Shown piece after piece: positions 1 to 54,593 of a stretch of DNA of 54,593 bases. Origin of the DNA: Phycisphaerae bacterium (lineage in GTDB: Bacteria; Planctomycetota; Phycisphaerae; Sedimentisphaerales; Anaerohalosphaeraceae); the NCBI GenBank assembly GCA_012729675.1, contig JAAYCR010000043.1, positions 1 through 54,593 of the forward strand, read 5' to 3'. Under the pieces are notes generated by a model. The model did no database searches. It was not told the origin of the DNA and worked only from the letters and a program-made list of their open reading frames with translations. Position 1 is the stretch's first letter, and every line of letters starts with the position of its first letter. Position numbers and translations under genes: made by a program.

Positions 1-381
1 TCCATTGTATTGCAACGTATCCCTTTTAAAAATCTGGCTTCGGTTGGGGGGTGTTTGAAAAGCATAAATCAGCATCGCCGAAGGCGATTCCCATTATTTT
101 TACCCACAAATTATTCCGAAGAGCCGATTTATTTTTGATCTTTGATTTGTCATTTTCATTTTTGACCTTTTATTTTTGATTTTTCGTCGTTCATTATCGG
201 GCGATCTTTACAGTTAAAAATTATTCCGTTTTTTTCATTTTTTTGCCCCGTTTGTTTGCCCCCCCCTGTTTTGTTTCTTACATTTTCAGTGGTAAGACAA
301 AGCGGCACACAGCAACACGCCGCGAGCGATCTTTAACAATTGAATATCGGCCTGAAACCAGAAGTCAGAAGACAGAAGACT

Positions 382-431
382 GATGGGCTAAAGCCCATCC
401 TACGAACTAAGAACTACGAACTACGAACTAA
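382..431. repeat. GGCTAAAGCC hairpin with CTACGAACTA tract
   Basis: A perfect short hairpin (GATGGGC, loop TAAA, GCCCATC) is followed by reiterated CTACGAACTA/AGAACTACGA units. The same composite (short stem around TAAA, then ACTACGAAC units) recurs at 3105-3152 and 11960-11990. Related CTTTAG-centred hairpins lie at 20065-20130 and 42675-42688. All copies are intergenic or at gene ends, so this is a dispersed extragenic repeat family; its function is unknown. Confidence 0.65.
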
Positions 432-557
432 AAAACAGGTCTGCCGCGGCAGCCAATATGATGGCCGTCCTACCGATCACCCAGCGACGCACGGCGTCGG
501 GGCGAAGAACAAACCGTTCTCTTCGGCCGCAACTCGATTTTCCGCAGGCAGATAACA

Positions 558-637
558 GAAACCACAGATTTCACAGATAACACAGATTAATAAAAGCAAA
601 AAATTAAATCGGTGAAATCTGCGTAATCTGTGGTTTC
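558..637. repeat. ACAGAT-type imperfect palindrome, 80 bp
   Basis: The left arm begins GAAACCACAGATTTCACAGA and the right arm is its imperfect reverse complement ending CTGTGGTTTC. The arms consist of ACAGATT units around an A/T-rich loop. It has the same architecture as the ATGAAG palindromes at 1896-1973, 2420-2496 and 18898-18963. A half-copy (GGTGAAATTTGTGGTTTC) lies over the start region of the prepilin gene at 2518. It could fold as a hairpin in either strand. Confidence 0.7.
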
Positions 638-715
638 AAGTAAAACTCAACACGAAACAGGTTATGTACAAACGATACCGAAAACAGACACACAAGAAAA
701 AGAAAGGGTAGTACA

Positions 716-1210
716 ATGAGAAAGCACAAAGGGTTTACACTGGTAGAAATTCTGATCGTGGTGGTCATCCTGGGCATCCTGGCGGCCATCGTCATCCCTC
801 AGTTCAGCGAGGCCAGCACCGAAGCCAAGCTCAACAGCTCGATGAGCAGCTTGCAGACGCTGCGGTCGCAGATTTCGCTGTACAAAATCCAGCACAATGA
901 CAATCCTCCTTGTCATGGAACATTTGACGAGGCAACATTTATAAGTCAGCTCGAACAATATTCAGACGCTGCTGGAAACACACAAGCAACAAAAGATGCT
1001 ACCCATATTTATGGACCTTATGTCCAGTCGGTTCCCAGAAATCCCTGGAACAATTCGTCTACCATTTCGGACACAGATGCAGAAGATGTCGGCTGGGTTT
1101 ATGATGCTAAAACAGGCAATATCCATCTGGCCGTCAGCGACGTAACCAATACGACTGCAAAGGAAACTCTTGTTGAAAACGGTGCGGCACTTGGTACTAC
1201 TGATGGATAA
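716..1210 (+). CDS. Type II secretion/type IV pilus major pseudopilin (GspG-like)
   Basis: This is a secreted structural pilin or pseudopilin of 164 aa. The N-terminus has a short basic leader (MRKHKG), a canonical prepilin peptidase site G|FTLVE with Glu at +5, and a hydrophobic helix running to about residue 28, followed by PQFSEAS. That is the classic major-pilin pattern. The C-terminal half is a small globular domain with a WVYDAKTGNIHL stretch typical of GspG-like pseudopilins. An AGAAAGGG ribosome binding site precedes the ATG. The gene is followed at once by a strong terminator, so it is probably transcribed at a higher level than the minor pilins downstream, as expected for a major subunit. 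GspG is preferred over PilA, but the two are hard to separate by eye. Confidence 0.88.
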   Translation: MRKHKGFTLVEILIVVVILGILAAIVIPQFSEASTEAKLNSSMSSLQTLRSQISLYKIQHNDNPPCHGTFDEATFISQLEQYSDAAGNTQATKDATHIYGPYVQSVPRNPWNNSSTISDTDAEDVGWVYDAKTGNIHLAVSDVTNTTAKETLVENGAALGTTDG

Positions 1211-1232
1211 TTAAAAGCTGAAATGTCAAAAT

Positions 1233-1274
1233 AAGCCGGCCGGTCCGCACTCACGCGGCCGGTCGGCTTTTTTC
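1233..1274 (+). terminator. Intrinsic terminator after the major pilin gene
   Basis: The stem AAGCCGGCCGG pairs with CCGGTCGGCTT (one G-T wobble) around a short loop that can also pair internally (CCGC/GCGG), and is followed by a run of T. It lies 22 bases after the pilin stop codon and probably separates the major pilin transcript from the minor pilin genes. Confidence 0.85.
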
Positions 1275-1304
1275 TTTGACGATTGGCCTTTCAGGCCGGA
1301 ATGT

Positions 1305-1440
1305 AAAAGCACGAAGCATTAAGCACTAAATCATAAACAAGATCAAAATGAAAAAAAAGGAAATTCAAAACGTTTTGAATTTCTGATTTTTATATTTTGA
1401 ATTTGTTTAGGATTTAGAATTTAAAATTTAGAATTTTCCA
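1305..1440. repeat. AT-rich short direct-repeat tract
   Basis: The spacer contains GCACTAAATC..AACAAGATCAAAATG and then repeated ATTTAGAATTTAAAATTTAG units. The first part recurs in reverse-like context at 20400-20455 (GCACTAAATTCTAAACAAGATC) and near 51350-51395. No gene or terminator is seen in it. Confidence 0.55.
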
Positions 1441-1459
1441 TAAGACAAGGAAAAGAACC

Positions 1460-1885
1460 ATGAGGACCAACCATCGATTTTCGGTGCCTGAAGTCGTGAT
1501 CGTGGCGGCGGTGCTGGGGGTGGTGTCGGTGATGACACTTCCCAAGTTCAGCCAGGCCGGGACGGATGAGCGGCTCAATACGCTGTGCGAAACGCTGCAA
1601 AGCGTCCGCTCGCAGATCACGCTGTACAACCTCCACCACGACGGGCGATGGCCCGCGCAGGTGAATTTTGTCGAGCAGATGACCGGCACAACCAACATTA
1701 ACGGGACGGCCGATCCCCTCGACGGCGCGGTGCTCTTCGGGCCTTATCTGGACTGCGTCCCCGTCAATCCCTTCACCGGCGGCAACTCGATCACCGGCGG
1801 TGACTGGCGGTATGACGAACGAACAGGCCGATTCGCCGCCGACGACGACGGCGTCACCTGCGGCATTCGGCACATAGATTTGTGA
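1460..1885 (+). CDS. Pseudopilin-like protein with atypical cleavage site
   Basis: This 141-aa protein is a paralogue of the GspG-like protein upstream. After the hydrophobic helix both have a PKFSQAG/PQFSEAS motif, then a conserved segment with SVRSQITLY (LRSQISLY upstream), and both end with a YD..TG pattern. The prepilin site is degenerate: HRF(S)VPE has Arg instead of Gly at -1, although Phe +1 and Glu +5 remain. It may therefore not be processed by prepilin peptidase, or it may be inserted in the inner membrane as a non-polymerising subunit. The ribosome binding site is an AAGGAAAAG-like sequence close to the ATG. Surrounding genes place it in the pilus/secretion cluster. Confidence 0.75.
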   Translation: MRTNHRFSVPEVVIVAAVLGVVSVMTLPKFSQAGTDERLNTLCETLQSVRSQITLYNLHHDGRWPAQVNFVEQMTGTTNINGTADPLDGAVLFGPYLDCVPVNPFTGGNSITGGDWRYDERTGRFAADDDGVTCGIRHIDL

Positions 1886-1895
1886 TGCGGCAGTC

Positions 1896-1973
1896 TAACC
1901 ATGAAGCACAGGAAGAACATGAAGAAAAAAAATAATCATTAAACCCTTCATGTCCTTCCGTTCTTCATGGTTA
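1896..1973. repeat. ATGAAG-type imperfect palindrome
   Basis: The left arm starts TAACCATGAAGCACAGGAAG and the right arm is its imperfect reverse complement ending CTTCATGGTTA; the arms are about 36 nt each around an AT-rich loop. Each arm is built of repeated ATGAAG/AGGAAG units. It lies between two prepilin genes, and near-identical elements occur at 2420-2496 and 18898-18963. Confidence 0.75.
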
Positions 1974-2004
1974 AATTGATGTTAGCGATATAACAGGCGA
2001 GACG

Positions 2005-2400
2005 ATGAGACGAGAACGGAGACAATCCGGATTTTCGCTGCTGGAGGCGATGATGGCCTCGGTACTGCTGGCCGCCGCGACGGCCGGGGTGCTCTTGCCC
2101 ATCGTCGCCGCCGCTAATGCGCAGACCGACGCCCAGCGCCGCGTCATCGCCACACGCTTTGCCGCCGACGTTATCGAGCAAATGGAGGCAATGGAGGCCG
2201 GGGCCCTATCCAGCCCTGACCATTATACCCAGTCGGCGGCGAATCTGGCTTATACAGACCCCGTCTATCAGGGTTTAAGCGTTACGATTACAACCGAAGA
2301 TGTCGATGTCGAGGGAATCTCGCTGATCTTATTGACCGTTGAGGCCTTTGACAACAACCGCCCTATGACGACACTCAAAACGCTGCTGGGCGCGAAATGA
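2005..2400 (+). CDS. Minor pseudopilin (GspI/PilV-like)
   Basis: This 131-aa prepilin has a basic leader (MRRERRQSG), a canonical G|FSLLE site with Glu +5 and a 20-residue hydrophobic helix rich in Ala and Leu. FSLLEAMMASVLL followed by a helix with repeated Ala and a later RFAADVIEQMEAM segment fits the GspI family, in which the N-terminal helix is followed by AxxLAxxxxE-like sequence. It is short, as GspI proteins are. In secretion pseudopili GspI belongs to the tip complex with GspJ and GspK, and candidates for both follow directly. Palindromic repeats flank the gene on both sides. Confidence 0.75.
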   Translation: MRRERRQSGFSLLEAMMASVLLAAATAGVLLPIVAAANAQTDAQRRVIATRFAADVIEQMEAMEAGALSSPDHYTQSAANLAYTDPVYQGLSVTITTEDVDVEGISLILLTVEAFDNNRPMTTLKTLLGAK

Positions 2401-2419
2401 TCGGATATGTAATGATATT

Positions 2420-2496
2420 AAACCATGAAGTACAGGAAGAGCATGAAGATAATAATTGATATAAAATCTTCATGTGCTTCATGACCTTCATGGTAA
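2420..2496. repeat. ATGAAG-type imperfect palindrome
   Basis: This is a second copy of the 1896-1973 element. The left arm (AACCATGAAGTACAGGAAGA...) and right arm (..CTTCATGACCTTCATGGTAA) are inverted copies of repeated ATGAAG units. It separates the GspI-like gene from the next prepilin-like gene. Confidence 0.75.
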
Positions 2497-2517
2497 ATTT
2501 TACTGTTAATAGAGTTG

Positions 2518-2985
2518 GTGAAATTTGTGGTTTCTAAACGTAAACAACAGGGTATCGCACTGGCTGACCTGCTGATCGGGCTGATGATCGGGTCGATTGT
2601 GCTGGCGGCGGCGGCGACGATGGCGGATGCGATGAGCCACGGCAAACGCGCTACCGAGCAGATGGCCCGCTCGTCCAACTATCTGGCACAGGTGCATATC
2701 CGACTGGGCGACCTTGTGATGCGGGCCGAAAGCGTTGCCCCCCGCGACGGCGGCGGCGTGCTGCTGACCTATGCCGATGGACGGATGGCCGAGCTGTATT
2801 CGGATAACGAAAACCGTATTGTAATCGCCGAAAACGGTGAAATCGCCTCCTTTTTGTCCGACCCTGCCCAGACGGCCGTCAGTATTACAGCGATTGACCT
2901 TCATCGCGCGGCCATAACGTTCGATATAGAAGGCACCGCTTATACGATGACGGCCACCCGGCGAGGCGGCATCAAAGAAAATTAA
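2518..2985 (+). CDS. Minor pseudopilin-like protein (possible GspJ)
   Basis: The protein is about 155 aa. A Lys/Arg/Gln-rich leader ends in QQG, followed by IALADLLIGLMIGSIVL, a hydrophobic helix of about 20 residues. The site is G|I with Asp rather than Glu at +5, so it is a weak but plausible prepilin. Position between GspI-like and GspK-like genes suggests a GspJ-type subunit; sequence alone does not prove it. No ATG start is available. I choose GTG at 2518; TTG at 2515 and GTG at 2527 are alternatives, and there is no good ribosome binding site. The start region coincides with a half-copy of the ACAGAT palindrome (GGTGAAATTTGTGGTTTC), so repeat DNA may have replaced the original start. 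Confidence 0.6.
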   Translation: MKFVVSKRKQQGIALADLLIGLMIGSIVLAAAATMADAMSHGKRATEQMARSSNYLAQVHIRLGDLVMRAESVAPRDGGGVLLTYADGRMAELYSDNENRIVIAENGEIASFLSDPAQTAVSITAIDLHRAAITFDIEGTAYTMTATRRGGIKEN

Positions 2986-3015
2986 AGATCAAAGATCAAA
3001 AATTAAAGATGTGGA
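2984..3015. repeat. AAAGATC direct-repeat tract
   Basis: The spacer after the GspJ-like gene begins with the units AAAGATCAAAGATCAAAAATTAAAGAT, and further on (3041-3075) ATGTTAAATGTCAAATG units follow. The second tract lies inside the probable leader-coding part of the next gene. It is the same style of short-period repeat seen at 9262-9315 and 11885-11925. Confidence 0.5.
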
Positions 3016-3042
3016 TTCGGCCTTTGGCCGAGACTGAAAATA

Positions 3043-3594
3043 ATGTTAAATGTTAAATGTCAAATGTTAAATGTTCGAGATACACGCTTTGGTGTATTGT
3101 GCGTTAACAGGCTAAAGCCTGAACTACGAACTAAGAACTACGCACTAAGAACTCATCGACGACGGGGGATGGCGCTGCTGACGGTGCTGTTTATTGTCGC
3201 GGCGGTGATGACGGTGTCGCTGGGGATATTGTACCGGGCGGACCTGGCCGCGGCCGGCGGGCACAACTACGCCCTGCGGACACAGGCCGACTATATCGCC
3301 TGGGCCGGGCTGGAACACGCCCGCGCATTGATTGTGGTCGATCCGGACAACCCCGATACCGATGCGACGTTTGCACTGGAGGACGAAGCTCAATTCTTTT
3401 ACATCCTGCCGTCGATAGCCGACCCCAACAAAACCGACCCGTCCCTATGGCAATACGAAGTCGCCTGCGAAGTCTATTACATCAAAAGCTCCATCACACA
3501 GCCTTACAGTAAGCTGACCGCCTCCGTCCTGTACGATCCCAACGAGCTGAACACTCCCCGCACCCGCTTGACGCATATTCGTCGTACACAATAG
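3043..3594 (+). CDS. Minor pseudopilin (GspK-like), leader encoded by repeat DNA
   Basis: The core reads RRRG|MALLTVLFIVAAV, then a hydrophobic helix, LYRADLAAAG and a segment on tip-subunit lines (WAGLEHARAL). GspK proteins have the pattern RG(V/M)ALL and lack Glu +5, as here (Thr). The ATG at 3169 falls exactly at the +1 residue, so starting there would remove the leader peptide. An upstream start is therefore needed: ATG 3043 or 3064, or TTG 3097. The leader is then translated from the short-repeat tract and a GGCTAAAGCC/CTACGAACTA repeat. No clear ribosome binding site precedes any candidate. At about 140 residues after the site it is shorter than well-studied GspK proteins. Confidence 0.6.
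   Translation: MLNVKCQMLNVRDTRFGVLCVNRLKPELRTKNYALRTHRRRGMALLTVLFIVAAVMTVSLGILYRADLAAAGGHNYALRTQADYIAWAGLEHARALIVVDPDNPDTDATFALEDEAQFFYILPSIADPNKTDPSLWQYEVACEVYYIKSSITQPYSKLTASVLYDPNELNTPRTRLTHIRRTQ
3105..3152. repeat. GGCTAAAGCC hairpin and CTACGAACTA tract inside the GspK-like leader
   Basis: CAGGCTAAAGCCTG is followed by AACTACGAACTAAGAACTAC units, the same composite as at 382-431. In frame it would encode RLKPELRTKNYALRT, giving a basic leader to the prepilin. Confidence 0.6.
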
Positions 3595-3927
3595 CGTCCC
3601 ATAATCTTCGACCCGCAAACATCTATACCCCTGTTTTCTACTTCCCTTTGATTACGTATTGAAGCGTCCCTGCCCTGATTTATTTTGTATGTTTTAAGTG
3701 CATGGCCCATCTTGTGGGCAAAACCGCATTGGCAACACTGATAATCGCTGTCTGCACAACACAGGGTGACGACACAATCGAACGGCCAATGCCGTTAATT
3801 ATGCAGCAAGGCGGATTCGGGCAGCGTTGAGCCTTGCCCGCGAGATGAATTCGAAAGACGCCGATTAAGCAGCCCCGGCCAAATGACGAAATGATGGCCG
3901 GACTGTTATGAACTGAAAGGCGATGGT
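3595..3927. other. 333-bp spacer with several potential RNA hairpins
   Basis: No protein gene is seen. On the plus strand there are GGCCCA/TGGGC, AACGGC-CAAT-GCCGTT and CGGGCA/TGCCCG inverted repeats between about 3700 and 3840. These could form a structured leader for the GspH-like gene that starts at 3928. I compared it by eye with c-di-GMP riboswitch consensus features and saw no convincing match. Confidence 0.4.
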
Positions 3928-4479
3928 ATGGTTGAACCGAAACAGAGAACACTGAACGGACATACGGCGGCGTTTACGCTGATTGAGATCATCGTCGTTG
4001 TAGTGATTCTGGCCGTTGCGGCCCTCATCGCGGTGCCGATGATGTCCAGCGCCGCCGATATCCAGGTGCGCAGCGCCGCCAATCGACTGGCGGCCGATCT
4101 GGAATACGCCAAGAACATGGCTATCACACACCAAAAGCCCTATACGGTCATTTTTGACAACAGCGCGACGAATTCAAACGGTTATGAAATCCAGAACAGT
4201 GACGGCATCATCACACACCCCGTCAGCCAACAGGAGTATGACATCCGATTTTCCGCCGAGCGCAGTATCTCACGGGTGCGCATCTCCACGACCGGCGTTG
4301 CGATTGACCCCGATGATAATACAAATGCTGTTACCTTCGATTATCTGGGAACGCCGCACAGCGGCCTGACGACGGGGACGCCCCTCAACAGCGGGCAGAT
4401 TACGCTGCGGGATTCGGCGGCGAGTTTTTCGCTGATGGTCAACATTGAACCCATGACGGGATATGTAACGATTGAATAG
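3928..4479 (+). CDS. Minor pseudopilin (GspH-like)
   Basis: This 183-aa prepilin-like protein has the motif AFTLIEIIVVVVILAVAAL, Glu at +5 and Ala rather than Gly at -1, which many prepilin peptidases tolerate. The hydrophobic helix is followed by VPMMSSAADIQVRSAANRLAADLEYAKNMAI, which is strongly GspH/FimT-like (AANRLaaDLeyAR..A), and then KPYTVIFD, another GspH family signature. The C-terminal half is an expected beta domain. An AAAGGCG sequence precedes the ATG. It sits directly before the PilM gene and completes a G-I-J-K-H pseudopilin set. Confidence 0.85.
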   Translation: MVEPKQRTLNGHTAAFTLIEIIVVVVILAVAALIAVPMMSSAADIQVRSAANRLAADLEYAKNMAITHQKPYTVIFDNSATNSNGYEIQNSDGIITHPVSQQEYDIRFSAERSISRVRISTTGVAIDPDDNTNAVTFDYLGTPHSGLTTGTPLNSGQITLRDSAASFSLMVNIEPMTGYVTIE

Positions 4480-4505
4480 CCTTTACTTGAGGCAGGATAT
4501 ACGGA

Positions 4506-5636
4506 ATGCTTGATTTTTTGTTCCAACAGGACACGCGCCCCATCGGGCTGGATATCGGTCATACGATGATCAAGATGATCCAGCTCAGTCGTCAGGGCGA
4601 GAGCTGGCGCGTCGATGCCGCCGAGGAAGCCGATCTGGATCCGCATCTGGAGCCGGGGTCGGACGCTTGGCGCACCGCGGTCATTGAGGCGCTGCGCGGC
4701 GGTCTGCATCGCGGAAGCTTTGCCGGACGCCAGGTCGTCTCGTGTCTGCCCGGCGACGTCCTTAAGATCAAGAGCCTGCGTCTGGACACCGCCGACCCTG
4801 ACCAAATTGAGGAGATCATTTTCAGCGATGTGGCCCCGCGATTCGGGCTGGATGCGACGCTCGATGAGATTCGCTATCACATCGCCGGGACGGTTTATCA
4901 GGGGGACGACATCAAAAACGAAGTCATCTTTTTCGGGATCGACCGCGATCAACTGGCCGCTCATATCGATTTGCTTGAGCAGTCCGGGCTGGAACCGGTG
5001 GCGATTGAGACTGTTCCGGGTGCGTTGTTCCGCAGTTTTCAGGCGACGCTTCGCCGCCGCGAGGATCAGGACGTGGTCAGCGTGTTTGTCGATCTCGGCT
5101 CAAAATACACCACTGTGATTATCGGACGCGGCCAGGAAATGGCCTTTATAAAGCAAATTCCCCTGGCCGGGCGGCAGTTCAGCGAACAGGTGGCCTCGCG
5201 GCTGGGCATCTCGCTGGAAGAGGCGATGCGGCTTCGCACCCGCCTGCACGGCGCCGAGGCCGAAGGCATCGAGCCGGAAACGGCCCAGGCGGTACGCGAT
5301 GCGATGACGACGGTGGTCGATGAACTGGCGCACGAGATTTCGCTGTGCTTTAAATATTACGCCGTGACGTTTCGCGGGCGTCGGCCCAGCGAGGCGGTGT
5401 TCGCCGGCGGCGAGGCCTACGAGCCGGCGCTGATGGAGGCCCTCAAGCGTCATCTGGGCGTCGAAATTCGGATCGCCGAACCGCTGCGGGGGTTTGATCT
5501 GGCCCGTGCGGGATTTGACCGGCGGCATAATCCTCAATTGTGTGAATGGACCATCGCGGTCGGGCTGGCGCTGAAGGGCTTTGAACACATGTCCCCCTTC
5601 CAGCCGGAATCGCAAATAAGCGGAAGTGTCGAATGA
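4506..5636 (+). CDS. pilM: Pilus assembly actin-like ATPase PilM
   Basis: PilM is a cytoplasmic actin-like protein of the inner-membrane platform that binds the N-terminus of PilN. The 376-aa sequence begins with the phosphate-1 loop PIGLDIGHTMIKMIQL, and later has VFVDLGSKYTTVIIGRG (phosphate-2 region) and VFAGGEAY (adenosine-binding loop). These are the three nucleotide-contact segments of the actin fold in the usual order. Length is normal for PilM. Its stop overlaps the next ATG by 4 bases (ATGA), indicating translational coupling to PilN. GspL carries this domain in type II systems fused to a membrane segment; here it is a separate protein, as in type IV pili. Confidence 0.88.
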   Translation: MLDFLFQQDTRPIGLDIGHTMIKMIQLSRQGESWRVDAAEEADLDPHLEPGSDAWRTAVIEALRGGLHRGSFAGRQVVSCLPGDVLKIKSLRLDTADPDQIEEIIFSDVAPRFGLDATLDEIRYHIAGTVYQGDDIKNEVIFFGIDRDQLAAHIDLLEQSGLEPVAIETVPGALFRSFQATLRRREDQDVVSVFVDLGSKYTTVIIGRGQEMAFIKQIPLAGRQFSEQVASRLGISLEEAMRLRTRLHGAEAEGIEPETAQAVRDAMTTVVDELAHEISLCFKYYAVTFRGRRPSEAVFAGGEAYEPALMEALKRHLGVEIRIAEPLRGFDLARAGFDRRHNPQLCEWTIAVGLALKGFEHMSPFQPESQISGSVE

Positions 5637-6292
5637 AAGAGCTTGACTTTATACCGGATTGGTATCGCGCCGATCGCCAGCGCAAGCGGCGACGCCATCG
5701 CCACTGCGTCCTGTTTGGGCTGGTCGCGGCGCTGATGGCGGCGTGGAGCTTTATCGTCGGCCAATCCGTCAGCGGCCTGTCCGCGGAAACGCAGGCGATT
5801 GAGATAACCCTTGAAAAGGGACGTCAGGCCGTTCAGGATGCGCTGGCAATGGAACAGGAAATTGCGGCGCTCGACCGGCTGGCCCGGATTCTTGAGGCGC
5901 TGACGCCGCGTACGACGCTCAGCGCGATACTGGGCGAATTGTCGCAGTGTGTCGAGGAACAGATTGTGTTTAGCCAGGTGGCACTGACGCAGGAACCCAT
6001 TTCCGACGATACGGGCAAAATGGCATCCTCGCCGGGCGGCCTGGTCCGTCTGGGGGCGACCAAACCCGCCGAGGCGTCATCGCTGCCCGACGCCCCCCAG
6101 CGCACGCGTGTCACGCTGATCGGGATCGCCGCCGGCGGCGCCGAGGTGGCGCAGTTGATCAACCGGCTTGAAACAAGCCACTATTTTGACCGCGTTTCGC
6201 CCGTGTATTCGCGGGCCAAAAAAGTCGGGGCTAAAGAGGTCACCGAGTTTGAAATTACCTGTACGATAGCGGATTATCAGGTGAAAAGGTAA
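5633..6292 (+). CDS. pilN: Pilus assembly inner-membrane protein PilN
   Basis: The 219-aa protein starts MKELDFIPDWYRADRQRK, matching the conserved 'NLLP..yr..r' N-terminal peptide of PilN that docks into PilM. One membrane segment (about residues 25-43) follows, then a periplasmic coiled-coil (about 45-80) and a small ferredoxin-like domain. The segment RVTLIGIAAGGAEVAQLINRL is the typical PilN domain core. It overlaps pilM by 4 bases and is followed 3 bases later by the PilO-like gene, so PilM-N-O are made as one set. Confidence 0.82.
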   Translation: MKELDFIPDWYRADRQRKRRRHRHCVLFGLVAALMAAWSFIVGQSVSGLSAETQAIEITLEKGRQAVQDALAMEQEIAALDRLARILEALTPRTTLSAILGELSQCVEEQIVFSQVALTQEPISDDTGKMASSPGGLVRLGATKPAEASSLPDAPQRTRVTLIGIAAGGAEVAQLINRLETSHYFDRVSPVYSRAKKVGAKEVTEFEITCTIADYQVKR

Positions 6293-6295
6293 ACG

Positions 6296-6838
6296 ATGCG
6301 ACGTTTTGACAAACAAGAAACGGTTCTGTTGGCCGGCGTGCTGTTGTTGGCTGCGCTGCTGGGGGTGTTTCGATACCTCCCCCTGCTGCGGCAGCGGCAG
6401 GCGCTGGATCAAACCATCGAACAGAACCGCCAGACGCTCGAGCAGATTCAGACCCAGAGCGCTCGGCTGGACGAACTGACCGCTCAGCTTACGCACAAGC
6501 AGGCACAGGCGGCGACATTCGATGCCCGGATTCCGACCGGCAGAAGTTTTGCCGATCTGTGGCGGCAGATTGCCGACCTGATGAACCAGTGCAATCTGAC
6601 TGATCAGCTTGTCCAGCCCGGCCGCGCGGTCGAGACCGACCATCTGGGAACGATCCCCCTGACGCTGTCGTGCAGCGGAACCATGCAGGACTTGTATGCC
6701 TTTTTACAAACAATCGAGCAGTGGGATCGGCTGATACGGTTTGACAAAATCGAGCTGACCAATGACAGCGCGTTCGGCGGCGGCGTCAAACTCAGCGGCA
6801 CGGCACAGCTTTATTATCAGCCAGACCCCAAAGGATAA
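6296..6838 (+). CDS. pilO: Pilus assembly protein PilO/GspM-like
   Basis: The 180-aa protein has a short cytoplasmic N-terminus, one membrane helix (about residues 11-27), a periplasmic coiled-coil rich in Gln and Leu (about 35-75) and a C-terminal domain with LTLSCSGTMQDLYAFLQTIEQWDRLIRFDKIEL. That last piece matches the PilO consensus (G.y..l..Fl..le...r......i.l). PilO forms heterodimers with PilN. Gene order and a spacing of 3 bases agree with that role. Confidence 0.82.
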   Translation: MRRFDKQETVLLAGVLLLAALLGVFRYLPLLRQRQALDQTIEQNRQTLEQIQTQSARLDELTAQLTHKQAQAATFDARIPTGRSFADLWRQIADLMNQCNLTDQLVQPGRAVETDHLGTIPLTLSCSGTMQDLYAFLQTIEQWDRLIRFDKIELTNDSAFGGGVKLSGTAQLYYQPDPKG

Positions 6839-6847
6839 TAAGAAACA

Positions 6848-7462
6848 ATGACACGTTTAGCGTACAACAAAAACAGACCGCCGGCGGCAGGCCGTTCCCT
6901 GCAGTCGCTCAGTCCCAAGACCATCGCCGCGATTGCCTTGATGGCGGTGATGGGGCTGCTCTGGCTGCGCGTCCTGACCAACGGGAAAACCGGACCTTCG
7001 GCCGCACAGGCGTCACAGACCACCGATCACGCCCCCGCCCAAACCGCGGCCCCGCTGAAGATCACGCCGGTTGTGTTGCCCGTCATTGCCGGCCGGCATG
7101 ACACCCTAAAAAGCGACTTCTTTTCGCTGGATAACTGGGGCGAATTCAACCAGACGACCGCCGCGCGGCAAACACCCTCCGACCTTTCGGAGCAGGAGCG
7201 GCTGGCGCTTCGGCACAAGACGTTCATCGAAGGGCTGTCCAAAACGCTGAATCTGGATGCAATCCTGCACGGCACGGACGGGGCGCCCGCACGCGCCTGC
7301 ATCAATGGCAACGTACTCACACAGGGACAAACCCTGACGGTAAAAAATAATACAGAAACATTCGAAGTAACGGTATCGGAAATTGGTGAATATCAGGTTG
7401 TGTTGACCTGGAACGAATGGAATGCAGTACTGAACATGACGCAGCCCGAACGCGTCGATTAA
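6848..7462 (+). CDS. Single-pass inner-membrane protein, PilP/GspC-like position
   Basis: The 204-aa protein has one membrane helix at about residues 25-43 (IAAIALMAVMGLLWLRVL), a low-complexity periplasmic linker (60-115) and a small C-terminal domain with INGNVLTQGQTLTV and later VVLTWN. A terminal beta domain that defines a setting and then ends in a 'v.L...' strand resembles the HR domain of GspC or the PilP beta domain that touches the secretin, but no decisive motif is present. It is placed exactly between PilO and the secretin, where PilP is encoded in type IV pilus operons. The functional name is therefore from context. Confidence 0.55.
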   Translation: MTRLAYNKNRPPAAGRSLQSLSPKTIAAIALMAVMGLLWLRVLTNGKTGPSAAQASQTTDHAPAQTAAPLKITPVVLPVIAGRHDTLKSDFFSLDNWGEFNQTTAARQTPSDLSEQERLALRHKTFIEGLSKTLNLDAILHGTDGAPARACINGNVLTQGQTLTVKNNTETFEVTVSEIGEYQVVLTWNEWNAVLNMTQPERVD

Positions 7463-7481
7463 CTTGAAAGGATGGTGTCTT

Positions 7482-9209
7482 ATGTTGTCACGAAACAGAA
7501 ATCGAACACAGAAGAAAAAGTTGCTGATCGGAACAGCCGTGTGGCTGTCAGCGCTGCTGCTTTGTGCAATGCCGGTGGTTGCGCAAGAGGTGGACGTAAA
7601 AGCAGCCGAACCGGGGGAAATCGTCGTGGCTCTCGAGCCGATGGAGGCCGCACCGGACATCGACGAGCCGGTCATGCCGGTACTGAGCGGCCAGTCGATC
7701 CAGACCATCAGTTTCCGCAAGGATATGCCCATCAAGGACGCCCTGCGGATGCTGGCCCAGATGTATCAGAAAAACATCGTTCCCTCGGCCAAAGTGGATG
7801 GCATCGTGACGGTGTCGCACCTATATGATGTCACCTTTGAAGAGGCCCTTCAGGCGATTCTCGGCACGCACAAGTACGAGGCCAAAGGCAATTTCATCAA
7901 GGTCTATACCAACGAAGAGTTTATGCTGGATGCGTCGCGTCTTGAACACGCGATCCTCGAACTGTATTTCATCAACTCCGAAGAGGCACTCAAACTGGTG
8001 ATGCCAATGCTCAGCGAGATGGGACGCGCCAGCGCCACCACGCCCGCCGAACGCGATACGACGGCCGGGCGGGGCGGCAATTCGCTGGCCTCGCGCGACA
8101 TGCTTTCGGTCACGGACTATCCCGAAAACATCCAAAAAATTCGCGATTCGCTGGCGGTTTTCGATCAGCAGCCTTCGCAGGTGCTGATTGAAGTGACGAT
8201 TCTGGAGGCCAATCTGACGGAAAGGACTCAGTTCGGCATCGATTTCAGGAATCTCAATCTCGACCTGGATCCGTTGGGTGCTCTTAATTTTGGCGACAGC
8301 GGTCTTTCGCAGCGGGGATTTGCCAATACTGGTGACGACGATACCGGGCTTCGCATCGGCATCGTCAACGACCGGGTGGATATCATTATCTCCGCTCTGG
8401 AAGGCATCACGGACACGACCTTGCTGGCCAACACCAAGATTCTTGCGCTCAACAAGCAGGCCGGCCATGTGATGATCGGCGACCGCCTCGGCTACATCAC
8501 GACATCCAACATCGGCGCTGAAGGTGCGTTGCAGCAGGTGGAATTTCTGGAAGGCGGCACGCGCCTGGCATTCCGGCCCTTCGTCAGCGGCGACGGCCTG
8601 ATCCGCATGGAAATCAATCCCAAGCAAAGTGACCCCACCGTTGACGTTCAAGGCGCTTTTGTCTTGCCTCGTGAAAGAACCACCGAAGTGGTTACCAACG
8701 TAATGGTCCGCGACGGCAGAACTATTGTGTTGGGCGGTCTGTTCAAGGAAAAAACGACACTGAACCGTTCACAGGTGCCCTTGCTGGGCGATCTGCCTAT
8801 CGTCGGCAACCTGTTCCGCGGCACCAATGACGTGTCCGAGCGTGTGGAACTGATCGTGCTGCTGACGCCTCATATTATCGCCGAACCGGAGCAGGCCGAC
8901 GGTGCAATGCGCGAACAAGACGTCGAGCGGCTGGCCTGGAACGCCCGTCACAACCTGACCTGGATGAGCCGTGCCCGCATCGACGAAGCGCGGTATGCCA
9001 AAGCGGTCAAGCTCTATCGCGAGGGCAATCTGGAATGTGCGCTGGCCGAGTTGAACAGCCCCTTTGCCATCGATCGAAACTTCCTCGATCCCATCCGGCT
9101 GCGCGAGCGGATCCTGCTCGAACAGCAGCCCGATCAGGTCGAGCAGATCGAGCGCATCATGCTCCGCAATCTGGAAAAGGAAGAATCCGGCAAGTGGATG
9201 CGTAAATAA
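7482..9209 (+). CDS. Secretin (GspD/PilQ family)
   Basis: This is the outer-membrane channel of the pilus/secretion machine. I choose ATG 7482 (575 aa) over the upstream TTG 7464 because GAAAGGA lies 9 bases before it and a typical signal peptide (RKKL..LLLCAMPVVAQE) follows. Order of parts: a secretin N0/STN-like domain (about 60-150, IKDALRMLAQMYQKNIV), an N1-type domain (150-250, LEHAILELYFINSEEAL...), and the beta-barrel domain with VPLLGDLPIVGNLFRG and ELIVLLTPHII, the hallmark of secretins. A roughly 100-residue C-terminal extension (EARYAKAVKLYREGNLECAL) looks like one or two TPR-type helices, perhaps a pilotin or partner site. It is followed by a perfect hairpin and then the TPR lipoprotein gene. 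Confidence 0.93.
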   Translation: MLSRNRNRTQKKKLLIGTAVWLSALLLCAMPVVAQEVDVKAAEPGEIVVALEPMEAAPDIDEPVMPVLSGQSIQTISFRKDMPIKDALRMLAQMYQKNIVPSAKVDGIVTVSHLYDVTFEEALQAILGTHKYEAKGNFIKVYTNEEFMLDASRLEHAILELYFINSEEALKLVMPMLSEMGRASATTPAERDTTAGRGGNSLASRDMLSVTDYPENIQKIRDSLAVFDQQPSQVLIEVTILEANLTERTQFGIDFRNLNLDLDPLGALNFGDSGLSQRGFANTGDDDTGLRIGIVNDRVDIIISALEGITDTTLLANTKILALNKQAGHVMIGDRLGYITTSNIGAEGALQQVEFLEGGTRLAFRPFVSGDGLIRMEINPKQSDPTVDVQGAFVLPRERTTEVVTNVMVRDGRTIVLGGLFKEKTTLNRSQVPLLGDLPIVGNLFRGTNDVSERVELIVLLTPHIIAEPEQADGAMREQDVERLAWNARHNLTWMSRARIDEARYAKAVKLYREGNLECALAELNSPFAIDRNFLDPIRLRERILLEQQPDQVEQIERIMLRNLEKEESGKWMRK

Positions 9210-9225
9210 CAACGTATGACCTCTC

Positions 9226-9256
9226 GCCCCGGCCGACAGCGTGTCGGCCGGGGCGA
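9226..9256. terminator. Perfect 14-bp hairpin after the secretin gene
   Basis: CGCCCCGGCCGACA and TGTCGGCCGGGGCG are perfect inverted repeats around the 3-base loop GCG. No T-run follows, so it is an RNA-stabilising or partial terminator hairpin rather than a standard intrinsic terminator. Confidence 0.6.
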
Positions 9257-9261
9257 AGCTG

Positions 9262-9315
9262 ATTTCCGATTTCCGATTTGAAATCTGAAATCTGAGATTT
9301 GAGATTTGAGATTAA
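9262..9315. repeat. GAAATCTGAGATTTGAG short direct-repeat tract
   Basis: Units such as GATTTCCGATTTCCGATTT, GAAATCTGAAATCTGAGATT and TGAGATTTGAGATTAAATTT follow one another. This is the same class as the tracts at 3041-3075, 11885-11925 and 54394-54432. It lies directly upstream of the ribosome binding site of the TPR lipoprotein gene. Confidence 0.55.
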
Positions 9316-9340
9316 ATTTGCACATGACAGGAGATTGAAG

Positions 9341-10534
9341 ATGGATCGAAAAAAGAGTGCGATAGGTGTTTTAGCCCTGACGGGGCTTGTGTTGTTAGCC
9401 GGCTGTACCGAACCCCAGTCGGTCAAAAAAGAACAGATGCGCCAGCAGTATGCCGACAATTCTCTGGCGGCTCGGTTGCCGATGGCCGGCGACCTGTTGA
9501 ATCGCGGCCAGGTCGTCCAAGCCCGACGCACCCTGAACGAATGTCTGGCCGGCGGCCTGAACAACCCCATGGTGTATGTGACAGACGGCCGGATTCTGAG
9601 CGCTGAAGGCCATATCGATCAGGCCTATCAGGCCTTTGAGACGGCCATTGCGATGGACGCCGAATGCGACAGTGCCTGGTTTTACATGGGAGCGCTCAAG
9701 CAAAGCCAGGGCCATCACAGCGAGGCCCTGACGTACTACCAGAAGGCCGCACAACTGAAATCCTCGCAGTTCGGCTACGTGCTGGCGGTGGCCGACACCC
9801 TCTCGCTGCTGGATCGCTGCGACGAAGCAACAACCTACATTTACGACAATCTGCTTCACAGCCGGGACGGGGACGTGCTGGCACAGGCCGGCTCGATTGC
9901 CACCCGCTGCGGTCGCATGGAGGAGGCGATAGATATTTACAAAAGAGCGATAGCCCTCAACCCGCGCAATACGGGCATCTTGGATTCGCTGGCCGGCTGC
10001 TATCGGCTCAAAAATGACTGGGGCGCCGCCGCCGAAACATACGAAACGCTGCTCAAGACCGCGACCTCGGACGCCGATCGCACGGCATACTTGACGCAGC
10101 TTGCTGCCTGCCGATTCAATGCCAGCCAGTTTCAACTGGCTTGGCAATGTTACGACAAGCTGACCGTCTTGGATCGCAGCGACTATCACCACATGCTGGG
10201 CATGGCGCAATCATCGCTGGGTATGGAACTGACCGAACAGGCCCGACAGGAAGCAACCCGTGTGCTGAACGTCTCGCGCGACAACCCCGACGCCATTATG
10301 GTCATCGGTTGTGCCGACTTTCTGGACGGCCAATACGAACGCGCCATCCGTTCGTTCACAAAACTGATTTCCAACGAACGGCTGGACGGATTTGCCTGGT
10401 GGATGACCGGCCACTGTCATGAACAGATGGGCAACACGGAGCGGGCCGCCGCCGCATTCCAGATCGCCGGCACACTTCGCCCCGACAGTCTGCTGCTGCA
10501 GCGTATCGTGCACGAGCCGACCGATGCGATGTGA
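9341..10534 (+). CDS. TPR-repeat lipoprotein
   Basis: The 397-aa protein is exported and lipid-anchored: a signal peptide ends in LLAGC, a standard lipobox, with Thr-Glu after the Cys. ATG 9341 is chosen because CAGGAG lies 7 bases upstream; an in-frame ATG at 9299 lies in repeat DNA. The mature part is a string of tetratricopeptide repeats (for example HIDQAYQAFETAIAMDAECD, HHSEALTYYQKAAQL, RMEEAIDIYKRAIALNPRN), roughly eight copies. TPR lipoproteins of this kind (PilF/PilW, Tad-type pilotins) help secretin assembly, and the secretin gene is adjacent. That makes a pilotin-like role plausible, but the protein is larger than typical PilF. Confidence 0.75.
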   Translation: MDRKKSAIGVLALTGLVLLAGCTEPQSVKKEQMRQQYADNSLAARLPMAGDLLNRGQVVQARRTLNECLAGGLNNPMVYVTDGRILSAEGHIDQAYQAFETAIAMDAECDSAWFYMGALKQSQGHHSEALTYYQKAAQLKSSQFGYVLAVADTLSLLDRCDEATTYIYDNLLHSRDGDVLAQAGSIATRCGRMEEAIDIYKRAIALNPRNTGILDSLAGCYRLKNDWGAAAETYETLLKTATSDADRTAYLTQLAACRFNASQFQLAWQCYDKLTVLDRSDYHHMLGMAQSSLGMELTEQARQEATRVLNVSRDNPDAIMVIGCADFLDGQYERAIRSFTKLISNERLDGFAWWMTGHCHEQMGNTERAAAAFQIAGTLRPDSLLLQRIVHEPTDAM

Positions 10535-10565
10535 GAGCAATGCCAAATGTCAAATGTGAAATACA

Positions 10566-11897
10566 ATGGGCAACGTTAAACATATTGCGACTGCTGCGGT
10601 CGGATTGATCGGGATCGGGGCGATGGTGTGTGCTCCGTCGCTGATCTGGATGCTCCCCGCTGCGCTGATGGCGGCGGCGGCACTGGCGGTCTTGGGGTGG
10701 TCTGCCCACAACGCACAGCACACAGCCGAGCAGACGCTGGACGGGGTGCAGCAGAGCGTCGATGCGCTCAATGAGCAGCTTGACCGGGCGCGCACACAAC
10801 TGGGCGATACGAATCTTAAGCTCCAGCTTGTCCAGCGCAGCAAAAGCAACACCGAGGCCATTCTCAAAAGCATCCGCGACGCCGTCCTGGTCGCCGATCA
10901 GCAGGACCGGATCATCATGGCCAACGAGGCGGCGCAGCGCTTGTTCGGGTTTCGCTTTGACCCGACTGCCCTGCCGTCTCTGGCGACGCTGTCCGATGCG
11001 GCGGCGTTTGTGCCGCTGATGCAAAAGAGCCGCACCGGACGAATCGCCCATGTCCGTCATGAGGTCACGCTGCCGCGCGACGGCCAGCCGGCCGTCTTTG
11101 ACGCGGTCCTGTCGTATGTTCAGGACGACACCGCCAACACCGGCGCGGTGGTGGCCGTGCTGCACGACGTGACCCGCGAAAAAGAAATCGCCCAAATGAA
11201 AAACGATTTTGTCAGCCACGTCTCGCACGAACTCAAGACGCCGCTGGCCTCAATCAACGCCTACGCCGAGATGCTGGTGGACGGCGAAGCACAGGATGAA
11301 GACACCCTCAAACAATTCTGCACGATCATCCAGAGCCAGGCCCAGCGGCTGACCCGGCTGATCGACGACATTCTGAACATCTCGCGGATTGAATCCGGCC
11401 TGATCAAGGTCAGCAAAGACCAACACAGCATGGCCCTGATCGTCCGCGACGCCGTTGAGATGATCAAGAGCTACGCACAGGAAAAGAACATCACCGTCAC
11501 CGCACCGGCTGCAATCCTGTACGACCAGGTCGTCATTGACCGCGATATGCTCTCGCAAGTGGTCATCAACCTGCTCAGCAACGCCGTCAAATACACCCCT
11601 GCCGGCGGCGCGATCGCTATCGCCTCGGAACTGAACGAGGCCGACAATTGCATCACCGTGACGATCTCCGACACCGGCGTCGGCATCCCCCCCGACGACG
11701 TAGAGCATGTCTTTGACAAATTTTATCGGGTCGAGGCCAACAATAAAATGGCCAAAGGAACCGGATTGGGACTGAACCTGGTCAAGCAGATTGTCGAAAC
11801 AGTACACGGCGGGCGGGTGTTTGTGACCAGCACCATCGGGAAAGGCAGTACTTTCGGCTTCGAACTGCCTCTAGCCGCGGAGAATGTGAAATGTTAA
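10566..11897 (+). CDS. Membrane-bound PAS sensor histidine kinase
   Basis: The 443-aa protein has two hydrophobic segments at about residues 8-28 and 29-46, so it sits in the membrane with almost no periplasmic loop. A coiled-coil (58-95) and a PAS-like domain (about 95-205, ILKSIRDAVLVADQQDRII...) follow. The H-box is FVSHVSHELKTPLASI, the N-box NLLSNAVKYTP, and the G-boxes DTGVGIPPDDVEHVFDKF and GTGLGLNLVKQI. All catalytic motifs are present, so it should be active. It lies directly before a lone receiver domain, its probable partner, within the pilus locus. Spacing from the TPR gene is about 30 bases with a repeat tract. Confidence 0.88.
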   Translation: MGNVKHIATAAVGLIGIGAMVCAPSLIWMLPAALMAAAALAVLGWSAHNAQHTAEQTLDGVQQSVDALNEQLDRARTQLGDTNLKLQLVQRSKSNTEAILKSIRDAVLVADQQDRIIMANEAAQRLFGFRFDPTALPSLATLSDAAAFVPLMQKSRTGRIAHVRHEVTLPRDGQPAVFDAVLSYVQDDTANTGAVVAVLHDVTREKEIAQMKNDFVSHVSHELKTPLASINAYAEMLVDGEAQDEDTLKQFCTIIQSQAQRLTRLIDDILNISRIESGLIKVSKDQHSMALIVRDAVEMIKSYAQEKNITVTAPAAILYDQVVIDRDMLSQVVINLLSNAVKYTPAGGAIAIASELNEADNCITVTISDTGVGIPPDDVEHVFDKFYRVEANNKMAKGTGLGLNLVKQIVETVHGGRVFVTSTIGKGSTFGFELPLAAENVKC

Positions 11898-11990
11898 TTC
11901 TCAAATGTCAAATTTGAGATTTGAGATGGTTTTTCGCTATGGGTTGACGTTTTTTGAATTTACAGGCTAAAGCCTGAACTACGAACGTTT
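11888..11990. repeat. ATTTGAGATT tract and CAGGCTAAAGCCTG hairpin
   Basis: Overlapping the kinase stop are TCAAATGTCAAATTTGAGATTTGAG repeats, followed at 11961-11990 by a hairpin CAGGCTAAAGCCTG plus AACTACGAACG, a copy of the element at 382-431 and 3105-3152. They fill the spacer before the receiver gene. Confidence 0.55.
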
Positions 11991-12016
11991 GATTTTTAAT
12001 TTTTTTTGGAGGTTTT

Positions 12017-12400
12017 ATGACGCAACGCAGAGCACTCGTCGTGGACGATGAGTTTCATATTGTTCAGGTCGTCGCCATCAAACTGCGTAACAACGGCTTT
12101 GAGGTAACCACCGCCGAGAACGGCGACATCGCCTATCGACTGGCCTGTGAACTCAACCCGGATATCGTCATTACCGATTATCAAATGCCGGTACTGAGCG
12201 GCATCGAGCTGATTGAAAAACTCCGCCAAAACCCTGCGACCGAATCCACACCGGTGGTGATGCTGACGGCTCGCAATTTCTCGGTCGAAGACGACCAGAA
12301 ACAGACGCTTCGCATTTCCGCCTGCCTGAGCAAGCCCTTCAGCCCGCGGGAAGTCCTGCAAACGGTCGAAGACGTCCTCAACCAAAACGCAACGGTCTAA
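12017..12400 (+). CDS. Single-domain response regulator (CheY-like receiver)
   Basis: The 127-aa protein is a lone receiver domain. The acidic pocket is VVDDEF, the phosphorylation site is IVITDYQMPVLSGIE (Asp about residue 54), the switch Thr lies in VVMLTAR, and the Lys in LSKPFSP. A strong ribosome binding site (TTGGAGGTTTT) precedes the ATG. It lies between the histidine kinase and the HD-GYP protein, so it probably passes the signal on by protein contact, for example to the HD-GYP protein, the STAS protein or the GspE ATPase. Confidence 0.9.
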   Translation: MTQRRALVVDDEFHIVQVVAIKLRNNGFEVTTAENGDIAYRLACELNPDIVITDYQMPVLSGIELIEKLRQNPATESTPVVMLTARNFSVEDDQKQTLRISACLSKPFSPREVLQTVEDVLNQNATV

Positions 12401-12418
12401 GCACGAACGGCAAACACA

Positions 12419-14032
12419 ATGAATAACGCGACGCACAACCTGACACCCCGCACCGACGCCGCCGCGCTGCCCGTATCGTACTGTACCGGTCTCAACGAAC
12501 TGGCCGGTCGTCTCAGCCAACTGGATTGCAGCCTCAGCGTCTTCGCCCTCGACGGAACACGGCTGTTTTACGCCGCCGCCGACAACGACGAAGACCTGAG
12601 CGGCTGGATACCCCAGGCCGTCGAACAGATCGAGGCCACCGGCGATGCGGTCGTCTTCTGCGGCCCGGACCAATCCATTATCGCCTGTCTGCTGCGGCCT
12701 GACGCACAGCCGCCGCTGGCGGTGATAGTGCAGACCCCCTCTGGGCTTAACGACGATTCCGCCGGCCGGCATGAAAAACACTGCCTGGTCTGGCTGCTCG
12801 AGGATTTTGTCAAAACCGCCCACCAGGGCACGCGGATCCTCAAACAGGTCGAGAGTTTCGGCGTCGAATTGTCCAAGGCTTATGAAGAAATCATCCTACT
12901 GTACAATCTCAGTACGCACATGAAGGTCACGCAATCGACGCCGGCGTATCTTCAAATGGCCTGCGACGAGCTGACCCAATTGGTGCAGGTCGAGGGGATC
13001 GCGATCTATCTGGACAAAAAGCACGACGGCCGCAAACAATTGACGCTGACGGCCGGCGCCGGGGTCATGCGGATTGAATCGACGATGGTCGATGTGCTTC
13101 AGATGAAGCTGGCGGCGGAACTGGCGGCCGGCAAAGAAGCCCTGCTCGACAGCCGCATAGACGGACCGTTCAAATACGTCTGGCCCGACGGCGTGGACAA
13201 CATCATCGCCGTCCCGCTCGGCGACAAAGACCGGATGATCGGGATACTGATCGCCGTCAATGTCTGTAACAAACCCGATTTTGACAGCACCGATATTAAA
13301 CTGTTCAACTCCGTCGCCAACCAGTGCATGGTCTTTATTGAAAACAACCGCCTCTTTGACGACCTGAAAGAACTGTTCGCCGGCTCGCTCAAGGCCCTGA
13401 CCAGCAGCATCGACGCCAAAGACCAATACACCCGCGGCCATTCCGAACGGGTGGCGTTTATCTCGCGATGGATCGCCGAACGCATGGCCCCGACCCAGCC
13501 CATCAGCGAAAAAGATATTCATCATATCTACCTGGCCGGGCTGCTGCACGACATCGGCAAGATCGGCGTCAGCGAAAGCGTCCTCCGCAAGCGCGGCAAA
13601 CTGACCGACGAAGAACGCGCCGTCATCTGCGCCCATCCGCGCATCGGCGCAGCGATTTTGTCCGAGATCCGCCAGATGGACGCCATCGTGCCCGGCGTAC
13701 TGTGCCACCACGAGCGTCTGGACGGCAAAGGCTACCCGCAGGGGCTGACCGACGCACAGATTCCGCTGATCGGCAAGATTCTCAGCCTGGCCGACGCCTT
13801 TGACGCGATGACCTCCAAGCGCGTCTATCGCGACGCGATGAGCATCCGCCGGGCGCTGGCCGAGATCGACAAAGGCGTCGGCACGCAGTTTGACCCGGTG
13901 GTGGCCCGCGCGTTTCTCGACAGCGACATCGAGAAACTCTGGCAAATCATTCAGGATGGCTTTATCGAAAGCTGGGATTACAGCAATTTTGACGAATACG
14001 GCGTCGCCGCCGTAGGAGCGCTGCTCCGATGA
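12419..14032 (+). CDS. GAF-HD-GYP domain protein, probable c-di-GMP phosphodiesterase
   Basis: The 537-aa protein has an N-terminal region (about 20-140) without a clear family, a connecting helix, a GAF domain (about 175-310, with GVDNIIAVPLGDKDRMIG) and a C-terminal HD-GYP domain (about 320-510). Family motifs are complete: HSERVAFIS (first His region), LLHDIGKIGV, HPRIGA, CHHERLDGKGYPQGL and DAFDAMTSKR..R. HD-GYP proteins hydrolyse c-di-GMP to pGpG or GMP. No receiver is attached, but a free receiver gene lies immediately upstream. Its stop overlaps the STAS gene by 4 bases. Within the pilus locus it probably lowers local c-di-GMP. Confidence 0.9.
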   Translation: MNNATHNLTPRTDAAALPVSYCTGLNELAGRLSQLDCSLSVFALDGTRLFYAAADNDEDLSGWIPQAVEQIEATGDAVVFCGPDQSIIACLLRPDAQPPLAVIVQTPSGLNDDSAGRHEKHCLVWLLEDFVKTAHQGTRILKQVESFGVELSKAYEEIILLYNLSTHMKVTQSTPAYLQMACDELTQLVQVEGIAIYLDKKHDGRKQLTLTAGAGVMRIESTMVDVLQMKLAAELAAGKEALLDSRIDGPFKYVWPDGVDNIIAVPLGDKDRMIGILIAVNVCNKPDFDSTDIKLFNSVANQCMVFIENNRLFDDLKELFAGSLKALTSSIDAKDQYTRGHSERVAFISRWIAERMAPTQPISEKDIHHIYLAGLLHDIGKIGVSESVLRKRGKLTDEERAVICAHPRIGAAILSEIRQMDAIVPGVLCHHERLDGKGYPQGLTDAQIPLIGKILSLADAFDAMTSKRVYRDAMSIRRALAEIDKGVGTQFDPVVARAFLDSDIEKLWQIIQDGFIESWDYSNFDEYGVAAVGALLR

Positions 14033-14364
14033 GAATCGAAACGCAGAAATACAACGACATTCTGGTCGTCCAGCTTCAGGGCGAGTTCACCGCCGAGGCG
14101 GTTCGCTCGTTTGACGACGCCGCGTCCGGGGCCTTCGCCTCGCGGGTGTCGGGCATTGTGCTGGATATGAGCAAGGTCGTCCAGTTGGACAGCAAGGCGC
14201 TGGAGCAGTTGGTTGCGCTCAACGAACAGTGCCGCGACCGGATGCGCCAGTTGAAGCTGGCCGGGCTGGACGAAACGTGCACCAAAATTCTCGAAGTTAC
14301 CCGGCTGCTGCCGCAGTTCGACACCTACGGCGAGCTGACGGAGGCCGTAAAAAGTTTTGCGTAG
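14029..14364 (+). CDS. STAS-domain protein (anti-sigma factor antagonist-like)
   Basis: The 111-aa protein is a single STAS domain. The signature loop is VLDMSKVVQLDSKALEQLV, with the Asp-Ser pair at the position phosphorylated in SpoIIAA-type proteins. The ATG overlaps the HD-GYP stop (ATGA), so translation is coupled. There is no anti-sigma/serine kinase (SpoIIAB/RsbW) in the window, so it may act as a phospho-switch on the adjacent signalling proteins or be regulated by a kinase elsewhere. Confidence 0.8.
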   Translation: MRIETQKYNDILVVQLQGEFTAEAVRSFDDAASGAFASRVSGIVLDMSKVVQLDSKALEQLVALNEQCRDRMRQLKLAGLDETCTKILEVTRLLPQFDTYGELTEAVKSFA

Positions 14365-14381
14365 AAATTAGTTTCACGAAG

Positions 14382-14399
14382 GATGGGCTTTCGCCCATC
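14382..14399. repeat. GATGGGC-TTTC-GCCCATC hairpin
   Basis: This is a short perfect hairpin between the STAS and ATPase genes. The stem is the same as in the 382-431 element (GATGGGC/GCCCATC) but the loop is TTTC instead of TAAA. Confidence 0.5.
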
Positions 14400-14419
14400 A
14401 CAGGAAAACGTTGAATAAA

Positions 14420-16147
14420 ATGACAAACTCGTCCGTACAGACAAAACTGCCGCTCGGCCAGGTCCTGCTGAACCGTGGCGTGATCACGCAGGAGCAGATC
14501 GACGCCGCGCTGGACAAGCAGCAAACCCAGGGCCACAGCCGCCTGCTGGGCGAGCTGCTGGTCGAGCTGGGCTTCTGTACCGACAACCAGATCGCCGCGG
14601 CGCTGGCCGAGGCCTACGGCGTACCGTACGCCCAGATTACCCCGCGGCTGTGCGACCCGGAAGTCGTCGAGCTGCTGGAGCACGAGTTTCTCAAAGAACA
14701 CGTCGTGCTGCCGATGTTCAAAGTCCTCGACACACTGACGATTGCCGTCAGCGAACCGGCCAACGTCTTTGTCATCGACGAAATCCGCCGCCTGACCGAC
14801 TGCCGTGTGCAGGTCGTCTGCGCGACCGCCCGCGACATCCGCGCCACGCTGCAAACCTACCTGCCCGCGGCCAACGTCTTTGTCATCGACGAAATCATCG
14901 ATGAATCGGTGCTGGAAAATTTCTCGATGATCGAGAATCTTCCCGAAGACATCACCGATCTGGAAGACGTCGCCGACCAGGCGCCGGTCGTCAAGCTGGT
15001 CAACTACATCATCTACAGCGCCGTACACGAAAACGCCAGCGACATCCACTTCGAGCCGGACGAGAAAAACCTCCGCGTCCGCTATCGCGTGGACGGCCGC
15101 CTGTACGAAAAAATGCGCCCGCCCTGGCAGATGCACGCCGCGATTGTCTCGCGTATCAAAATCATGGCCGACCTGGACATCGCCCAGCGCCGCCTGCCGC
15201 AGGACGGCAGCATCCACGTCCTCGTTCAGGCCCGCCCCATCGATCTGCGCGTCTCGGTCATGCCCGGCGTCTATGGCGAAAAGGTCGTCATCCGCGTCAT
15301 TGACTTTCGCAAGATGCTGACCAATCTCGAATCGCTGGGCTTTGGCTACGACAACCTGACGCAGTTCAAACAGGTCATCAACCATCCCAACGGCATCGTT
15401 CTGGTCACCGGCCCGACCGGCTCAGGCAAAAACACAACACTGTACGCCGCCCTCAGCGAACTGAACAACGAGCAGGTCAACATCTGCACCGTCGAAGACC
15501 CGGTCGAATGCAACATTCACGGCATCAACCAGTTTGAGGTGCACGACCTGGCGGGCTTTAATTTCGCCTCCGCGCTGCGCAGCCTGCTGCGCCAGGACCC
15601 CGACGTCATCATGGTCGGCGAAATCCGCGACCGCGACACGGCCAACATCGCCGTGCAGGCCGCCCTGACCGGCCACCTGGTCTTGTCCACGCTGCACACC
15701 AACGACGCCCCCGGCGCCGTCACCCGCCTGATCGATCTGGGCGTCGCCCCCTACTTGGTCAGCGCCTCGCTGATCGCATCGCTCAGCCAGCGGCTGGTCC
15801 GCAAAATCTGCCCCAACTGCAAAGACGAATACGAACCGGCACATAGCATCTGCAAGGCCGTCGAAAAATGGACAGGCAGCGTGCCGAAATTTTACCGCGG
15901 CATCGGCTGCAAAAAATGCCGAAACACCGGCTACAGCGGCCGTATCGCCATTCACGAACTGTTCATACCGGATGACAAAATACTCGATATGATCACCCAG
16001 TCCGTCCCGCTCAAAACGCTGCGTACCGCCGCGATCGAAAACGGCATGGTGCCGCTGCAACTGGACGGCATCCAGAAAGTCGCCGCCGGCATCACGACCA
16101 TCGATGAAATCCTGCGCACCGCCGCGGTCAATGAGGACCTGCAATGA
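14420..16147 (+). CDS. Pilus/secretion assembly ATPase (GspE/PilB family)
   Basis: This cytoplasmic hexameric ATPase powers subunit polymerisation. Of about 575 aa, residues 10-70 contain two stretches resembling the c-di-GMP-binding MshEN motif (LGQVLLNRGVITQEQI and LLGELLVELGF), the first with Pro in place of the usual Arg. The catalytic domain has Walker A GPTGSGKNTTLYAA, with Asn at the usual Ser/Thr position. It also has Asp-box VEDPVE, Walker B region DPDVIMVGEIRD and His-box STLHTNDA. A four-Cys zinc motif CPNC ... CKKC is also present. A 29-bp exact duplication (14757-14785 and 14868-14896) encodes NVFVIDEI twice. Start: ATG 14420 or TTG 14411. Its stop overlaps the gspF ATG by 4 bases. 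Confidence 0.9.
   Translation: MTNSSVQTKLPLGQVLLNRGVITQEQIDAALDKQQTQGHSRLLGELLVELGFCTDNQIAAALAEAYGVPYAQITPRLCDPEVVELLEHEFLKEHVVLPMFKVLDTLTIAVSEPANVFVIDEIRRLTDCRVQVVCATARDIRATLQTYLPAANVFVIDEIIDESVLENFSMIENLPEDITDLEDVADQAPVVKLVNYIIYSAVHENASDIHFEPDEKNLRVRYRVDGRLYEKMRPPWQMHAAIVSRIKIMADLDIAQRRLPQDGSIHVLVQARPIDLRVSVMPGVYGEKVVIRVIDFRKMLTNLESLGFGYDNLTQFKQVINHPNGIVLVTGPTGSGKNTTLYAALSELNNEQVNICTVEDPVECNIHGINQFEVHDLAGFNFASALRSLLRQDPDVIMVGEIRDRDTANIAVQAALTGHLVLSTLHTNDAPGAVTRLIDLGVAPYLVSASLIASLSQRLVRKICPNCKDEYEPAHSICKAVEKWTGSVPKFYRGIGCKKCRNTGYSGRIAIHELFIPDDKILDMITQSVPLKTLRTAAIENGMVPLQLDGIQKVAAGITTIDEILRTAAVNEDLQ
14757..14896 (+). repeat. 29-bp exact direct repeat inside the ATPase gene
   Basis: CGGCCAACGTCTTTGTCATC plus the following GACGAAATC occurs at 14757-14785 and again at 14868-14896, 111 bp apart and in frame (37 codons). 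It encodes ANVFVIDEI twice. Confidence 0.85.
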
Positions 16148-17304
16148 CCCCGACGACGCTGGAAAAACTCGGTTCCGCCGCCGCACGGCGTCCCGCTCCG
16201 AGCGCCCCCGTGCGCCCGGTGACGGCGCGGCCGCCCGTCGTCTCCGACGTCCGCGTCCGGCAGGCCGACATCATCCTGTTCACCACGCAGCTTTCGGTCA
16301 TGCTCGACAGCGGCGTCGTCCTCAGCGACGCGATGGAAGCGGTCTCCGAACAGATGCACCCCGGCGTCTTCCGCGATGTCCTGCAGGATGTCGCCGCACG
16401 CATCAAAAACGGCGAAAGCTTCTCCTCGGCCTTGAGCATCTATCCGAAGGTCTTCAATACGATGTTCGTCAGCATGGTCAGGGCCTCCGAGGCCACCGGC
16501 AAAATGGGCCACATGCTCGACGTACTCAGCGGCTACCAGAACGCCGACGCCGACACCCGCAAACAGGTCAAAGGCGCGATGATCTACCCGCTCATTATGC
16601 TGCTGATGGCGGTCGCGGCCACCGGCTCGCTGATGTTCTTTGTCCTGCCGCGATTCAGCAAGATTTACGAATCCCGCGGGGCCGCCCTGCCGTTTCTGAC
16701 CCGTATGTTGGTCAATTGCAGCAACCTGCTGGCCGACCCGGAATTTCTGGCGGCCGCGGTCACACTCGCCATACTGGGCTTTTGGGGCCTGTCCACCTGG
16801 AAAAAAACCATACCCGGCCAAAAAACGCTCGATTGGATCAAAATCCGCACCCCCATCTTCGGCCCGATGTTCATCGACGCCGTCATGACCCGCAGTATGC
16901 GGATTTTGGCGACCATGGTCAACACCGGCGTCAACCTGCTCGACGCGCTGGAAGTGATGCGGATGTCCTGCGACAACTACTACTTCAAAACCCTCTGGAA
17001 ACACGCCGACGCCAAGATCCGCGACGGCTGCCAGTTCTCCGACGCCATCCTCATGGCCCCCTACAGCAGCCTGATCGCACCCGGCATCATCCAGATGCTC
17101 CGCGCCGGCGAAAAAAGCGGCAAACTCGGATTCGCCTGCGACCGCGTCTCGGTCTATCTCGAAAAACAGCTTCAAAACTCCATCCGTACCACCACCGCCC
17201 TGATCGAACCCCTCATGATCACTCTCATGGGTCTGATTATCGGCACCATCGCCATCGCCCTGCTCCTGCCCGTCTTCCGAATCTCCAGCGTCATGTCGCA
17301 GTAA
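16144..17304 (+). CDS. Pilus/secretion inner-membrane platform protein (GspF/PilC family)
   Basis: The 386-aa protein starts with an Ala/Pro/Arg-rich tail (about 1-30) and then two copies of the T2SF domain (about 40-165 and 240-365). Typical T2SF features are FTTQLSVMLDSGVVLSDAME and FIDAVMTRSMRILATMVNTG. Membrane segments are at about 155-180, 205-225 and 355-375. It anchors the ATPase and the pseudopilus at the inner membrane. Overlap of 4 bases with the ATPase gene shows coupling. No prepilin peptidase (PilD) or retraction ATPase (PilT) is in the window. Confidence 0.9.
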   Translation: MTPTTLEKLGSAAARRPAPSAPVRPVTARPPVVSDVRVRQADIILFTTQLSVMLDSGVVLSDAMEAVSEQMHPGVFRDVLQDVAARIKNGESFSSALSIYPKVFNTMFVSMVRASEATGKMGHMLDVLSGYQNADADTRKQVKGAMIYPLIMLLMAVAATGSLMFFVLPRFSKIYESRGAALPFLTRMLVNCSNLLADPEFLAAAVTLAILGFWGLSTWKKTIPGQKTLDWIKIRTPIFGPMFIDAVMTRSMRILATMVNTGVNLLDALEVMRMSCDNYYFKTLWKHADAKIRDGCQFSDAILMAPYSSLIAPGIIQMLRAGEKSGKLGFACDRVSVYLEKQLQNSIRTTTALIEPLMITLMGLIIGTIAIALLLPVFRISSVMSQ

Positions 17305-17354
17305 ATATGTAAATCCATTTATCCTGTCAAAAGTCAATCGCGTCAAGACAACCC

Positions 17355-17708
17355 TCATCGCGTCAATTCGTATGTAATCGAATACGAATCCCCGTCAAAC
17401 TCCGTGTTGATCTTATAGCCGGAGTTGTAGAAGATTGACAGCATCGCCTTGTTGATGGGCAGCACCGTCGCATAAAAGCTCTTGACGCCGCGTTCCTTGG
17501 CCACCTTCGTCAGATAATCCAGCAGCAGCGACCCCATCCCCTTGTCCTGCCATTCATCCTGCACGATAAACGCCACCTCGGCCACCATCGTCTTGGGGTC
17601 GAGAAAGTACTGGGCAATCGCGACAATCTCCTCTTCGCCTTCCGGCCCCGGCACCACGCCGACAATCGCCAGGTTCTGGTCATAATCGACATTGGTCAAT
17701 TTCCGCAC
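17355..17708 (-). pseudogene. GNAT acetyltransferase C-terminal remnant
   Basis: The frame (117 aa from a GTG) is the C-terminal acetyl-CoA-binding half of a GNAT acetyltransferase of the protein-acetylating type. The fold core is visible: AIVGVVPG..GEEEIVAIAQYF, then VAFIVQDEWQDKGMGSLLLDYL, the Q/GxGxG/A-like coenzyme A loop, and LPINKAMLSIFYNSGY. The reading frame is similar upstream of the GTG (KEFPHKDV) but a TGA lies directly before that, so the gene is cut off at its 5' side. A second, shorter copy of the last 59 residues is fused to hypE at 18592-18876; the shared DNA is about 184 bp at roughly 92 percent identity by eye. It might still be translated. Confidence 0.75.
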
Positions 17709-17811
17709 GTCTTTGTGCGGAAACTCCTTTCAGCTTGACATTCATAATGGTACAGATATAATCATAAAAACGGCGATTGAATAGGATGAATCTGATTGGG
17801 ACTACATAACA

Positions 17812-18513
17812 ATGAGCTTATGGAGTACGTTTTACTCGGGCAACATAAACCACCTGCAAAATCTCTTGCACACGAATAGTCTGCAAGAAATTGAAAGCGC
17901 CAAGGATATTCAAATGGTGGATTTTTCAGGCGGAGCAACTTGCTTATTTTTGTTGGGTGAAGATTTTGATCCGATTGTTAACCAGATCAAAAAGGAGAAG
18001 GCAGTCCCTTATAATGCATTTTCGGACACATATACGCAAACAATCTGGGGCAGCACGGAGCCGGATTCGGAATATCACGCGGTCATCCTTGATCCGGAAT
18101 TTATCCGTATGCTCGGCAGCCTAAACAATGACTCTATCGACTGCATTAACAGGCTCATTTGTGCCAAACGCTCACAAGAGAATGCATCGCTCCAAAAAAT
18201 GATACGATCTAACAGAGCGATGGACACAATCAAAAACGAAGTGTTATTTGCGGTGTTACCGGTTGCATTGTCCATAGGTATTCTAACAAGCGATGTATCG
18301 CTTAATGTCAAAATTCTTGTTCCAATTATGTCATTTGGAATTTTTTACGGGTTGAGATTTTGCGTTGTTCATTGGTTGAATTCCGGTAGAAAAATAAATC
18401 AATCCCCTCATCCTAACAGGCATGATTGGACTGAACAACTTATTGAGTTGCGCAATTTCGCCAATGCCGCAGCGGACAAAAATGAAAGCATCATCTATTT
18501 GTCTTCGCTGTGA
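17812..18513 (+). CDS. Unknown protein with two C-terminal membrane segments
   Basis: I do not recognise this 233-aa protein. The first 140 residues look soluble and acidic, with no known motif. Two hydrophobic segments follow (about 143-165 and 170-190: VLFAVLPVALSIGILT and ILVPIMSFGIFYGLRF), then a short polar tail. The gene is more AT-rich than its neighbours and lies between two copies of a GNAT fragment, facing the opposite way. This suggests recently acquired DNA inserted in the region where hypE and the GNAT gene were broken. Confidence 0.6.
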   Translation: MSLWSTFYSGNINHLQNLLHTNSLQEIESAKDIQMVDFSGGATCLFLLGEDFDPIVNQIKKEKAVPYNAFSDTYTQTIWGSTEPDSEYHAVILDPEFIRMLGSLNNDSIDCINRLICAKRSQENASLQKMIRSNRAMDTIKNEVLFAVLPVALSIGILTSDVSLNVKILVPIMSFGIFYGLRFCVVHWLNSGRKINQSPHPNRHDWTEQLIELRNFANAAADKNESIIYLSSL

Positions 18514-18591
18514 TTGCGGTAATCGCATATGGCCGCGTCTTTCCGCCAACAGGGCCATATAGTGAAGGTTTTAGGAGTTTTTAACCTTCTG

Positions 18592-18876
18592 TTATCGCGT
18601 CAATTCGTATGTAATCGAGTATGAGTCCCCGTCAAACTCTGTGTTGATCTTGTAGCCGGAGTTGTAGAAGATTGACAGCATCGCCTTGTTGATGGGCAGC
18701 ACCGTCGCATAGAAGGTCTTGACGCCGCGTTCCATGGCGATCTTGGTCAGGTAGTCCAGCAGCAGCGAGCCCATCGCCGTATTGGCAAACCGCGGCACGA
18801 TGAGCCGACCGATCAGCTCGGCCATCAGCCGCCCGCCCCCGCCATGCGCCAGCATTACTTTTCTTTGTTCCGCCAT
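18592..18876 (-). pseudogene. hypE: hypE remnant fused to a GNAT C-terminus
   Basis: The 94-aa frame is a chimera. Residues 1-34 (MAEQRKVMLAHGGGGRLM...VPRFANTA) are the N-terminus of HypE: LAHGGGGRLM and LIVPRF are the conserved first strand and helix. Residues 35-94 (MGSLLLDYLTKIAMERG...) match the C-terminal end of the GNAT fragment at 17355. A good ribosome binding site (CGAGGAG) precedes the ATG. Normal HypE has about 335 residues and dehydrates the carbamoyl group from HypF to cyanide. About 300 residues with the ATP-binding and C-terminal Cys are missing, so it cannot do this. hypC and hypD lie upstream in the usual hypC-hypD-hypE order. Confidence 0.85.
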
Positions 18877-18897
18877 TACTCCTCGTTCAAATTATTT

Positions 18898-18963
18898 TAA
18901 CCTTGAAGTACATGAAGGGTATGAAGAAATTTTATTTAAAAAACTTCATGCTCTTCATGGTAG
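18898..18963. repeat. ATGAAG-type imperfect palindrome
   Basis: This is a third copy of the ATGAAG element, here starting TAACCTTGAAGTACATGAAG and ending CTTCATGCTCTTCATGGTAG. It lies in the 91-bp spacer between hypD and the hypE remnant. Confidence 0.72.
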
Positions 18964-18967
18964 ATCT

Positions 18968-20035
18968 TTATTTTATACCGTATTTGAACCATGCCGAGCA
19001 GGCGCCTTCGGTGCTGACCATACAGGGGCCGACGGGCGAGTCGGGGGTGCATTTTTTGCCGAACAGGCCGCATTGCGGCGGATCGATCAGGCCGCACAGC
19101 ACCCGGCCGCACAGGCAGCCAGCCGGTTCTTCCGTCGGCACCTCGGCAAAGCCGAAGCGTTTGAGGGCGTCGAAACGGCTGAATTCGTCTTTGAGCCGCA
19201 AGGATGCGCCGGGGATCACGCCCAGGCCGCGCCACGGGCCGTCCCACGTCTCGAAATACTCATCCATCAACTGCAAGGCGACGGGGTTGCCCTGATTTTT
19301 GACCGCCGCCCCATAGACCGACTCGACCTGGGGTTTTTGGTCGGCAATCTGGGTACAGATTCGGGCGATGCCCTCCAGAATCTGCCCGGCCTCAAAGCCC
19401 GCCACGACGCATGGGCGGCCGAACTGCTCGACGATGGGGGTGTAGGCGTCGGCGCCGATGATGACGCTGACATGGCCGGGGCAGAGGAAGGCGTCGATCT
19501 TGTCGTTGCGTGCGCTCAGGAGCGCGGCCATCGCGGGCACGACGATCTTGTGGCCGCAGATGATGCAGAAATTGTCCAACCCCTCGGCCTGGGCCTGGCG
19601 GAGCGCGACGGCCGTCGGCGGCGTGGTCGTCTCAAAGCCGACCGCGACGAACACCACCGTCTTGTCGGGGTGCTTGCGGGCCAGGGCAAGGGCGTGGTCG
19701 GAGCTGAAGACGACCTTGACGTTGCCGCGGTGCTGCGTCTCCAGCGAGCCGCCGGCGCCGGGCACGCGAATCATATCGCCGTAGGTGGCGATGAGGCAGT
19801 CATCCCGCTGCGCCAGTTCGATGACCACGTCAATCATGCCCTGATCGGTCACGCACACCGGACAGCCCGGCCCGGAGAGCATCTTGAGCGACTTGGGCAG
19901 CATTGAGCGGATGCCGTGGCGAAACAGCGAAACGGTATGCGTGCCGCAGACTTCCATAATCTGAATCGGCCGCCCCGCCTTGTCGCAGGCCGCCTCGATC
20001 TGCTCACGTGCAGTCAGTATTCGTTCAATCGACAT
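18968..20035 (-). CDS. hypD: Hydrogenase maturation protein HypD
   Basis: HypD is an iron-sulfur scaffold that, with HypC, carries Fe(CN)2CO for [NiFe]-hydrogenase. I choose ATG 20035 (355 aa), with GAGGG upstream; the longer start at 20080 is less likely. Family motifs present: IMEVCGTHTVSLFRHGIRSMLP, LSGPGCPVC, VGFETTTPPTA, and a C-terminal Cys-rich part (CLCGRVLCGL..C...C...C) for the [4Fe-4S] cluster. Length is normal. hypC lies 100 bp upstream and the hypE remnant follows, so the operon order is hypC-hypD-(hypE). Confidence 0.95.
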   Translation of the reverse strand: MSIERILTAREQIEAACDKAGRPIQIMEVCGTHTVSLFRHGIRSMLPKSLKMLSGPGCPVCVTDQGMIDVVIELAQRDDCLIATYGDMIRVPGAGGSLETQHRGNVKVVFSSDHALALARKHPDKTVVFVAVGFETTTPPTAVALRQAQAEGLDNFCIICGHKIVVPAMAALLSARNDKIDAFLCPGHVSVIIGADAYTPIVEQFGRPCVVAGFEAGQILEGIARICTQIADQKPQVESVYGAAVKNQGNPVALQLMDEYFETWDGPWRGLGVIPGASLRLKDEFSRFDALKRFGFAEVPTEEPAGCLCGRVLCGLIDPPQCGLFGKKCTPDSPVGPCMVSTEGACSAWFKYGIK

Positions 20036-20059
20036 TGTAAAACCCTCAATTAATCGCAG

Positions 20060-20130
20060 CACGGGCTGTTTGTAGTACAAGCTTTAGCTTGTTTGTAAGC
20101 CATAACACACTAAAGTGTGAACTACAAACG
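20060..20130. repeat. CTTTAG-centred hairpin pair
   Basis: ACAAGCTTTAGCTTGT and CACACTAAAGTGTG are two small hairpins flanked by GTAGT and ACTACAAAC sequences, an inverted pair of the TAAAG element family. The region fills the hypC-hypD spacer. Confidence 0.5.
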
Positions 20131-20135
20131 CCTTT

Positions 20136-20381
20136 TTACTTTTCACTTTTACCTTTTCTCTCGGCTTCCATCGCGGCGATCTGTTCAAACAGCTCCCACG
20201 TCTTGGCCGCTTCGTCTTCATCGACCTTGGCAATCGCATACCCGGCGTGAATCAGCACGATATCGCCGACTTCCACCTCCGGCGTCAGCGTAATGCGAAT
20301 CTCCCACCGATTGCCCATCGCATCCGCAACCGCCTTGTCGCCGTCTTTTTCAATAATCCTCGCAGGAACCGCTAAACACAT
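20136..20381 (-). CDS. hypC: Hydrogenase maturation chaperone HypC
   Basis: This is an 81-aa HypC/HybG family protein. The N-terminus MCLAVPARI has the essential Cys2 that binds the iron unit with HypD. VGDIVLIHAGYAIAKVDEDEA is the second family motif. Length is normal. The gene is followed by hypD and preceded by a 380-bp spacer containing a MITE-like element, so any promoter upstream is in or beyond that element. Confidence 0.95.
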   Translation of the reverse strand: MCLAVPARIIEKDGDKAVADAMGNRWEIRITLTPEVEVGDIVLIHAGYAIAKVDEDEAAKTWELFEQIAAMEAERKGKSEK

Positions 20382-20510
20382 CGTATATCCTTTGGATAAG
20401 ATTCTAAATTTTAAGCACTAAATTCTAAACAAGATCAAATGTCAAAAAAATAAAAGATTGTTGACGTCCCTAAGGTTGGGGACGCGACTGTTATCTTATC
20501 TGTTCATTTT

Positions 20511-20734
20511 GAAAATTCAATGACCGCTTTGCGGTCAAACAATAATATCCCCGGGTGAACAAAGTGAATCCGGGGTAAGCACCCCCCATTTCTTGACCCT
20601 GAAAGGGTCAAACAAGGCCTTTCAACCCCTACAGGGTTGAGGGGGTACCGGGTCACTGACCCCGGGTTTCGGCCTTAACGGCCTACACCCGGGGCTATTA
20701 TTGTTCAACCCCTTGACGGGGTTATCGAATTTTC
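20511..20734. mobile_element. MITE-like element with 46-bp terminal inverted repeats
   Basis: The left end GAAAATTCAATGACCGC... and the right end, read on the other strand, GAAAATTCGATAACCCC..., match over about 46 bp through AAACAATAATA and CCCCGGGT. Inside are several stacked hairpins: GGTCA/TGACC, CAACCC/GGGTTG and CCCGGGT/ACCCGGG. The length is 224 bp and there is no open frame. It carries no transposase gene, so it would depend on a partner elsewhere. I saw no convincing target duplication. Position is the spacer before hypC, beyond the small DUF4240-like gene. Confidence 0.6.
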
Positions 20735-20761
20735 ATTATTTCATCGTGCCCACCATCTTTG

Positions 20762-21379
20762 CTAACAAAATTTTTCAAAAAGCCGAGGGCAAATTCTCTT
20801 CATTGATTCAGGACTGTCTTCTTTCCAGTTGAATTCTATGGCTGGATATTTCCCTTCACGTGTAGTAAAATTGTCATAATCGATAAATTCATATAGATCC
20901 TTGCCGGCATTCCTTTCAAATGCCTGCAAAGCTACATACCAAAAAGACTCGAAATCATATAAATCTCGGCCATCGACTACTTCGTCTATCAATAAATCAG
21001 GATTTTGTTTGGCTTTTTTATATGTACTTTCACCTCGTGAAATGAGCCAACACCTGAAGTATTCAAAATAATCATCCGAGCAACCTCCATTCATAATATA
21101 TGCAGCACACCACATTTCAGAAGTATATGTGTCGTATAATAATTTGTCAGTTCTTAAACGAAAACCAATAATTTCTTCAAGAGATAATTTCTGTAATTCA
21201 TTTATGAGCCAAGATTCTTGATCATCTTGGCTTTTTGATTTATTCAAGGAAATTTGTATAATATTCCAAAATTGCCCTTCATTCATCATTCTGCTTGTTT
21301 TGCTGGTCAATGATAAATCGAGCAATTCCCTTTTGCTCTGTTCTGTTTTTTTACCAAAAAATTTGTCGAATAGTCCCAT
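20762..21379 (-). CDS. DUF4240-like protein
   Basis: This 205-aa soluble protein has FWNIIQISLNKSKSQDDQE, LQKLSLEEIIGFRLRTDKLLYDTY, and WCAAYIMNGGCSDDYFEYFRCWLISRG. This arrangement matches the DUF4240 family, found alone or with toxin/immunity type loci; the function is unknown. It is AT-rich compared with the surrounding hyp genes, and starts only 14 bases after the hypF stop, so it is co-transcribed and possibly a late insertion into the hyp operon. Confidence 0.72.
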   Translation of the reverse strand: MGLFDKFFGKKTEQSKRELLDLSLTSKTSRMMNEGQFWNIIQISLNKSKSQDDQESWLINELQKLSLEEIIGFRLRTDKLLYDTYTSEMWCAAYIMNGGCSDDYFEYFRCWLISRGESTYKKAKQNPDLLIDEVVDGRDLYDFESFWYVALQAFERNAGKDLYEFIDYDNFTTREGKYPAIEFNWKEDSPESMKRICPRLFEKFC

Positions 21380-21393
21380 TTTTTACTCTTTTT

Positions 21394-23712
21394 TCACTTT
21401 CGACTTTCAATTTCTATAATCGCCGCCGCTATTGCCGCTTGGCCGAGGGCGATGCCGCCGTCGTTGGCGGGGATGCGGCGTTTCCATAATACACGAAAAC
21501 CGTCGGCTTTCAAACGCTTTATCACCCGCTCGGCCAAGTAGCGGTTGCAGAAGACCCCGCCGCTCAGGGCCGCGGTGTCGATGCCGGTGGCCGTGCGGGC
21601 TTTCGTTGCCCACGCCAGCAGGGCCTGACAGACGGTGTTGTGAAACCGCGTCGCCATCGTCGCTTTGTCCGTGCCCTGCCGCACATCCCGAATAATCCCC
21701 TCGATCACCGGCTCATATCGCCACAGCCAAACCTCACCGGGCGACTGCGCGAATTCGACCGGATAGGCCGTGTCATCACCCTGCCGCGTCAGCGCCTCCA
21801 GCGCCATCGGCAGTTCGGCCTCAAAGCGATTGCACGTGCCGACGCCGATCAGCGCCGCGGCCGCATCAAACAGCCGCCCCAGGCTCGACGCAGGTGTGGT
21901 GTTTAGCCCCTTCTCGATCTGACTGCAAATCATCCGCAGCTTTTGTTCGTCCGGCTCAATGCGTTTGAGCAGGTCGAGATTTTCCTCGATGGCCTCAAAC
22001 CGCCCTTTCGCCGACAACAGCCCGACCAGCGGGCGAATCGCCTCCTTCGCCGCCTTGTCGCCCCCGGCCAACGGAAAATACGCCAGTTGCCCGAACTGCG
22101 AAAACTCCGTCAGTGATGCAATCAGGCACTCACAGCCCCAGATCGCCCCGTCCGTGCCGTACCCCGTTCCGTCGGCAACCAGTCCGATGACCGGCCCGGC
22201 GTGGTTGTATTCGGCCAGGGCCGAAGCCACGTGCGCCCAGTGATGCTGCACGCGAATCAGCGGCTGGATGTTCAAGTTCTCGGCAAAATGGGATGACAGA
22301 TACCCCGGATGCAGATCGCAGACCACCGCCTCCGGCCGCGCATCGAACAACTGCTGAAAATGCTCCACCGACCGCACATAGTGTCGATACGCCCGACCTT
22401 CCGCCAAGTCACCGATATGTTCGCTCAGCAAATACTGATCGCCCTTGAGAAAACAAAACGTATTCTTCAAATCCGCCCCCGCCGCGAAGATCACCCGCTC
22501 GCTCGGCGTGCTGCGTATCAGCGACGCCGGCACAAATCCCCGCGCCCGCCGCAGCAGTGCCGTCCCGCTATCGACCACCTGCACCACCGAATCGTCCGTC
22601 TGGCGATAGATCTCCCGGTCGTGCAGCAGGAACGCATCCGCAACCTCGCCCAGTTCTTCGACCGCCTGCGCATTGTCGCAGATCAGCGGCTCTTCGGAAA
22701 AATTGGCGCTGGTCATCACCAGCACCGAAACGCCCGCTTCGGCAAACAGCAGATAATGCAGGGGCGTATAACAGAGCATAAACCCGAATCGATTGGTCCC
22801 TTCCGCCACAGAGGGCGCAATGGCCGCATCGGACAGCTTATCCAGCAGCACAATCGGCCGCTCGGCGCTTTCCAACAGCGTCCGTCCCGCCGCATCCACC
22901 GCTGCATACCGCGCGACCGTCTCGATATCCGCCGCCATCATCGCAAACGGCTTGGCCTGCCGCCGCTTGCGCTGCCGCAGCCGCCCTACCGCTGCCTCAT
23001 TGAGTGCATCAGCCGCCAGATGAAACCCGCCGATGCCCTTGATCGCCACAATTTTTCCCTCGCGCAGCAGCGCCGCCGCCTGCGCGATCGCCCCGTCCGA
23101 ATCGCCGGCCACCTCCACCCCCGCCGCATCCGCCAGCCACACCCGCGGCCCGCAGGCCGGGCACGCCACCGGCTGGGCGTGAAACCGCCGGTCGGCCACA
23201 TCCTCATACTGCCCCCGGCAGCGATCACACAGCGCAAAGTCCGCCATCGTCGTATTCGGCCGGTCATAGGGAATCCGCTTGATGATGCTGTATCGCGGCC
23301 CGCAGTGCGTACAGGTGATGAACGGATAGCGATACCAATAATCCCCCGCATCCCGCATCTCCGCCAGACACGCCTGGCAGACCGCTGTATCCGGCGTGAC
23401 GCCCGCCGTCGGCCGGCCGGCCGCGTCGCTGTGAATAATTCGAAACTCCGTCTCGCCCTCGGCTAAAGGAAGTTCCTTGGCCTCAAACCCGCTGATCTCC
23501 AGCAGCCGCGGCCGCCCCGGCAGGCCGGGCACCTGAATATAGGCCATCATTCCCGCAACCGCCGCATCGTCGCCCTGCACCTCGATCCGCACCCCGGCCG
23601 TATCATTCCGCACAAAGCCAGTCAGGCCGCGCTGCTGCGCCAGCCGCACCACCCACGGCCGACATCCCACTCCTTGGACACGCCCCCGAAGCTCAAATCG
23701 CATTCGTCTCAT
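21394..23712 (-). CDS. hypF: Carbamoyltransferase HypF
   Basis: HypF makes carbamoyl-AMP from carbamoyl phosphate and transfers the carbamoyl group to the C-terminal Cys of HypE. The 772-aa protein has the usual order: acylphosphatase domain (1-90, GRVQGVGCRPWV), double zinc finger (108-185: CQAC..C.HC..CDRC..CPAC), a YrdC-like domain (about 195-375, IVAIKGIGGFHLAADA), and a Kae1-like carbamoyl transferase (about 400-765) with VQHHWAHVAS, LVADGTGYGTDGAIWG and ALSGGVFCNRYL. VQHHWAH replaces the more common HHHAH. Length is normal. It looks intact, but its substrate HypE is broken in this window. Confidence 0.95.
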   Translation of the reverse strand: MRRMRFELRGRVQGVGCRPWVVRLAQQRGLTGFVRNDTAGVRIEVQGDDAAVAGMMAYIQVPGLPGRPRLLEISGFEAKELPLAEGETEFRIIHSDAAGRPTAGVTPDTAVCQACLAEMRDAGDYWYRYPFITCTHCGPRYSIIKRIPYDRPNTTMADFALCDRCRGQYEDVADRRFHAQPVACPACGPRVWLADAAGVEVAGDSDGAIAQAAALLREGKIVAIKGIGGFHLAADALNEAAVGRLRQRKRRQAKPFAMMAADIETVARYAAVDAAGRTLLESAERPIVLLDKLSDAAIAPSVAEGTNRFGFMLCYTPLHYLLFAEAGVSVLVMTSANFSEEPLICDNAQAVEELGEVADAFLLHDREIYRQTDDSVVQVVDSGTALLRRARGFVPASLIRSTPSERVIFAAGADLKNTFCFLKGDQYLLSEHIGDLAEGRAYRHYVRSVEHFQQLFDARPEAVVCDLHPGYLSSHFAENLNIQPLIRVQHHWAHVASALAEYNHAGPVIGLVADGTGYGTDGAIWGCECLIASLTEFSQFGQLAYFPLAGGDKAAKEAIRPLVGLLSAKGRFEAIEENLDLLKRIEPDEQKLRMICSQIEKGLNTTPASSLGRLFDAAAALIGVGTCNRFEAELPMALEALTRQGDDTAYPVEFAQSPGEVWLWRYEPVIEGIIRDVRQGTDKATMATRFHNTVCQALLAWATKARTATGIDTAALSGGVFCNRYLAERVIKRLKADGFRVLWKRRIPANDGGIALGQAAIAAAIIEIESRK

Positions 23713-23838
23713 TGCAAAAAAAATCCAAAAAATTTAAGGTATCATTAATTTATCGTCTTATAATATCACAAATTCAGTCAAAATTAACGCACATTATTGA
23801 AAATTTTAATAATTTCTTAATCTTTTATTTTTATTTAC

Positions 23839-23867
23839 TTGAAATCCCCTGCTTCCCGTGTTATACT
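23839..23867 (+). promoter_or_regulatory. Sigma-70-type promoter reading right
   Basis: TTGAAA and TATACT are separated by exactly 17 bases. Start of transcription is expected near 23874. It is followed by a ribosome-binding-like GGGGG and a 24-codon open frame at 23909. No convincing gene is known downstream. Confidence 0.6.
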
Positions 23868-24276
23868 AAACCTTAGAATCGAATAACAAAACTGCTTGGG
23901 GGCAGACAATGATAACCGACAAAAAAACAAGACGGTATTACGAAACGACGGAAGCGGGGCGCGGCCCGCCGGGAAAACAATGAGAACTGTATCTCCTGTT
24001 TACCGCACTTATCTTACTGGAAAAACAATGAACCTCGACCCAAAAAATAAAAATGGCAAGAACACACCACCACCACATACCCTACGATTGATGCGGGGGC
24101 CGCCGGATATGGACAAAAAGTATGATGTCTTTTGCCCTCTTTGCGCGACCCTCGCGCCTTTTGCATTATTACACTTCCCTCTTTTTCCCGTTCATTCCAG
24201 TATTCAGTCGCAAAATATGTCCGTGCCTGACCGCGTTGATCCCGTTGTATGTCGCTCGATGTTTCGCTCTCGGCGC
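23868..24276 (+). other. Expressed-looking region without a recognised gene
   Basis: A good promoter (23839-23867) leads into GGGGGC and ATG 23909, a 24-codon frame whose TGA overlaps the ATG of a second frame (23980-24321) by ATGA. The second frame is 113 codons and has a CPLC motif, but no recognisable family, and it overlaps the terminator of the opposite gene. It may be a small RNA, a short peptide gene with a frameshift, or noise. Confidence 0.3.
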
Positions 24277-24310
24277 AAAAAAACAGGCCCGCTTCATTCA
24301 GCAGACCTGT
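24277..24310 (-). terminator. Intrinsic terminator of the cold-shock gene
   Basis: On the minus strand ACAGGTCTGC, loop, GCGGGCCTGT forms a 10-bp stem with two G-U pairs and is followed by TTTTTTT. It lies 33 bases after the stop of the cold-shock gene. Confidence 0.85.
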
Positions 24311-24343
24311 ATCGCATGTAACACCGCGATCCAAAGTGAAATT

Positions 24344-24547
24344 TTAGCAAGGTTTGACGTCTGTTGCTTCCATCCCTTTCTTGCCCTGTGTCGCTTGATA
24401 CTCCACCTTCTGGCCGTCTTGCAACGTCCGGAAGCCTTTGGCTGCGATGTTGGTGTGATGCACGAACAGGTCATCGCCGCCTTCATCGGGAGTAATGAAT
24501 CCAAAACCCTTCTTCTCGTTAAACCACTTTACTGTACCAACACTCAC
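24344..24547 (-). CDS. Cold-shock protein (CspA family)
   Basis: This is a 67-aa single cold-shock domain, an RNA/single-stranded DNA chaperone. RNP1 KGFGFI and RNP2 DLFVHHT are present, and [15 protein letters not shown] is the standard start. The true start is GTG 24547, with AAGGAG 7 bases upstream; a longer frame exists but adds non-homologous residues. A TTGACA...TTTATT promoter lies 100 bases upstream with an approximately 90-base leader, as is usual for csp genes, and an intrinsic terminator follows. Confidence 0.93.
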
Positions 24548-24648
24548 ATGACACTCCTTGGGCCATGCGGCCCGCTTTGCCAAATTCCCCTCAATCTCTA
24601 TTAAAGGCCGTTCCAGAGGGATGAAAACGACCTTCTAACACAAATACA

Positions 24649-24677
24649 AATAAATCGACCTTAAATGGGTTTGTCAA
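24649..24677 (-). promoter_or_regulatory. Sigma-70-type promoter of the cold-shock gene
   Basis: On the minus strand TTGACA, 17 bases, TTTATT. Transcription would start about 90 bases before the GTG start at 24547. Confidence 0.7.
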
Positions 24678-24758
24678 TACTTTTTTTTACAAATTGTAAA
24701 AATTTCGATTATTTCTACCTTATTTATCATCCGAACAAAATCAAAACTAAAGACATCC

Positions 24759-25184
24759 CTAGTCGTCTTCCGGCGATGACCTCCATCGCTTGATTATTGC
24801 CCTTTTATGCTTCATATCGAGCCGTTTTCGAACAGCTGCCTTTGGAACGGAGGTTTTGTGTCGCTTCGGCGGCGGGTTGACCGCGTTGGCAATCAGTTCG
24901 GCCAGACGTTCGACCGCATCGCGTCGGTTGGCAATTTGGGAACGATACCGCTGTGAGGAGATGTGCAGACAGCCCTGCTTGTCCGCAAAGCCGGACAGTT
25001 TCTTGAGCAGCCGCCGCTTCTGCTCGTCGGTCAGGGTCGGACAATTCGGCAGGTCAAAGACAAGGGTAACGCGGGTGTTGAGTTTGTTGACGTTTTGGCC
25101 GCCGGGGCCGGAACTGCGGCTGGTAAGAAACCGCAGACAGGATTCGGGAATCGTAAGCTTATCGTTGACTTCAAGATCGGGCAT
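24759..25184 (-). CDS. ArfB (YaeJ)-like alternative ribosome rescue factor
   Basis: This 141-aa class I peptide-release-factor-like protein hydrolyses peptidyl-tRNA on stalled ribosomes. It contains FLTSRSSGPGGQNVNKLNTRV, the GGQ motif that cuts the ester bond, then LISSQRYRSQIANRRDAVERL-type sequence and a very basic C-terminal tail (KRHKTSVPKAAVRKRLDMKHKRA) that would insert into the empty mRNA channel. It lacks stop-codon recognition domains, unlike RF1/RF2. ATG 25184 has a perfect TAAGGAGG ribosome binding site. The gene lies just downstream of the OmpR-type regulator gene (13 bp). Confidence 0.9.
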   Translation of the reverse strand: MPDLEVNDKLTIPESCLRFLTSRSSGPGGQNVNKLNTRVTLVFDLPNCPTLTDEQKRRLLKKLSGFADKQGCLHISSQRYRSQIANRRDAVERLAELIANAVNPPPKRHKTSVPKAAVRKRLDMKHKRAIIKRWRSSPEDD

Positions 25185-25197
25185 TTCAGAAGCCTCC

Positions 25198-25887
25198 TTA
25201 TGACACCACCGCCCGATACCCCTGGCCGTGAACGGTTTTGATAATACCGCGCGCCGTTCCCAGCTTCTTGCGGAGAGCGGCCATGTGAACATCGACCACC
25301 CGAACATTGCTGCCGTCGGGATTGGGGGCCATTTGAGCGTGCAACTGCTCGCGGGTGAGGATGTCGCCGCCGGCCTTGACCAGTGCCAGCAGGATAATGA
25401 ATTCTGCACCGGTCAACTCCACAGGAACGCCTTCGACAAACACTTGTCGGCCGGCCGGGAACAGCCGCACCGATCCGGCCGAGAGTATCTCACGCGTCGT
25501 CGGCATCGGCTCCGGATAAGCCCGCCGTAAAACCGCCTCCATCCGCGCCAGCAGCACCCGCGTACTGAAGGGCTTGGTAATATAATCGTCCGCCCCGACG
25601 CTGAGTCCGACGATAATATCCGTTTCGGTGTCTTTGGCCGTCAGCAGGATGATGGGGATATGGGCGGTCTGTGCCTCGTTTTTCCAGCGGGTCGTCAACT
25701 TGATACCCGATGTGTCGCCGAGCATAATATCCAGCAAGATCAAGTCCGGCTTTTCGGCATCCACCGCGGCAATCGCCTCGGCCCCGCTGGCCGCGGTTCG
25801 CACGACGTACCCTTCCTGGCTCAATGCCATGCTCAGCAGTTCAAGCAGGTCTTTCTGGTCGTCAACCACAAGAATTTTTGCATTCAT
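25198..25887 (-). CDS. OmpR/PhoB-type response regulator
   Basis: The 229-aa regulator has a receiver domain (2-118: VVDDQ, LILLDIMLGD with the phospho-Asp, LLTAKD, TKPF) and a winged-helix DNA-binding domain (130-228: LTGAEFIILLALVKAGGDILTREQL, VVDVHMAALRKKLG, IKTVHGQGYR). No cognate kinase gene is adjacent, so it is an orphan or its kinase is elsewhere. It lies 28 bases after the S9 peptidase gene and 13 bases before arfB, so it may be in one transcript with them. Confidence 0.92.
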   Translation of the reverse strand: MNAKILVVDDQKDLLELLSMALSQEGYVVRTAASGAEAIAAVDAEKPDLILLDIMLGDTSGIKLTTRWKNEAQTAHIPIILLTAKDTETDIIVGLSVGADDYITKPFSTRVLLARMEAVLRRAYPEPMPTTREILSAGSVRLFPAGRQVFVEGVPVELTGAEFIILLALVKAGGDILTREQLHAQMAPNPDGSNVRVVDVHMAALRKKLGTARGIIKTVHGQGYRAVVS

Positions 25888-25915
25888 TGTCCACACCTTT
25901 TCCACAGAAGCATTT

Positions 25916-28438
25916 CTACTCGCGACGGGATTCGACACCGAGCAGATGACGCACTAAAAAATCGGCCCGACGACGGCTGGCATAGCGACCTTCGGCAGCC
26001 CCGTGTCCGGCCCCCGGTATCACCAGCATCTCAAAGTCCTTATTCGCACGTATCAGTGCGTCCACCACCTGCATCGTCGAAGCCGGATCCACATTCCTAT
26101 CCATCTCGCCGACGATCAGCAAAAGCTTGCCTTTGAGGCCAGGCGCGAGCGTGACATTGGAATTGGCCGCATAATGCGGCCCGACCGGCCAACCCATCCA
26201 CTGCTCATTCCACCACATTTTATCCATCCGGTTATCATGACAGCCGCAGTCGGCTACCGCGGCTTTATAAAAGTCTCCGTGCGTCATCACCGCGGCGGCG
26301 GCATTTTGTCCGCCGGCCGACCCACCGTAGATGCCGACACGCGAAGAATCCATGTAGGGGTATTTTTCGGCTGCTGCCTTGATCCACAAGACGCGATCCG
26401 GCAGCCCGGCGTCGGCCAGATTCTGCCAGCATACATCATGAAAGGCCTTGGAACGATACGACGTCCCCATCCCATCAATCTGCACAAGGATAAATCCCAA
26501 TTCCGCCAGTTCCATCATATTGTAATAGGGCTGAAAACTCTTGGGCACAAATGCCCCCTGCGGCCCGGCATAAATATTCTCTATGATCGGATAGCTCTGA
26601 TTGGGATCAAACGTCGTGGGACGAATGATCACCCCGTAAATATCGGTCAGACCGTCGCGTCCCTTCGCGACAAACGGCTCCGGCGCCTGCCACCCGGCGG
26701 CGTGGAGCGCCGTCGCATCGCCCCGCTCCAATTCACAAATCAGCCGGCCGTCTTCGGCGCAGCGCAGCTCATGCACCGGCGGCAGATCGACCCGCGACCG
26801 GGCAGCGACATAATACCGGCGGTCCGGCGAAAACCGTACCGTATGCGTGCCGTCGCCCTCGGTCAAAACGGTCAACCCCGACCCGTCAAAATTGACGCGG
26901 GCATAGTGCAGATAATACGGGTCCTGCCCGTCATGAATCCCCCCGGCCCAGAACCAGATTTGCCGTTTCTCTTTATCGACACGATCAACGCTCCGAACAA
27001 CCCATTGACCTTTGGTTATCTGGTTTTTCACCGATCCGGTTTGGGCATCGTAGAGATAAAGATGATTCCAGCCGTCCCGCTCGGACATCCAGATGATCTC
27101 ATCGGTCGAGTCCATTATCTCACAGAATAACTTGCTCGAATAGCAGATGAACGTATCGCTGCGTTCGTCGATCACGGCGGAAGTGTCGCCGGTGTCCGCA
27201 TCGACCGCAACCAGACGAAGCACCTGATGGCCGCGCTGATTATAGAAGAAGGTAAACCGACTCGAATCCGCCTGCCAGCGAATATCGTAAATGTTGTAAG
27301 GATTATCAAACAGGGCATCGCTGACCGGCACTTTCGACCGGGATGTAATGTCGAACAATTGCGGCTTGTCAATCGTCACACGGTCGCCGGGTTTGAGATA
27401 GTCATAACTGTGCAATTTAGGCTGAACCTGGTCGCGCGGCGAGGACTCAATTAAATAGACCTTACGCTCTTGAGCGGGCTGGCGTCGAATCACCGCCAGC
27501 TTTGCCGAATCCGGCGACCAGAAGATGCGACCGGTATAGGCGTCTTCAGCGGTCCCATCCGTACTCAGTTGAAACGTTCGTTCGTTCTGTTCGTCACGCA
27601 ACCAGAGGTTATGTCCCCGAATAAACGCACGCCACCGCCCATCGGGCGAGACACCCCGTTCAGGCGGTTCGGGGCGATTGTTTTGAACCGGTGCGGCCTC
27701 AACGCCGACGAGCGCTCTGGCCTGTTGTTCGACCGCCTGATAAACGGCAATGGCGTTGCCCTCTGCATCGGCAGCCAGCCAGACATGTCCGGCGTAAGTA
27801 TTCTGCCGCCTCTGTCCGCCGGGTTCAAGCGTTCCGTAGCTGCGACGCTCACCGCCGGAATCAAGCCAGAACAACTCAATGTTCTTTTCCATGCGATTGA
27901 TAAAGACGATCTGTGTTTCCGCGCCGGTGCGCGTGCTGCTGCGCGGTGCTCGGTCAGGCGAAATCGCCGGCAGGGATTCTTCTGAAAGATCGCCTCGAAT
28001 CTCAAGTTGGTAGGTCTTCAGATCGCAGTTCCAAAACCGTCCACCGGCCTGAAACTGAACGGCAGTCAAGTCGGATTGGAACCGGAGCGATTCAATCGGC
28101 AGCGCCGCGGCCCTGGCACTCCGCACGCCGGCGGCCGTGAGGGCCTCGGCCAGACGAACATGATCAAACGCCGGTTTCCGCTGTCCCCGTTCGGCATCGA
28201 CCACGACAAACGTATGTGTGTTCGGCCCGGTTGAAACGCGGTACCAGAACAGCGTACCGTCGGCAAACCATTGCGGATCAATGCGGTCGCGAAAAACCTT
28301 GTTGCTCAGACGGCCGCGCAACGTCTCAGCTCGCTGATAATCGGCACGTGTCCCGGCAGCGAAAATCACTTCGGGAATAAACGCAGAAACAATAAGGAGA
28401 ACCGGCAAAACAACCTGTCTTGTAAACCAATATACCAT
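25916..28438 (-). CDS. Exported prolyl oligopeptidase (S9B, DPP IV-like)
   Basis: The 840-aa protein starts at ATG 28438 with a signal peptide (VVLPVLLIVSAFIPEVIFA). Residues about 60-520 form a beta-propeller-type region (WSPDSAKLAVI, FSPDRRYYVA). The alpha/beta-hydrolase catalytic domain covers about 590-838: nucleophile in YGGSAGGQNAAAA, Asp in VGEMDRNVDP, His in IPGAGHGAAE. The S9 triad Ser-Asp-His is complete. It probably cleaves peptides outside the cytoplasm. The extra length and a DPP IV N-terminal domain favour S9B; substrate unknown. A TTG start at 28447 would add three residues. Confidence 0.88.
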   Translation of the reverse strand: MVYWFTRQVVLPVLLIVSAFIPEVIFAAGTRADYQRAETLRGRLSNKVFRDRIDPQWFADGTLFWYRVSTGPNTHTFVVVDAERGQRKPAFDHVRLAEALTAAGVRSARAAALPIESLRFQSDLTAVQFQAGGRFWNCDLKTYQLEIRGDLSEESLPAISPDRAPRSSTRTGAETQIVFINRMEKNIELFWLDSGGERRSYGTLEPGGQRRQNTYAGHVWLAADAEGNAIAVYQAVEQQARALVGVEAAPVQNNRPEPPERGVSPDGRWRAFIRGHNLWLRDEQNERTFQLSTDGTAEDAYTGRIFWSPDSAKLAVIRRQPAQERKVYLIESSPRDQVQPKLHSYDYLKPGDRVTIDKPQLFDITSRSKVPVSDALFDNPYNIYDIRWQADSSRFTFFYNQRGHQVLRLVAVDADTGDTSAVIDERSDTFICYSSKLFCEIMDSTDEIIWMSERDGWNHLYLYDAQTGSVKNQITKGQWVVRSVDRVDKEKRQIWFWAGGIHDGQDPYYLHYARVNFDGSGLTVLTEGDGTHTVRFSPDRRYYVAARSRVDLPPVHELRCAEDGRLICELERGDATALHAAGWQAPEPFVAKGRDGLTDIYGVIIRPTTFDPNQSYPIIENIYAGPQGAFVPKSFQPYYNMMELAELGFILVQIDGMGTSYRSKAFHDVCWQNLADAGLPDRVLWIKAAAEKYPYMDSSRVGIYGGSAGGQNAAAAVMTHGDFYKAAVADCGCHDNRMDKMWWNEQWMGWPVGPHYAANSNVTLAPGLKGKLLLIVGEMDRNVDPASTMQVVDALIRANKDFEMLVIPGAGHGAAEGRYASRRRADFLVRHLLGVESRRE

Positions 28439-28559
28439 TGTCCGCAAAATCCTGATAACTAGTCCACCTCTCTGATGCCAAAATCAGACTCTTTGAGCAT
28501 ATCCCACCCAGCACTCACTGTAAAGACAAATCTTATTATTTGTTCATCTTTACTTAACA

Positions 28560-30389
28560 TCATTGATTGAAAACTGAATTTGTAGTTACCGAGAGTGTTT
28601 TTTTGCAGATTGACTGTTTTGGAATTGTAAATACAAACTCACAGCCATTGCCCTCTTCACTTTGGACCCAGAGTTTGCCGCCGTGCATCTGAACCAATGC
28701 CCGTGAAATGGTCAGCCCCAGACCGGTGCCGTGTTCGCCGGGGCCTTTGAAAATTTTGGCCTGTACAAATCGGTCAAATATCCGCCCCATTTCCTCTTGG
28801 GTCAGACCCGGCCCGTTGTCCCGCACCCGTATCGTCGCCTCTTGTTCGTTTCGTTCCAGACTCACGTCGATGCGTCCTCGCTGAGGAATAAATTTGATGG
28901 CGTTGCCAATCAGGTTCACCAACACCTGAACAATATGATCGCGATCCACAAGGGCGGTTACAGATTCGTCCGGCAATGCTGTATAAATTCTGATTTTCCG
29001 GGCCGCGGCCAACGGCTCAAGCGACAGGCACGTCTCGTCAATCAGATCATTCAGCGAACATTGACACAATTCAATTTGGAGACTTCCGGACTCGATTTTG
29101 GAGACATCCAGAAAATCGGAGATGATTCGCGCCAGTCGTTCGACGCCCTGCTGCGCCATTTCAAGATTTTGTTTGAGGCTCTTGCTGACCGGTCCGTGTA
29201 CGCCGGCAAGGGCATTGGAGATAATGTTTCGAAAGATACACAGCGGGGTTCGCAGCTCATGGGTAACAGTGGATACAAATTCGCTCTTGAGCCGGTCGTG
29301 TTCCACCAACTCACGGTTGGCTCGTCGCAGCTCAATTTCGGCGCGTTTGATTTCCGTGATGTCCCGCGCGTAAAGATTTACATCCTCGCAGTCTCGAACC
29401 GGGGCACAGACAATCGCATAATAGCGATCGCGGCATTTCTGCTCATACGTCAACGGGGAGCCGCTGTGCCGCGCGTTGAGGACAACTTCATAAAGCTCCT
29501 GCGGCAGCAGTTGTCCAACCTGCCGGTCCCACATCTCCAGCAGCGGAGCGCCGGCGTCATTGGCGTAAATGACCCTTCCTTCGGCATTGACGCGCAGCAC
29601 GGGGTTTGGATTTTCCTTGGGAAACTGCGCCAAAAATTCGGATTGCTGCTCGCTTCGTTTTCGCTCGGTGACATCCTGAAGCTGTCCTTCCAGACAAAGA
29701 CGGCAGCCCTCAGCGTCGGATTGGCGTCTCAGCAGTGTATTACGCACCCAAATCATCGTCTGATCTTTGCGGCACAGTCGATACTCAATCGGCTCAACCG
29801 GCCGGCCTTCGTGTGCATCCGTATAAAACATCCTGAGGCGCAAACGATCCTCCAGCAGCGTCAGTTCTTCCCACTGCCGGGGGTTGTCCATTAAATCTGC
29901 GCCCGTATAGCCGGTCACCGCAAGACAACCGGGACCGACTTCAACATCCGTCAGCGTCTGTCCGTCGTGATACAGACGATACTGAAAGCCGCTTTGCAGA
30001 CAGCGATTGTGATATTCCCCAAGCCCATCTTCGATGGCTGTACGCAAGGCGTCGCTCGGACAGGGTTTTTTCAAAAACCGAAAGATATGCCCTTCGTTGA
30101 GCGCCTGGACCGCCAGTTCCTGATCGCTGTCGCCGGTGAGCATAATGCACACCGACTCGGGATGGCAGCGGCGTACGCAGCGCAGCAGGGTCAGGCCGTC
30201 CATGTCGGGCATTCGCATATCTGACACGATCACCGGGAACGGGCCTTCTTGACGAATCACCGACAGTGCTTCGGCGGGAACGCTAAAGGTTCTGATGTTA
30301 AAGGCGCTGCATAGCCATCTGCGAAAGCCGTCCAGCAAATGCGCATCGTCATCGACAAGAAGAATCGTTTTAGGCATATTGACACTCAT
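28560..30389 (-). CDS. Hybrid sensor kinase: receiver-PAS-PAS-HisKA-HATPase
   Basis: The protein is about 609 aa from ATG 30389, which has AAGGA upstream; it overlaps the upstream RR-HDOD gene by about 20 bases. An N-terminal receiver (LVDDDAHL, VIVSDMRMPDMDGL, MLTGDSD, KKPCP) is followed by two PAS domains (about 120-235 and 245-350) and a kinase core: H-box STVTHELRTPLCIF, N-box NLIGNAIKFIP, G-boxes RDNGPGLTQEEM and GTGLGLTISRAL. There is no membrane segment. A kinase with an N-terminal receiver usually receives a phosphoryl group, so it may be the second kinase of a relay with the two genes just upstream. Confidence 0.88.
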   Translation of the reverse strand: MSVNMPKTILLVDDDAHLLDGFRRWLCSAFNIRTFSVPAEALSVIRQEGPFPVIVSDMRMPDMDGLTLLRCVRRCHPESVCIMLTGDSDQELAVQALNEGHIFRFLKKPCPSDALRTAIEDGLGEYHNRCLQSGFQYRLYHDGQTLTDVEVGPGCLAVTGYTGADLMDNPRQWEELTLLEDRLRLRMFYTDAHEGRPVEPIEYRLCRKDQTMIWVRNTLLRRQSDAEGCRLCLEGQLQDVTERKRSEQQSEFLAQFPKENPNPVLRVNAEGRVIYANDAGAPLLEMWDRQVGQLLPQELYEVVLNARHSGSPLTYEQKCRDRYYAIVCAPVRDCEDVNLYARDITEIKRAEIELRRANRELVEHDRLKSEFVSTVTHELRTPLCIFRNIISNALAGVHGPVSKSLKQNLEMAQQGVERLARIISDFLDVSKIESGSLQIELCQCSLNDLIDETCLSLEPLAAARKIRIYTALPDESVTALVDRDHIVQVLVNLIGNAIKFIPQRGRIDVSLERNEQEATIRVRDNGPGLTQEEMGRIFDRFVQAKIFKGPGEHGTGLGLTISRALVQMHGGKLWVQSEEGNGCEFVFTIPKQSICKKTLSVTTNSVFNQ

Positions 30390-31611
30390 GGAAGATGTCC
30401 TTATTGTAGATATCAATATGCCGCCGCGTCCATTCGGCGACCACTTCGTCCAGTCCCAGTTGGCCCAGCCGCTGATAGTCAAAAGCCGGCGTTACCCCGT
30501 CAACACCGCTGCTGCATAAACAATGGTCGATCACGTCCGCCAGACAGATGATATCGGCAAGTGTCGCACTCGACGAGGAACCAAGCCGCGAGGCTGCCTC
30601 GGATGGCCGATGATGACAGGCCGTGGCCTCAATAATCTCCGCCGGCATCGCCCACAATTGCAGCATCGCTCCGACCAGCTCGGCGTGACTGATGCCCAGC
30701 AGTTGGCGCTCCACCTCATACAACGGCAGCCCTTCGATGCGCGACTGCTGTATCGCCTGACCGAACATCTCTTGTGCTTTTAAAAGCAGCACAATCTTTC
30801 CTGCATCATGGAGAATGCCCGCGGTTGACGATGCTTCGGTTTGCTCGGCTGAAAACTCCAAGTCCAGACAAATGGTACGTGCCAACAGGCCGACGCGAAG
30901 ACAATGCGCCTGAAGCCCGCCGATACCAAACGTCTGAACCAGTTCCGGACTGAGGTGTGAAAAAATCCCCTCTGTCAATACCACCGCCTCAACGGTTTTG
31001 ACGCCCAGAAAAAGGACCGCCTGGACCGGATCGTGAAAATGTCCCGACCGACCGAACCATGGGGTATTGGCCAGCCGCACGATTCGCGCCGACATCCCCA
31101 TATCCTCGGCCACCAGTTGGCCCAGGCGACGCGGGCTGGCATTGGGAGACGCCAGCACATCAAGGACTTTTCGATGGGTATCCGGCATGACGGGCAAATC
31201 GTTGAGATCAGAAAACAGCGTTGTTTTTTTGATTTCAGACAGTCTTGCCTTTATGGCCGCCGCCCGCTCGATCACTTCGCAGAGGATATTCGGACGACAG
31301 GGCTTGGCGATAACCTGATGCGCGCACCGCATCGCATGACCCAACAGCGGATGATCCAGCACGCCGGTCAAGACATAGCGAATGGTCTCGCAAGACCGCT
31401 GTCGCACCTGCTCCAAAAACGCCACGCCATCCATGCCGGGCATTTGCAGGTCAGAGATCACCAGTTCTGCGGCCTCCTGCTCCAGTCCTGCCAGCGCGGC
31501 CTGCGGATCGGTAAAAAACCGCATTTGCCAAACATCACGCCGTCCAAACAGCATCCGCCGCAATCCTTCAAGCACCTGAGGATCGTCATCGACAAATACA
31601 ATTCGCATCAT
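30370..31611 (-). CDS. Response regulator with HDOD domain
   Basis: The 413-aa protein has an N-terminal receiver (FVDDDPQ, LVISDLQMPGMDGV with the phospho-Asp, LTGVLD, AKPCRP) and a HDOD domain (about 140-345: LPVMPDTHRKVLDVL, AEDMGMSARIVRLANT, GRSGHFHDPVQAVLFLG, GILHDAGKI). HDOD proteins are relatives of HD phosphohydrolases often acting as signal-output modules with flagella or motility. The start overlaps the kinase upstream by 4 bases (31608-31611), and the downstream kinase overlaps by about 20, so the three are translationally coupled. Confidence 0.9.
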   Translation of the reverse strand: MMRIVFVDDDPQVLEGLRRMLFGRRDVWQMRFFTDPQAALAGLEQEAAELVISDLQMPGMDGVAFLEQVRQRSCETIRYVLTGVLDHPLLGHAMRCAHQVIAKPCRPNILCEVIERAAAIKARLSEIKKTTLFSDLNDLPVMPDTHRKVLDVLASPNASPRRLGQLVAEDMGMSARIVRLANTPWFGRSGHFHDPVQAVLFLGVKTVEAVVLTEGIFSHLSPELVQTFGIGGLQAHCLRVGLLARTICLDLEFSAEQTEASSTAGILHDAGKIVLLLKAQEMFGQAIQQSRIEGLPLYEVERQLLGISHAELVGAMLQLWAMPAEIIEATACHHRPSEAASRLGSSSSATLADIICLADVIDHCLCSSGVDGVTPAFDYQRLGQLGLDEVVAEWTRRHIDIYNKDIFHECQYA

Positions 31612-32840
31612 CCCGGCGTCCTTTCCGTACTCTCCTCAAGCGGAATGCGAATCGTAAAAGTCGTGCCGCATTCGACCTTGGACTCGAAGGTCAATCGCCC
31701 GTGATGATGCTCTTCGATGATCGAACGGGCCATCGCCAGCCCCTGGCCTGTGCCCTGTGTCTGCGAATCGCGCTTGGTGGTGAAAAACCGCTCAAAAATT
31801 CGGTGGCGTATCGCGTCGGGGATACCCATCCCGTCATCCGAGACGCAAATTTCGATCTGCTTGTCGAGCTGTTGCGTCCTTACGCAAATCCGGCCGCGCG
31901 TGAACAACCCTTTGTCAATTTTTTCTTTGATGCTGTGTCCGGCATTGATCAGGAGATTCAGCAGCACGCGGCTGATTTCATCGACAGAGCAATGTACCTC
32001 CGGCAGTGACGTATCCAGCTCAGTGCAGACATCGGCGGTGTATTTCAGTTCATTTCTCAAAATCGTCAGCGTGCTGCGGACGGCCCGGTTCAGGTCAGCC
32101 GCCGCCATACGTCGCTCGTCCAGACGCGAAAAGTCGCGCATCGCCGCCACCAGTCCGCTGATGCGTTCGATGCCTTCAAGACTTTGGCGAATCGCATCGG
32201 GTGCTTCGGTCAGCAGAAAATCAATGTTCTGATTGACGGTGTTTGCCGACTCGACCGCTTCGGGCGGCGATAACGTCGACTGTTTCAGCGCTCTAAGGTA
32301 AGCACAGAGAGCCTCCCATGCCTCGTCGAGAAAATGCAGATTGTCCCCGATAAACTGGATCGGGGTATTGATTTCGTGTGCGATGCCGGCGACCAGCCAT
32401 CCCATGCTTTGAAGCAACTGCGATCGTTCGAGATTTTGCTGGGCCTGCCGAAGAGGAGTGGTATCTTCAATACAGCCGTTCCATATCGGCAACGAACCAT
32501 CGGCAATCAGATCGGGACGTGCGGTATGACGCACGTAGCGCACACGGTCCCCGTCGAGCAGTCGATATTCGACCACAAATCCGTCTTCGCGGCCGGCGGC
32601 ATTCTCGATGGCCGCCCGAAGCAGCCGACGGTCGGACGGAAGAATCTGCTCAAGCCAGTTTCGCCCTTCAGCAATGAATGTTTCCGGCATATAGCCCGTC
32701 CACTCGAGAAGAATGCGGCTGACGTAGTCGAAGCGAACGGTCTTCCCGACGCAATAAAAACGGCAAAACATCTGCGGAAGGGTATCTAAAAAACCTTCTG
32801 ACAGCATCTGCGATATCAGACTATATCTATCTGTGCCCAT
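31608..32840 (-). CDS. Soluble PAS sensor histidine kinase
   Basis: The 410-aa protein has a PAS domain (about 20-130) and a kinase core. The H-box is LVAGIAHEINTPIQFIGDN, and the ATP-binding domain has NLLINAGHSI, SDDGMGIPDAI and GTGQGLAMARSI. The H-box type (AHEINTP) marks it as a cytosolic NtrB-like or metabolism-related kinase without a membrane segment. A GGTGAGG ribosome binding site lies upstream. It is the first gene of the three-gene phosphorelay, directly downstream of 300 bases with no obvious gene. Confidence 0.88.
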   Translation of the reverse strand: MGTDRYSLISQMLSEGFLDTLPQMFCRFYCVGKTVRFDYVSRILLEWTGYMPETFIAEGRNWLEQILPSDRRLLRAAIENAAGREDGFVVEYRLLDGDRVRYVRHTARPDLIADGSLPIWNGCIEDTTPLRQAQQNLERSQLLQSMGWLVAGIAHEINTPIQFIGDNLHFLDEAWEALCAYLRALKQSTLSPPEAVESANTVNQNIDFLLTEAPDAIRQSLEGIERISGLVAAMRDFSRLDERRMAAADLNRAVRSTLTILRNELKYTADVCTELDTSLPEVHCSVDEISRVLLNLLINAGHSIKEKIDKGLFTRGRICVRTQQLDKQIEICVSDDGMGIPDAIRHRIFERFFTTKRDSQTQGTGQGLAMARSIIEEHHHGRLTFESKVECGTTFTIRIPLEESTERTPG

Positions 32841-33083
32841 AGCGCCTCACCGGCCTAATTGGTTACTCGCTCTTCATTTGCTTTTTGATTATATCGTCCA
32901 AATTAATGCAATCATTAATCGGCAATCCAAGGGACACATCGTTTTATCAATCAGCGGACTGCGCGGAGGATTTGTCTGATAATACTGTCGTTATAAAGAA
33001 ACGGGGCGCTTTTAGAACACGATAGAATAAGTCATTTTTCAGCCTGTAAATAAAAAACTTCCAGTCTGACTTTGCGTCCCAAT
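32841..33083. other. Spacer between the phosphorelay and the flagellin block
   Basis: I see no gene. It should hold the promoter of the phosphorelay operon on the minus strand; no clear match was picked out. The stretch near 33050 leads into the fliS terminator. Confidence 0.5.
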
Positions 33084-33115
33084 AAAAAAACCGCTGACGA
33101 AGAATCCGACAGTGG
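33084..33115 (-). terminator. Terminator after the first fliS gene
   Basis: On the minus strand GCCACTGTCGG ... CGTCAGCGG forms an imperfect stem with a short loop, followed by TTTTTTT. It ends the flagellin-1/fliS-1 transcript about 30 bases after the stop. Confidence 0.7.
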
Positions 33116-33143
33116 CTGCTGGATATTTCTGCAAGGTAGGATT

Positions 33144-33503
33144 TTAGCCGGTGATGGTTCGCCAGCCTTGATTTAATTCCTCAAGAATTCCAATCACCTC
33201 GCGGATCATCCGGGGATCTTTTTTGAGATTCGCCTCGGCCAGATGCATGTGCATAAAATTGTAAAGTCCGCGGAGGTTTTGTGCGATGGGGCCGCCCGCC
33301 TGCATATCCAGGACGGAGTTCAATTCAAAAAGAATGTCCTGGGTCTTGCCGATGTGTTTTCCTTTGGCGGCAAAATCGCCGGCGTCAATGTCAGCGATGG
33401 CCTGGCGGAGAAAGCGAATCGCGCCGTCATAAAGCATCACAATCAGCCGTCCCCGGCTTTGTGTGCTGACGGCGGTTTCCTGGTATGTGCTGAATCCGTT
33501 CAT
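33144..33503 (-). CDS. fliS: Flagellin chaperone FliS (copy 1)
   Basis: FliS binds the C-terminus of unexported flagellin. Start ATG 33503 has GGGGAG upstream (119 aa). Family motifs: YQETAVSTQSRGRLIVMLYDGAIRFLRQA, then RGLYNFMHMHLAEANLKKD, with the four-helix pattern. It lies downstream of flagellin 1, whose product it should hold. A paralogue (34908-35267) follows flagellin 2. The two are similar in motifs (YDGA.FLRQA, LRSLYNF) but clearly diverged, which could give each flagellin its own chaperone. Confidence 0.92.
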   Translation of the reverse strand: MNGFSTYQETAVSTQSRGRLIVMLYDGAIRFLRQAIADIDAGDFAAKGKHIGKTQDILFELNSVLDMQAGGPIAQNLRGLYNFMHMHLAEANLKKDPRMIREVIGILEELNQGWRTITG

Positions 33504-33591
33504 AATCACTCCCCGACGTCAAACGCCGGATACGGCCGTTCTGACGGCCTCCTCGAAAATCTCCAATTCCGGTCAGACCGTATAGGGTTCC

Positions 33592-33629
33592 GGAAGACAG
33601 CCGCACGTCATATCGCACGACTGCCCTCC
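33592..33629 (-). terminator. Hairpin in the flagellin 1-fliS 1 spacer
   Basis: As RNA on the minus strand GGAGGGCAGTCGTGC pairs with GTGCGGCTGTCTTCC with several G-U pairs, and there is no T-run. It could act as an attenuator or a 3' end protecting flagellin mRNA. The flagellin 2 spacer also has a hairpin (35334-35368). Confidence 0.45.
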
Positions 33630-33648
33630 GGATAGTTGTTGAAGTACC

Positions 33649-34464
33649 TTACCGCAACAGTGTCAGGGCCATCTGAGGCATCATGTTGGCCTGTGACAGC
33701 ATCGAAACGCCGGCCTGAGCCAGTACCTGGTTGCGCGTCAGGGACGCCATTTCAGTCGCAACATCCACGTCCGAAACGCGGGACTCGGAAGCCATCATGT
33801 TTTCCGTCTGAATGTTCAGCACTTCACTGGTGCTTTCCAGACGGTTCATCATATAACCGAACATCGCACGGGCGCTGTCCTTAGTGATGATCGCATTCGT
33901 AAGCGTGCCCATTGCGGAAATGGCACTGTCCTGACTGGAAATCTTGACCGAATCCACAAGGCCCAGTGCTGAACTTTGGACATCGACGGACCGAACAGAA
34001 ATCGTCTCGTCCGAGCCGAAGTGAACGGTCGCCGCGGTGGCCGAGTCTGTGTTGAGCAGGTTGATGCTGTTGAAATTGGCGCTTCGTGCAATACGATTGA
34101 TTTCCGCCCGCATCTGCTGGAACTCATTGTTCATAATCCGACGCTGTTCGTCCGAATACGAACCGGTTGCCGCCTGCTCGGCCAGCTCCTTCATACGAAT
34201 CAGCGCGTTGTCGACGACCGCCATCGCGCCTTCCATCGTCTGAAGCATGCTGATCGCGTCATTGGCGTTACGTGTGCCTTGCTTGAGCACGGCAATATCC
34301 GCCCGCATCAATTCGCGAACGGCCAGACCCGCCGCATCGTCCTTGGCACTGTTGATGCGAAGACCGCTGGACAACCGCTCGATAGATTTGGACAGAGCGC
34401 CATAACTCATACCCAAATGCCGTGCGGCGTTTTCCGCCATTAAATTGTTCTTGATTGCTAACAT
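33649..34464 (-). CDS. Flagellin (copy 1)
   Basis: This 271-aa flagellin has only the D0/D1 domains: N-terminal IKNNLMAENAARHLG, ERLSSGLRINSAKDDAAGLAV, RNANDAISMLQTMEGAM, and C-terminal ENMMASESRVSDVDVATEMA plus QANMMPQMALTLLR. The central part is only about 90 residues and lacks a large surface domain. AGGAG precedes the ATG at 9 bases. A sigma-28-like promoter lies at 34567-34593. The protein is roughly 80 percent identical by eye to copy 2. Confidence 0.95.
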   Translation of the reverse strand: MLAIKNNLMAENAARHLGMSYGALSKSIERLSSGLRINSAKDDAAGLAVRELMRADIAVLKQGTRNANDAISMLQTMEGAMAVVDNALIRMKELAEQAATGSYSDEQRRIMNNEFQQMRAEINRIARSANFNSINLLNTDSATAATVHFGSDETISVRSVDVQSSALGLVDSVKISSQDSAISAMGTLTNAIITKDSARAMFGYMMNRLESTSEVLNIQTENMMASESRVSDVDVATEMASLTRNQVLAQAGVSMLSQANMMPQMALTLLR

Positions 34465-34566
34465 TTCTTTTACTCCTAAATAAGTGTTTTGAATGTGCCC
34501 CTGTCAGGACATTATCCGGATACACTGTTTACGGTATAAACGCCGCACACGCGACATTCTCTTTCA

Positions 34567-34593
34567 TTATCGACGCGAAAAACAGCTTCTTAA
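34567..34593 (-). promoter_or_regulatory. Sigma-28-type promoter of flagellin 1
   Basis: On the minus strand TTAAGAAG, 11 bases, GTCGATAA. This fits the sigma-28 form (TAAGTTTT-N11-GCCGATAA). Same -35 and near-identical -10 as the flagellin 2 promoter at 36316-36342. The leader to the ATG is about 95 bases. Confidence 0.8.
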
Positions 34594-34852
34594 GCCCGTA
34601 AAACAGCATTAAAACCGGTTATTCGGCAACGCCCGATAGTGCATCGGCGGACGGGGGTAATAGCAGGTCAGGCCCGACAAAAATTTTTAAAAAAAAATTC
34701 CGGCACCTTTGTATGGAAATGACGATAAAATTGTGTGTCGATGTCAAAAAAAGCGTATATCATTGGGAGTACTGACATTTTTATCGGGCCGCCCGACCGA
34801 ATTCCTCTCTAAAACCTTTTTTCTGCAATCGGACAATCCGGCTGTTATGCGC

Positions 34853-34882
34853 ATAAAAAAAGCTTTGCTTAACGCAAAGCTT
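34853..34882 (-). terminator. Intrinsic terminator after fliS 2
   Basis: On the minus strand AAGCTTTGC, loop GTTAA, GCAAAGCTT followed by TTTTTT. A perfect 9-bp stem with a T-run, 25 bases downstream of the fliS 2 stop. Confidence 0.85.
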
Positions 34883-34907
34883 GTCTGTTGTGCTGTGTTA
34901 CTGATAA

Positions 34908-35267
34908 TCAGAGGCTGATTTTACGCCACGCTCCGGATAAATCGTCCAGCATCCCGATCACTTTATCAATCATAGCCGCGTCGTTTTTCAGATTGGCATC
35001 ACCCAAATACCGCCAGATAAAATTGTACAGGGACCGGAGATTCTGTGCGATGCGCCCCCCCTTCTCCATATTCAGCGACGTATTCAGCTCAAATACGATA
35101 TCGCGCGCCTTGTTGATATAACGATTTCGGGCCGGAATATCATTGGCCCGGATGCTTTCCTGTGCCTGGCGAAGAAACGTGACGGCGCCGTCGTAAAGCA
35201 TCACAATCAAACGCCCCTGATGTTGTGTGGTAACAGCATTTTCTTGATATGTGGCTACTGCATTCAT
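34908..35267 (-). CDS. fliS: Flagellin chaperone FliS (copy 2)
   Basis: This 119-aa FliS paralogue has YQENAVTTQHQGRLIVMLYDGAVTFLRQAQ and LRSLYNFIWRYLGDANLKND. AAGGAG lies before the ATG. It follows flagellin 2 with a hairpin in the 128-base spacer. Together with 33144-33503 it shows duplication of the whole flagellin-fliS cassette. Confidence 0.92.
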   Translation of the reverse strand: MNAVATYQENAVTTQHQGRLIVMLYDGAVTFLRQAQESIRANDIPARNRYINKARDIVFELNTSLNMEKGGRIAQNLRSLYNFIWRYLGDANLKNDAAMIDKVIGMLDDLSGAWRKISL

Positions 35268-35333
35268 TGGTCACTCCTTACAAAACACAACCCATTGAAG
35301 AATCATAACAATAATTAAACAGTTCTTATGAGA

Positions 35334-35368
35334 GGGGTCGGTCCGGCTGCTCAGAGCCGAACCGCCCC
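35334..35368 (-). terminator. Hairpin in the flagellin 2-fliS 2 spacer
   Basis: GGGG(T)CGGTCCGGCT pairs with AGCCGAACCGCCCC around a short loop; no T-run follows. It parallels the 33592-33629 hairpin and could give more flagellin than chaperone by attenuation. Confidence 0.5.
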
Positions 35369-35395
35369 GTACTCATGGTAAGAAGTCTATTTAGC

Positions 35396-36211
35396 TTAAC
35401 GCAGCAGCGTCAGCGCCATTTGCGGCATCATATTGGCCTGCGAGAGCATGGCCACGCCGGCCTGCGACAACACCTGGTTGCGGGTCAGGGCCGCCATTTC
35501 GGTCGCCACATCCACGTCCGAGATACGCGACTCGGCAGCCATCAGGTTTTCCGACTGGATGTTAAGCACCTCGCTGGTGCTTTCCAGGCGGTTCATCATA
35601 TACCCGAACATCGCACGGGCACTGTCTTTAAGAATAATCGCATTATAGACCGTATCCAGCGCCGAAATGGCACTGTCCTGATCTGCAATCGAAACCGAGT
35701 CTGTCAGGCCCAGTGCGGAACTCTGCACATCGACGGCCCCGACATTAATCGTCTCCTCGGAGCCAAAGTGAATTGTCGCGGCGGTGGCCGAATCGACATT
35801 CAGCAGATTGATGCTGTTGAACTCCGTACTACGCGAAATACGGTTGATTTCGCTGCGCATCTGCTCGAACTCGTTGTTCATAATCCGACGCTGCTCGGGT
35901 GAATAGGATCCCGTCGCGGCCTGCTCGGCCAACTCCATCATACGCACAAGAATTGAGTCGATGGAACCCAGCGCCCCTTCCATTGTCTGGAGCATGCTGA
36001 TTGCGTCGTTAGCGTTGCGTGCCCCTTGTTTGAGCACGGCGATGTCCGCTCGCATCAATTCGCGGACGGCCAGCCCCGCCGCGTCGTCCTTGGCGCTGTT
36101 GATCCGCAAACCGCTGCTGAGCCGCTCCACCGATTGGGCCAGAGCCGAATAACTGCGGCCTAAGTGCCGGGCAGCGCTTTCTGCCATTAAGTTGTTTTTA
36201 ATTGCTAACAT
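35396..36211 (-). CDS. Flagellin (copy 2)
   Basis: A 271-aa flagellin of the same D0/D1-only type as copy 1. Differences cluster in the middle (about residues 80-200) while both ends are nearly identical, as required for filament packing. An AAGGAG site lies before the ATG. Sigma-28-type promoter at 36316-36342. Two near-identical subunits suggest mixed or regionally arranged filaments. Confidence 0.95.
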   Translation of the reverse strand: MLAIKNNLMAESAARHLGRSYSALAQSVERLSSGLRINSAKDDAAGLAVRELMRADIAVLKQGARNANDAISMLQTMEGALGSIDSILVRMMELAEQAATGSYSPEQRRIMNNEFEQMRSEINRISRSTEFNSINLLNVDSATAATIHFGSEETINVGAVDVQSSALGLTDSVSIADQDSAISALDTVYNAIILKDSARAMFGYMMNRLESTSEVLNIQSENLMAAESRISDVDVATEMAALTRNQVLSQAGVAMLSQANMMPQMALTLLR

Positions 36212-36315
36212 ACTAAATTCTCCTTACCACGTTGAATTAAGTTTTACAAAACGACCATTTCCGACAAATACAAGTCTCCGATAAAAACCGTTCCTGAGCG
36301 TCGATTCAAAATACA

Positions 36316-36342
36316 TTATCGGAGATGTTTTTGCCTTCTTAA
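36316..36342 (-). promoter_or_regulatory. Sigma-28-type promoter of flagellin 2
   Basis: On the minus strand TTAAGAAG, 11 bases, TCCGATAA. Identical -35 and spacing to the flagellin 1 promoter. The leader is about 100 bases. Confidence 0.8.
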
Positions 36343-36407
36343 GGGATTTGTGAACAATATTTTCTGATTCCAATAAAAATGTGACTGCTTTATACAGGAT
36401 GCATTTT

Positions 36408-36426
36408 TTATCGGAACGTTCGATAA
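36408..36426. promoter_or_regulatory. 19-bp near-perfect palindrome upstream of hydE
   Basis: TTATCGGAACGTTCGATAA is close to its own reverse complement. It lies in the divergent spacer between flagellin 2 and hydE and could be an operator for either. Both halves contain CGATAA, the sigma-28 -10 core, so it may instead be a fortuitous echo of that sequence. Confidence 0.4.
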
Positions 36427-36607
36427 TGTTTCAGCTCTTCTGTCCGGTCGTCCCACGCCATTTTGACTCCGGCCAGCCAACCTTTTATCGGCCGAGCCGT
36501 ATAAGTTGCCATGGCAGACGGAGGTGTGTCGAAAAACGCTGGCAAAAGTCCCAAAAGACGTTAGAGTATCGACTCGGCAGAAAAAACACGATATTGAGGT
36601 AAAATGG

Positions 36608-37651
36608 ATGATACCGCTAAATCTGGAAACAATTGAAGAATGGCTTCGCCAGACTGACGAAATCCGTCTGGAACCGCTTTGGGCGGAGGCGGACGCGGTG
36701 CGTAAGGCACACGTCGGGGACGCGGTGCATTTGCGGGGATTAATTGAGATTTCAAACTACTGCATCCGGCAGTGTGCCTATTGCGGGCTTTCGGTGACCA
36801 ATACCCAGCTTGAGCGATACCGGATGACCGATGACGAGATTTTGGATTGCGCCCGGCAGGCCCGTGATTTCGGCTATGGAACGGTTGTGCTGCAGGCGGG
36901 GGAAGACTACGGCCTTGAGGCCGAGCGGATTGCCGGGCTGGTGCGGGCAATTAAATCTCAACTGTCGCTGGCCGTGACGCTGAGCTTGGGCGAGCGGCCA
37001 TACGAAGACCTCGCGGCATGGCGTAAAGCCGGCGCGGATAGGTACTTATTGCGATTTGAAACCTCCGATAAAGAACTTTATGCGAGCATTCACCCTCCGC
37101 GTCCGGGGCAGACGGTTGACCGGATGGCGATACTCCGTCACCTGCGAATGCTGGGATACGAGGTCGGCAGCGGGGTGATGATCGGGATTCCCGGCCAGAG
37201 CTATCGGACATTGGCACACGACATTTTGCACTTTGAGTCGTTTGATTTCGACATGATCGGCGTCGGGCCGTATATTCCCAACCCACAGACGCCGCTGGGA
37301 CGGGGTGAAATCGCTGTCCCGATTGCCGAGGAAGACCAAGTGCCGAGCGATGAACTGATGACCTATAAGGTCATTGCGCTGACACGACTGGTCTGCCCGC
37401 AAGCGAATATTCCCAGTACGACCGCCCTGGCGACGATCAATCGCGAGTCGGGACGGGAACTGGGGCTGATGCGCGGGGCTAATATCGTCATGCCCAATAT
37501 GACACCCGTGGCGTACCGCACACGCTACGAGATTTACCCCGGTAAGGCCTGCATCAATGAGACAGCCCAAGCCTGTCAGGGATGTCTGAAGGGGCGGATT
37601 AGCGCCATCGGCCGCGTTGTCGGCGACGGCCCCGGCGGGCGAATCCGCTGA
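36608..37651 (+). CDS. hydE: [FeFe]-hydrogenase maturase HydE (radical SAM)
   Basis: HydE is a radical S-adenosylmethionine enzyme that helps build the dithiolate/diiron part of the H-cluster. I start at ATG 36608 (347 aa), with GAGGT upstream; a longer frame from 36506 adds non-homologous residues. Motifs: LRGLIEISNYCIRQCAYCG (CX3CX2C for the [4Fe-4S] cluster), TVVLQAGEDYG, VTLSLGERPYEDL, AGADRYLLRFETSD, GVMIGIPGQSY, MIGVGPYIPNPQTPLG, MPNMTP and the C-terminal YPGKACI..C..C. All fit HydE rather than BioB or PylB. HydF and HydG genes are not in the window. The organism thus encodes maturation genes for both hydrogenase types. Confidence 0.9.
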   Translation: MIPLNLETIEEWLRQTDEIRLEPLWAEADAVRKAHVGDAVHLRGLIEISNYCIRQCAYCGLSVTNTQLERYRMTDDEILDCARQARDFGYGTVVLQAGEDYGLEAERIAGLVRAIKSQLSLAVTLSLGERPYEDLAAWRKAGADRYLLRFETSDKELYASIHPPRPGQTVDRMAILRHLRMLGYEVGSGVMIGIPGQSYRTLAHDILHFESFDFDMIGVGPYIPNPQTPLGRGEIAVPIAEEDQVPSDELMTYKVIALTRLVCPQANIPSTTALATINRESGRELGLMRGANIVMPNMTPVAYRTRYEIYPGKACINETAQACQGCLKGRISAIGRVVGDGPGGRIR

Positions 37652-37760
37652 AGCCACGGCCTGGTTGGATTGGCATAATAATGCGTCGTCAAAATACAAG
37701 ATACGCAATAGATTACCCCGATTTCACTGACGCACGAATTATCTTGATGGCGTTGGCTTT

Positions 37761-38882
37761 TTATCCGTTGGCCAGACGGCACAGGATTTCAGCGCCCTGC
37801 CGCAATTTTTCTTCGCTCGTGGTGTAGCACATTCTAAAATGCGTATCCCGTTCGCTGAAGACGTTGCCGGGGATGATCAGCACGTTGTGGGCGATGGCGT
37901 CTTTGACAAACTCGGTGGCCGAGGCGTACCGATCCGGCTTTTGCGCAAACATATAAAACGCCCCGCCGGGTTTGTGCAGTTTGAACGTGCCTTTCAGGCC
38001 GTCATAGAGCGTATCGCGCTTGACGCGGTACGCCTCGACGTAGCTGCGCATATCCTGTGCCAGCGCCGTCGGCAGCGCACACTGGAACGGAGTGGGCGCA
38101 CAGACAAACGTATATTGCTGGATCATCAGCATCGATTCCATCAGCGACGCCAGCGCCTCCGAGCAGGCCGCGTACCCCATCCGCCAGCCGGTCATGCCGA
38201 AGCTCTTGCCGAAGCCCTTGAACAGCACCGTCTTGTCGTAATACTTGCCGATGCACAGATGCTCGGCCTCATAGCTGAACATATCGTAGATTTCGTCGCT
38301 GAGCAGGATGATGTCCCGCTTTCGGGCAATGTCAACGACCGCCTTGATCTCATCTTCCGAATAAACCCCGCCGGTCGGATTGGAAGGCGAGTTCAGGATG
38401 ATCAGCTTGGTCTTGTCCGTTACGGACGCGGCGATCTTTTCAACCGGCAGCTTAAAATCCGGATAGCTATCGACATACACGCACGTCCCGCCCAGCATCC
38501 GCACCAAGTGCTTGTACATCACAAAATACGGATCGGGCACAACGATCTCATCGCCGGGGTTGATCAGCGCCATAAACGCCAGCAGCAGTCCGCCGGTGAC
38601 GCCGTTGGTCAGCATCACCCGCGGCTTGTCCCAGCCGGTCTCGGCGACCACCTTCGGACAGAGTTGTTCCAGGATCGCCGCCTCCCCGGCCGTCTGCGAA
38701 TAGCGATTCAGACCGTTGCGGATGGCTTCGATGGCCGCATCCTTGACCGGTTCCGGCACATCAAATTCCGGCTGTCCGATAGACAGGTTGATCGGGTCTT
38801 CGAGCGTCGCCCCCAGCGCAAAGACCTTGCGGATGCCGCTGGCGTCGATCAGTTTGGTACGGTCTGCCAAGTAGTTCTTCAT
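37761..38882 (-). CDS. Class I/II pyridoxal-phosphate aminotransferase
   Basis: The 373-aa aminotransferase is aspartate-aminotransferase-like. Motifs: INLSIGQPEFDVPEPV, NGLNRYSQTAGEAAILE, LTNGVTGGLLLA, ILNSPSNPTGGVYSEDEI, SDEIYDMFSY and the PLP-Lys region FKGFGKSFGMTGWRMGY. It also has the substrate-carboxylate Arg region (HFRMCYTTSEE). The start MKNYLADRTKLIDASGIRKV fits this subgroup. Substrate cannot be told from sequence; aspartate, aromatic or alanine are possible. A small palindromic repeat and the PVC small basic protein lie upstream. Confidence 0.88.
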   Translation of the reverse strand: MKNYLADRTKLIDASGIRKVFALGATLEDPINLSIGQPEFDVPEPVKDAAIEAIRNGLNRYSQTAGEAAILEQLCPKVVAETGWDKPRVMLTNGVTGGLLLAFMALINPGDEIVVPDPYFVMYKHLVRMLGGTCVYVDSYPDFKLPVEKIAASVTDKTKLIILNSPSNPTGGVYSEDEIKAVVDIARKRDIILLSDEIYDMFSYEAEHLCIGKYYDKTVLFKGFGKSFGMTGWRMGYAACSEALASLMESMLMIQQYTFVCAPTPFQCALPTALAQDMRSYVEAYRVKRDTLYDGLKGTFKLHKPGGAFYMFAQKPDRYASATEFVKDAIAHNVLIIPGNVFSERDTHFRMCYTTSEEKLRQGAEILCRLANG

Positions 38883-38904
38883 CGGTTTCTCGTTTCTTTA
38901 ACCG

Positions 38905-38960
38905 GTATCGCCGGCATCTTGCCGGCTGCAGAAGTTATGCCGGCTGGAAGCCGGCGATAC
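38905..38960. repeat. GCCGGC-type imperfect palindrome
   Basis: GTATCGCCGGCATCTTGCCGGC is the left arm and GCCGGCTGGAAGCCGGCGATAC the right arm, near-perfect inverted repeats around TGCAGAAGTTAT. Its translation (AGILPA..MPAGSRRY) is a type often seen when such repeats are annotated as protein by mistake. Confidence 0.65.
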
Positions 38961-39047
38961 AATGGTTACGCGCAACAGAATGCCGCCCGCAGGAGAACGC
39001 TTTTCCACACGGCGCGGCAGGATTGCACAGAACGTTAGACTCTGTAC

Positions 39048-39209
39048 TTAGGCCAATTTGCGGTGGGCGACCTTCGGCAGCCCAAGCACCTTGTCGCCTT
39101 CAGCCCAGCGTTCCTCGACTTTGAGGGTCTTGATACGCTCTTCGCGCGACAGCACATTACGATGGCGCTTCAGCGCACTTTTAACTTTCAATGACGGATC
39201 AATCGACAT
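39048..39209 (-). CDS. Small basic protein of PVC type
   Basis: The 53-aa protein reads MSIDPSLKVKSALKRHRNVL, then SREERIKTLK and ends GDKVLGLPKVAHRKLA. It is rich in Lys and Arg. The 'MSID.SLK.K..L.RHRNVL.R.ERI..L' pattern and the GLPKV end match the small basic protein family of Planctomycetota/Verrucomicrobiota/Chlamydiota, thought to be ribosome-associated; the role is not established. A GGAGACG ribosome binding site precedes ATG 39209. This short gene is easily missed. Confidence 0.85.
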   Translation of the reverse strand: MSIDPSLKVKSALKRHRNVLSREERIKTLKVEERWAEGDKVLGLPKVAHRKLA

Positions 39210-39230
39210 TATCGTCTCCTGAAAAATTGG

Positions 39231-40058
39231 TTATTGCCTTAACATTCCATAAGCGTCCTGAAACGGCTCAGCGCCAAACTGCCTGTCGCCGGTTTCAACC
39301 GCATATCGCTTTCCGACTGTTCGGATTCGCTGTAACATCGCATGGCCGTCGGTGCCGGTTCGATTCGGATTTTCGAATCGGTCCCGCGTGACCAGATAAC
39401 TGCCGCCGCCGAGACGAATTATCGCGGTGTCGATGCCGTTTTGGGCGAAAAAGTCCCGCACCGGCAGCAATTCACTTTCCCGCGACGCCGTAATGTACTG
39501 AACCACAATGACATTATTGCCCGTCTGCGTCGGCGGACTAACCACCGGCGGCGGTGTCGGCGTCGGTTCGGGCGTCCGCGGTACGCGCGGCGTCGTCGGC
39601 TCGACTACCGGACGGGGTTCCACCGGCGGCGGGGTTTCGTCCGGCGGTTGCTGGGAGACCTGCTCGTCGCCTGGCGGAAGAGAAGGTTTCAATCCAATAA
39701 GGGCTTTCCCGACCCAAAACACCGCTATAACTACCGCCGCTGTCGCCAGAATCGCTCCGATCCCCAACAGCACCGGCCGTACGCGGGCAAACAACACCTG
39801 CGGAAGCAGGTTTTTGCGCAAAGACGACACCCGAAATCGAGCTTTCGGCTTTTGATAACGCTCAAAAAGGGCGGATTTTTCGGTCAGCGTCGGCTTTTTT
39901 CCTAACATCTCATGTGCCGGATCCAGCCGCGGCCTGTGCGATTGCCCCTCGGCCTGACGATCCGAACGCATTTGTCCGGTCTTCAGCCCTTGGGCAATTT
40001 TCGCCTGTCCCTGACGAATGGCGTCGCGCAGTTCGGAAAAATTAGGTTCCCGACCCAT
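39231..40058 (-). CDS. Single-pass membrane protein with Pro-rich linker and SPOR-like tip
   Basis: ATG 40058 gives 275 aa. The cytoplasmic part (1-95) is polar and basic. A membrane helix follows (about 100-123: LLGIGAILATAAVVIAVFWVG), then a linker very rich in Pro, Glu and Thr (about 130-185), and a small C-terminal domain (about 185-275) with NNVIVVQYITASRESELLPVRDFFAQNGIDTAIIRLGGGSYLVT. That fits a repeat-like SPOR/peptidoglycan-binding type domain, but it is an inference. A cell-envelope role is likely. The longer frame from 40193 is without ribosome binding site. Confidence 0.55.
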   Translation of the reverse strand: MGREPNFSELRDAIRQGQAKIAQGLKTGQMRSDRQAEGQSHRPRLDPAHEMLGKKPTLTEKSALFERYQKPKARFRVSSLRKNLLPQVLFARVRPVLLGIGAILATAAVVIAVFWVGKALIGLKPSLPPGDEQVSQQPPDETPPPVEPRPVVEPTTPRVPRTPEPTPTPPPVVSPPTQTGNNVIVVQYITASRESELLPVRDFFAQNGIDTAIIRLGGGSYLVTRDRFENPNRTGTDGHAMLQRIRTVGKRYAVETGDRQFGAEPFQDAYGMLRQ

Positions 40059-40232
40059 AATCCATATATTCCCTTCAGATACCCGAAATCGACCGTTCCG
40101 AGGAGAGTTCCCCGACGAATCGACTTCGAGATTCGTCCTTAAAACACAGTACTCTACATAATTTCGTGCCGATATGCAACCGGAAACTTTCAAAGAAATC
40201 GTTTTTTTGTGTTTCTTTTTCTGGTTATTGCC

Positions 40233-40261
40233 TTGACTTTCGCTTGTTGAGACGTTATAAA
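40233..40261 (+). promoter_or_regulatory. Sigma-70-type promoter of the rpmF-plsX-fab operon
   Basis: TTGACT, 17 bases, TATAAA. Transcription would start near 40268, leaving a leader of about 180 bases before rpmF. Confidence 0.75.
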
Positions 40262-40450
40262 CTCCCCTTTTCCAGATATTTTTGCTTTACGAAGCCCCTT
40301 GGATGATATATTAATGAAAGTGTTCAGGCGGGTTTTTTGAGTTTTCAGGGCATTCGGGCGTGTACCCGATGCCGCGGCGACAAAAAAAACATTTACCGAA
40401 CGCGAAACAGGACTTGTGTATCACTAATTTTAGCGGAGTTGAATTAAGTT

Positions 40451-40639
40451 ATGCTTCCAGTAAAAAAAATCAGTCGAACCAAGACGCGAAGCCGTCGAGC
40501 TCACCATGCGCTTAAGCCGGTGAACTATTCGTTGTGCAAAAAGTGCGGCTCAGCCAAGCTGCCCCACAGCGCCTGCGGCCAGTGCGGCTACCTCAACCCC
40601 AACATCACGCTCAAGCTCGCCGAGGAGGCCGAAAGCTAA
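40451..40639 (+). CDS. rpmF: 50S ribosomal protein L32
   Basis: The 62-aa protein has a very basic N-terminus (VKKISRTKTRSRRAHHAL) and a zinc ribbon (CKKCG ... CGQCG), as in L32 of the C+ form. The plsX gene begins 2 bases after the stop, the widely conserved rpmF-plsX arrangement that links translation with fatty-acid synthesis. Confidence 0.95.
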   Translation: MLPVKKISRTKTRSRRAHHALKPVNYSLCKKCGSAKLPHSACGQCGYLNPNITLKLAEEAES

Positions 40640-40640
40640 G

Positions 40641-41654
40641 ATGCGCATCGCAATCGACGCTATGGGTGGCGATTTTGCACCCGGTGAGATTGTCGCCGGG
40701 GCACTGCAGGGCAGGGAAGTCCTGGATGGCGGTGATGAAATCGTGTTGGTCGGCGACGAAGTCGTTTTGCGCCAGACGCTTGTCTCGCTCAAGGCGTCGC
40801 CCGACACCTTCCGCATTTTTCACGCCCCCGACATTATTGGGATGAACGAGTCGCCTATCGAGGCGATTCGTCACAAGCCCAAAAGTTCGATTGCCGTAAT
40901 GGCGCACGCCGCCTCGCACCGCCAGGTGGACGCCGTTCTGTCGGCGGGCAACACCGGCGCCTGTGTCGGCGCCTGCCAGCTTCGGATGCGCACGCTGCCC
41001 GGCGTTTCGCGCCCCGGCATCGCCGTGGTGCTGCCGACGTATGGCGGCCCGGTCACCATTTGCGACGTCGGCGCCAACATCGCCTGCAAGCCTCTGCATC
41101 TCTACCAATACGCCATTATGGCCAGCGTCTATGCCCGCGAAATGTTCGGCATCCTTTCGCCCCGCGTAGGGATGATGAATATCGGCGAAGAAGAGGCCAA
41201 AGGCACAGACCTCATCAAAAAAACGCGCGACCTGCTGAAAAACGACCCCAACATCAATTTCATCGGCAATCTGGAAGGACGCGATTTGTTCGAGGGAAAG
41301 TGCGACGTAGTCATCTGTGAAGGCTTCGTTGGCAACGTCATCCTCAAACTGTCCGAAGGCATGGCGAATATGATCTTCAACGCGATTCGCGTCGAACTGA
41401 TGACCCGCAACAAACTCTTGGGGCTGTGGTTCAAATCGATTGCCAAAAATATCTTCAAAAAATATGACTACCACGAGTACGGCGGCGCGCTGCTGCTGGG
41501 CGTCAACGGCACGTCCCTGATCTGCCACGGCTCCAGTAAGGCCCGCACCATCAAAAACGCGATTCGCGCCTGTAAAAAGTTTTACGACAAGAAAATCAAT
41601 GACCAGATCGTTAGTGCAATTTCCAAATCAGCGGTGACCAACAATGGTGCATAA
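40641..41654 (+). CDS. plsX: Phosphate acyltransferase PlsX
   Basis: PlsX makes acyl-phosphate from acyl-ACP for phospholipid synthesis. The 337-aa protein begins MRIAIDAMGGDFAPGEIVAGAL, with DAMGGDFAP the family signature, and has SAGNTGACVG and GVNGTSLICHGSSKA. Length is normal. It overlaps fabH by 11 bases. Confidence 0.95.
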   Translation: MRIAIDAMGGDFAPGEIVAGALQGREVLDGGDEIVLVGDEVVLRQTLVSLKASPDTFRIFHAPDIIGMNESPIEAIRHKPKSSIAVMAHAASHRQVDAVLSAGNTGACVGACQLRMRTLPGVSRPGIAVVLPTYGGPVTICDVGANIACKPLHLYQYAIMASVYAREMFGILSPRVGMMNIGEEEAKGTDLIKKTRDLLKNDPNINFIGNLEGRDLFEGKCDVVICEGFVGNVILKLSEGMANMIFNAIRVELMTRNKLLGLWFKSIAKNIFKKYDYHEYGGALLLGVNGTSLICHGSSKARTIKNAIRACKKFYDKKINDQIVSAISKSAVTNNGA

Positions 41655-42660
41655 TCCTACATTACAATCTCAGGCACGGTTTCGAGCGGTGGTCGCCGGA
41701 ACCGGCTCGGCGGTTCCTGAAAAAATTCTGACCAACGAAGACTTTACCAAGATCGTGGAGACCACCGACGAGTGGATCACCACGCGGACCGGTATCAAGA
41801 CGCGGCACATCGCAGGCGACGGCGACACCACCGGCACACTGGCCGCCGAGGCGGCACGCCGTGCGATTGCCGACGCCGGAATGAGCGCCGAGGATATCGA
41901 GTTGATTATCTGCGGCACGATCACTCCGGAGATGGTCTTCCCCGCCACCGCCTGCTTTGTGCAGGAGATGATCGGCGCGGTCAATGCATGGGCCTTTGAC
42001 CTGTCGGCGGCCTGCAGCGGGTTTGTCTACGGCCTGTCCATCGCCCAGCAGTTTGTCAGTTCCGGCCGGTATAAATCGGCGCTGGTCATCGGCGCCGAGA
42101 CACTCAGCCGGATTACCGATTACACCGACCGCGGAAGCTGCATCCTGTTCGGCGACGGCGCAGGCGCAGTCATCGTCAAAGCCGCCGAATCCGGCTCCAA
42201 CGGCCTGATGTACAGCACCTCGTTTTCCGACGGACGCGGCTGGACATCGCTGAATTGCGTCGCTTACGGGTCGCGCAACCCCGTCAGCAAACCGCTGGCC
42301 GACCCGAAAATGGTCTATATGAACATCCAAGGACGAGAAATTTATCAGCAGGCTGTGCGGCGGATTGTCGAACTGGTGAAAGAATGCCTTGAAAAGTGCG
42401 ATCTGAGCGTCGAGCAAATCAAGATGTTTATCCCGCACCAGATGAATGCACGCATCATCGAATCGGTCGGTAAACGCCTGAAATTTGCCGATGACCAGAT
42501 TTTCATCAACATCGATAAATACGGCAACACCTCGGCGGCGTCAATTCCGATCGCGTTGGATGAATGCCGTCGGCTGGGCAAACTCCAGTCCGGCGACATC
42601 GTCCTTTTGGTCGCGTTCGGCGGTGGACTGACTTGGGGCGCAAACGTCATACAGTTATAG
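41644..42660 (+). CDS. fabH: 3-oxoacyl-ACP synthase III (FabH)
   Basis: FabH starts fatty-acid chains by joining acetyl-CoA with malonyl-ACP. The Cys-His-Asn triad is visible in the 338-aa sequence: DLSAACSGFVYGL (Cys), IPHQMNARII (His), NIDKYGNTSAASIPIAL (Asn). Also TTDEWITTRTGI and DGAGAV. It overlaps plsX. Confidence 0.94.
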   Translation: MVHNPTLQSQARFRAVVAGTGSAVPEKILTNEDFTKIVETTDEWITTRTGIKTRHIAGDGDTTGTLAAEAARRAIADAGMSAEDIELIICGTITPEMVFPATACFVQEMIGAVNAWAFDLSAACSGFVYGLSIAQQFVSSGRYKSALVIGAETLSRITDYTDRGSCILFGDGAGAVIVKAAESGSNGLMYSTSFSDGRGWTSLNCVAYGSRNPVSKPLADPKMVYMNIQGREIYQQAVRRIVELVKECLEKCDLSVEQIKMFIPHQMNARIIESVGKRLKFADDQIFINIDKYGNTSAASIPIALDECRRLGKLQSGDIVLLVAFGGGLTWGANVIQL

Positions 42661-42674
42661 AACCGTTCGTAGTT

Positions 42675-42688
42675 CAAGCTTTAGCTTG
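42675..42688. repeat. CTTTAG-centred hairpin
   Basis: CAAGCTTTAGCTTG, preceded by CGTAGTT, lies in the 50-bp spacer between fabH and fabD; another copy of the TAAAG element family. Confidence 0.5.
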
Positions 42689-42720
42689 TTATTAATTAGT
42701 AGGTTGAATTTTTGAATACA

Positions 42721-43644
42721 ATGAAAACAGCTTTTCTATTTCCGGGACAAGGCGCTCAATACGTCGGCATGGGCAAAGACCTCGCCGACCATTCGCCCAT
42801 TGCCGCGGCGTTGTTTGACAAGGCCAACGCGATTGTCGGCTATGACCTGCGGCAGTTCTGCTTTGACGGTCCGGAAGACAAACTCAACGCGACGACCGTG
42901 TCGCAGCCGGCGATCTTTGCGGTCAGCGCCGCGATGCTCGCTGTTGTTCAAGACAAAACACCCAATCTATTGCCCGACATCACCGCCGGCCTGAGCATGG
43001 GCGAATACACCGCCCTGTACGCCGCCGGCCTGATGACGTTTGAGGACACGCTGCGGCTGGTTCAAAAACGCGGCGACGCGATGCAGGCTGCCGCCGACGC
43101 CTCCAACGGCTCAATGGTCAGCCTGCTGGGCTTGGACGAAGACAAGGTGCGGGCCTTGTGTGACGAGGCCGCCGAAGGCGACGTACTGGAACCGGTCAAT
43201 TTCAACTGTCCCGGCCAGATCGTCATCAGCGGCAGTGTCGACGCCTGCAAACGCGCCGAGCAATTGGCCGAAAAATACGGCGCAATGAAGGCCATCCCGC
43301 TGGCCGTGGCCGGCGCGTTCCACTCATCAATGATGGACCCGGCCGCTCGCGAATTGGAACAGGCGTTGGCCGACTGTCCCATCCAGAAACCGACCTCACC
43401 GAAGGCCATCGCCAACATCACCGCCGACTTCTACACCGATGCGGCGGCGATTCGGCAGGGACTGGTCAAACAGCTTGTTCAGCCGATTCTGTGGCAAAAA
43501 TGTATGGAACGTCTCTTGGCCGAGGGCGTCGAGACCTTTTATGAAATCGGCCCCGGCCGGGTCTTGACCGGACTGATGAAGCGGATTCACAGGCGAGCCA
43601 ATGTCGTCAATCTCAGCTCATGGGACGCGATACAAGCTATATGA
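42721..43644 (+). CDS. fabD: Malonyl-CoA:ACP transacylase (FabD)
   Basis: The 307-aa protein loads malonyl groups on acyl carrier protein. Motifs: FLFPGQGAQYVGMG, the nucleophile GLSMGEYTALYAAG (GxSxG), KRGDAMQAA, and the active-site His in VAGAFHSSMM. ATG 42721 is chosen; a TTG 42712 start adds MNT. The product should work with FabH, FabG and FabF encoded alongside. Confidence 0.94.
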   Translation: MKTAFLFPGQGAQYVGMGKDLADHSPIAAALFDKANAIVGYDLRQFCFDGPEDKLNATTVSQPAIFAVSAAMLAVVQDKTPNLLPDITAGLSMGEYTALYAAGLMTFEDTLRLVQKRGDAMQAAADASNGSMVSLLGLDEDKVRALCDEAAEGDVLEPVNFNCPGQIVISGSVDACKRAEQLAEKYGAMKAIPLAVAGAFHSSMMDPAARELEQALADCPIQKPTSPKAIANITADFYTDAAAIRQGLVKQLVQPILWQKCMERLLAEGVETFYEIGPGRVLTGLMKRIHRRANVVNLSSWDAIQAI

Positions 43645-43710
43645 TTATGTAGGGCAAGACCGATGTGTCTGCCCAGTGAGAAAATTGTTTATTAGTAAGG
43701 ATACAAAACA

Positions 43711-44445
43711 ATGACACAGCGTTTAGCCGTCGTAACAGGCGCCGCCCGCGGGATCGGGCGTGCCATTGTACTGGAACTGCTCAAGCAGGGGCGAAAAGTC
43801 GCCGGCTTAGATCTGAATGCCGAGCAACTGGCCGAGTTGGAAAAGGTCGTAAAAGAAGCGGGGTTCAGCGTCATTACCTGCTGTCTGGACATTACCAATA
43901 CTGAAAAACTGACTGAAACGCTCGAAAAACTGGCCGACGAACACGGCGGAATCAGCATTTTGGTCAATAATGCGGGCATTACGCGCGACAAACTGATGAT
44001 CCAGATGGACGATGACGACTTTGACAAGGTCATGAACGTCAATCTTCGGGCCGCTTTTGCCGCCACGCGCGTGGCCGCCCGCTCGATGCTGCGAAACAAG
44101 TTCGGCCGTATCGTTAATATCGCCTCCGTCGCCGGTGTGATGGGGCAGGCCGGCTCGGCCAATTACGCCGCCAGCAAGGCCGGGATGATCGGAATGACTA
44201 AGTCCATCGCCCGCGAAGTGGGCAAAAAGAACGTCACCGCCAATTGCATCGCCCCCGGCTTTATCATGACCGAAATGACCGAGGTGCTGTCGGATATCGT
44301 CAAAAACGGTGCCTTGGCCGTAATTCCCGTCAAACGCTTCGGAAAACCCGAAGAAATCGCCCGCACCGTCGCGTTTCTGGCCGCCGACGAGGCCGGATAC
44401 ATCACCGGGCAGGTGTTATGCGTCGATGGCGGCATGGCCATGTAA
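43711..44445 (+). CDS. fabG: 3-oxoacyl-ACP reductase (FabG)
   Basis: The 244-aa short-chain dehydrogenase has the cofactor site TGAARGIGRAIV, NNAG, and the catalytic Ser and YxxxK (IASVAGVMGQAGSANYAASKAG). It reduces 3-oxoacyl-ACP with NADPH. The C-terminal region DEAGYITGQVLCVDGGMAM is typical. A small hairpin (GGGCA/TGCCC) precedes it in the 66-bp spacer. Confidence 0.94.
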   Translation: MTQRLAVVTGAARGIGRAIVLELLKQGRKVAGLDLNAEQLAELEKVVKEAGFSVITCCLDITNTEKLTETLEKLADEHGGISILVNNAGITRDKLMIQMDDDDFDKVMNVNLRAAFAATRVAARSMLRNKFGRIVNIASVAGVMGQAGSANYAASKAGMIGMTKSIAREVGKKNVTANCIAPGFIMTEMTEVLSDIVKNGALAVIPVKRFGKPEEIARTVAFLAADEAGYITGQVLCVDGGMAM

Positions 44446-44473
44446 TTTACCTAAGATTTTTGTTAAAAAATGA

Positions 44474-44502
44474 TTGAAAACGCGACTTTTGGCCGGTATA
44501 GT
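44474..44502 (+). promoter_or_regulatory. Sigma-70-type promoter of acpP
   Basis: TTGAAA, 17 bases, TATAGT, about 90 bases before the acpP start. It would give acyl carrier protein, needed in large amounts, an extra transcript. Confidence 0.7.
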
Positions 44503-44592
44503 ACCGCCAAACCCGCAAATACGTGATTGAATCGTAATAAACAGTTACAAAACGGATTGAAACAGAAACCTTGATATTTTAGGAGTAGAAAC

Positions 44593-44856
44593 GTGGCAGA
44601 TTTAGATGTTCAGGCCATTGAGGCAAAGGTCATTGAGATCGTCAGCGAGCAAATGGGCGTCGATAAGGCCGAGATTTCGCGCGAAACGTCTTTCATCAAC
44701 GACCTCAATGCCGACTCGTTGGATACCGTCGAATTGGTGATGGAGTTTGAGGATGAGTTTGATATGAGCATCCCCGACGAAGAAGCCGAAAAGATTCAAA
44801 CCGTCGGCGCCGCCATCGATTATATCGTTTCCATTGCCAAGAGCCAGCAGGACTAA
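44593..44856 (+). CDS. acpP: Acyl carrier protein
   Basis: The 87-aa ACP starts with GTG 44593 (GGAGTAGAAAC upstream). The phosphopantetheine-attachment Ser is in [16 protein letters not shown] (DSL). Acidic helices II and III follow as usual. It is the fatty-acid chain carrier for FabH/D/G/F. Confidence 0.96.
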
Positions 44857-44870
44857 GAGACGGGAGTTCC

Positions 44871-46115
44871 ATGACAGAGCGTCGTGTTGTCATTACCGGA
44901 CTGGGCTGTGTAACGCCGCTGGCCGAATCCCCGGAAGCCCTCTTTGAGGGCCTGTGCCAGGCGCGCAGTGCGATTTCCATAATCGAATCCTTTGATACCT
45001 CTGAGTATCCCGTCAAAATCGGCGGCGAGTGCAAACAGTTCGATATCGAAAATTACGCCGGTGTGCGCGAAGCCAAGCGGATGGACCGCTTCACGCAGAT
45101 GGCGCTGGCCTCTTCGATTCAGGCGGTCAATGACAGCGGTCTGGACTTCGAAGCGGAAAACAAACACCGTATCGGCGTGATCATCGGAACGGGCATCGGC
45201 GGCATCAAAGAAATCGAAGACCAGCACATTCGCCTGCTGAACAAAGGCCCGCGAAAAGTCTCGCCCTTCTGCGTCCCCAAATTGATGGGCAACGCCGCCA
45301 GCGGCTGCGTCTCCATCCAGTACGGGCTAAAAGGGCCGAACCTGTGCATCGTGACAGCCTGTGCCTCGGCCAGTCACGCCATCGGCGAGGCCTTCTGGAA
45401 CGTCCGGAGCGGACGCAGCGACGTCTGTATCACCGGCGGCTCGGAAGCGGCCCTGACCCCCATCGGCCTGGCCTCGTTCTGTGCTCTGCGGTCACTGAGC
45501 ACCCGAAACGATAACCCCACCTGCGCCTCGCGGCCGTTTGACAAAGACCGAAACGGATTCGTCTTGTCCGAAGGGGCCGGCATCCTGATTCTCGAAGAAT
45601 ACGAACGCGCCAAAAAACGTGGTGCCAAGATTTACGCCGAGCTTATCGGCTACGGCGCAACCGGCGACGGCCATCATATCACCGCGCCGCTGGAAGACGG
45701 ATCGGGAGCCACTGAAGCGATGAAACTGGCGCTGGAACAGGCCAATATCGCCCCGGACAAGATCGACTACATCAACGCCCATGGCACCAGCACCGAGCTG
45801 AACGATGCCGCCGAGAGCTTGGCCATCAAGAATGTCTTCGGCGCCCACGCCTACAAGCTGCCCGTCAGCTCGACAAAAAGCTGTATCGGCCATACCCTCG
45901 GTGCAAGCGGGGCCATTGAACTGGTTGTGTGCTGCAAGACGATTGAAAAGGGCGTCATCCATCCGACCGCCAATCTCGACCAGGTGGCCGACGAATGCGA
46001 TCCGAAGATGGATTATGTCCCCAAACAGGCACGGTCGGCCAAGGTCAACGTGGCCTTGAGCAACTCGCTGGGCTTTGGGGGGCACAATAGCACCCTGATT
46101 ATCGCAAAGGTGTAA
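44871..46115 (+). CDS. fabF: 3-oxoacyl-ACP synthase II (FabF)
   Basis: The 414-aa protein extends chains. The Cys-His-His triad is in VTACASASHAIG (Cys), NAHGTSTELND (His) and KSCIGHTLGASGAIE (His). Also RRVVITGLG at the N-terminus and GFGGHNSTLI at the end. It follows acpP by 14 bases and is the last gene of the cluster, before a strong terminator. Confidence 0.95.
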   Translation: MTERRVVITGLGCVTPLAESPEALFEGLCQARSAISIIESFDTSEYPVKIGGECKQFDIENYAGVREAKRMDRFTQMALASSIQAVNDSGLDFEAENKHRIGVIIGTGIGGIKEIEDQHIRLLNKGPRKVSPFCVPKLMGNAASGCVSIQYGLKGPNLCIVTACASASHAIGEAFWNVRSGRSDVCITGGSEAALTPIGLASFCALRSLSTRNDNPTCASRPFDKDRNGFVLSEGAGILILEEYERAKKRGAKIYAELIGYGATGDGHHITAPLEDGSGATEAMKLALEQANIAPDKIDYINAHGTSTELNDAAESLAIKNVFGAHAYKLPVSSTKSCIGHTLGASGAIELVVCCKTIEKGVIHPTANLDQVADECDPKMDYVPKQARSAKVNVALSNSLGFGGHNSTLIIAKV

Positions 46116-46152
46116 ACCGAGAATCGGTTTTATTCATTCTAAAAACGTGTAT

Positions 46153-46186
46153 AATAACCCCGGCCACACAGTCGGGGTTATTTTTT
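46153..46186 (+). terminator. Intrinsic terminator after fabF
   Basis: AATAACCCCG, loop, CGGGGTTATT followed by a T-run (TTTTTTATAC). A perfect 10-bp stem ending the fatty-acid operon. Confidence 0.92.
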
Positions 46187-46205
46187 ATACGAAAGGGATG
46201 CCTTA

Positions 46206-47186
46206 ATGTCGTTGTGGTGGGCAATATTACTGTTGCCAGTCGGAATTTGCGCCCTCGTCAAAGGGGCCGACTGGCTGGTGGACGGTGCGGTCGCCGCGGC
46301 CGAGCGGCTGGGGATGACGCCGCTGGTCATTGGACTGACGGTCGTGGCGATGGGAACATCGGCGCCCGAGGTCGCCTCCAGCATCGCCGCCGCCCTGACC
46401 GGCTCCGGCGACATCGCCGTCGGCAACGTCTATGGCTCCAACATCGCCAACCTGGCCCTGGTTGGCGGGCTGTGCGCCATTTTCCGCCCACTCATCGTCC
46501 ATCGTGCCGTCATTAGCCGCGACATTCCCCTGATGCTGGCCGCCGTCTTTGTCCTCTGGCCTGTCATGCGGAACGGCACTGTGTCCCGTTTCGAAGCGGT
46601 ACTGTTGCTTGTGTGTTTTACGGCAATCCTTGCGGTGATGGTCTCCACCGAACGTCGCCGTACCATCGCCGATAGAAAAGTGCTGGCCGAGGTTGAGGCC
46701 AAAATCGAAAAAACCGCCTGCCATATCCCCAAATCGCTTGGAATTTCACTGTTCTTTGTGGCAGTCGGTCTGGTGTGCCTGTCCGTCGGCGCCCATCTGA
46801 CGGTTCAGAGCGCTTCGGTCCTGGGGCGTGCCGTCGGCATTTCAGAAGCCGTCATCGGCCTGACGGTCGTCGCCATCGGAACATCGCTGCCGGAGTTGAC
46901 CGCCTCTTTGGTGGCCGTTATCAAAGGACACGACGACCTCTCGGTCGGCAATCTCGTCGGCTCCAATATCTTCAATGCGCTGCTGGTCATCGGCGCCGCC
47001 GGCCTGACCAAGCCCTTCGCGGCCAACGCACGATTTGCGGGGTGGGATTTCTGGCTGATGGCCGGAACGTCCGTCGTCTTTGCCGCGGTCGCATTCAAAT
47101 TTCGTCGCATCCCGCGCCCCGCCGGCTGGGTCTTACTCATCGGCTACTGCGGCTACATCGCCTGGCTGTTCCTGCCGGGTCGATAA
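46206..47186 (+). CDS. CaCA-family sodium/calcium (cation) exchanger
   Basis: The 326-aa inner-membrane protein has about ten helices and two inverted repeats with the alpha-1 and alpha-2 motifs: VIGLTVVAMGTSAPEVASS / GNVYGSNIANLALV and VIGLTVVAIGTSLPELTAS / VGNLVGSNIFNALLVIG. These carry the acidic and polar residues that bind Na+ and Ca2+. It resembles YrbG-type K+-dependent exchangers. Confidence 0.9.
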   Translation: MSLWWAILLLPVGICALVKGADWLVDGAVAAAERLGMTPLVIGLTVVAMGTSAPEVASSIAAALTGSGDIAVGNVYGSNIANLALVGGLCAIFRPLIVHRAVISRDIPLMLAAVFVLWPVMRNGTVSRFEAVLLLVCFTAILAVMVSTERRRTIADRKVLAEVEAKIEKTACHIPKSLGISLFFVAVGLVCLSVGAHLTVQSASVLGRAVGISEAVIGLTVVAIGTSLPELTASLVAVIKGHDDLSVGNLVGSNIFNALLVIGAAGLTKPFAANARFAGWDFWLMAGTSVVFAAVAFKFRRIPRPAGWVLLIGYCGYIAWLFLPGR

Positions 47187-47221
47187 AAAAAGACAGAGGA
47201 CAATTATCTGTCCCCTGTCTT
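47184..47221 (-). terminator. Intrinsic terminator of the glucan phosphorylase gene
   Basis: On the minus strand AAGACAGGGGACA pairs with TGTCCTCTGTCTT (one G-U) and a TTTTTTT run follows. It lies between the two convergent genes and may be read by both. Confidence 0.75.
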
Positions 47222-47248
47222 CTGATTTCTGATATCTGGCCTCTGCGG

Positions 47249-49903
47249 TCAGTTCGTCCCCTCCCAGAGCACCATCCCCTGCTCATACGGCTCGACTAGA
47301 TCTTTATGACGCGGTAAAATCCGCAGCGAAAAGCCGTGCTTGCCCGATGCGTGACAAGGAATCGATCCGCTGAACTTCGCCTCTTTGTTTTCATTCAGCG
47401 ACCCTTCGACAAACCGCATGTCGGTAATCTGAGGATGCTCAATCCGTCCAGCCGAATCCACAACGCCGTGGAAAATCTGCACCGACACATCCTCCGGCGT
47501 AAGCCGTCCAAGCTGCACTTGGGCGCTGACCGTGATTACGGCGCCGACTTGCAGCTCCGGGCTTCGTCCGTTCCAGTGCGTGAAAACCTCGCCGTTTTGG
47601 GTCTGGACTTCGACGTTGCGAATCTCCAGATCGCTCCAGGCATGGCGGACATTGTTTTTCCACATCGCCAGCTCACGAACCCGCGCGCTGTCGTCGGAGG
47701 TCAGCTCGCGCCATTTGACATCGGCGGCCGTATAAAATTTTCGCGTATAGTCGGCCACCATCCGGCTGGTATTGAACCGGGGGGCGCACCATTTGATGGT
47801 GTTCTTCATCCGTCGGATCCAGCGCCGCGGCAGCCGTTCCTTGGATTGTGCAAAATACAGCGGCACCACTTCCTGCTCCAGCAGATTGAAGATCGCATGC
47901 GACTCAACCTGATCCTGATACGCCAGGTCGTCGTATTCCTCGCCGGCCCCAATGATCCAGCCGCCGTCGGGGATGTACCCTTCGCACCACCACCCGTCCA
48001 GCGTACTCATATTCAGCACGCCGTTGAGGGCCGCCTTCATCCCGCTGGTGCCGCTGGCCTCCATCGGCCGCCGCGGATTGTTCAGCCAGACGTCCACGCC
48101 CTGAACCAGATACCGGGCGATATCGATATCGTAATCTTCCAAAAACAGCAATCGCCGGCGAATCTCCGGATGCTCGCTGGCAAAATGCACCAACTGCCGG
48201 ATGATCTCTTTGCCCGCCGTGTCGCGCGGATGGGCCTTGCCGGCAAAGATAAACTGCACCGGCGTTTCGGTATTGCTCAGCAGTTTGATCAGCCGCTGGG
48301 GCTCGCGCAGCAGCAGATTGCCACGTTTATACGTCGCAAATCGCCGCGCAAACCCGATGGTCAAGGCTTCCGGGTCCAGCACTTCTTCGGCCCAGTTCAG
48401 CTCGGTATGAAATGCGCCGCGCCGCTGAAGCTGACGTTTCAGACGCGAACGCGCAAAGCCCACCAGACGTTCCTTGCACCGCTGATGAATCCGCCACAAC
48501 TCCTCGTCCGGAATCTGGTCGATGTTGTGCCAGATGGATTTATCGACCACCTCTTCGCCCCAGCGCGCCCCCAGATACCGCTCAAACAGCATATTGATCT
48601 CGGCGCTGAGCCAGGTCTTGGCGTGAATGCCGTTGGTGATGGCGTTGATCGGCACCTCTTCGGTCGGCAGCTCCATCCATAGGCCAGACCATATCTTCCG
48701 TGACACCTCGCCGTGAAGCTGGCTGACACCGTTGCGATAGGCGCTGGTGCGGATCGCCAGCACCGGCATCTTGAACGTTTCGGTTGCGTTGTCCGCGTGC
48801 ACGCGTCCCAAGGCCAAGAACTGCTCGCGGTTAAGCCCCAGCTTACCGTAGTAATGGCCGAAGTACTTATCGATCATCTCGGCCGGAAACTCATCGTTGC
48901 CCGCCGCCACCGGCGTGTGCACGGTGAAGACATTGCTGGCCTTGGCCGCCTCAAACGCCTCTTCGTAGGTCATATTGTACCGGCTGCGAATCCGCCGCAC
49001 ACGCTCCAGCGCCATAAACGCCGCATGACCCTCGTTCATGTGACAGACCGACGGCTCAAGGTTCATCCCATACAGGGCTTTGAGACCGCCGATGCCCAGC
49101 ACGATCTCCTGACAAATACGCATCTCCGAATCGCCGCCGTACAGCGTCTGCGTGATCGTTCGATCAAACGTGGAATTTGTCGGCAGATTGGTATCCAGCA
49201 AAAACAGCGGCGTGCGTCCGATCATCGCCTTCCAGATCTGGGCGGTAACCGTTCGTCCCGGAAACGGAATATTCACCGTCAGCGGGTGGCCGCTTTCCTT
49301 ACGCACCATCGTCACCGGCATATTGTGGAAATCGTTATCGATATAATGTTCCTGCTGCCAGCCGTCGGTGTTCAGGTATTGCCGAAAGTACCCTTTTTGG
49401 TACAACAGCCCGATCCCCACCAGCGGCACCCCCAGATCCGAGGCGCTTTTTAAATGATCGCCCGCCAGAATCCCCAAGCCGCCGGAATAAATCGGCAGGC
49501 TTTCGTGAACGCCGAATTCGGCGCTGAAATACGCGATGACCGGGGACACGCCGTCGCGGGAGTAAATCTTGTCAAACCAGGACGGCGCCGTCAGCGTCTC
49601 ATCCAGCTTCTGACGCGCCTGCTGCAATTGATACAAAAATCCTTCGTTCCTCGCCAAATCCTCCAGACGCGCCTGCGAGACCATCCCCAGCATGCGAATC
49701 GGGTTATGGGCGCACTGCTTCCACAGGTCGTAATCAATCCGGCGAAAAATCTCCGCAATTTCATAATGCCATGACCAGTACAAATTCTCGGCCACAACAA
49801 CCAAATCTTTCAGGGCCTCCGGCAGCGACGGTTTTACGGTAAACGTTCGCACCGTCTGGATGCCCATTTTTTCATGCTTAGGTAAATCTGTCGATAATGT
49901 CAT
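47249..49903 (-). CDS. glgP: Alpha-glucan (glycogen) phosphorylase
   Basis: The 884-aa enzyme releases glucose-1-phosphate from glycogen using PLP. It has the short N-terminal DUF3417-type start (NLYWSWHYEIAEIFRRID), YSGGLGILAGDHLKSASDLG, GHAAFMALERVR, TVHTPVAAGNDEF, TNGIHAKTW, and the PLP-Lys region MEASGTSGMKAALNGVLNMS. This is the alpha-glucan phosphorylase subfamily common in thermophiles and planctomycetes rather than the classical mammalian-type. Length and motifs look complete. No other glycogen gene is near. Confidence 0.94.
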   Translation of the reverse strand: MTLSTDLPKHEKMGIQTVRTFTVKPSLPEALKDLVVVAENLYWSWHYEIAEIFRRIDYDLWKQCAHNPIRMLGMVSQARLEDLARNEGFLYQLQQARQKLDETLTAPSWFDKIYSRDGVSPVIAYFSAEFGVHESLPIYSGGLGILAGDHLKSASDLGVPLVGIGLLYQKGYFRQYLNTDGWQQEHYIDNDFHNMPVTMVRKESGHPLTVNIPFPGRTVTAQIWKAMIGRTPLFLLDTNLPTNSTFDRTITQTLYGGDSEMRICQEIVLGIGGLKALYGMNLEPSVCHMNEGHAAFMALERVRRIRSRYNMTYEEAFEAAKASNVFTVHTPVAAGNDEFPAEMIDKYFGHYYGKLGLNREQFLALGRVHADNATETFKMPVLAIRTSAYRNGVSQLHGEVSRKIWSGLWMELPTEEVPINAITNGIHAKTWLSAEINMLFERYLGARWGEEVVDKSIWHNIDQIPDEELWRIHQRCKERLVGFARSRLKRQLQRRGAFHTELNWAEEVLDPEALTIGFARRFATYKRGNLLLREPQRLIKLLSNTETPVQFIFAGKAHPRDTAGKEIIRQLVHFASEHPEIRRRLLFLEDYDIDIARYLVQGVDVWLNNPRRPMEASGTSGMKAALNGVLNMSTLDGWWCEGYIPDGGWIIGAGEEYDDLAYQDQVESHAIFNLLEQEVVPLYFAQSKERLPRRWIRRMKNTIKWCAPRFNTSRMVADYTRKFYTAADVKWRELTSDDSARVRELAMWKNNVRHAWSDLEIRNVEVQTQNGEVFTHWNGRSPELQVGAVITVSAQVQLGRLTPEDVSVQIFHGVVDSAGRIEHPQITDMRFVEGSLNENKEAKFSGSIPCHASGKHGFSLRILPRHKDLVEPYEQGMVLWEGTN

Positions 49904-50127
49904 AGAAGTCTCCGAGTTCTCAAAAATTCCGATAAAGCGTTCATCGGCAGGAATTTAAATTGTCTTAACACAAATTCATCAAAGAGCAAGAAGCGGCAGC
50001 CGATTGAAATGGCCGCCTCCCTAATAGTCCTATAATAGCTATCAATAATCATTTGGGATGTCACTTAAAAAGAGTATTGTAATCCTTGTCCGAAGTGCCA
50101 TAAAACGCATTGGCCGCCCATTTGCCC
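49904..50127. other. Spacer upstream of the glucan phosphorylase gene
   Basis: I see no gene. It should carry the promoter of the phosphorylase on the minus strand and the 3' end of the next gene; no clear motif was identified. A GGCGGCCATTT..AATCGGC stretch around 49990-50020 has weak inverted-repeat character. Confidence 0.4.
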
Positions 50128-51048
50128 TTACCGCATCATCGCCCCGCCGTAATTCCCGCCAAGCCCGCCATTACGTCCGCCGTACATCGAATGCTGACCG
50201 GACGGTGAGGCGAAAATATCACCCACCGAATAAACCGCCATTCGCGGCTTATAAACCCCGCCATAACGGGTCGAAAGCGTCAGTATCCCGCCCTCGGCGG
50301 TGAGGGTCAAGGCCGAATTCGGCGCCGCAGACCGCAGAATCAAGTCAAGCCCCCTGTCCAGCCGTATCCGTCCAAGCCCCTCTATCCCAATCGGCATATC
50401 CCGATCCACAAGGGCGTTCCGCTCAAGGTCATTCCATAAAATCAACAACGGCAACCGAGGCTCAACGGATTCGGCCACAATCGTCAGCGCCTCTTGGACG
50501 GTGGTCTCAGGACCGATCCGCGACAAATCCACCGTGCGGGTAAGCAGTGTTTGCAGCGATTCGCCGCTCCTGCCAACAGGCGCTGCGCGCGGCCTGTCAA
50601 TGGCTCTTTCGGGAGGTTCAAAAGACAAAACCTCCGTCCGCACTTGCGGCTGAGGCGTCGGCTCAGCGGGTAACGACCGCCGAACCAAACCTTCCCCCGC
50701 CATCTGGGCGCCCACATCCACCCCATCGACGTAAACGTCGGCAGTCAGGCGAAAATAGCCGCGATCCTCAACATTATGCAGCTTGATCTGCCGGGGGTCG
50801 CGGAGCCGTTCCTGCAAAAACTCCTGCGCTGCCGCCGCGTTCGGGCCGGACGTTGCCGCAACATCGCGCAGACGTACCGTAAACCGAACCGCCGTCGGCT
50901 GAGCATAATCCCGAATCCGACAGCTAAACGCCGTCGCATCCAAAACGGCCTCAACAGAAGCCACCGTATAAGAAACACCGCGTTCCGGAACCGACCCTGC
51001 TGCGCCGGTTACCAAAGCGCCAATCATAAACATCATTACTCCATACAT
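50128..51048 (-). CDS. Exported protein with degenerate nuclease-like and STN-like domains
   Basis: ATG 51048 (AAAGGAA upstream) gives 306 aa with a signal peptide (VMMFMIGALVTGAAG). Residues about 20-135 resemble a staphylococcal-nuclease-like fold: VRFTVRLRDVAA, then AAQEFLQERLRDP and TADVYVDGVDVGAQMAGEGLVRRS. The usual catalytic PE after the first strand is absent, so activity is doubtful. A Pro-rich linker (135-170) follows. Residues about 170-270 (QEALTIVAESV, LPLLILWNDLERNALVDRD) resemble a secretin/TonB short N-terminal type beta domain. The Gly-rich end (YGGRNGGLGGNYGG) looks disordered. Confidence 0.5.
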   Translation of the reverse strand: MYGVMMFMIGALVTGAAGSVPERGVSYTVASVEAVLDATAFSCRIRDYAQPTAVRFTVRLRDVAATSGPNAAAAQEFLQERLRDPRQIKLHNVEDRGYFRLTADVYVDGVDVGAQMAGEGLVRRSLPAEPTPQPQVRTEVLSFEPPERAIDRPRAAPVGRSGESLQTLLTRTVDLSRIGPETTVQEALTIVAESVEPRLPLLILWNDLERNALVDRDMPIGIEGLGRIRLDRGLDLILRSAAPNSALTLTAEGGILTLSTRYGGVYKPRMAVYSVGDIFASPSGQHSMYGGRNGGLGGNYGGAMMR

Positions 51049-51512
51049 GGACAATTCCTTTCTTGAATTAGAAGGTCTCTCCATGGCTTTGCGATATACT
51101 CTATTATCGCCGTCAACGCCAAAGGGTTCAAGGGAATTCTGGATGAATAAACCAATAACTACGCAAACAAGGTATGAATTAGGTGGTGCTTTGTATCAGA
51201 CACGGTCTATCGATTTTACGGAAATACAAGTGTAGTCTATGTGCCGCACTCTTTCGACATCTTGATTTTTATGCACATTTCTTTAAGATTCGTAACCATA
51301 AGACATTGTCTATTCGAGGTTTATATGAAATTTTAAACATTGCGTTTTTGTCATTTGAATTTGTTTCGGATATAGAGCTTAGAATTTAGTGCTTTTGCGG
51401 CTGGTTGCTGGAAGATGGTCGCCGGCAGCCCTTTAATGTGCTTAGAAATTGGGTTTCGGCTCTGCCGCGCCAAGATATTGCCGTGTCGAAAAAAACTCCG
51501 GCCGCATCGTGC

Positions 51513-51600
51513 ACCTAGGCCACCCGCTGGTCGTCGTAATAATACCGCGTTGTCGTTCCCGCTATTGCATCCACCTTTTCAATCCTTCGGCCGAGGGCAT
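51513..51600 (-). pseudogene. Displaced Rhs core fragment
   Basis: On the minus strand the frame RRIEKVDAIAGTTTRYYYDD followed by QRVA ends in TAG. It matches the Rhs segment at 53111-53180 of the window (RRIEKVDAIAGTTRRYYYDD), which continues there. The fragment has no start and lies beyond the small genes at 51723-52807. It is a leftover of Rhs core DNA. Confidence 0.7.
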
Positions 51601-51722
51601 TCCCGGCTCCGCGGCCGGGACAAGCTCCGTAAATTCGGCGATATTGGTATTGCCGGCATTATATCCGCCAGCATTGTCATCAATTATCAAAGAGCATGTA
51701 TCAGAAAAGAGTCCCGACACGT

Positions 51723-52136
51723 TTATTTATTCTTAGATATTGAAGTCGTGCTTTGTCCATTTTCAAAAACAGTTTCATAGCAATATACAGCATCTTTCTT
51801 TTCGACTTGCCAGGACAGGACTAATTTATTTTTGTTCGAGGATACTTTGAATTTATTCAATAGTTCTTGGTATTTTGAACCTCCCGAAGGAGAACCTGTA
51901 TAACATTTTTCGAAAACTTTGTCTTCAATCTGCGATAAAGATTCAGGGTACTCCTGATTCGACTCATAGTATTCACGTATACAAGTTCGTATTACGTTAT
52001 CTAAGAGCATTAAATCGGAATGTACTTGGTTTTGTTTTACGAGTGGTTTAATATAAGAGAAAAACAATACTCCAATAAAAGATAAAATCACAAAAATACA
52101 GATAACCGTAAGCAGAATTTTGTTTCTGGATTTCAT
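51723..52136 (-). CDS. Single-pass membrane protein, Rhs-locus accessory
   Basis: This 137-aa protein is unrecognised. It has one membrane segment at about residues 7-31 (ILLTVICIFVILSFIGVLFF), followed by a soluble part with LDNVIRTCIREYYESNQEYPESLSQIE, reminiscent of pilin-like or small lipoprotein-like folds, and a Cys pair. It is AT-rich and lies between a displaced Rhs core fragment and a DUF6714-like gene. An immunity or envelope function is possible from context only. AAGGAG precedes the ATG at about 10 bases. Confidence 0.5.
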   Translation of the reverse strand: MKSRNKILLTVICIFVILSFIGVLFFSYIKPLVKQNQVHSDLMLLDNVIRTCIREYYESNQEYPESLSQIEDKVFEKCYTGSPSGGSKYQELLNKFKVSSNKNKLVLSWQVEKKDAVYCYETVFENGQSTTSISKNK

Positions 52137-52150
52137 AAATTATATGCTCC

Positions 52151-52807
52151 TTAGTATTTATTCCAGTACTGTGCCAAGGCTTCCTGCGGCGTATCTCTGG
52201 GGTCGTGAATTTTAATATCTTCAGCATATTCGGCAATCAGGTATTCCAAAAACAGTCTTATCGCATGTTTTTGATGCACCGAAAATAGATCAAATGTTTT
52301 TCGCTTCTCTTCGGTTCTTTTCCGAAATAATGCAACAATATCGCTTTTATCTCCAGAAAATTCTACAGTCAGGTATTCCAAAACCATCTTTATCTCATGT
52401 TTTTGCTGCTCCGAAAGAAGATCGTCAGTTCTATCCAGCACCAATGCAACACTATCACTCTTTGTGCTTTCATCAAAAACAAATTTCCAATCAAGAATCA
52501 GATTTTGGACAACATGATCAGAATCGCACTGATTATAGTGCTGCGCAGCAATTATCATATATCCCGGCAAATAATAGCAGAACGCCAGTGGAGTTAGATC
52601 ATCCAGCCACGGCCAAGAATACCAATTTGTTTCTTCGGAATAACAACGTTCAGGTAAATCCTGCCATCGAACCCCGCCCAGCCCAGCCGTCTTATTGCCG
52701 CCATACTCTGCCTTGGCCATTCCTTTGCGAAGTATCTCTTTGTCTTTTGGGGGTGGTAAATCACCAAACGCTTGTTTAATTTCATGAATCAAGGTATCGA
52801 TATCCAT
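52151..52807 (-). CDS. DUF6714-like protein, possible immunity protein
   Basis: This 218-aa soluble protein contains WQDLPERCYSEETNWYSWPW and LAFCYYLPGYMIIA, which resemble DUF6714. The C-terminal half has an internal duplication: DLLSEQQKHEIKMVLEYLTV and DLFSVHQKHAIRLFLEYLIA, about 46 residues apart. AAAGGG precedes the ATG. The gene is 24 bp after the stop of an Rhs core fragment, the place where the cognate immunity gene of an Rhs tip is found. I infer immunity from position; the family is not proven to have that role. Confidence 0.6.
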   Translation of the reverse strand: MDIDTLIHEIKQAFGDLPPPKDKEILRKGMAKAEYGGNKTAGLGGVRWQDLPERCYSEETNWYSWPWLDDLTPLAFCYYLPGYMIIAAQHYNQCDSDHVVQNLILDWKFVFDESTKSDSVALVLDRTDDLLSEQQKHEIKMVLEYLTVEFSGDKSDIVALFRKRTEEKRKTFDLFSVHQKHAIRLFLEYLIAEYAEDIKIHDPRDTPQEALAQYWNKY

Positions 52808-52831
52808 TTTTTCCCTTTTATGAAACTCAGC

Positions 52832-53239
52832 TTATTGTGGCTTAGTTGCTTTTGGGATTGGGTCTCTTTTCGCGAGATCATCCGCGATATACTTTACGCA
52901 GTTTGCTATACTCGTTCCATAGCGTTCCACGGCCGTGCCGATCGGCCCATACAAGACCGCCGGGTACAGATGATCGTGCCCGTAGTAGAGGTCCTGATTC
53001 GGCGCCTGCGCGGGAATGACATGCATCAGCAGCACCTCGTCGATGTAGTTGCCGAAGACAAAATACCGGTCGTCCGTCTCGACATTGCCGGAAACGAGCG
53101 TCTGCACCGCCACCCGCTGGTCGTCGTAGTAGTACCGCCTTGTCGTCCCCGCTATTGCGTCCACCTTTTCAATCCTTCGGCCTTCAGTTGTTTCTTTCGT
53201 GTTAAACATCGTAAACATTGCCGTATCTTCTGCACCCAC
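52832..53239 (-). pseudogene. Displaced Rhs core fragment with alternative C-terminus
   Basis: The 135-aa frame reads RRIEKVDAIAGTTRRYYYDD, then FVFGNYIDEVLLMHVIPAQA and a C-terminal part ending in DDLAKRDPIPKATKPQ. The last part departs from the normal Rhs order (no EYDAYGN and no DPLGL-type end). The frame has no good start, and the same segment reappears in the main Rhs gene at the right edge (GNYIDETLMMHVIPAQAG). It is an orphan Rhs core piece with a displaced or decayed tip. Confidence 0.72.
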
Positions 53240-53339
53240 AAGCTGCGCTTGAAGGCGCCACCCATGTTATGCCCTTTCATTTTACGCTGTCTTGCTTTTT
53301 CGTTGCAGAGCTCACCCTCCGTATTGTAGTATCTGGCTT

Positions 53340-53576
53340 TCATTGTTTCTTATTTTTCCAGTGTAATCTCCCGTTATATATGCCTGCTCCAATCGAGAAA
53401 AGCCAAACAAATATGTAAAACAAAAGGAAATAAATGTTATCTTCGGGAGATTTTGGCAAAAAAAGTTTTAACAAAAAACTTAGCAAGCACATCAAAACAA
53501 GAGTAGTGCCAATGGCTATGCCACAAGACTTCAGAATCTTCTCTATTCTATTACTGGAAACGACATTATTTTTCAT
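53340..53576 (-). CDS. Two-TM membrane protein in immunity position
   Basis: ATG 53576 is chosen because AAAGGAAAGATACTC lies before it; a longer frame from 53831 overlaps the Rhs gene. The protein is 78 aa with membrane segments at about residues 14-36 (GIAIGTTLVLMCLLSFLLKL) and 46-65 (IYFLLFYIFVWLFSIGAG). It starts 16 bases after the stop of the Rhs toxin frame. Small two-TM proteins directly downstream of Rhs tips are often cognate immunity factors for membrane-active toxins. I infer that; there is no family match. Confidence 0.55.
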   Translation of the reverse strand: MKNNVVSSNRIEKILKSCGIAIGTTLVLMCLLSFLLKLFLPKSPEDNIYFLLFYIFVWLFSIGAGIYNGRLHWKNKKQ

Positions 53577-53592
53577 GAGTATCTTTCCTTTG

Positions 53593-54593
53593 TTATATTT
53601 TTCTTGTGACAGTTCCAGTAAGGGTGGTATCCCAATAGCCAAAAATATGAAAAGGTTTTCCAAGATAGCCATATGGAATATCATACCAAGCAAAATCATA
53701 TAAATCGTAAAGAGTCCATTTTGTTTTACAGTGCCAGAATGCACTCTTTTTTCCTTCTCTACATTGTATTGGTCCCATCTTGCACTGAGAATCCCAATAA
53801 ACAGTAAAGCCTTGAAGCGACAGCCGTACATTCGTACTCAAAAAATCAGCCCATACCGTCTGCCTATTTCTATCAGAAAAAGTTTCATAACTTCCAATAT
53901 CTGTGCGCGCCAACGCAACAAGTGCATCCAGCTCTAATCGTCTTTCGACAGAAGCATTAAGTTCAAGTACTTCAGATTGTCCGCGAACATCCAACAAGAA
54001 ATTACCTCCAAGAATTGCATATTCAGCCGACGTTCCATCGTCCCATATATAATATCTATCCCTTAAAAAGAAGCTATATAGCCGAAGATGCATAGTATTA
54101 GACCAAGAGGCACTGAAGTCCCATCTTTTGCCATTCTTGGGCAGAACCGGAGCCTTGGGACCATTTGGATTGAAGTCTATATGCAAACCTAAGGGGTCTG
54201 ACCATCTATTAGGGTTACTTTTCACATACTCATATACGTTCATCCCGTCAATATACATTAACGGATCCCTCTGCATAAACCTTCCGGTTTCGGGGTCGAT
54301 GGTGCGGGCGCGGTAGTACATGAGGGTGCGGCGGCCGGCGTCGAGGGTGTCCAGTTCCCTTCCCGTAAACGCATACGGGTTGCCGTGCTGCGATGAATTA
54401 AGAATTAAGAATTCAGAATTAAGAATTTGGCAATTGCCGTAGGCGTCGTATTCGTAGCGCTCGGCGACTGTGCCGTTGGCGGCGAACAGGGCGACGGGGC
54501 TGTAGAGGTGGTCGTGGGCGTAGTAGAGGTCCTGGGTTCCCGCCTGCGCGGGAATGACGTGCATCATCAGCGTCTCGTCGATGTAGTTGCCGA
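53593..54593 (-). CDS. Rhs-family protein C-terminus with unrecognised toxin tip (partial)
   Basis: The frame continues past the right edge: GNYIDETLMMHVIPAQAG is Rhs core. Core and end signature are present: LYYAHDHLYSPVALF, AERYEYDAYGN, YYRARTIDPETGRFMQRDPL and NRWSDPLGL. Everything after PLGL (about 196 residues, starting HIDFNPNG) is a tip, probably the toxin; no family is recognised. Three Cys lie at CKMGPIQC and HCKTKW. The tip is AT-rich compared with the core, as expected for an exchangeable module. Inside the core, after DAYGN, a short AT-rich repeat is translated as ILNSEFLILNSS. The immunity-like gene follows by 16 bp. Confidence 0.8.
   Translation of the reverse strand, partial: GNYIDETLMMHVIPAQAGTQDLYYAHDHLYSPVALFAANGTVAERYEYDAYGNCQILNSEFLILNSSQHGNPYAFTGRELDTLDAGRRTLMYYRARTIDPETGRFMQRDPLMYIDGMNVYEYVKSNPNRWSDPLGLHIDFNPNGPKAPVLPKNGKRWDFSASWSNTMHLRLYSFFLRDRYYIWDDGTSAEYAILGGNFLLDVRGQSEVLELNASVERRLELDALVALARTDIGSYETFSDRNRQTVWADFLSTNVRLSLQGFTVYWDSQCKMGPIQCREGKKSAFWHCKTKWTLYDLYDFAWYDIPYGYLGKPFHIFGYWDTTLTGTVTRKI
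54394..54432. repeat. GAATTAAGAATTA repeat inside the Rhs frame
   Basis: The tract GAATTAAGAATTAAGAATTC plus AGAATTAAGAATT lies inside the Rhs reading frame and keeps it open, coding for ILNSEFLILNS. It belongs to the class of AT-rich short direct-repeat tracts seen in spacers (for example 1305-1440). Confidence 0.6.

Follow-up and report, generated by a model that had tools for sequence, protein, structure and literature searches.

Colicin M destroys cell-wall building blocks at the membrane. Bacteriocins of the ColM family carry the signature DxYDx5HR (PMC5821083, PMC8469651), which in colicin M itself reads D226KYDFNASTHR and includes an arginine, R236, described as essential (PMC8469651). 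ColM proteins can lose hydrolysis when signature residues are missing or replaced, and a pectocin M1 mutant that lacks lipid II hydrolysis is still able to lyse cells from the periplasm; a noted peculiarity of these bacteriocins is that their membrane-associated immunity proteins are diverse and mutually unrelated (PMC5821083). A T6SS effector-immunity pair, DUF3289/DUF943, has been reported as colicin M homologues (PMC11148199). We came across no earlier account of ColM-type Rhs tips from Planctomycetota in the open-access literature searched, although such accounts may exist elsewhere. The planctomycete locus described here encodes an Rhs tip with the first half of the ColM signature, directly followed by a gene for a small two-TM protein.

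Layout of an Rhs tip and a neighbouring small membrane-protein gene

The window, by which we mean the whole stretch of 54,593 nucleotides analysed, is the entire contig C33 of a 2.8-Mb genome assembled in 96 contigs. The features of its last 3 kb are as follows.

54591 to 53593, minus strand: Rhs-core/tip ORF, 332 aa, an open frame entering from the contig end
54591 to 54184, minus strand: 3' end of the Rhs core, closing in SDPLGL (...NRWSDPLGL), recognised by TIGR03696
54183 to 53596, minus strand: C-terminal tip, HIDFNPNG...RKI, 196 aa, predicted toxin domain of an undescribed superfamily
53706 to 53692, minus strand: DLYDF, at residues 160-164 of the tip, corresponding to the opening half of the ColM signature DxYDx5HR
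53661 to 53632, minus strand: GKPFHIFGYW, tip residues 175-184, superfamily motif GxPFxIxGxW, from alignments
53590 to 53583, minus strand: ribosome-binding site AAGGAAAG of the 78-aa gene, from the sequence
53576 to 53340, minus strand: 78-aa two-TM protein, candidate immunity protein by its ORF, hydropathy and position after the tip
53525 to 53469, minus strand: hydrophobic segment 1 of the 78-aa protein, residues 18-36 (Kyte-Doolittle 2.34)
53435 to 53379, minus strand: hydrophobic segment 2 of the 78-aa protein, residues 48-66 (Kyte-Doolittle 2.18)
53239 to 52832, minus strand: decayed second cassette, an Rhs core fragment without a recognisable tip, from its ORF and a core comparison
52807 to 52151, minus strand: 218-aa DUF6714 protein, probable orphan immunity gene (Pfam E 3e-9)
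52136 to 51723, minus strand: 137-aa ORF, one hydrophobic segment near its N-terminus, which by position only may be an orphan immunity gene

All described features of the toxin-immunity layout thus lie on the minus strand. Residues 1-136 of the Rhs ORF do form an Rhs-associated core (TIGR03696, E 2.4e-17 over residues 48-136), and the conserved PLGL boundary named in an initial annotation of this DNA is confirmed, the core ending in SDPLGL and a variable tip following it. That tip, put at roughly 196 residues in the annotation, is exactly 196 residues long and closes with a TAA stop codon at 53595-53593. The annotation had also placed a gene with its own ribosome-binding site and two membrane segments 16 bp downstream, and this too holds: the 78-aa ORF starts at an ATG at 53576, exactly 16 nt past the tip stop, behind AAGGAAAG.

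The Rhs ORF is cut by the contig end (54593) and, the 5' part of the Rhs gene being off the contig, may be either the main Rhs gene or an orphan cassette. C33 and another contig of the same genome, C41, each terminate within near-identical copies of the core (98%), and these ends are an assembly break at a repeat. A related full-length Rhs protein in genome G191 begins with a stretch that, by eye, resembles a Sec signal. Within 54390-54593 the core frame of the window also holds two in-frame dispersed repeats: firstly, a REP-like repeat read as HVIPAQAGTQ, with matches in contigs C92, C85 and C65; secondly, an AT-rich GAATTAA repeat read as QILNSEFLILNSSQ, with matches in C29, C26, C91, C7 and C10.

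Cassettes that are decayed or orphaned continue the locus beyond the 78-aa gene (51723-53239). In the same-genus genome G002 a homologue of the DUF6714 protein (L169 2428-2973; BLASTP E 9e-15) follows a quite different Rhs tip, so the copy in the window is probably an orphan immunity gene and DUF6714 itself probably an Rhs immunity family. More Rhs core fragments lie on contigs C41, C14 and C28 of the source genome, where different tips are followed by different ORFs, many with TM segments, and G002 holds three cassettes with other tips and other following genes; such differences are the usual variable-cassette behaviour of Rhs loci. No relative of the window tip was found in the same-genus genomes searched.

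The tip belongs to a superfamily of domains at bacteriocin-like C-termini

The tip had been described as unassignable to any known family, and its sequence alone indeed found no match in Pfam, NCBIfam, PHROGs, PDB sequences, plasmids, or our genome-contig and viral-contig libraries. A search of 392 genomes of the phylum recovered its C-terminal part in G173, a Phycisphaeraceae MAG of the same class as the source genome, where (contig L069) the tip survives only as a C-terminal relic. The DNA pattern for W.[LF]YD.YDF, run against the genome-contig library, gave 26 matches of which two were relatives: L069 again and L068, from a Planctomycetaceae MAG, in which the tip ends a 1083-aa open Rhs frame. 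Several other loci with E-values that looked real (L013 and L014, from genomes closely related to the source; L048-L050; L056; L057; L085) were rejected as unrelated frames. In both the window (47249-49903) and L069 (2010-4721) the tip has a glycogen-phosphorylase gene downstream of it on its own strand, which may reflect a shared ancestral site or coincidence.

A small two-TM ORF directly follows the tip in all three members of this subfamily, encoding 78 aa in the window and 71 and about 92 aa in the other two. We had expected these proteins to be homologous and dropped the idea: alignments scored against topology-preserving shuffles revealed no detectable mutual similarity (window versus L069, p 0.175; versus L068, p 0.55), and our claim is therefore limited to common topology and position. 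The linked variation of tip and 78-aa gene that the initial annotation anticipated is accordingly borne out in part. Two-TM ORFs do follow both other subfamily tips, and other genes follow the other tips in G002; on the other side, the partners share no detectable sequence similarity and one tip of the three survives only in degraded form.

These comparisons bear on whether the locus encodes an active toxin at all. It could be a decaying Rhs remnant with a relic tip and neighbour, or the 78-aa ORF could be adjacent by chance; we consider either improbable. Four observations would suit such a remnant: the neighbouring cassette (52832-53239) is tipless, L069 preserves only the C-terminal part of a tip, the contig lacks the 5' end of the Rhs gene, and no sequence similarity joins the small TM proteins. 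Against it, the tip frame is fully open with intact motifs, a good ribosome-binding site precedes the 78-aa ORF, and each of the three subfamily tips, including the one in the intact Rhs ORF of L068 from a different planctomycete family, has a two-TM ORF after it.

Tips outside the subfamily extend the comparison. The C41 tip of the source genome and tips in G511, G251, G191 and G261 have a common C-terminal pattern ending GTPFxIxxxW. In G261 an Rhs fragment adjoining the superfamily tip (L047 2522-3166) has a tip of its own that looks HicA-like by eye. By tblastn the C41 tip weakly matched a Xenorhabdus plasmid protein (E 0.3, 84% coverage), which together with its relative on plasmid pXT11 led to the prophage protein L088. 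A motif pattern then identified 16 prophage loci, one of them on the contig of L088 and the other 15 encoding all or part of a roughly 400-aa protein. In the 398- and 403-aa prophage proteins (L091, L094) the domain is C-terminal and 115-117-aa multi-TM ORFs lie next to the genes; the N-terminus of L091 appears, by eye, to include a TonB-box-like sequence. At the three loci whose flanks were read (L091, L094, L098) the gene sits between the portal gene and a fused protease/capsid gene and is followed by the 115-117-aa multi-TM ORF. Bacteriocin-like and multi-TM partner genes inside a prophage head module occupy an unusual cargo slot (L091 7212-8755; L094 3147-4717; L098 4028-5096). A second pattern added L122, a stand-alone 174-aa domain whose gene overlaps a 114-aa multi-TM ORF.

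The L088 protein (2731-3519) has 262 aa, with a Cys-rich N-terminal part (CPICGEKDC) and a C-terminal superfamily domain, and is encoded beside an integrase gene. Residues 11-90 match the colicin Z family model NF041263 (E 9.6e-7, 28.9 bits); L088 matches in this N-terminal part only, short of a full-length match to the model, for which the cut-off is 300 bits, and the window ORF gave no match to it. Telocins TelC and TelD are relatives of the colicin Z family (PMC12042878). L086 and L088 have convergent two-TM ORFs of 60-65 aa that are mutually homologous (z 8.4), that of L088 being 60 aa long and having a homologue beside the Xenorhabdus plasmid relative. On Xenorhabdus plasmid pXT11 the annotated start of the gene convergent to the toxin-like gene (L087 4407-4955, minus strand) probably lies too far downstream: by eye, an earlier ATG in the same frame adds two hydrophobic segments.

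To what extent are these domains homologous? By hhalign the tip family (three sequences) matched five other planctomycete Rhs tips at 93% (E 2.9e-7, 147 columns), these five tips matched five prophage domains at 97.5% (E 5.8e-12), and the tip family matched the prophage domains directly only weakly (35%, E 4e-4). A profile built from eight superfamily members, none of them in the tip family, scored the tip at 13.8 bits and the L068 tip at 16.0; the best of 500 shuffles of the tip reached 3.9, and none of 500 of either tip exceeded 5.0. On an eleven-member profile the tip scored 12.1 and six unrelated planctomycete Rhs tips scored below 0. Taken together, the profile, hhalign and control results make the homology of the tip to other planctomycete tips good. 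Its apparent homology to the prophage domains rests mainly on the chain through those other tips.

No known non-toxin domain, the finding that would have undercut the original reading, turned up among the matches; instead the profile groups the tip with the C-termini of bacteriocin-like proteins from gammaproteobacterial prophages and plasmids, each of them encoded next to a TM-protein ORF. This grouping, together with the two-TM ORF after each of the three subfamily tips, supports the toxin-immunity layout proposed for this DNA. We conclude that the locus is very probably an Rhs toxin-immunity pair, in which the tip would be toxic and the 78-aa protein protective.

The colicin M comparison and a possible mode of action

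The idea of a ColM relationship was drawn from the DxYD motif and recorded ahead of any fold search. An AlphaFold model of the tip from three sequences reached a pLDDT of only 33 and was set aside. From eight sequences, the tip among them, the domain of L094 was modelled as a beta-sheet domain at pLDDT 82.4 and pTM 0.75. Foldseek alone, run with this model against the PDB and a viral library, returned poor E-values, mainly to RNA-phage coat proteins and actin-capping protein, which we dismissed as common beta-sheet arrangements. Realignment of the top 1000 Foldseek chains placed pectocin M2 (two entries), pectocin M1, PaeM and syringacin M at ranks 1-5, all through their ColM-family C-terminal activity domains (110-123 residues, Z 4.5-5.0, which is modest and below the safe level). 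The next rows were unrelated proteins, including methyltransferases, with Z up to 4.3; the Bacteroides T6SS effector BtpeA (9jdi), on which our literature search found no paper, also appeared, at Z 3.7. We give weight to the ColM ranks despite their modest Z because one family, named beforehand, occupies the top. A ColM-related fold is moderately probable, as modelled on the prophage relative; since the result stems from that relative, we do not claim the fold as a membership feature of the tip.

The sequence comparison gives half of the signature. Y159, D160, Y162, D163 and F164 are invariant columns of the tip-family alignment, and the signature regions read DLYDFAWYDIP in the tip, DRYDFPWWLIP in L068 and DKYDFAAWNLW in L069, the opening DKYDF of the last being identical to D226KYDF of colicin M. 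The HR positions are taken by IP, IP and LW, respectively. Across the superfamily HR is missing throughout, and the D of LYD and the W of GxW are nearly invariant. Pfam PF14859 and DUF3289 matched neither the tip nor its relatives; PF14859 had no match in the source genome, in a search in which no control genome matched either; and superfamily profiles run against PDB sequences found no ColM sequence or other relative. Judged on these sequence features, with the signature incomplete and PF14859 unmatched, the tip is not a ColM protein by membership criteria. It could plausibly work like one.

The kind of attack can be narrowed further. The tip has no hydrophobic segment (maximum Kyte-Doolittle hydropathy 0.64), nor does the L068 tip (0.98), so that the hydrophobic helical hairpin of pore-forming colicins was found in neither, and the model of the relative L094 shows beta sheet where a colicin channel would be helical. 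We therefore rejected a membrane-permeabilising toxin, pore-forming or depolarising, whose pore the two-TM protein would block as with pore-forming colicins. What speaks for such a toxin, which we regard as quite unlikely, is that small TM immunity proteins and convergent immunity genes like those of L086 and L088 are also typical of pore-forming colicins; convergent immunity genes have been noted for membrane-acting colicins and colicin M alike (PMC6668396).

An action on or at the membrane, as the initial annotation suggested from the two-TM neighbour, fits the ColM-like fold evidence, and the explanation that we favour overall, by a narrow measure, is a diverged ColM-like Rhs toxin that would hit lipid-linked wall precursors, paired with a candidate immunity protein of two TM segments. 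In this view the Rhs shell takes its C-terminal tip out of the producer and onto a competitor. There the tip, predicted to be soluble and rich in beta structure with a fold diverged from that of colicin M, would attack lipid II or other lipid-linked peptidoglycan precursors on the outside of the cytoplasmic membrane and so bring wall synthesis to a halt. In the producer's own membrane the 78-aa two-TM protein would block the tip domain. Loss of signature residues can abolish hydrolysis, yet lipid-II-inactive pectocin M1 can lyse cells, and for this reason we name lipid-linked wall precursors as the target only tentatively.

The same facts leave room for an envelope-acting toxin with two-TM immunity whose chemistry or target is other than lipid II, with a fold that is ColM-like or not: its active site might be rebuilt for another lipid-linked or membrane substrate, or it might bind lipid II without cleaving it. 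The superfamily-wide absence of HR beside the nearly invariant D of LYD and W of GxW points this way, as does lysis from the periplasm by pectocin M1 without lipid II hydrolysis (PMC5821083); planctomycete Rhs tips also carry conserved cysteines, which would suit an oxidising compartment. Set against these are the DxYDF retained in the tip family and the ColM structures at the top for the L094 model, and we judge such a target rather unlikely. A broader proposal, less secure than the lipid-linked target but somewhat better placed than a target other than lipid II, is that planctomycete Rhs tips and gammaproteobacterial prophage and plasmid bacteriocins form an undescribed toxin-domain superfamily with recurrent two- to four-TM immunity. 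Its members would keep a ColM-like fold and the metal-binding half of the signature and would have lost HR, which in that reading implies either that the active site was remodelled or that the target is another lipid-linked molecule of the envelope.

Comparison with described toxin systems

These results give a testable identity to a class of Rhs tips unnamed in current libraries and join it to equally unnamed domains of phage- and plasmid-borne bacteriocin-like proteins. If the ColM link is true, lipid-linked wall precursors are attacked by a toxin family wider than PF14859, and ColM-type weapons reach both Planctomycetota and Rhs delivery. The loss of HR with DxYDF kept would then offer a natural series for comparing the ColM mechanism directly, and the unrelated small membrane proteins bear on how ColM-type immunity proteins work.

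The window resembles Rhs polymorphic toxin systems in its conserved core, DPLGL boundary, variable tip and adjacent immunity candidate, and, like those with orphan tip/immunity cassettes, it has degraded or orphan cassettes nearby; it differs in a tip type that is not named in Pfam, NCBIfam or PHROGs. The colicin Z family resembles the superfamily in the colicin-Z-like N-terminal part that precedes the domain in L088 and in a convergent membrane immunity gene, but this likeness is limited to the N-terminal delivery region of L088 and does not extend to the toxin domain, and the window protein has no such part. DUF3289 is, as proposed here for the tip superfamily, a divergent relative of ColM recognised by structure, outside the classical bacteriocins and with its own immunity protein; the window differs in having no DUF3289 sequence match and no DUF943-type neighbour.

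The closest comparison is with the ColM family (colicin M, PaeM, syringacin M, pectocins M1 and M2; PF14859). Firstly, the toxin domain is C-terminal in bacteriocins in both; secondly, this family is the best structural match, at modest Z, of the superfamily model and has the same DxYDF at the opening of its signature; thirdly, the many unrelated types of membrane-associated immunity protein known for ColM bacteriocins fit, by analogy, the pattern seen at the tip loci, including the window cassette. The tip differs from the ColM family in the missing x5-HR half, in matching neither PF14859 nor any ColM entry of the PDB by sequence, and in its predicted Rhs delivery and planctomycete host.
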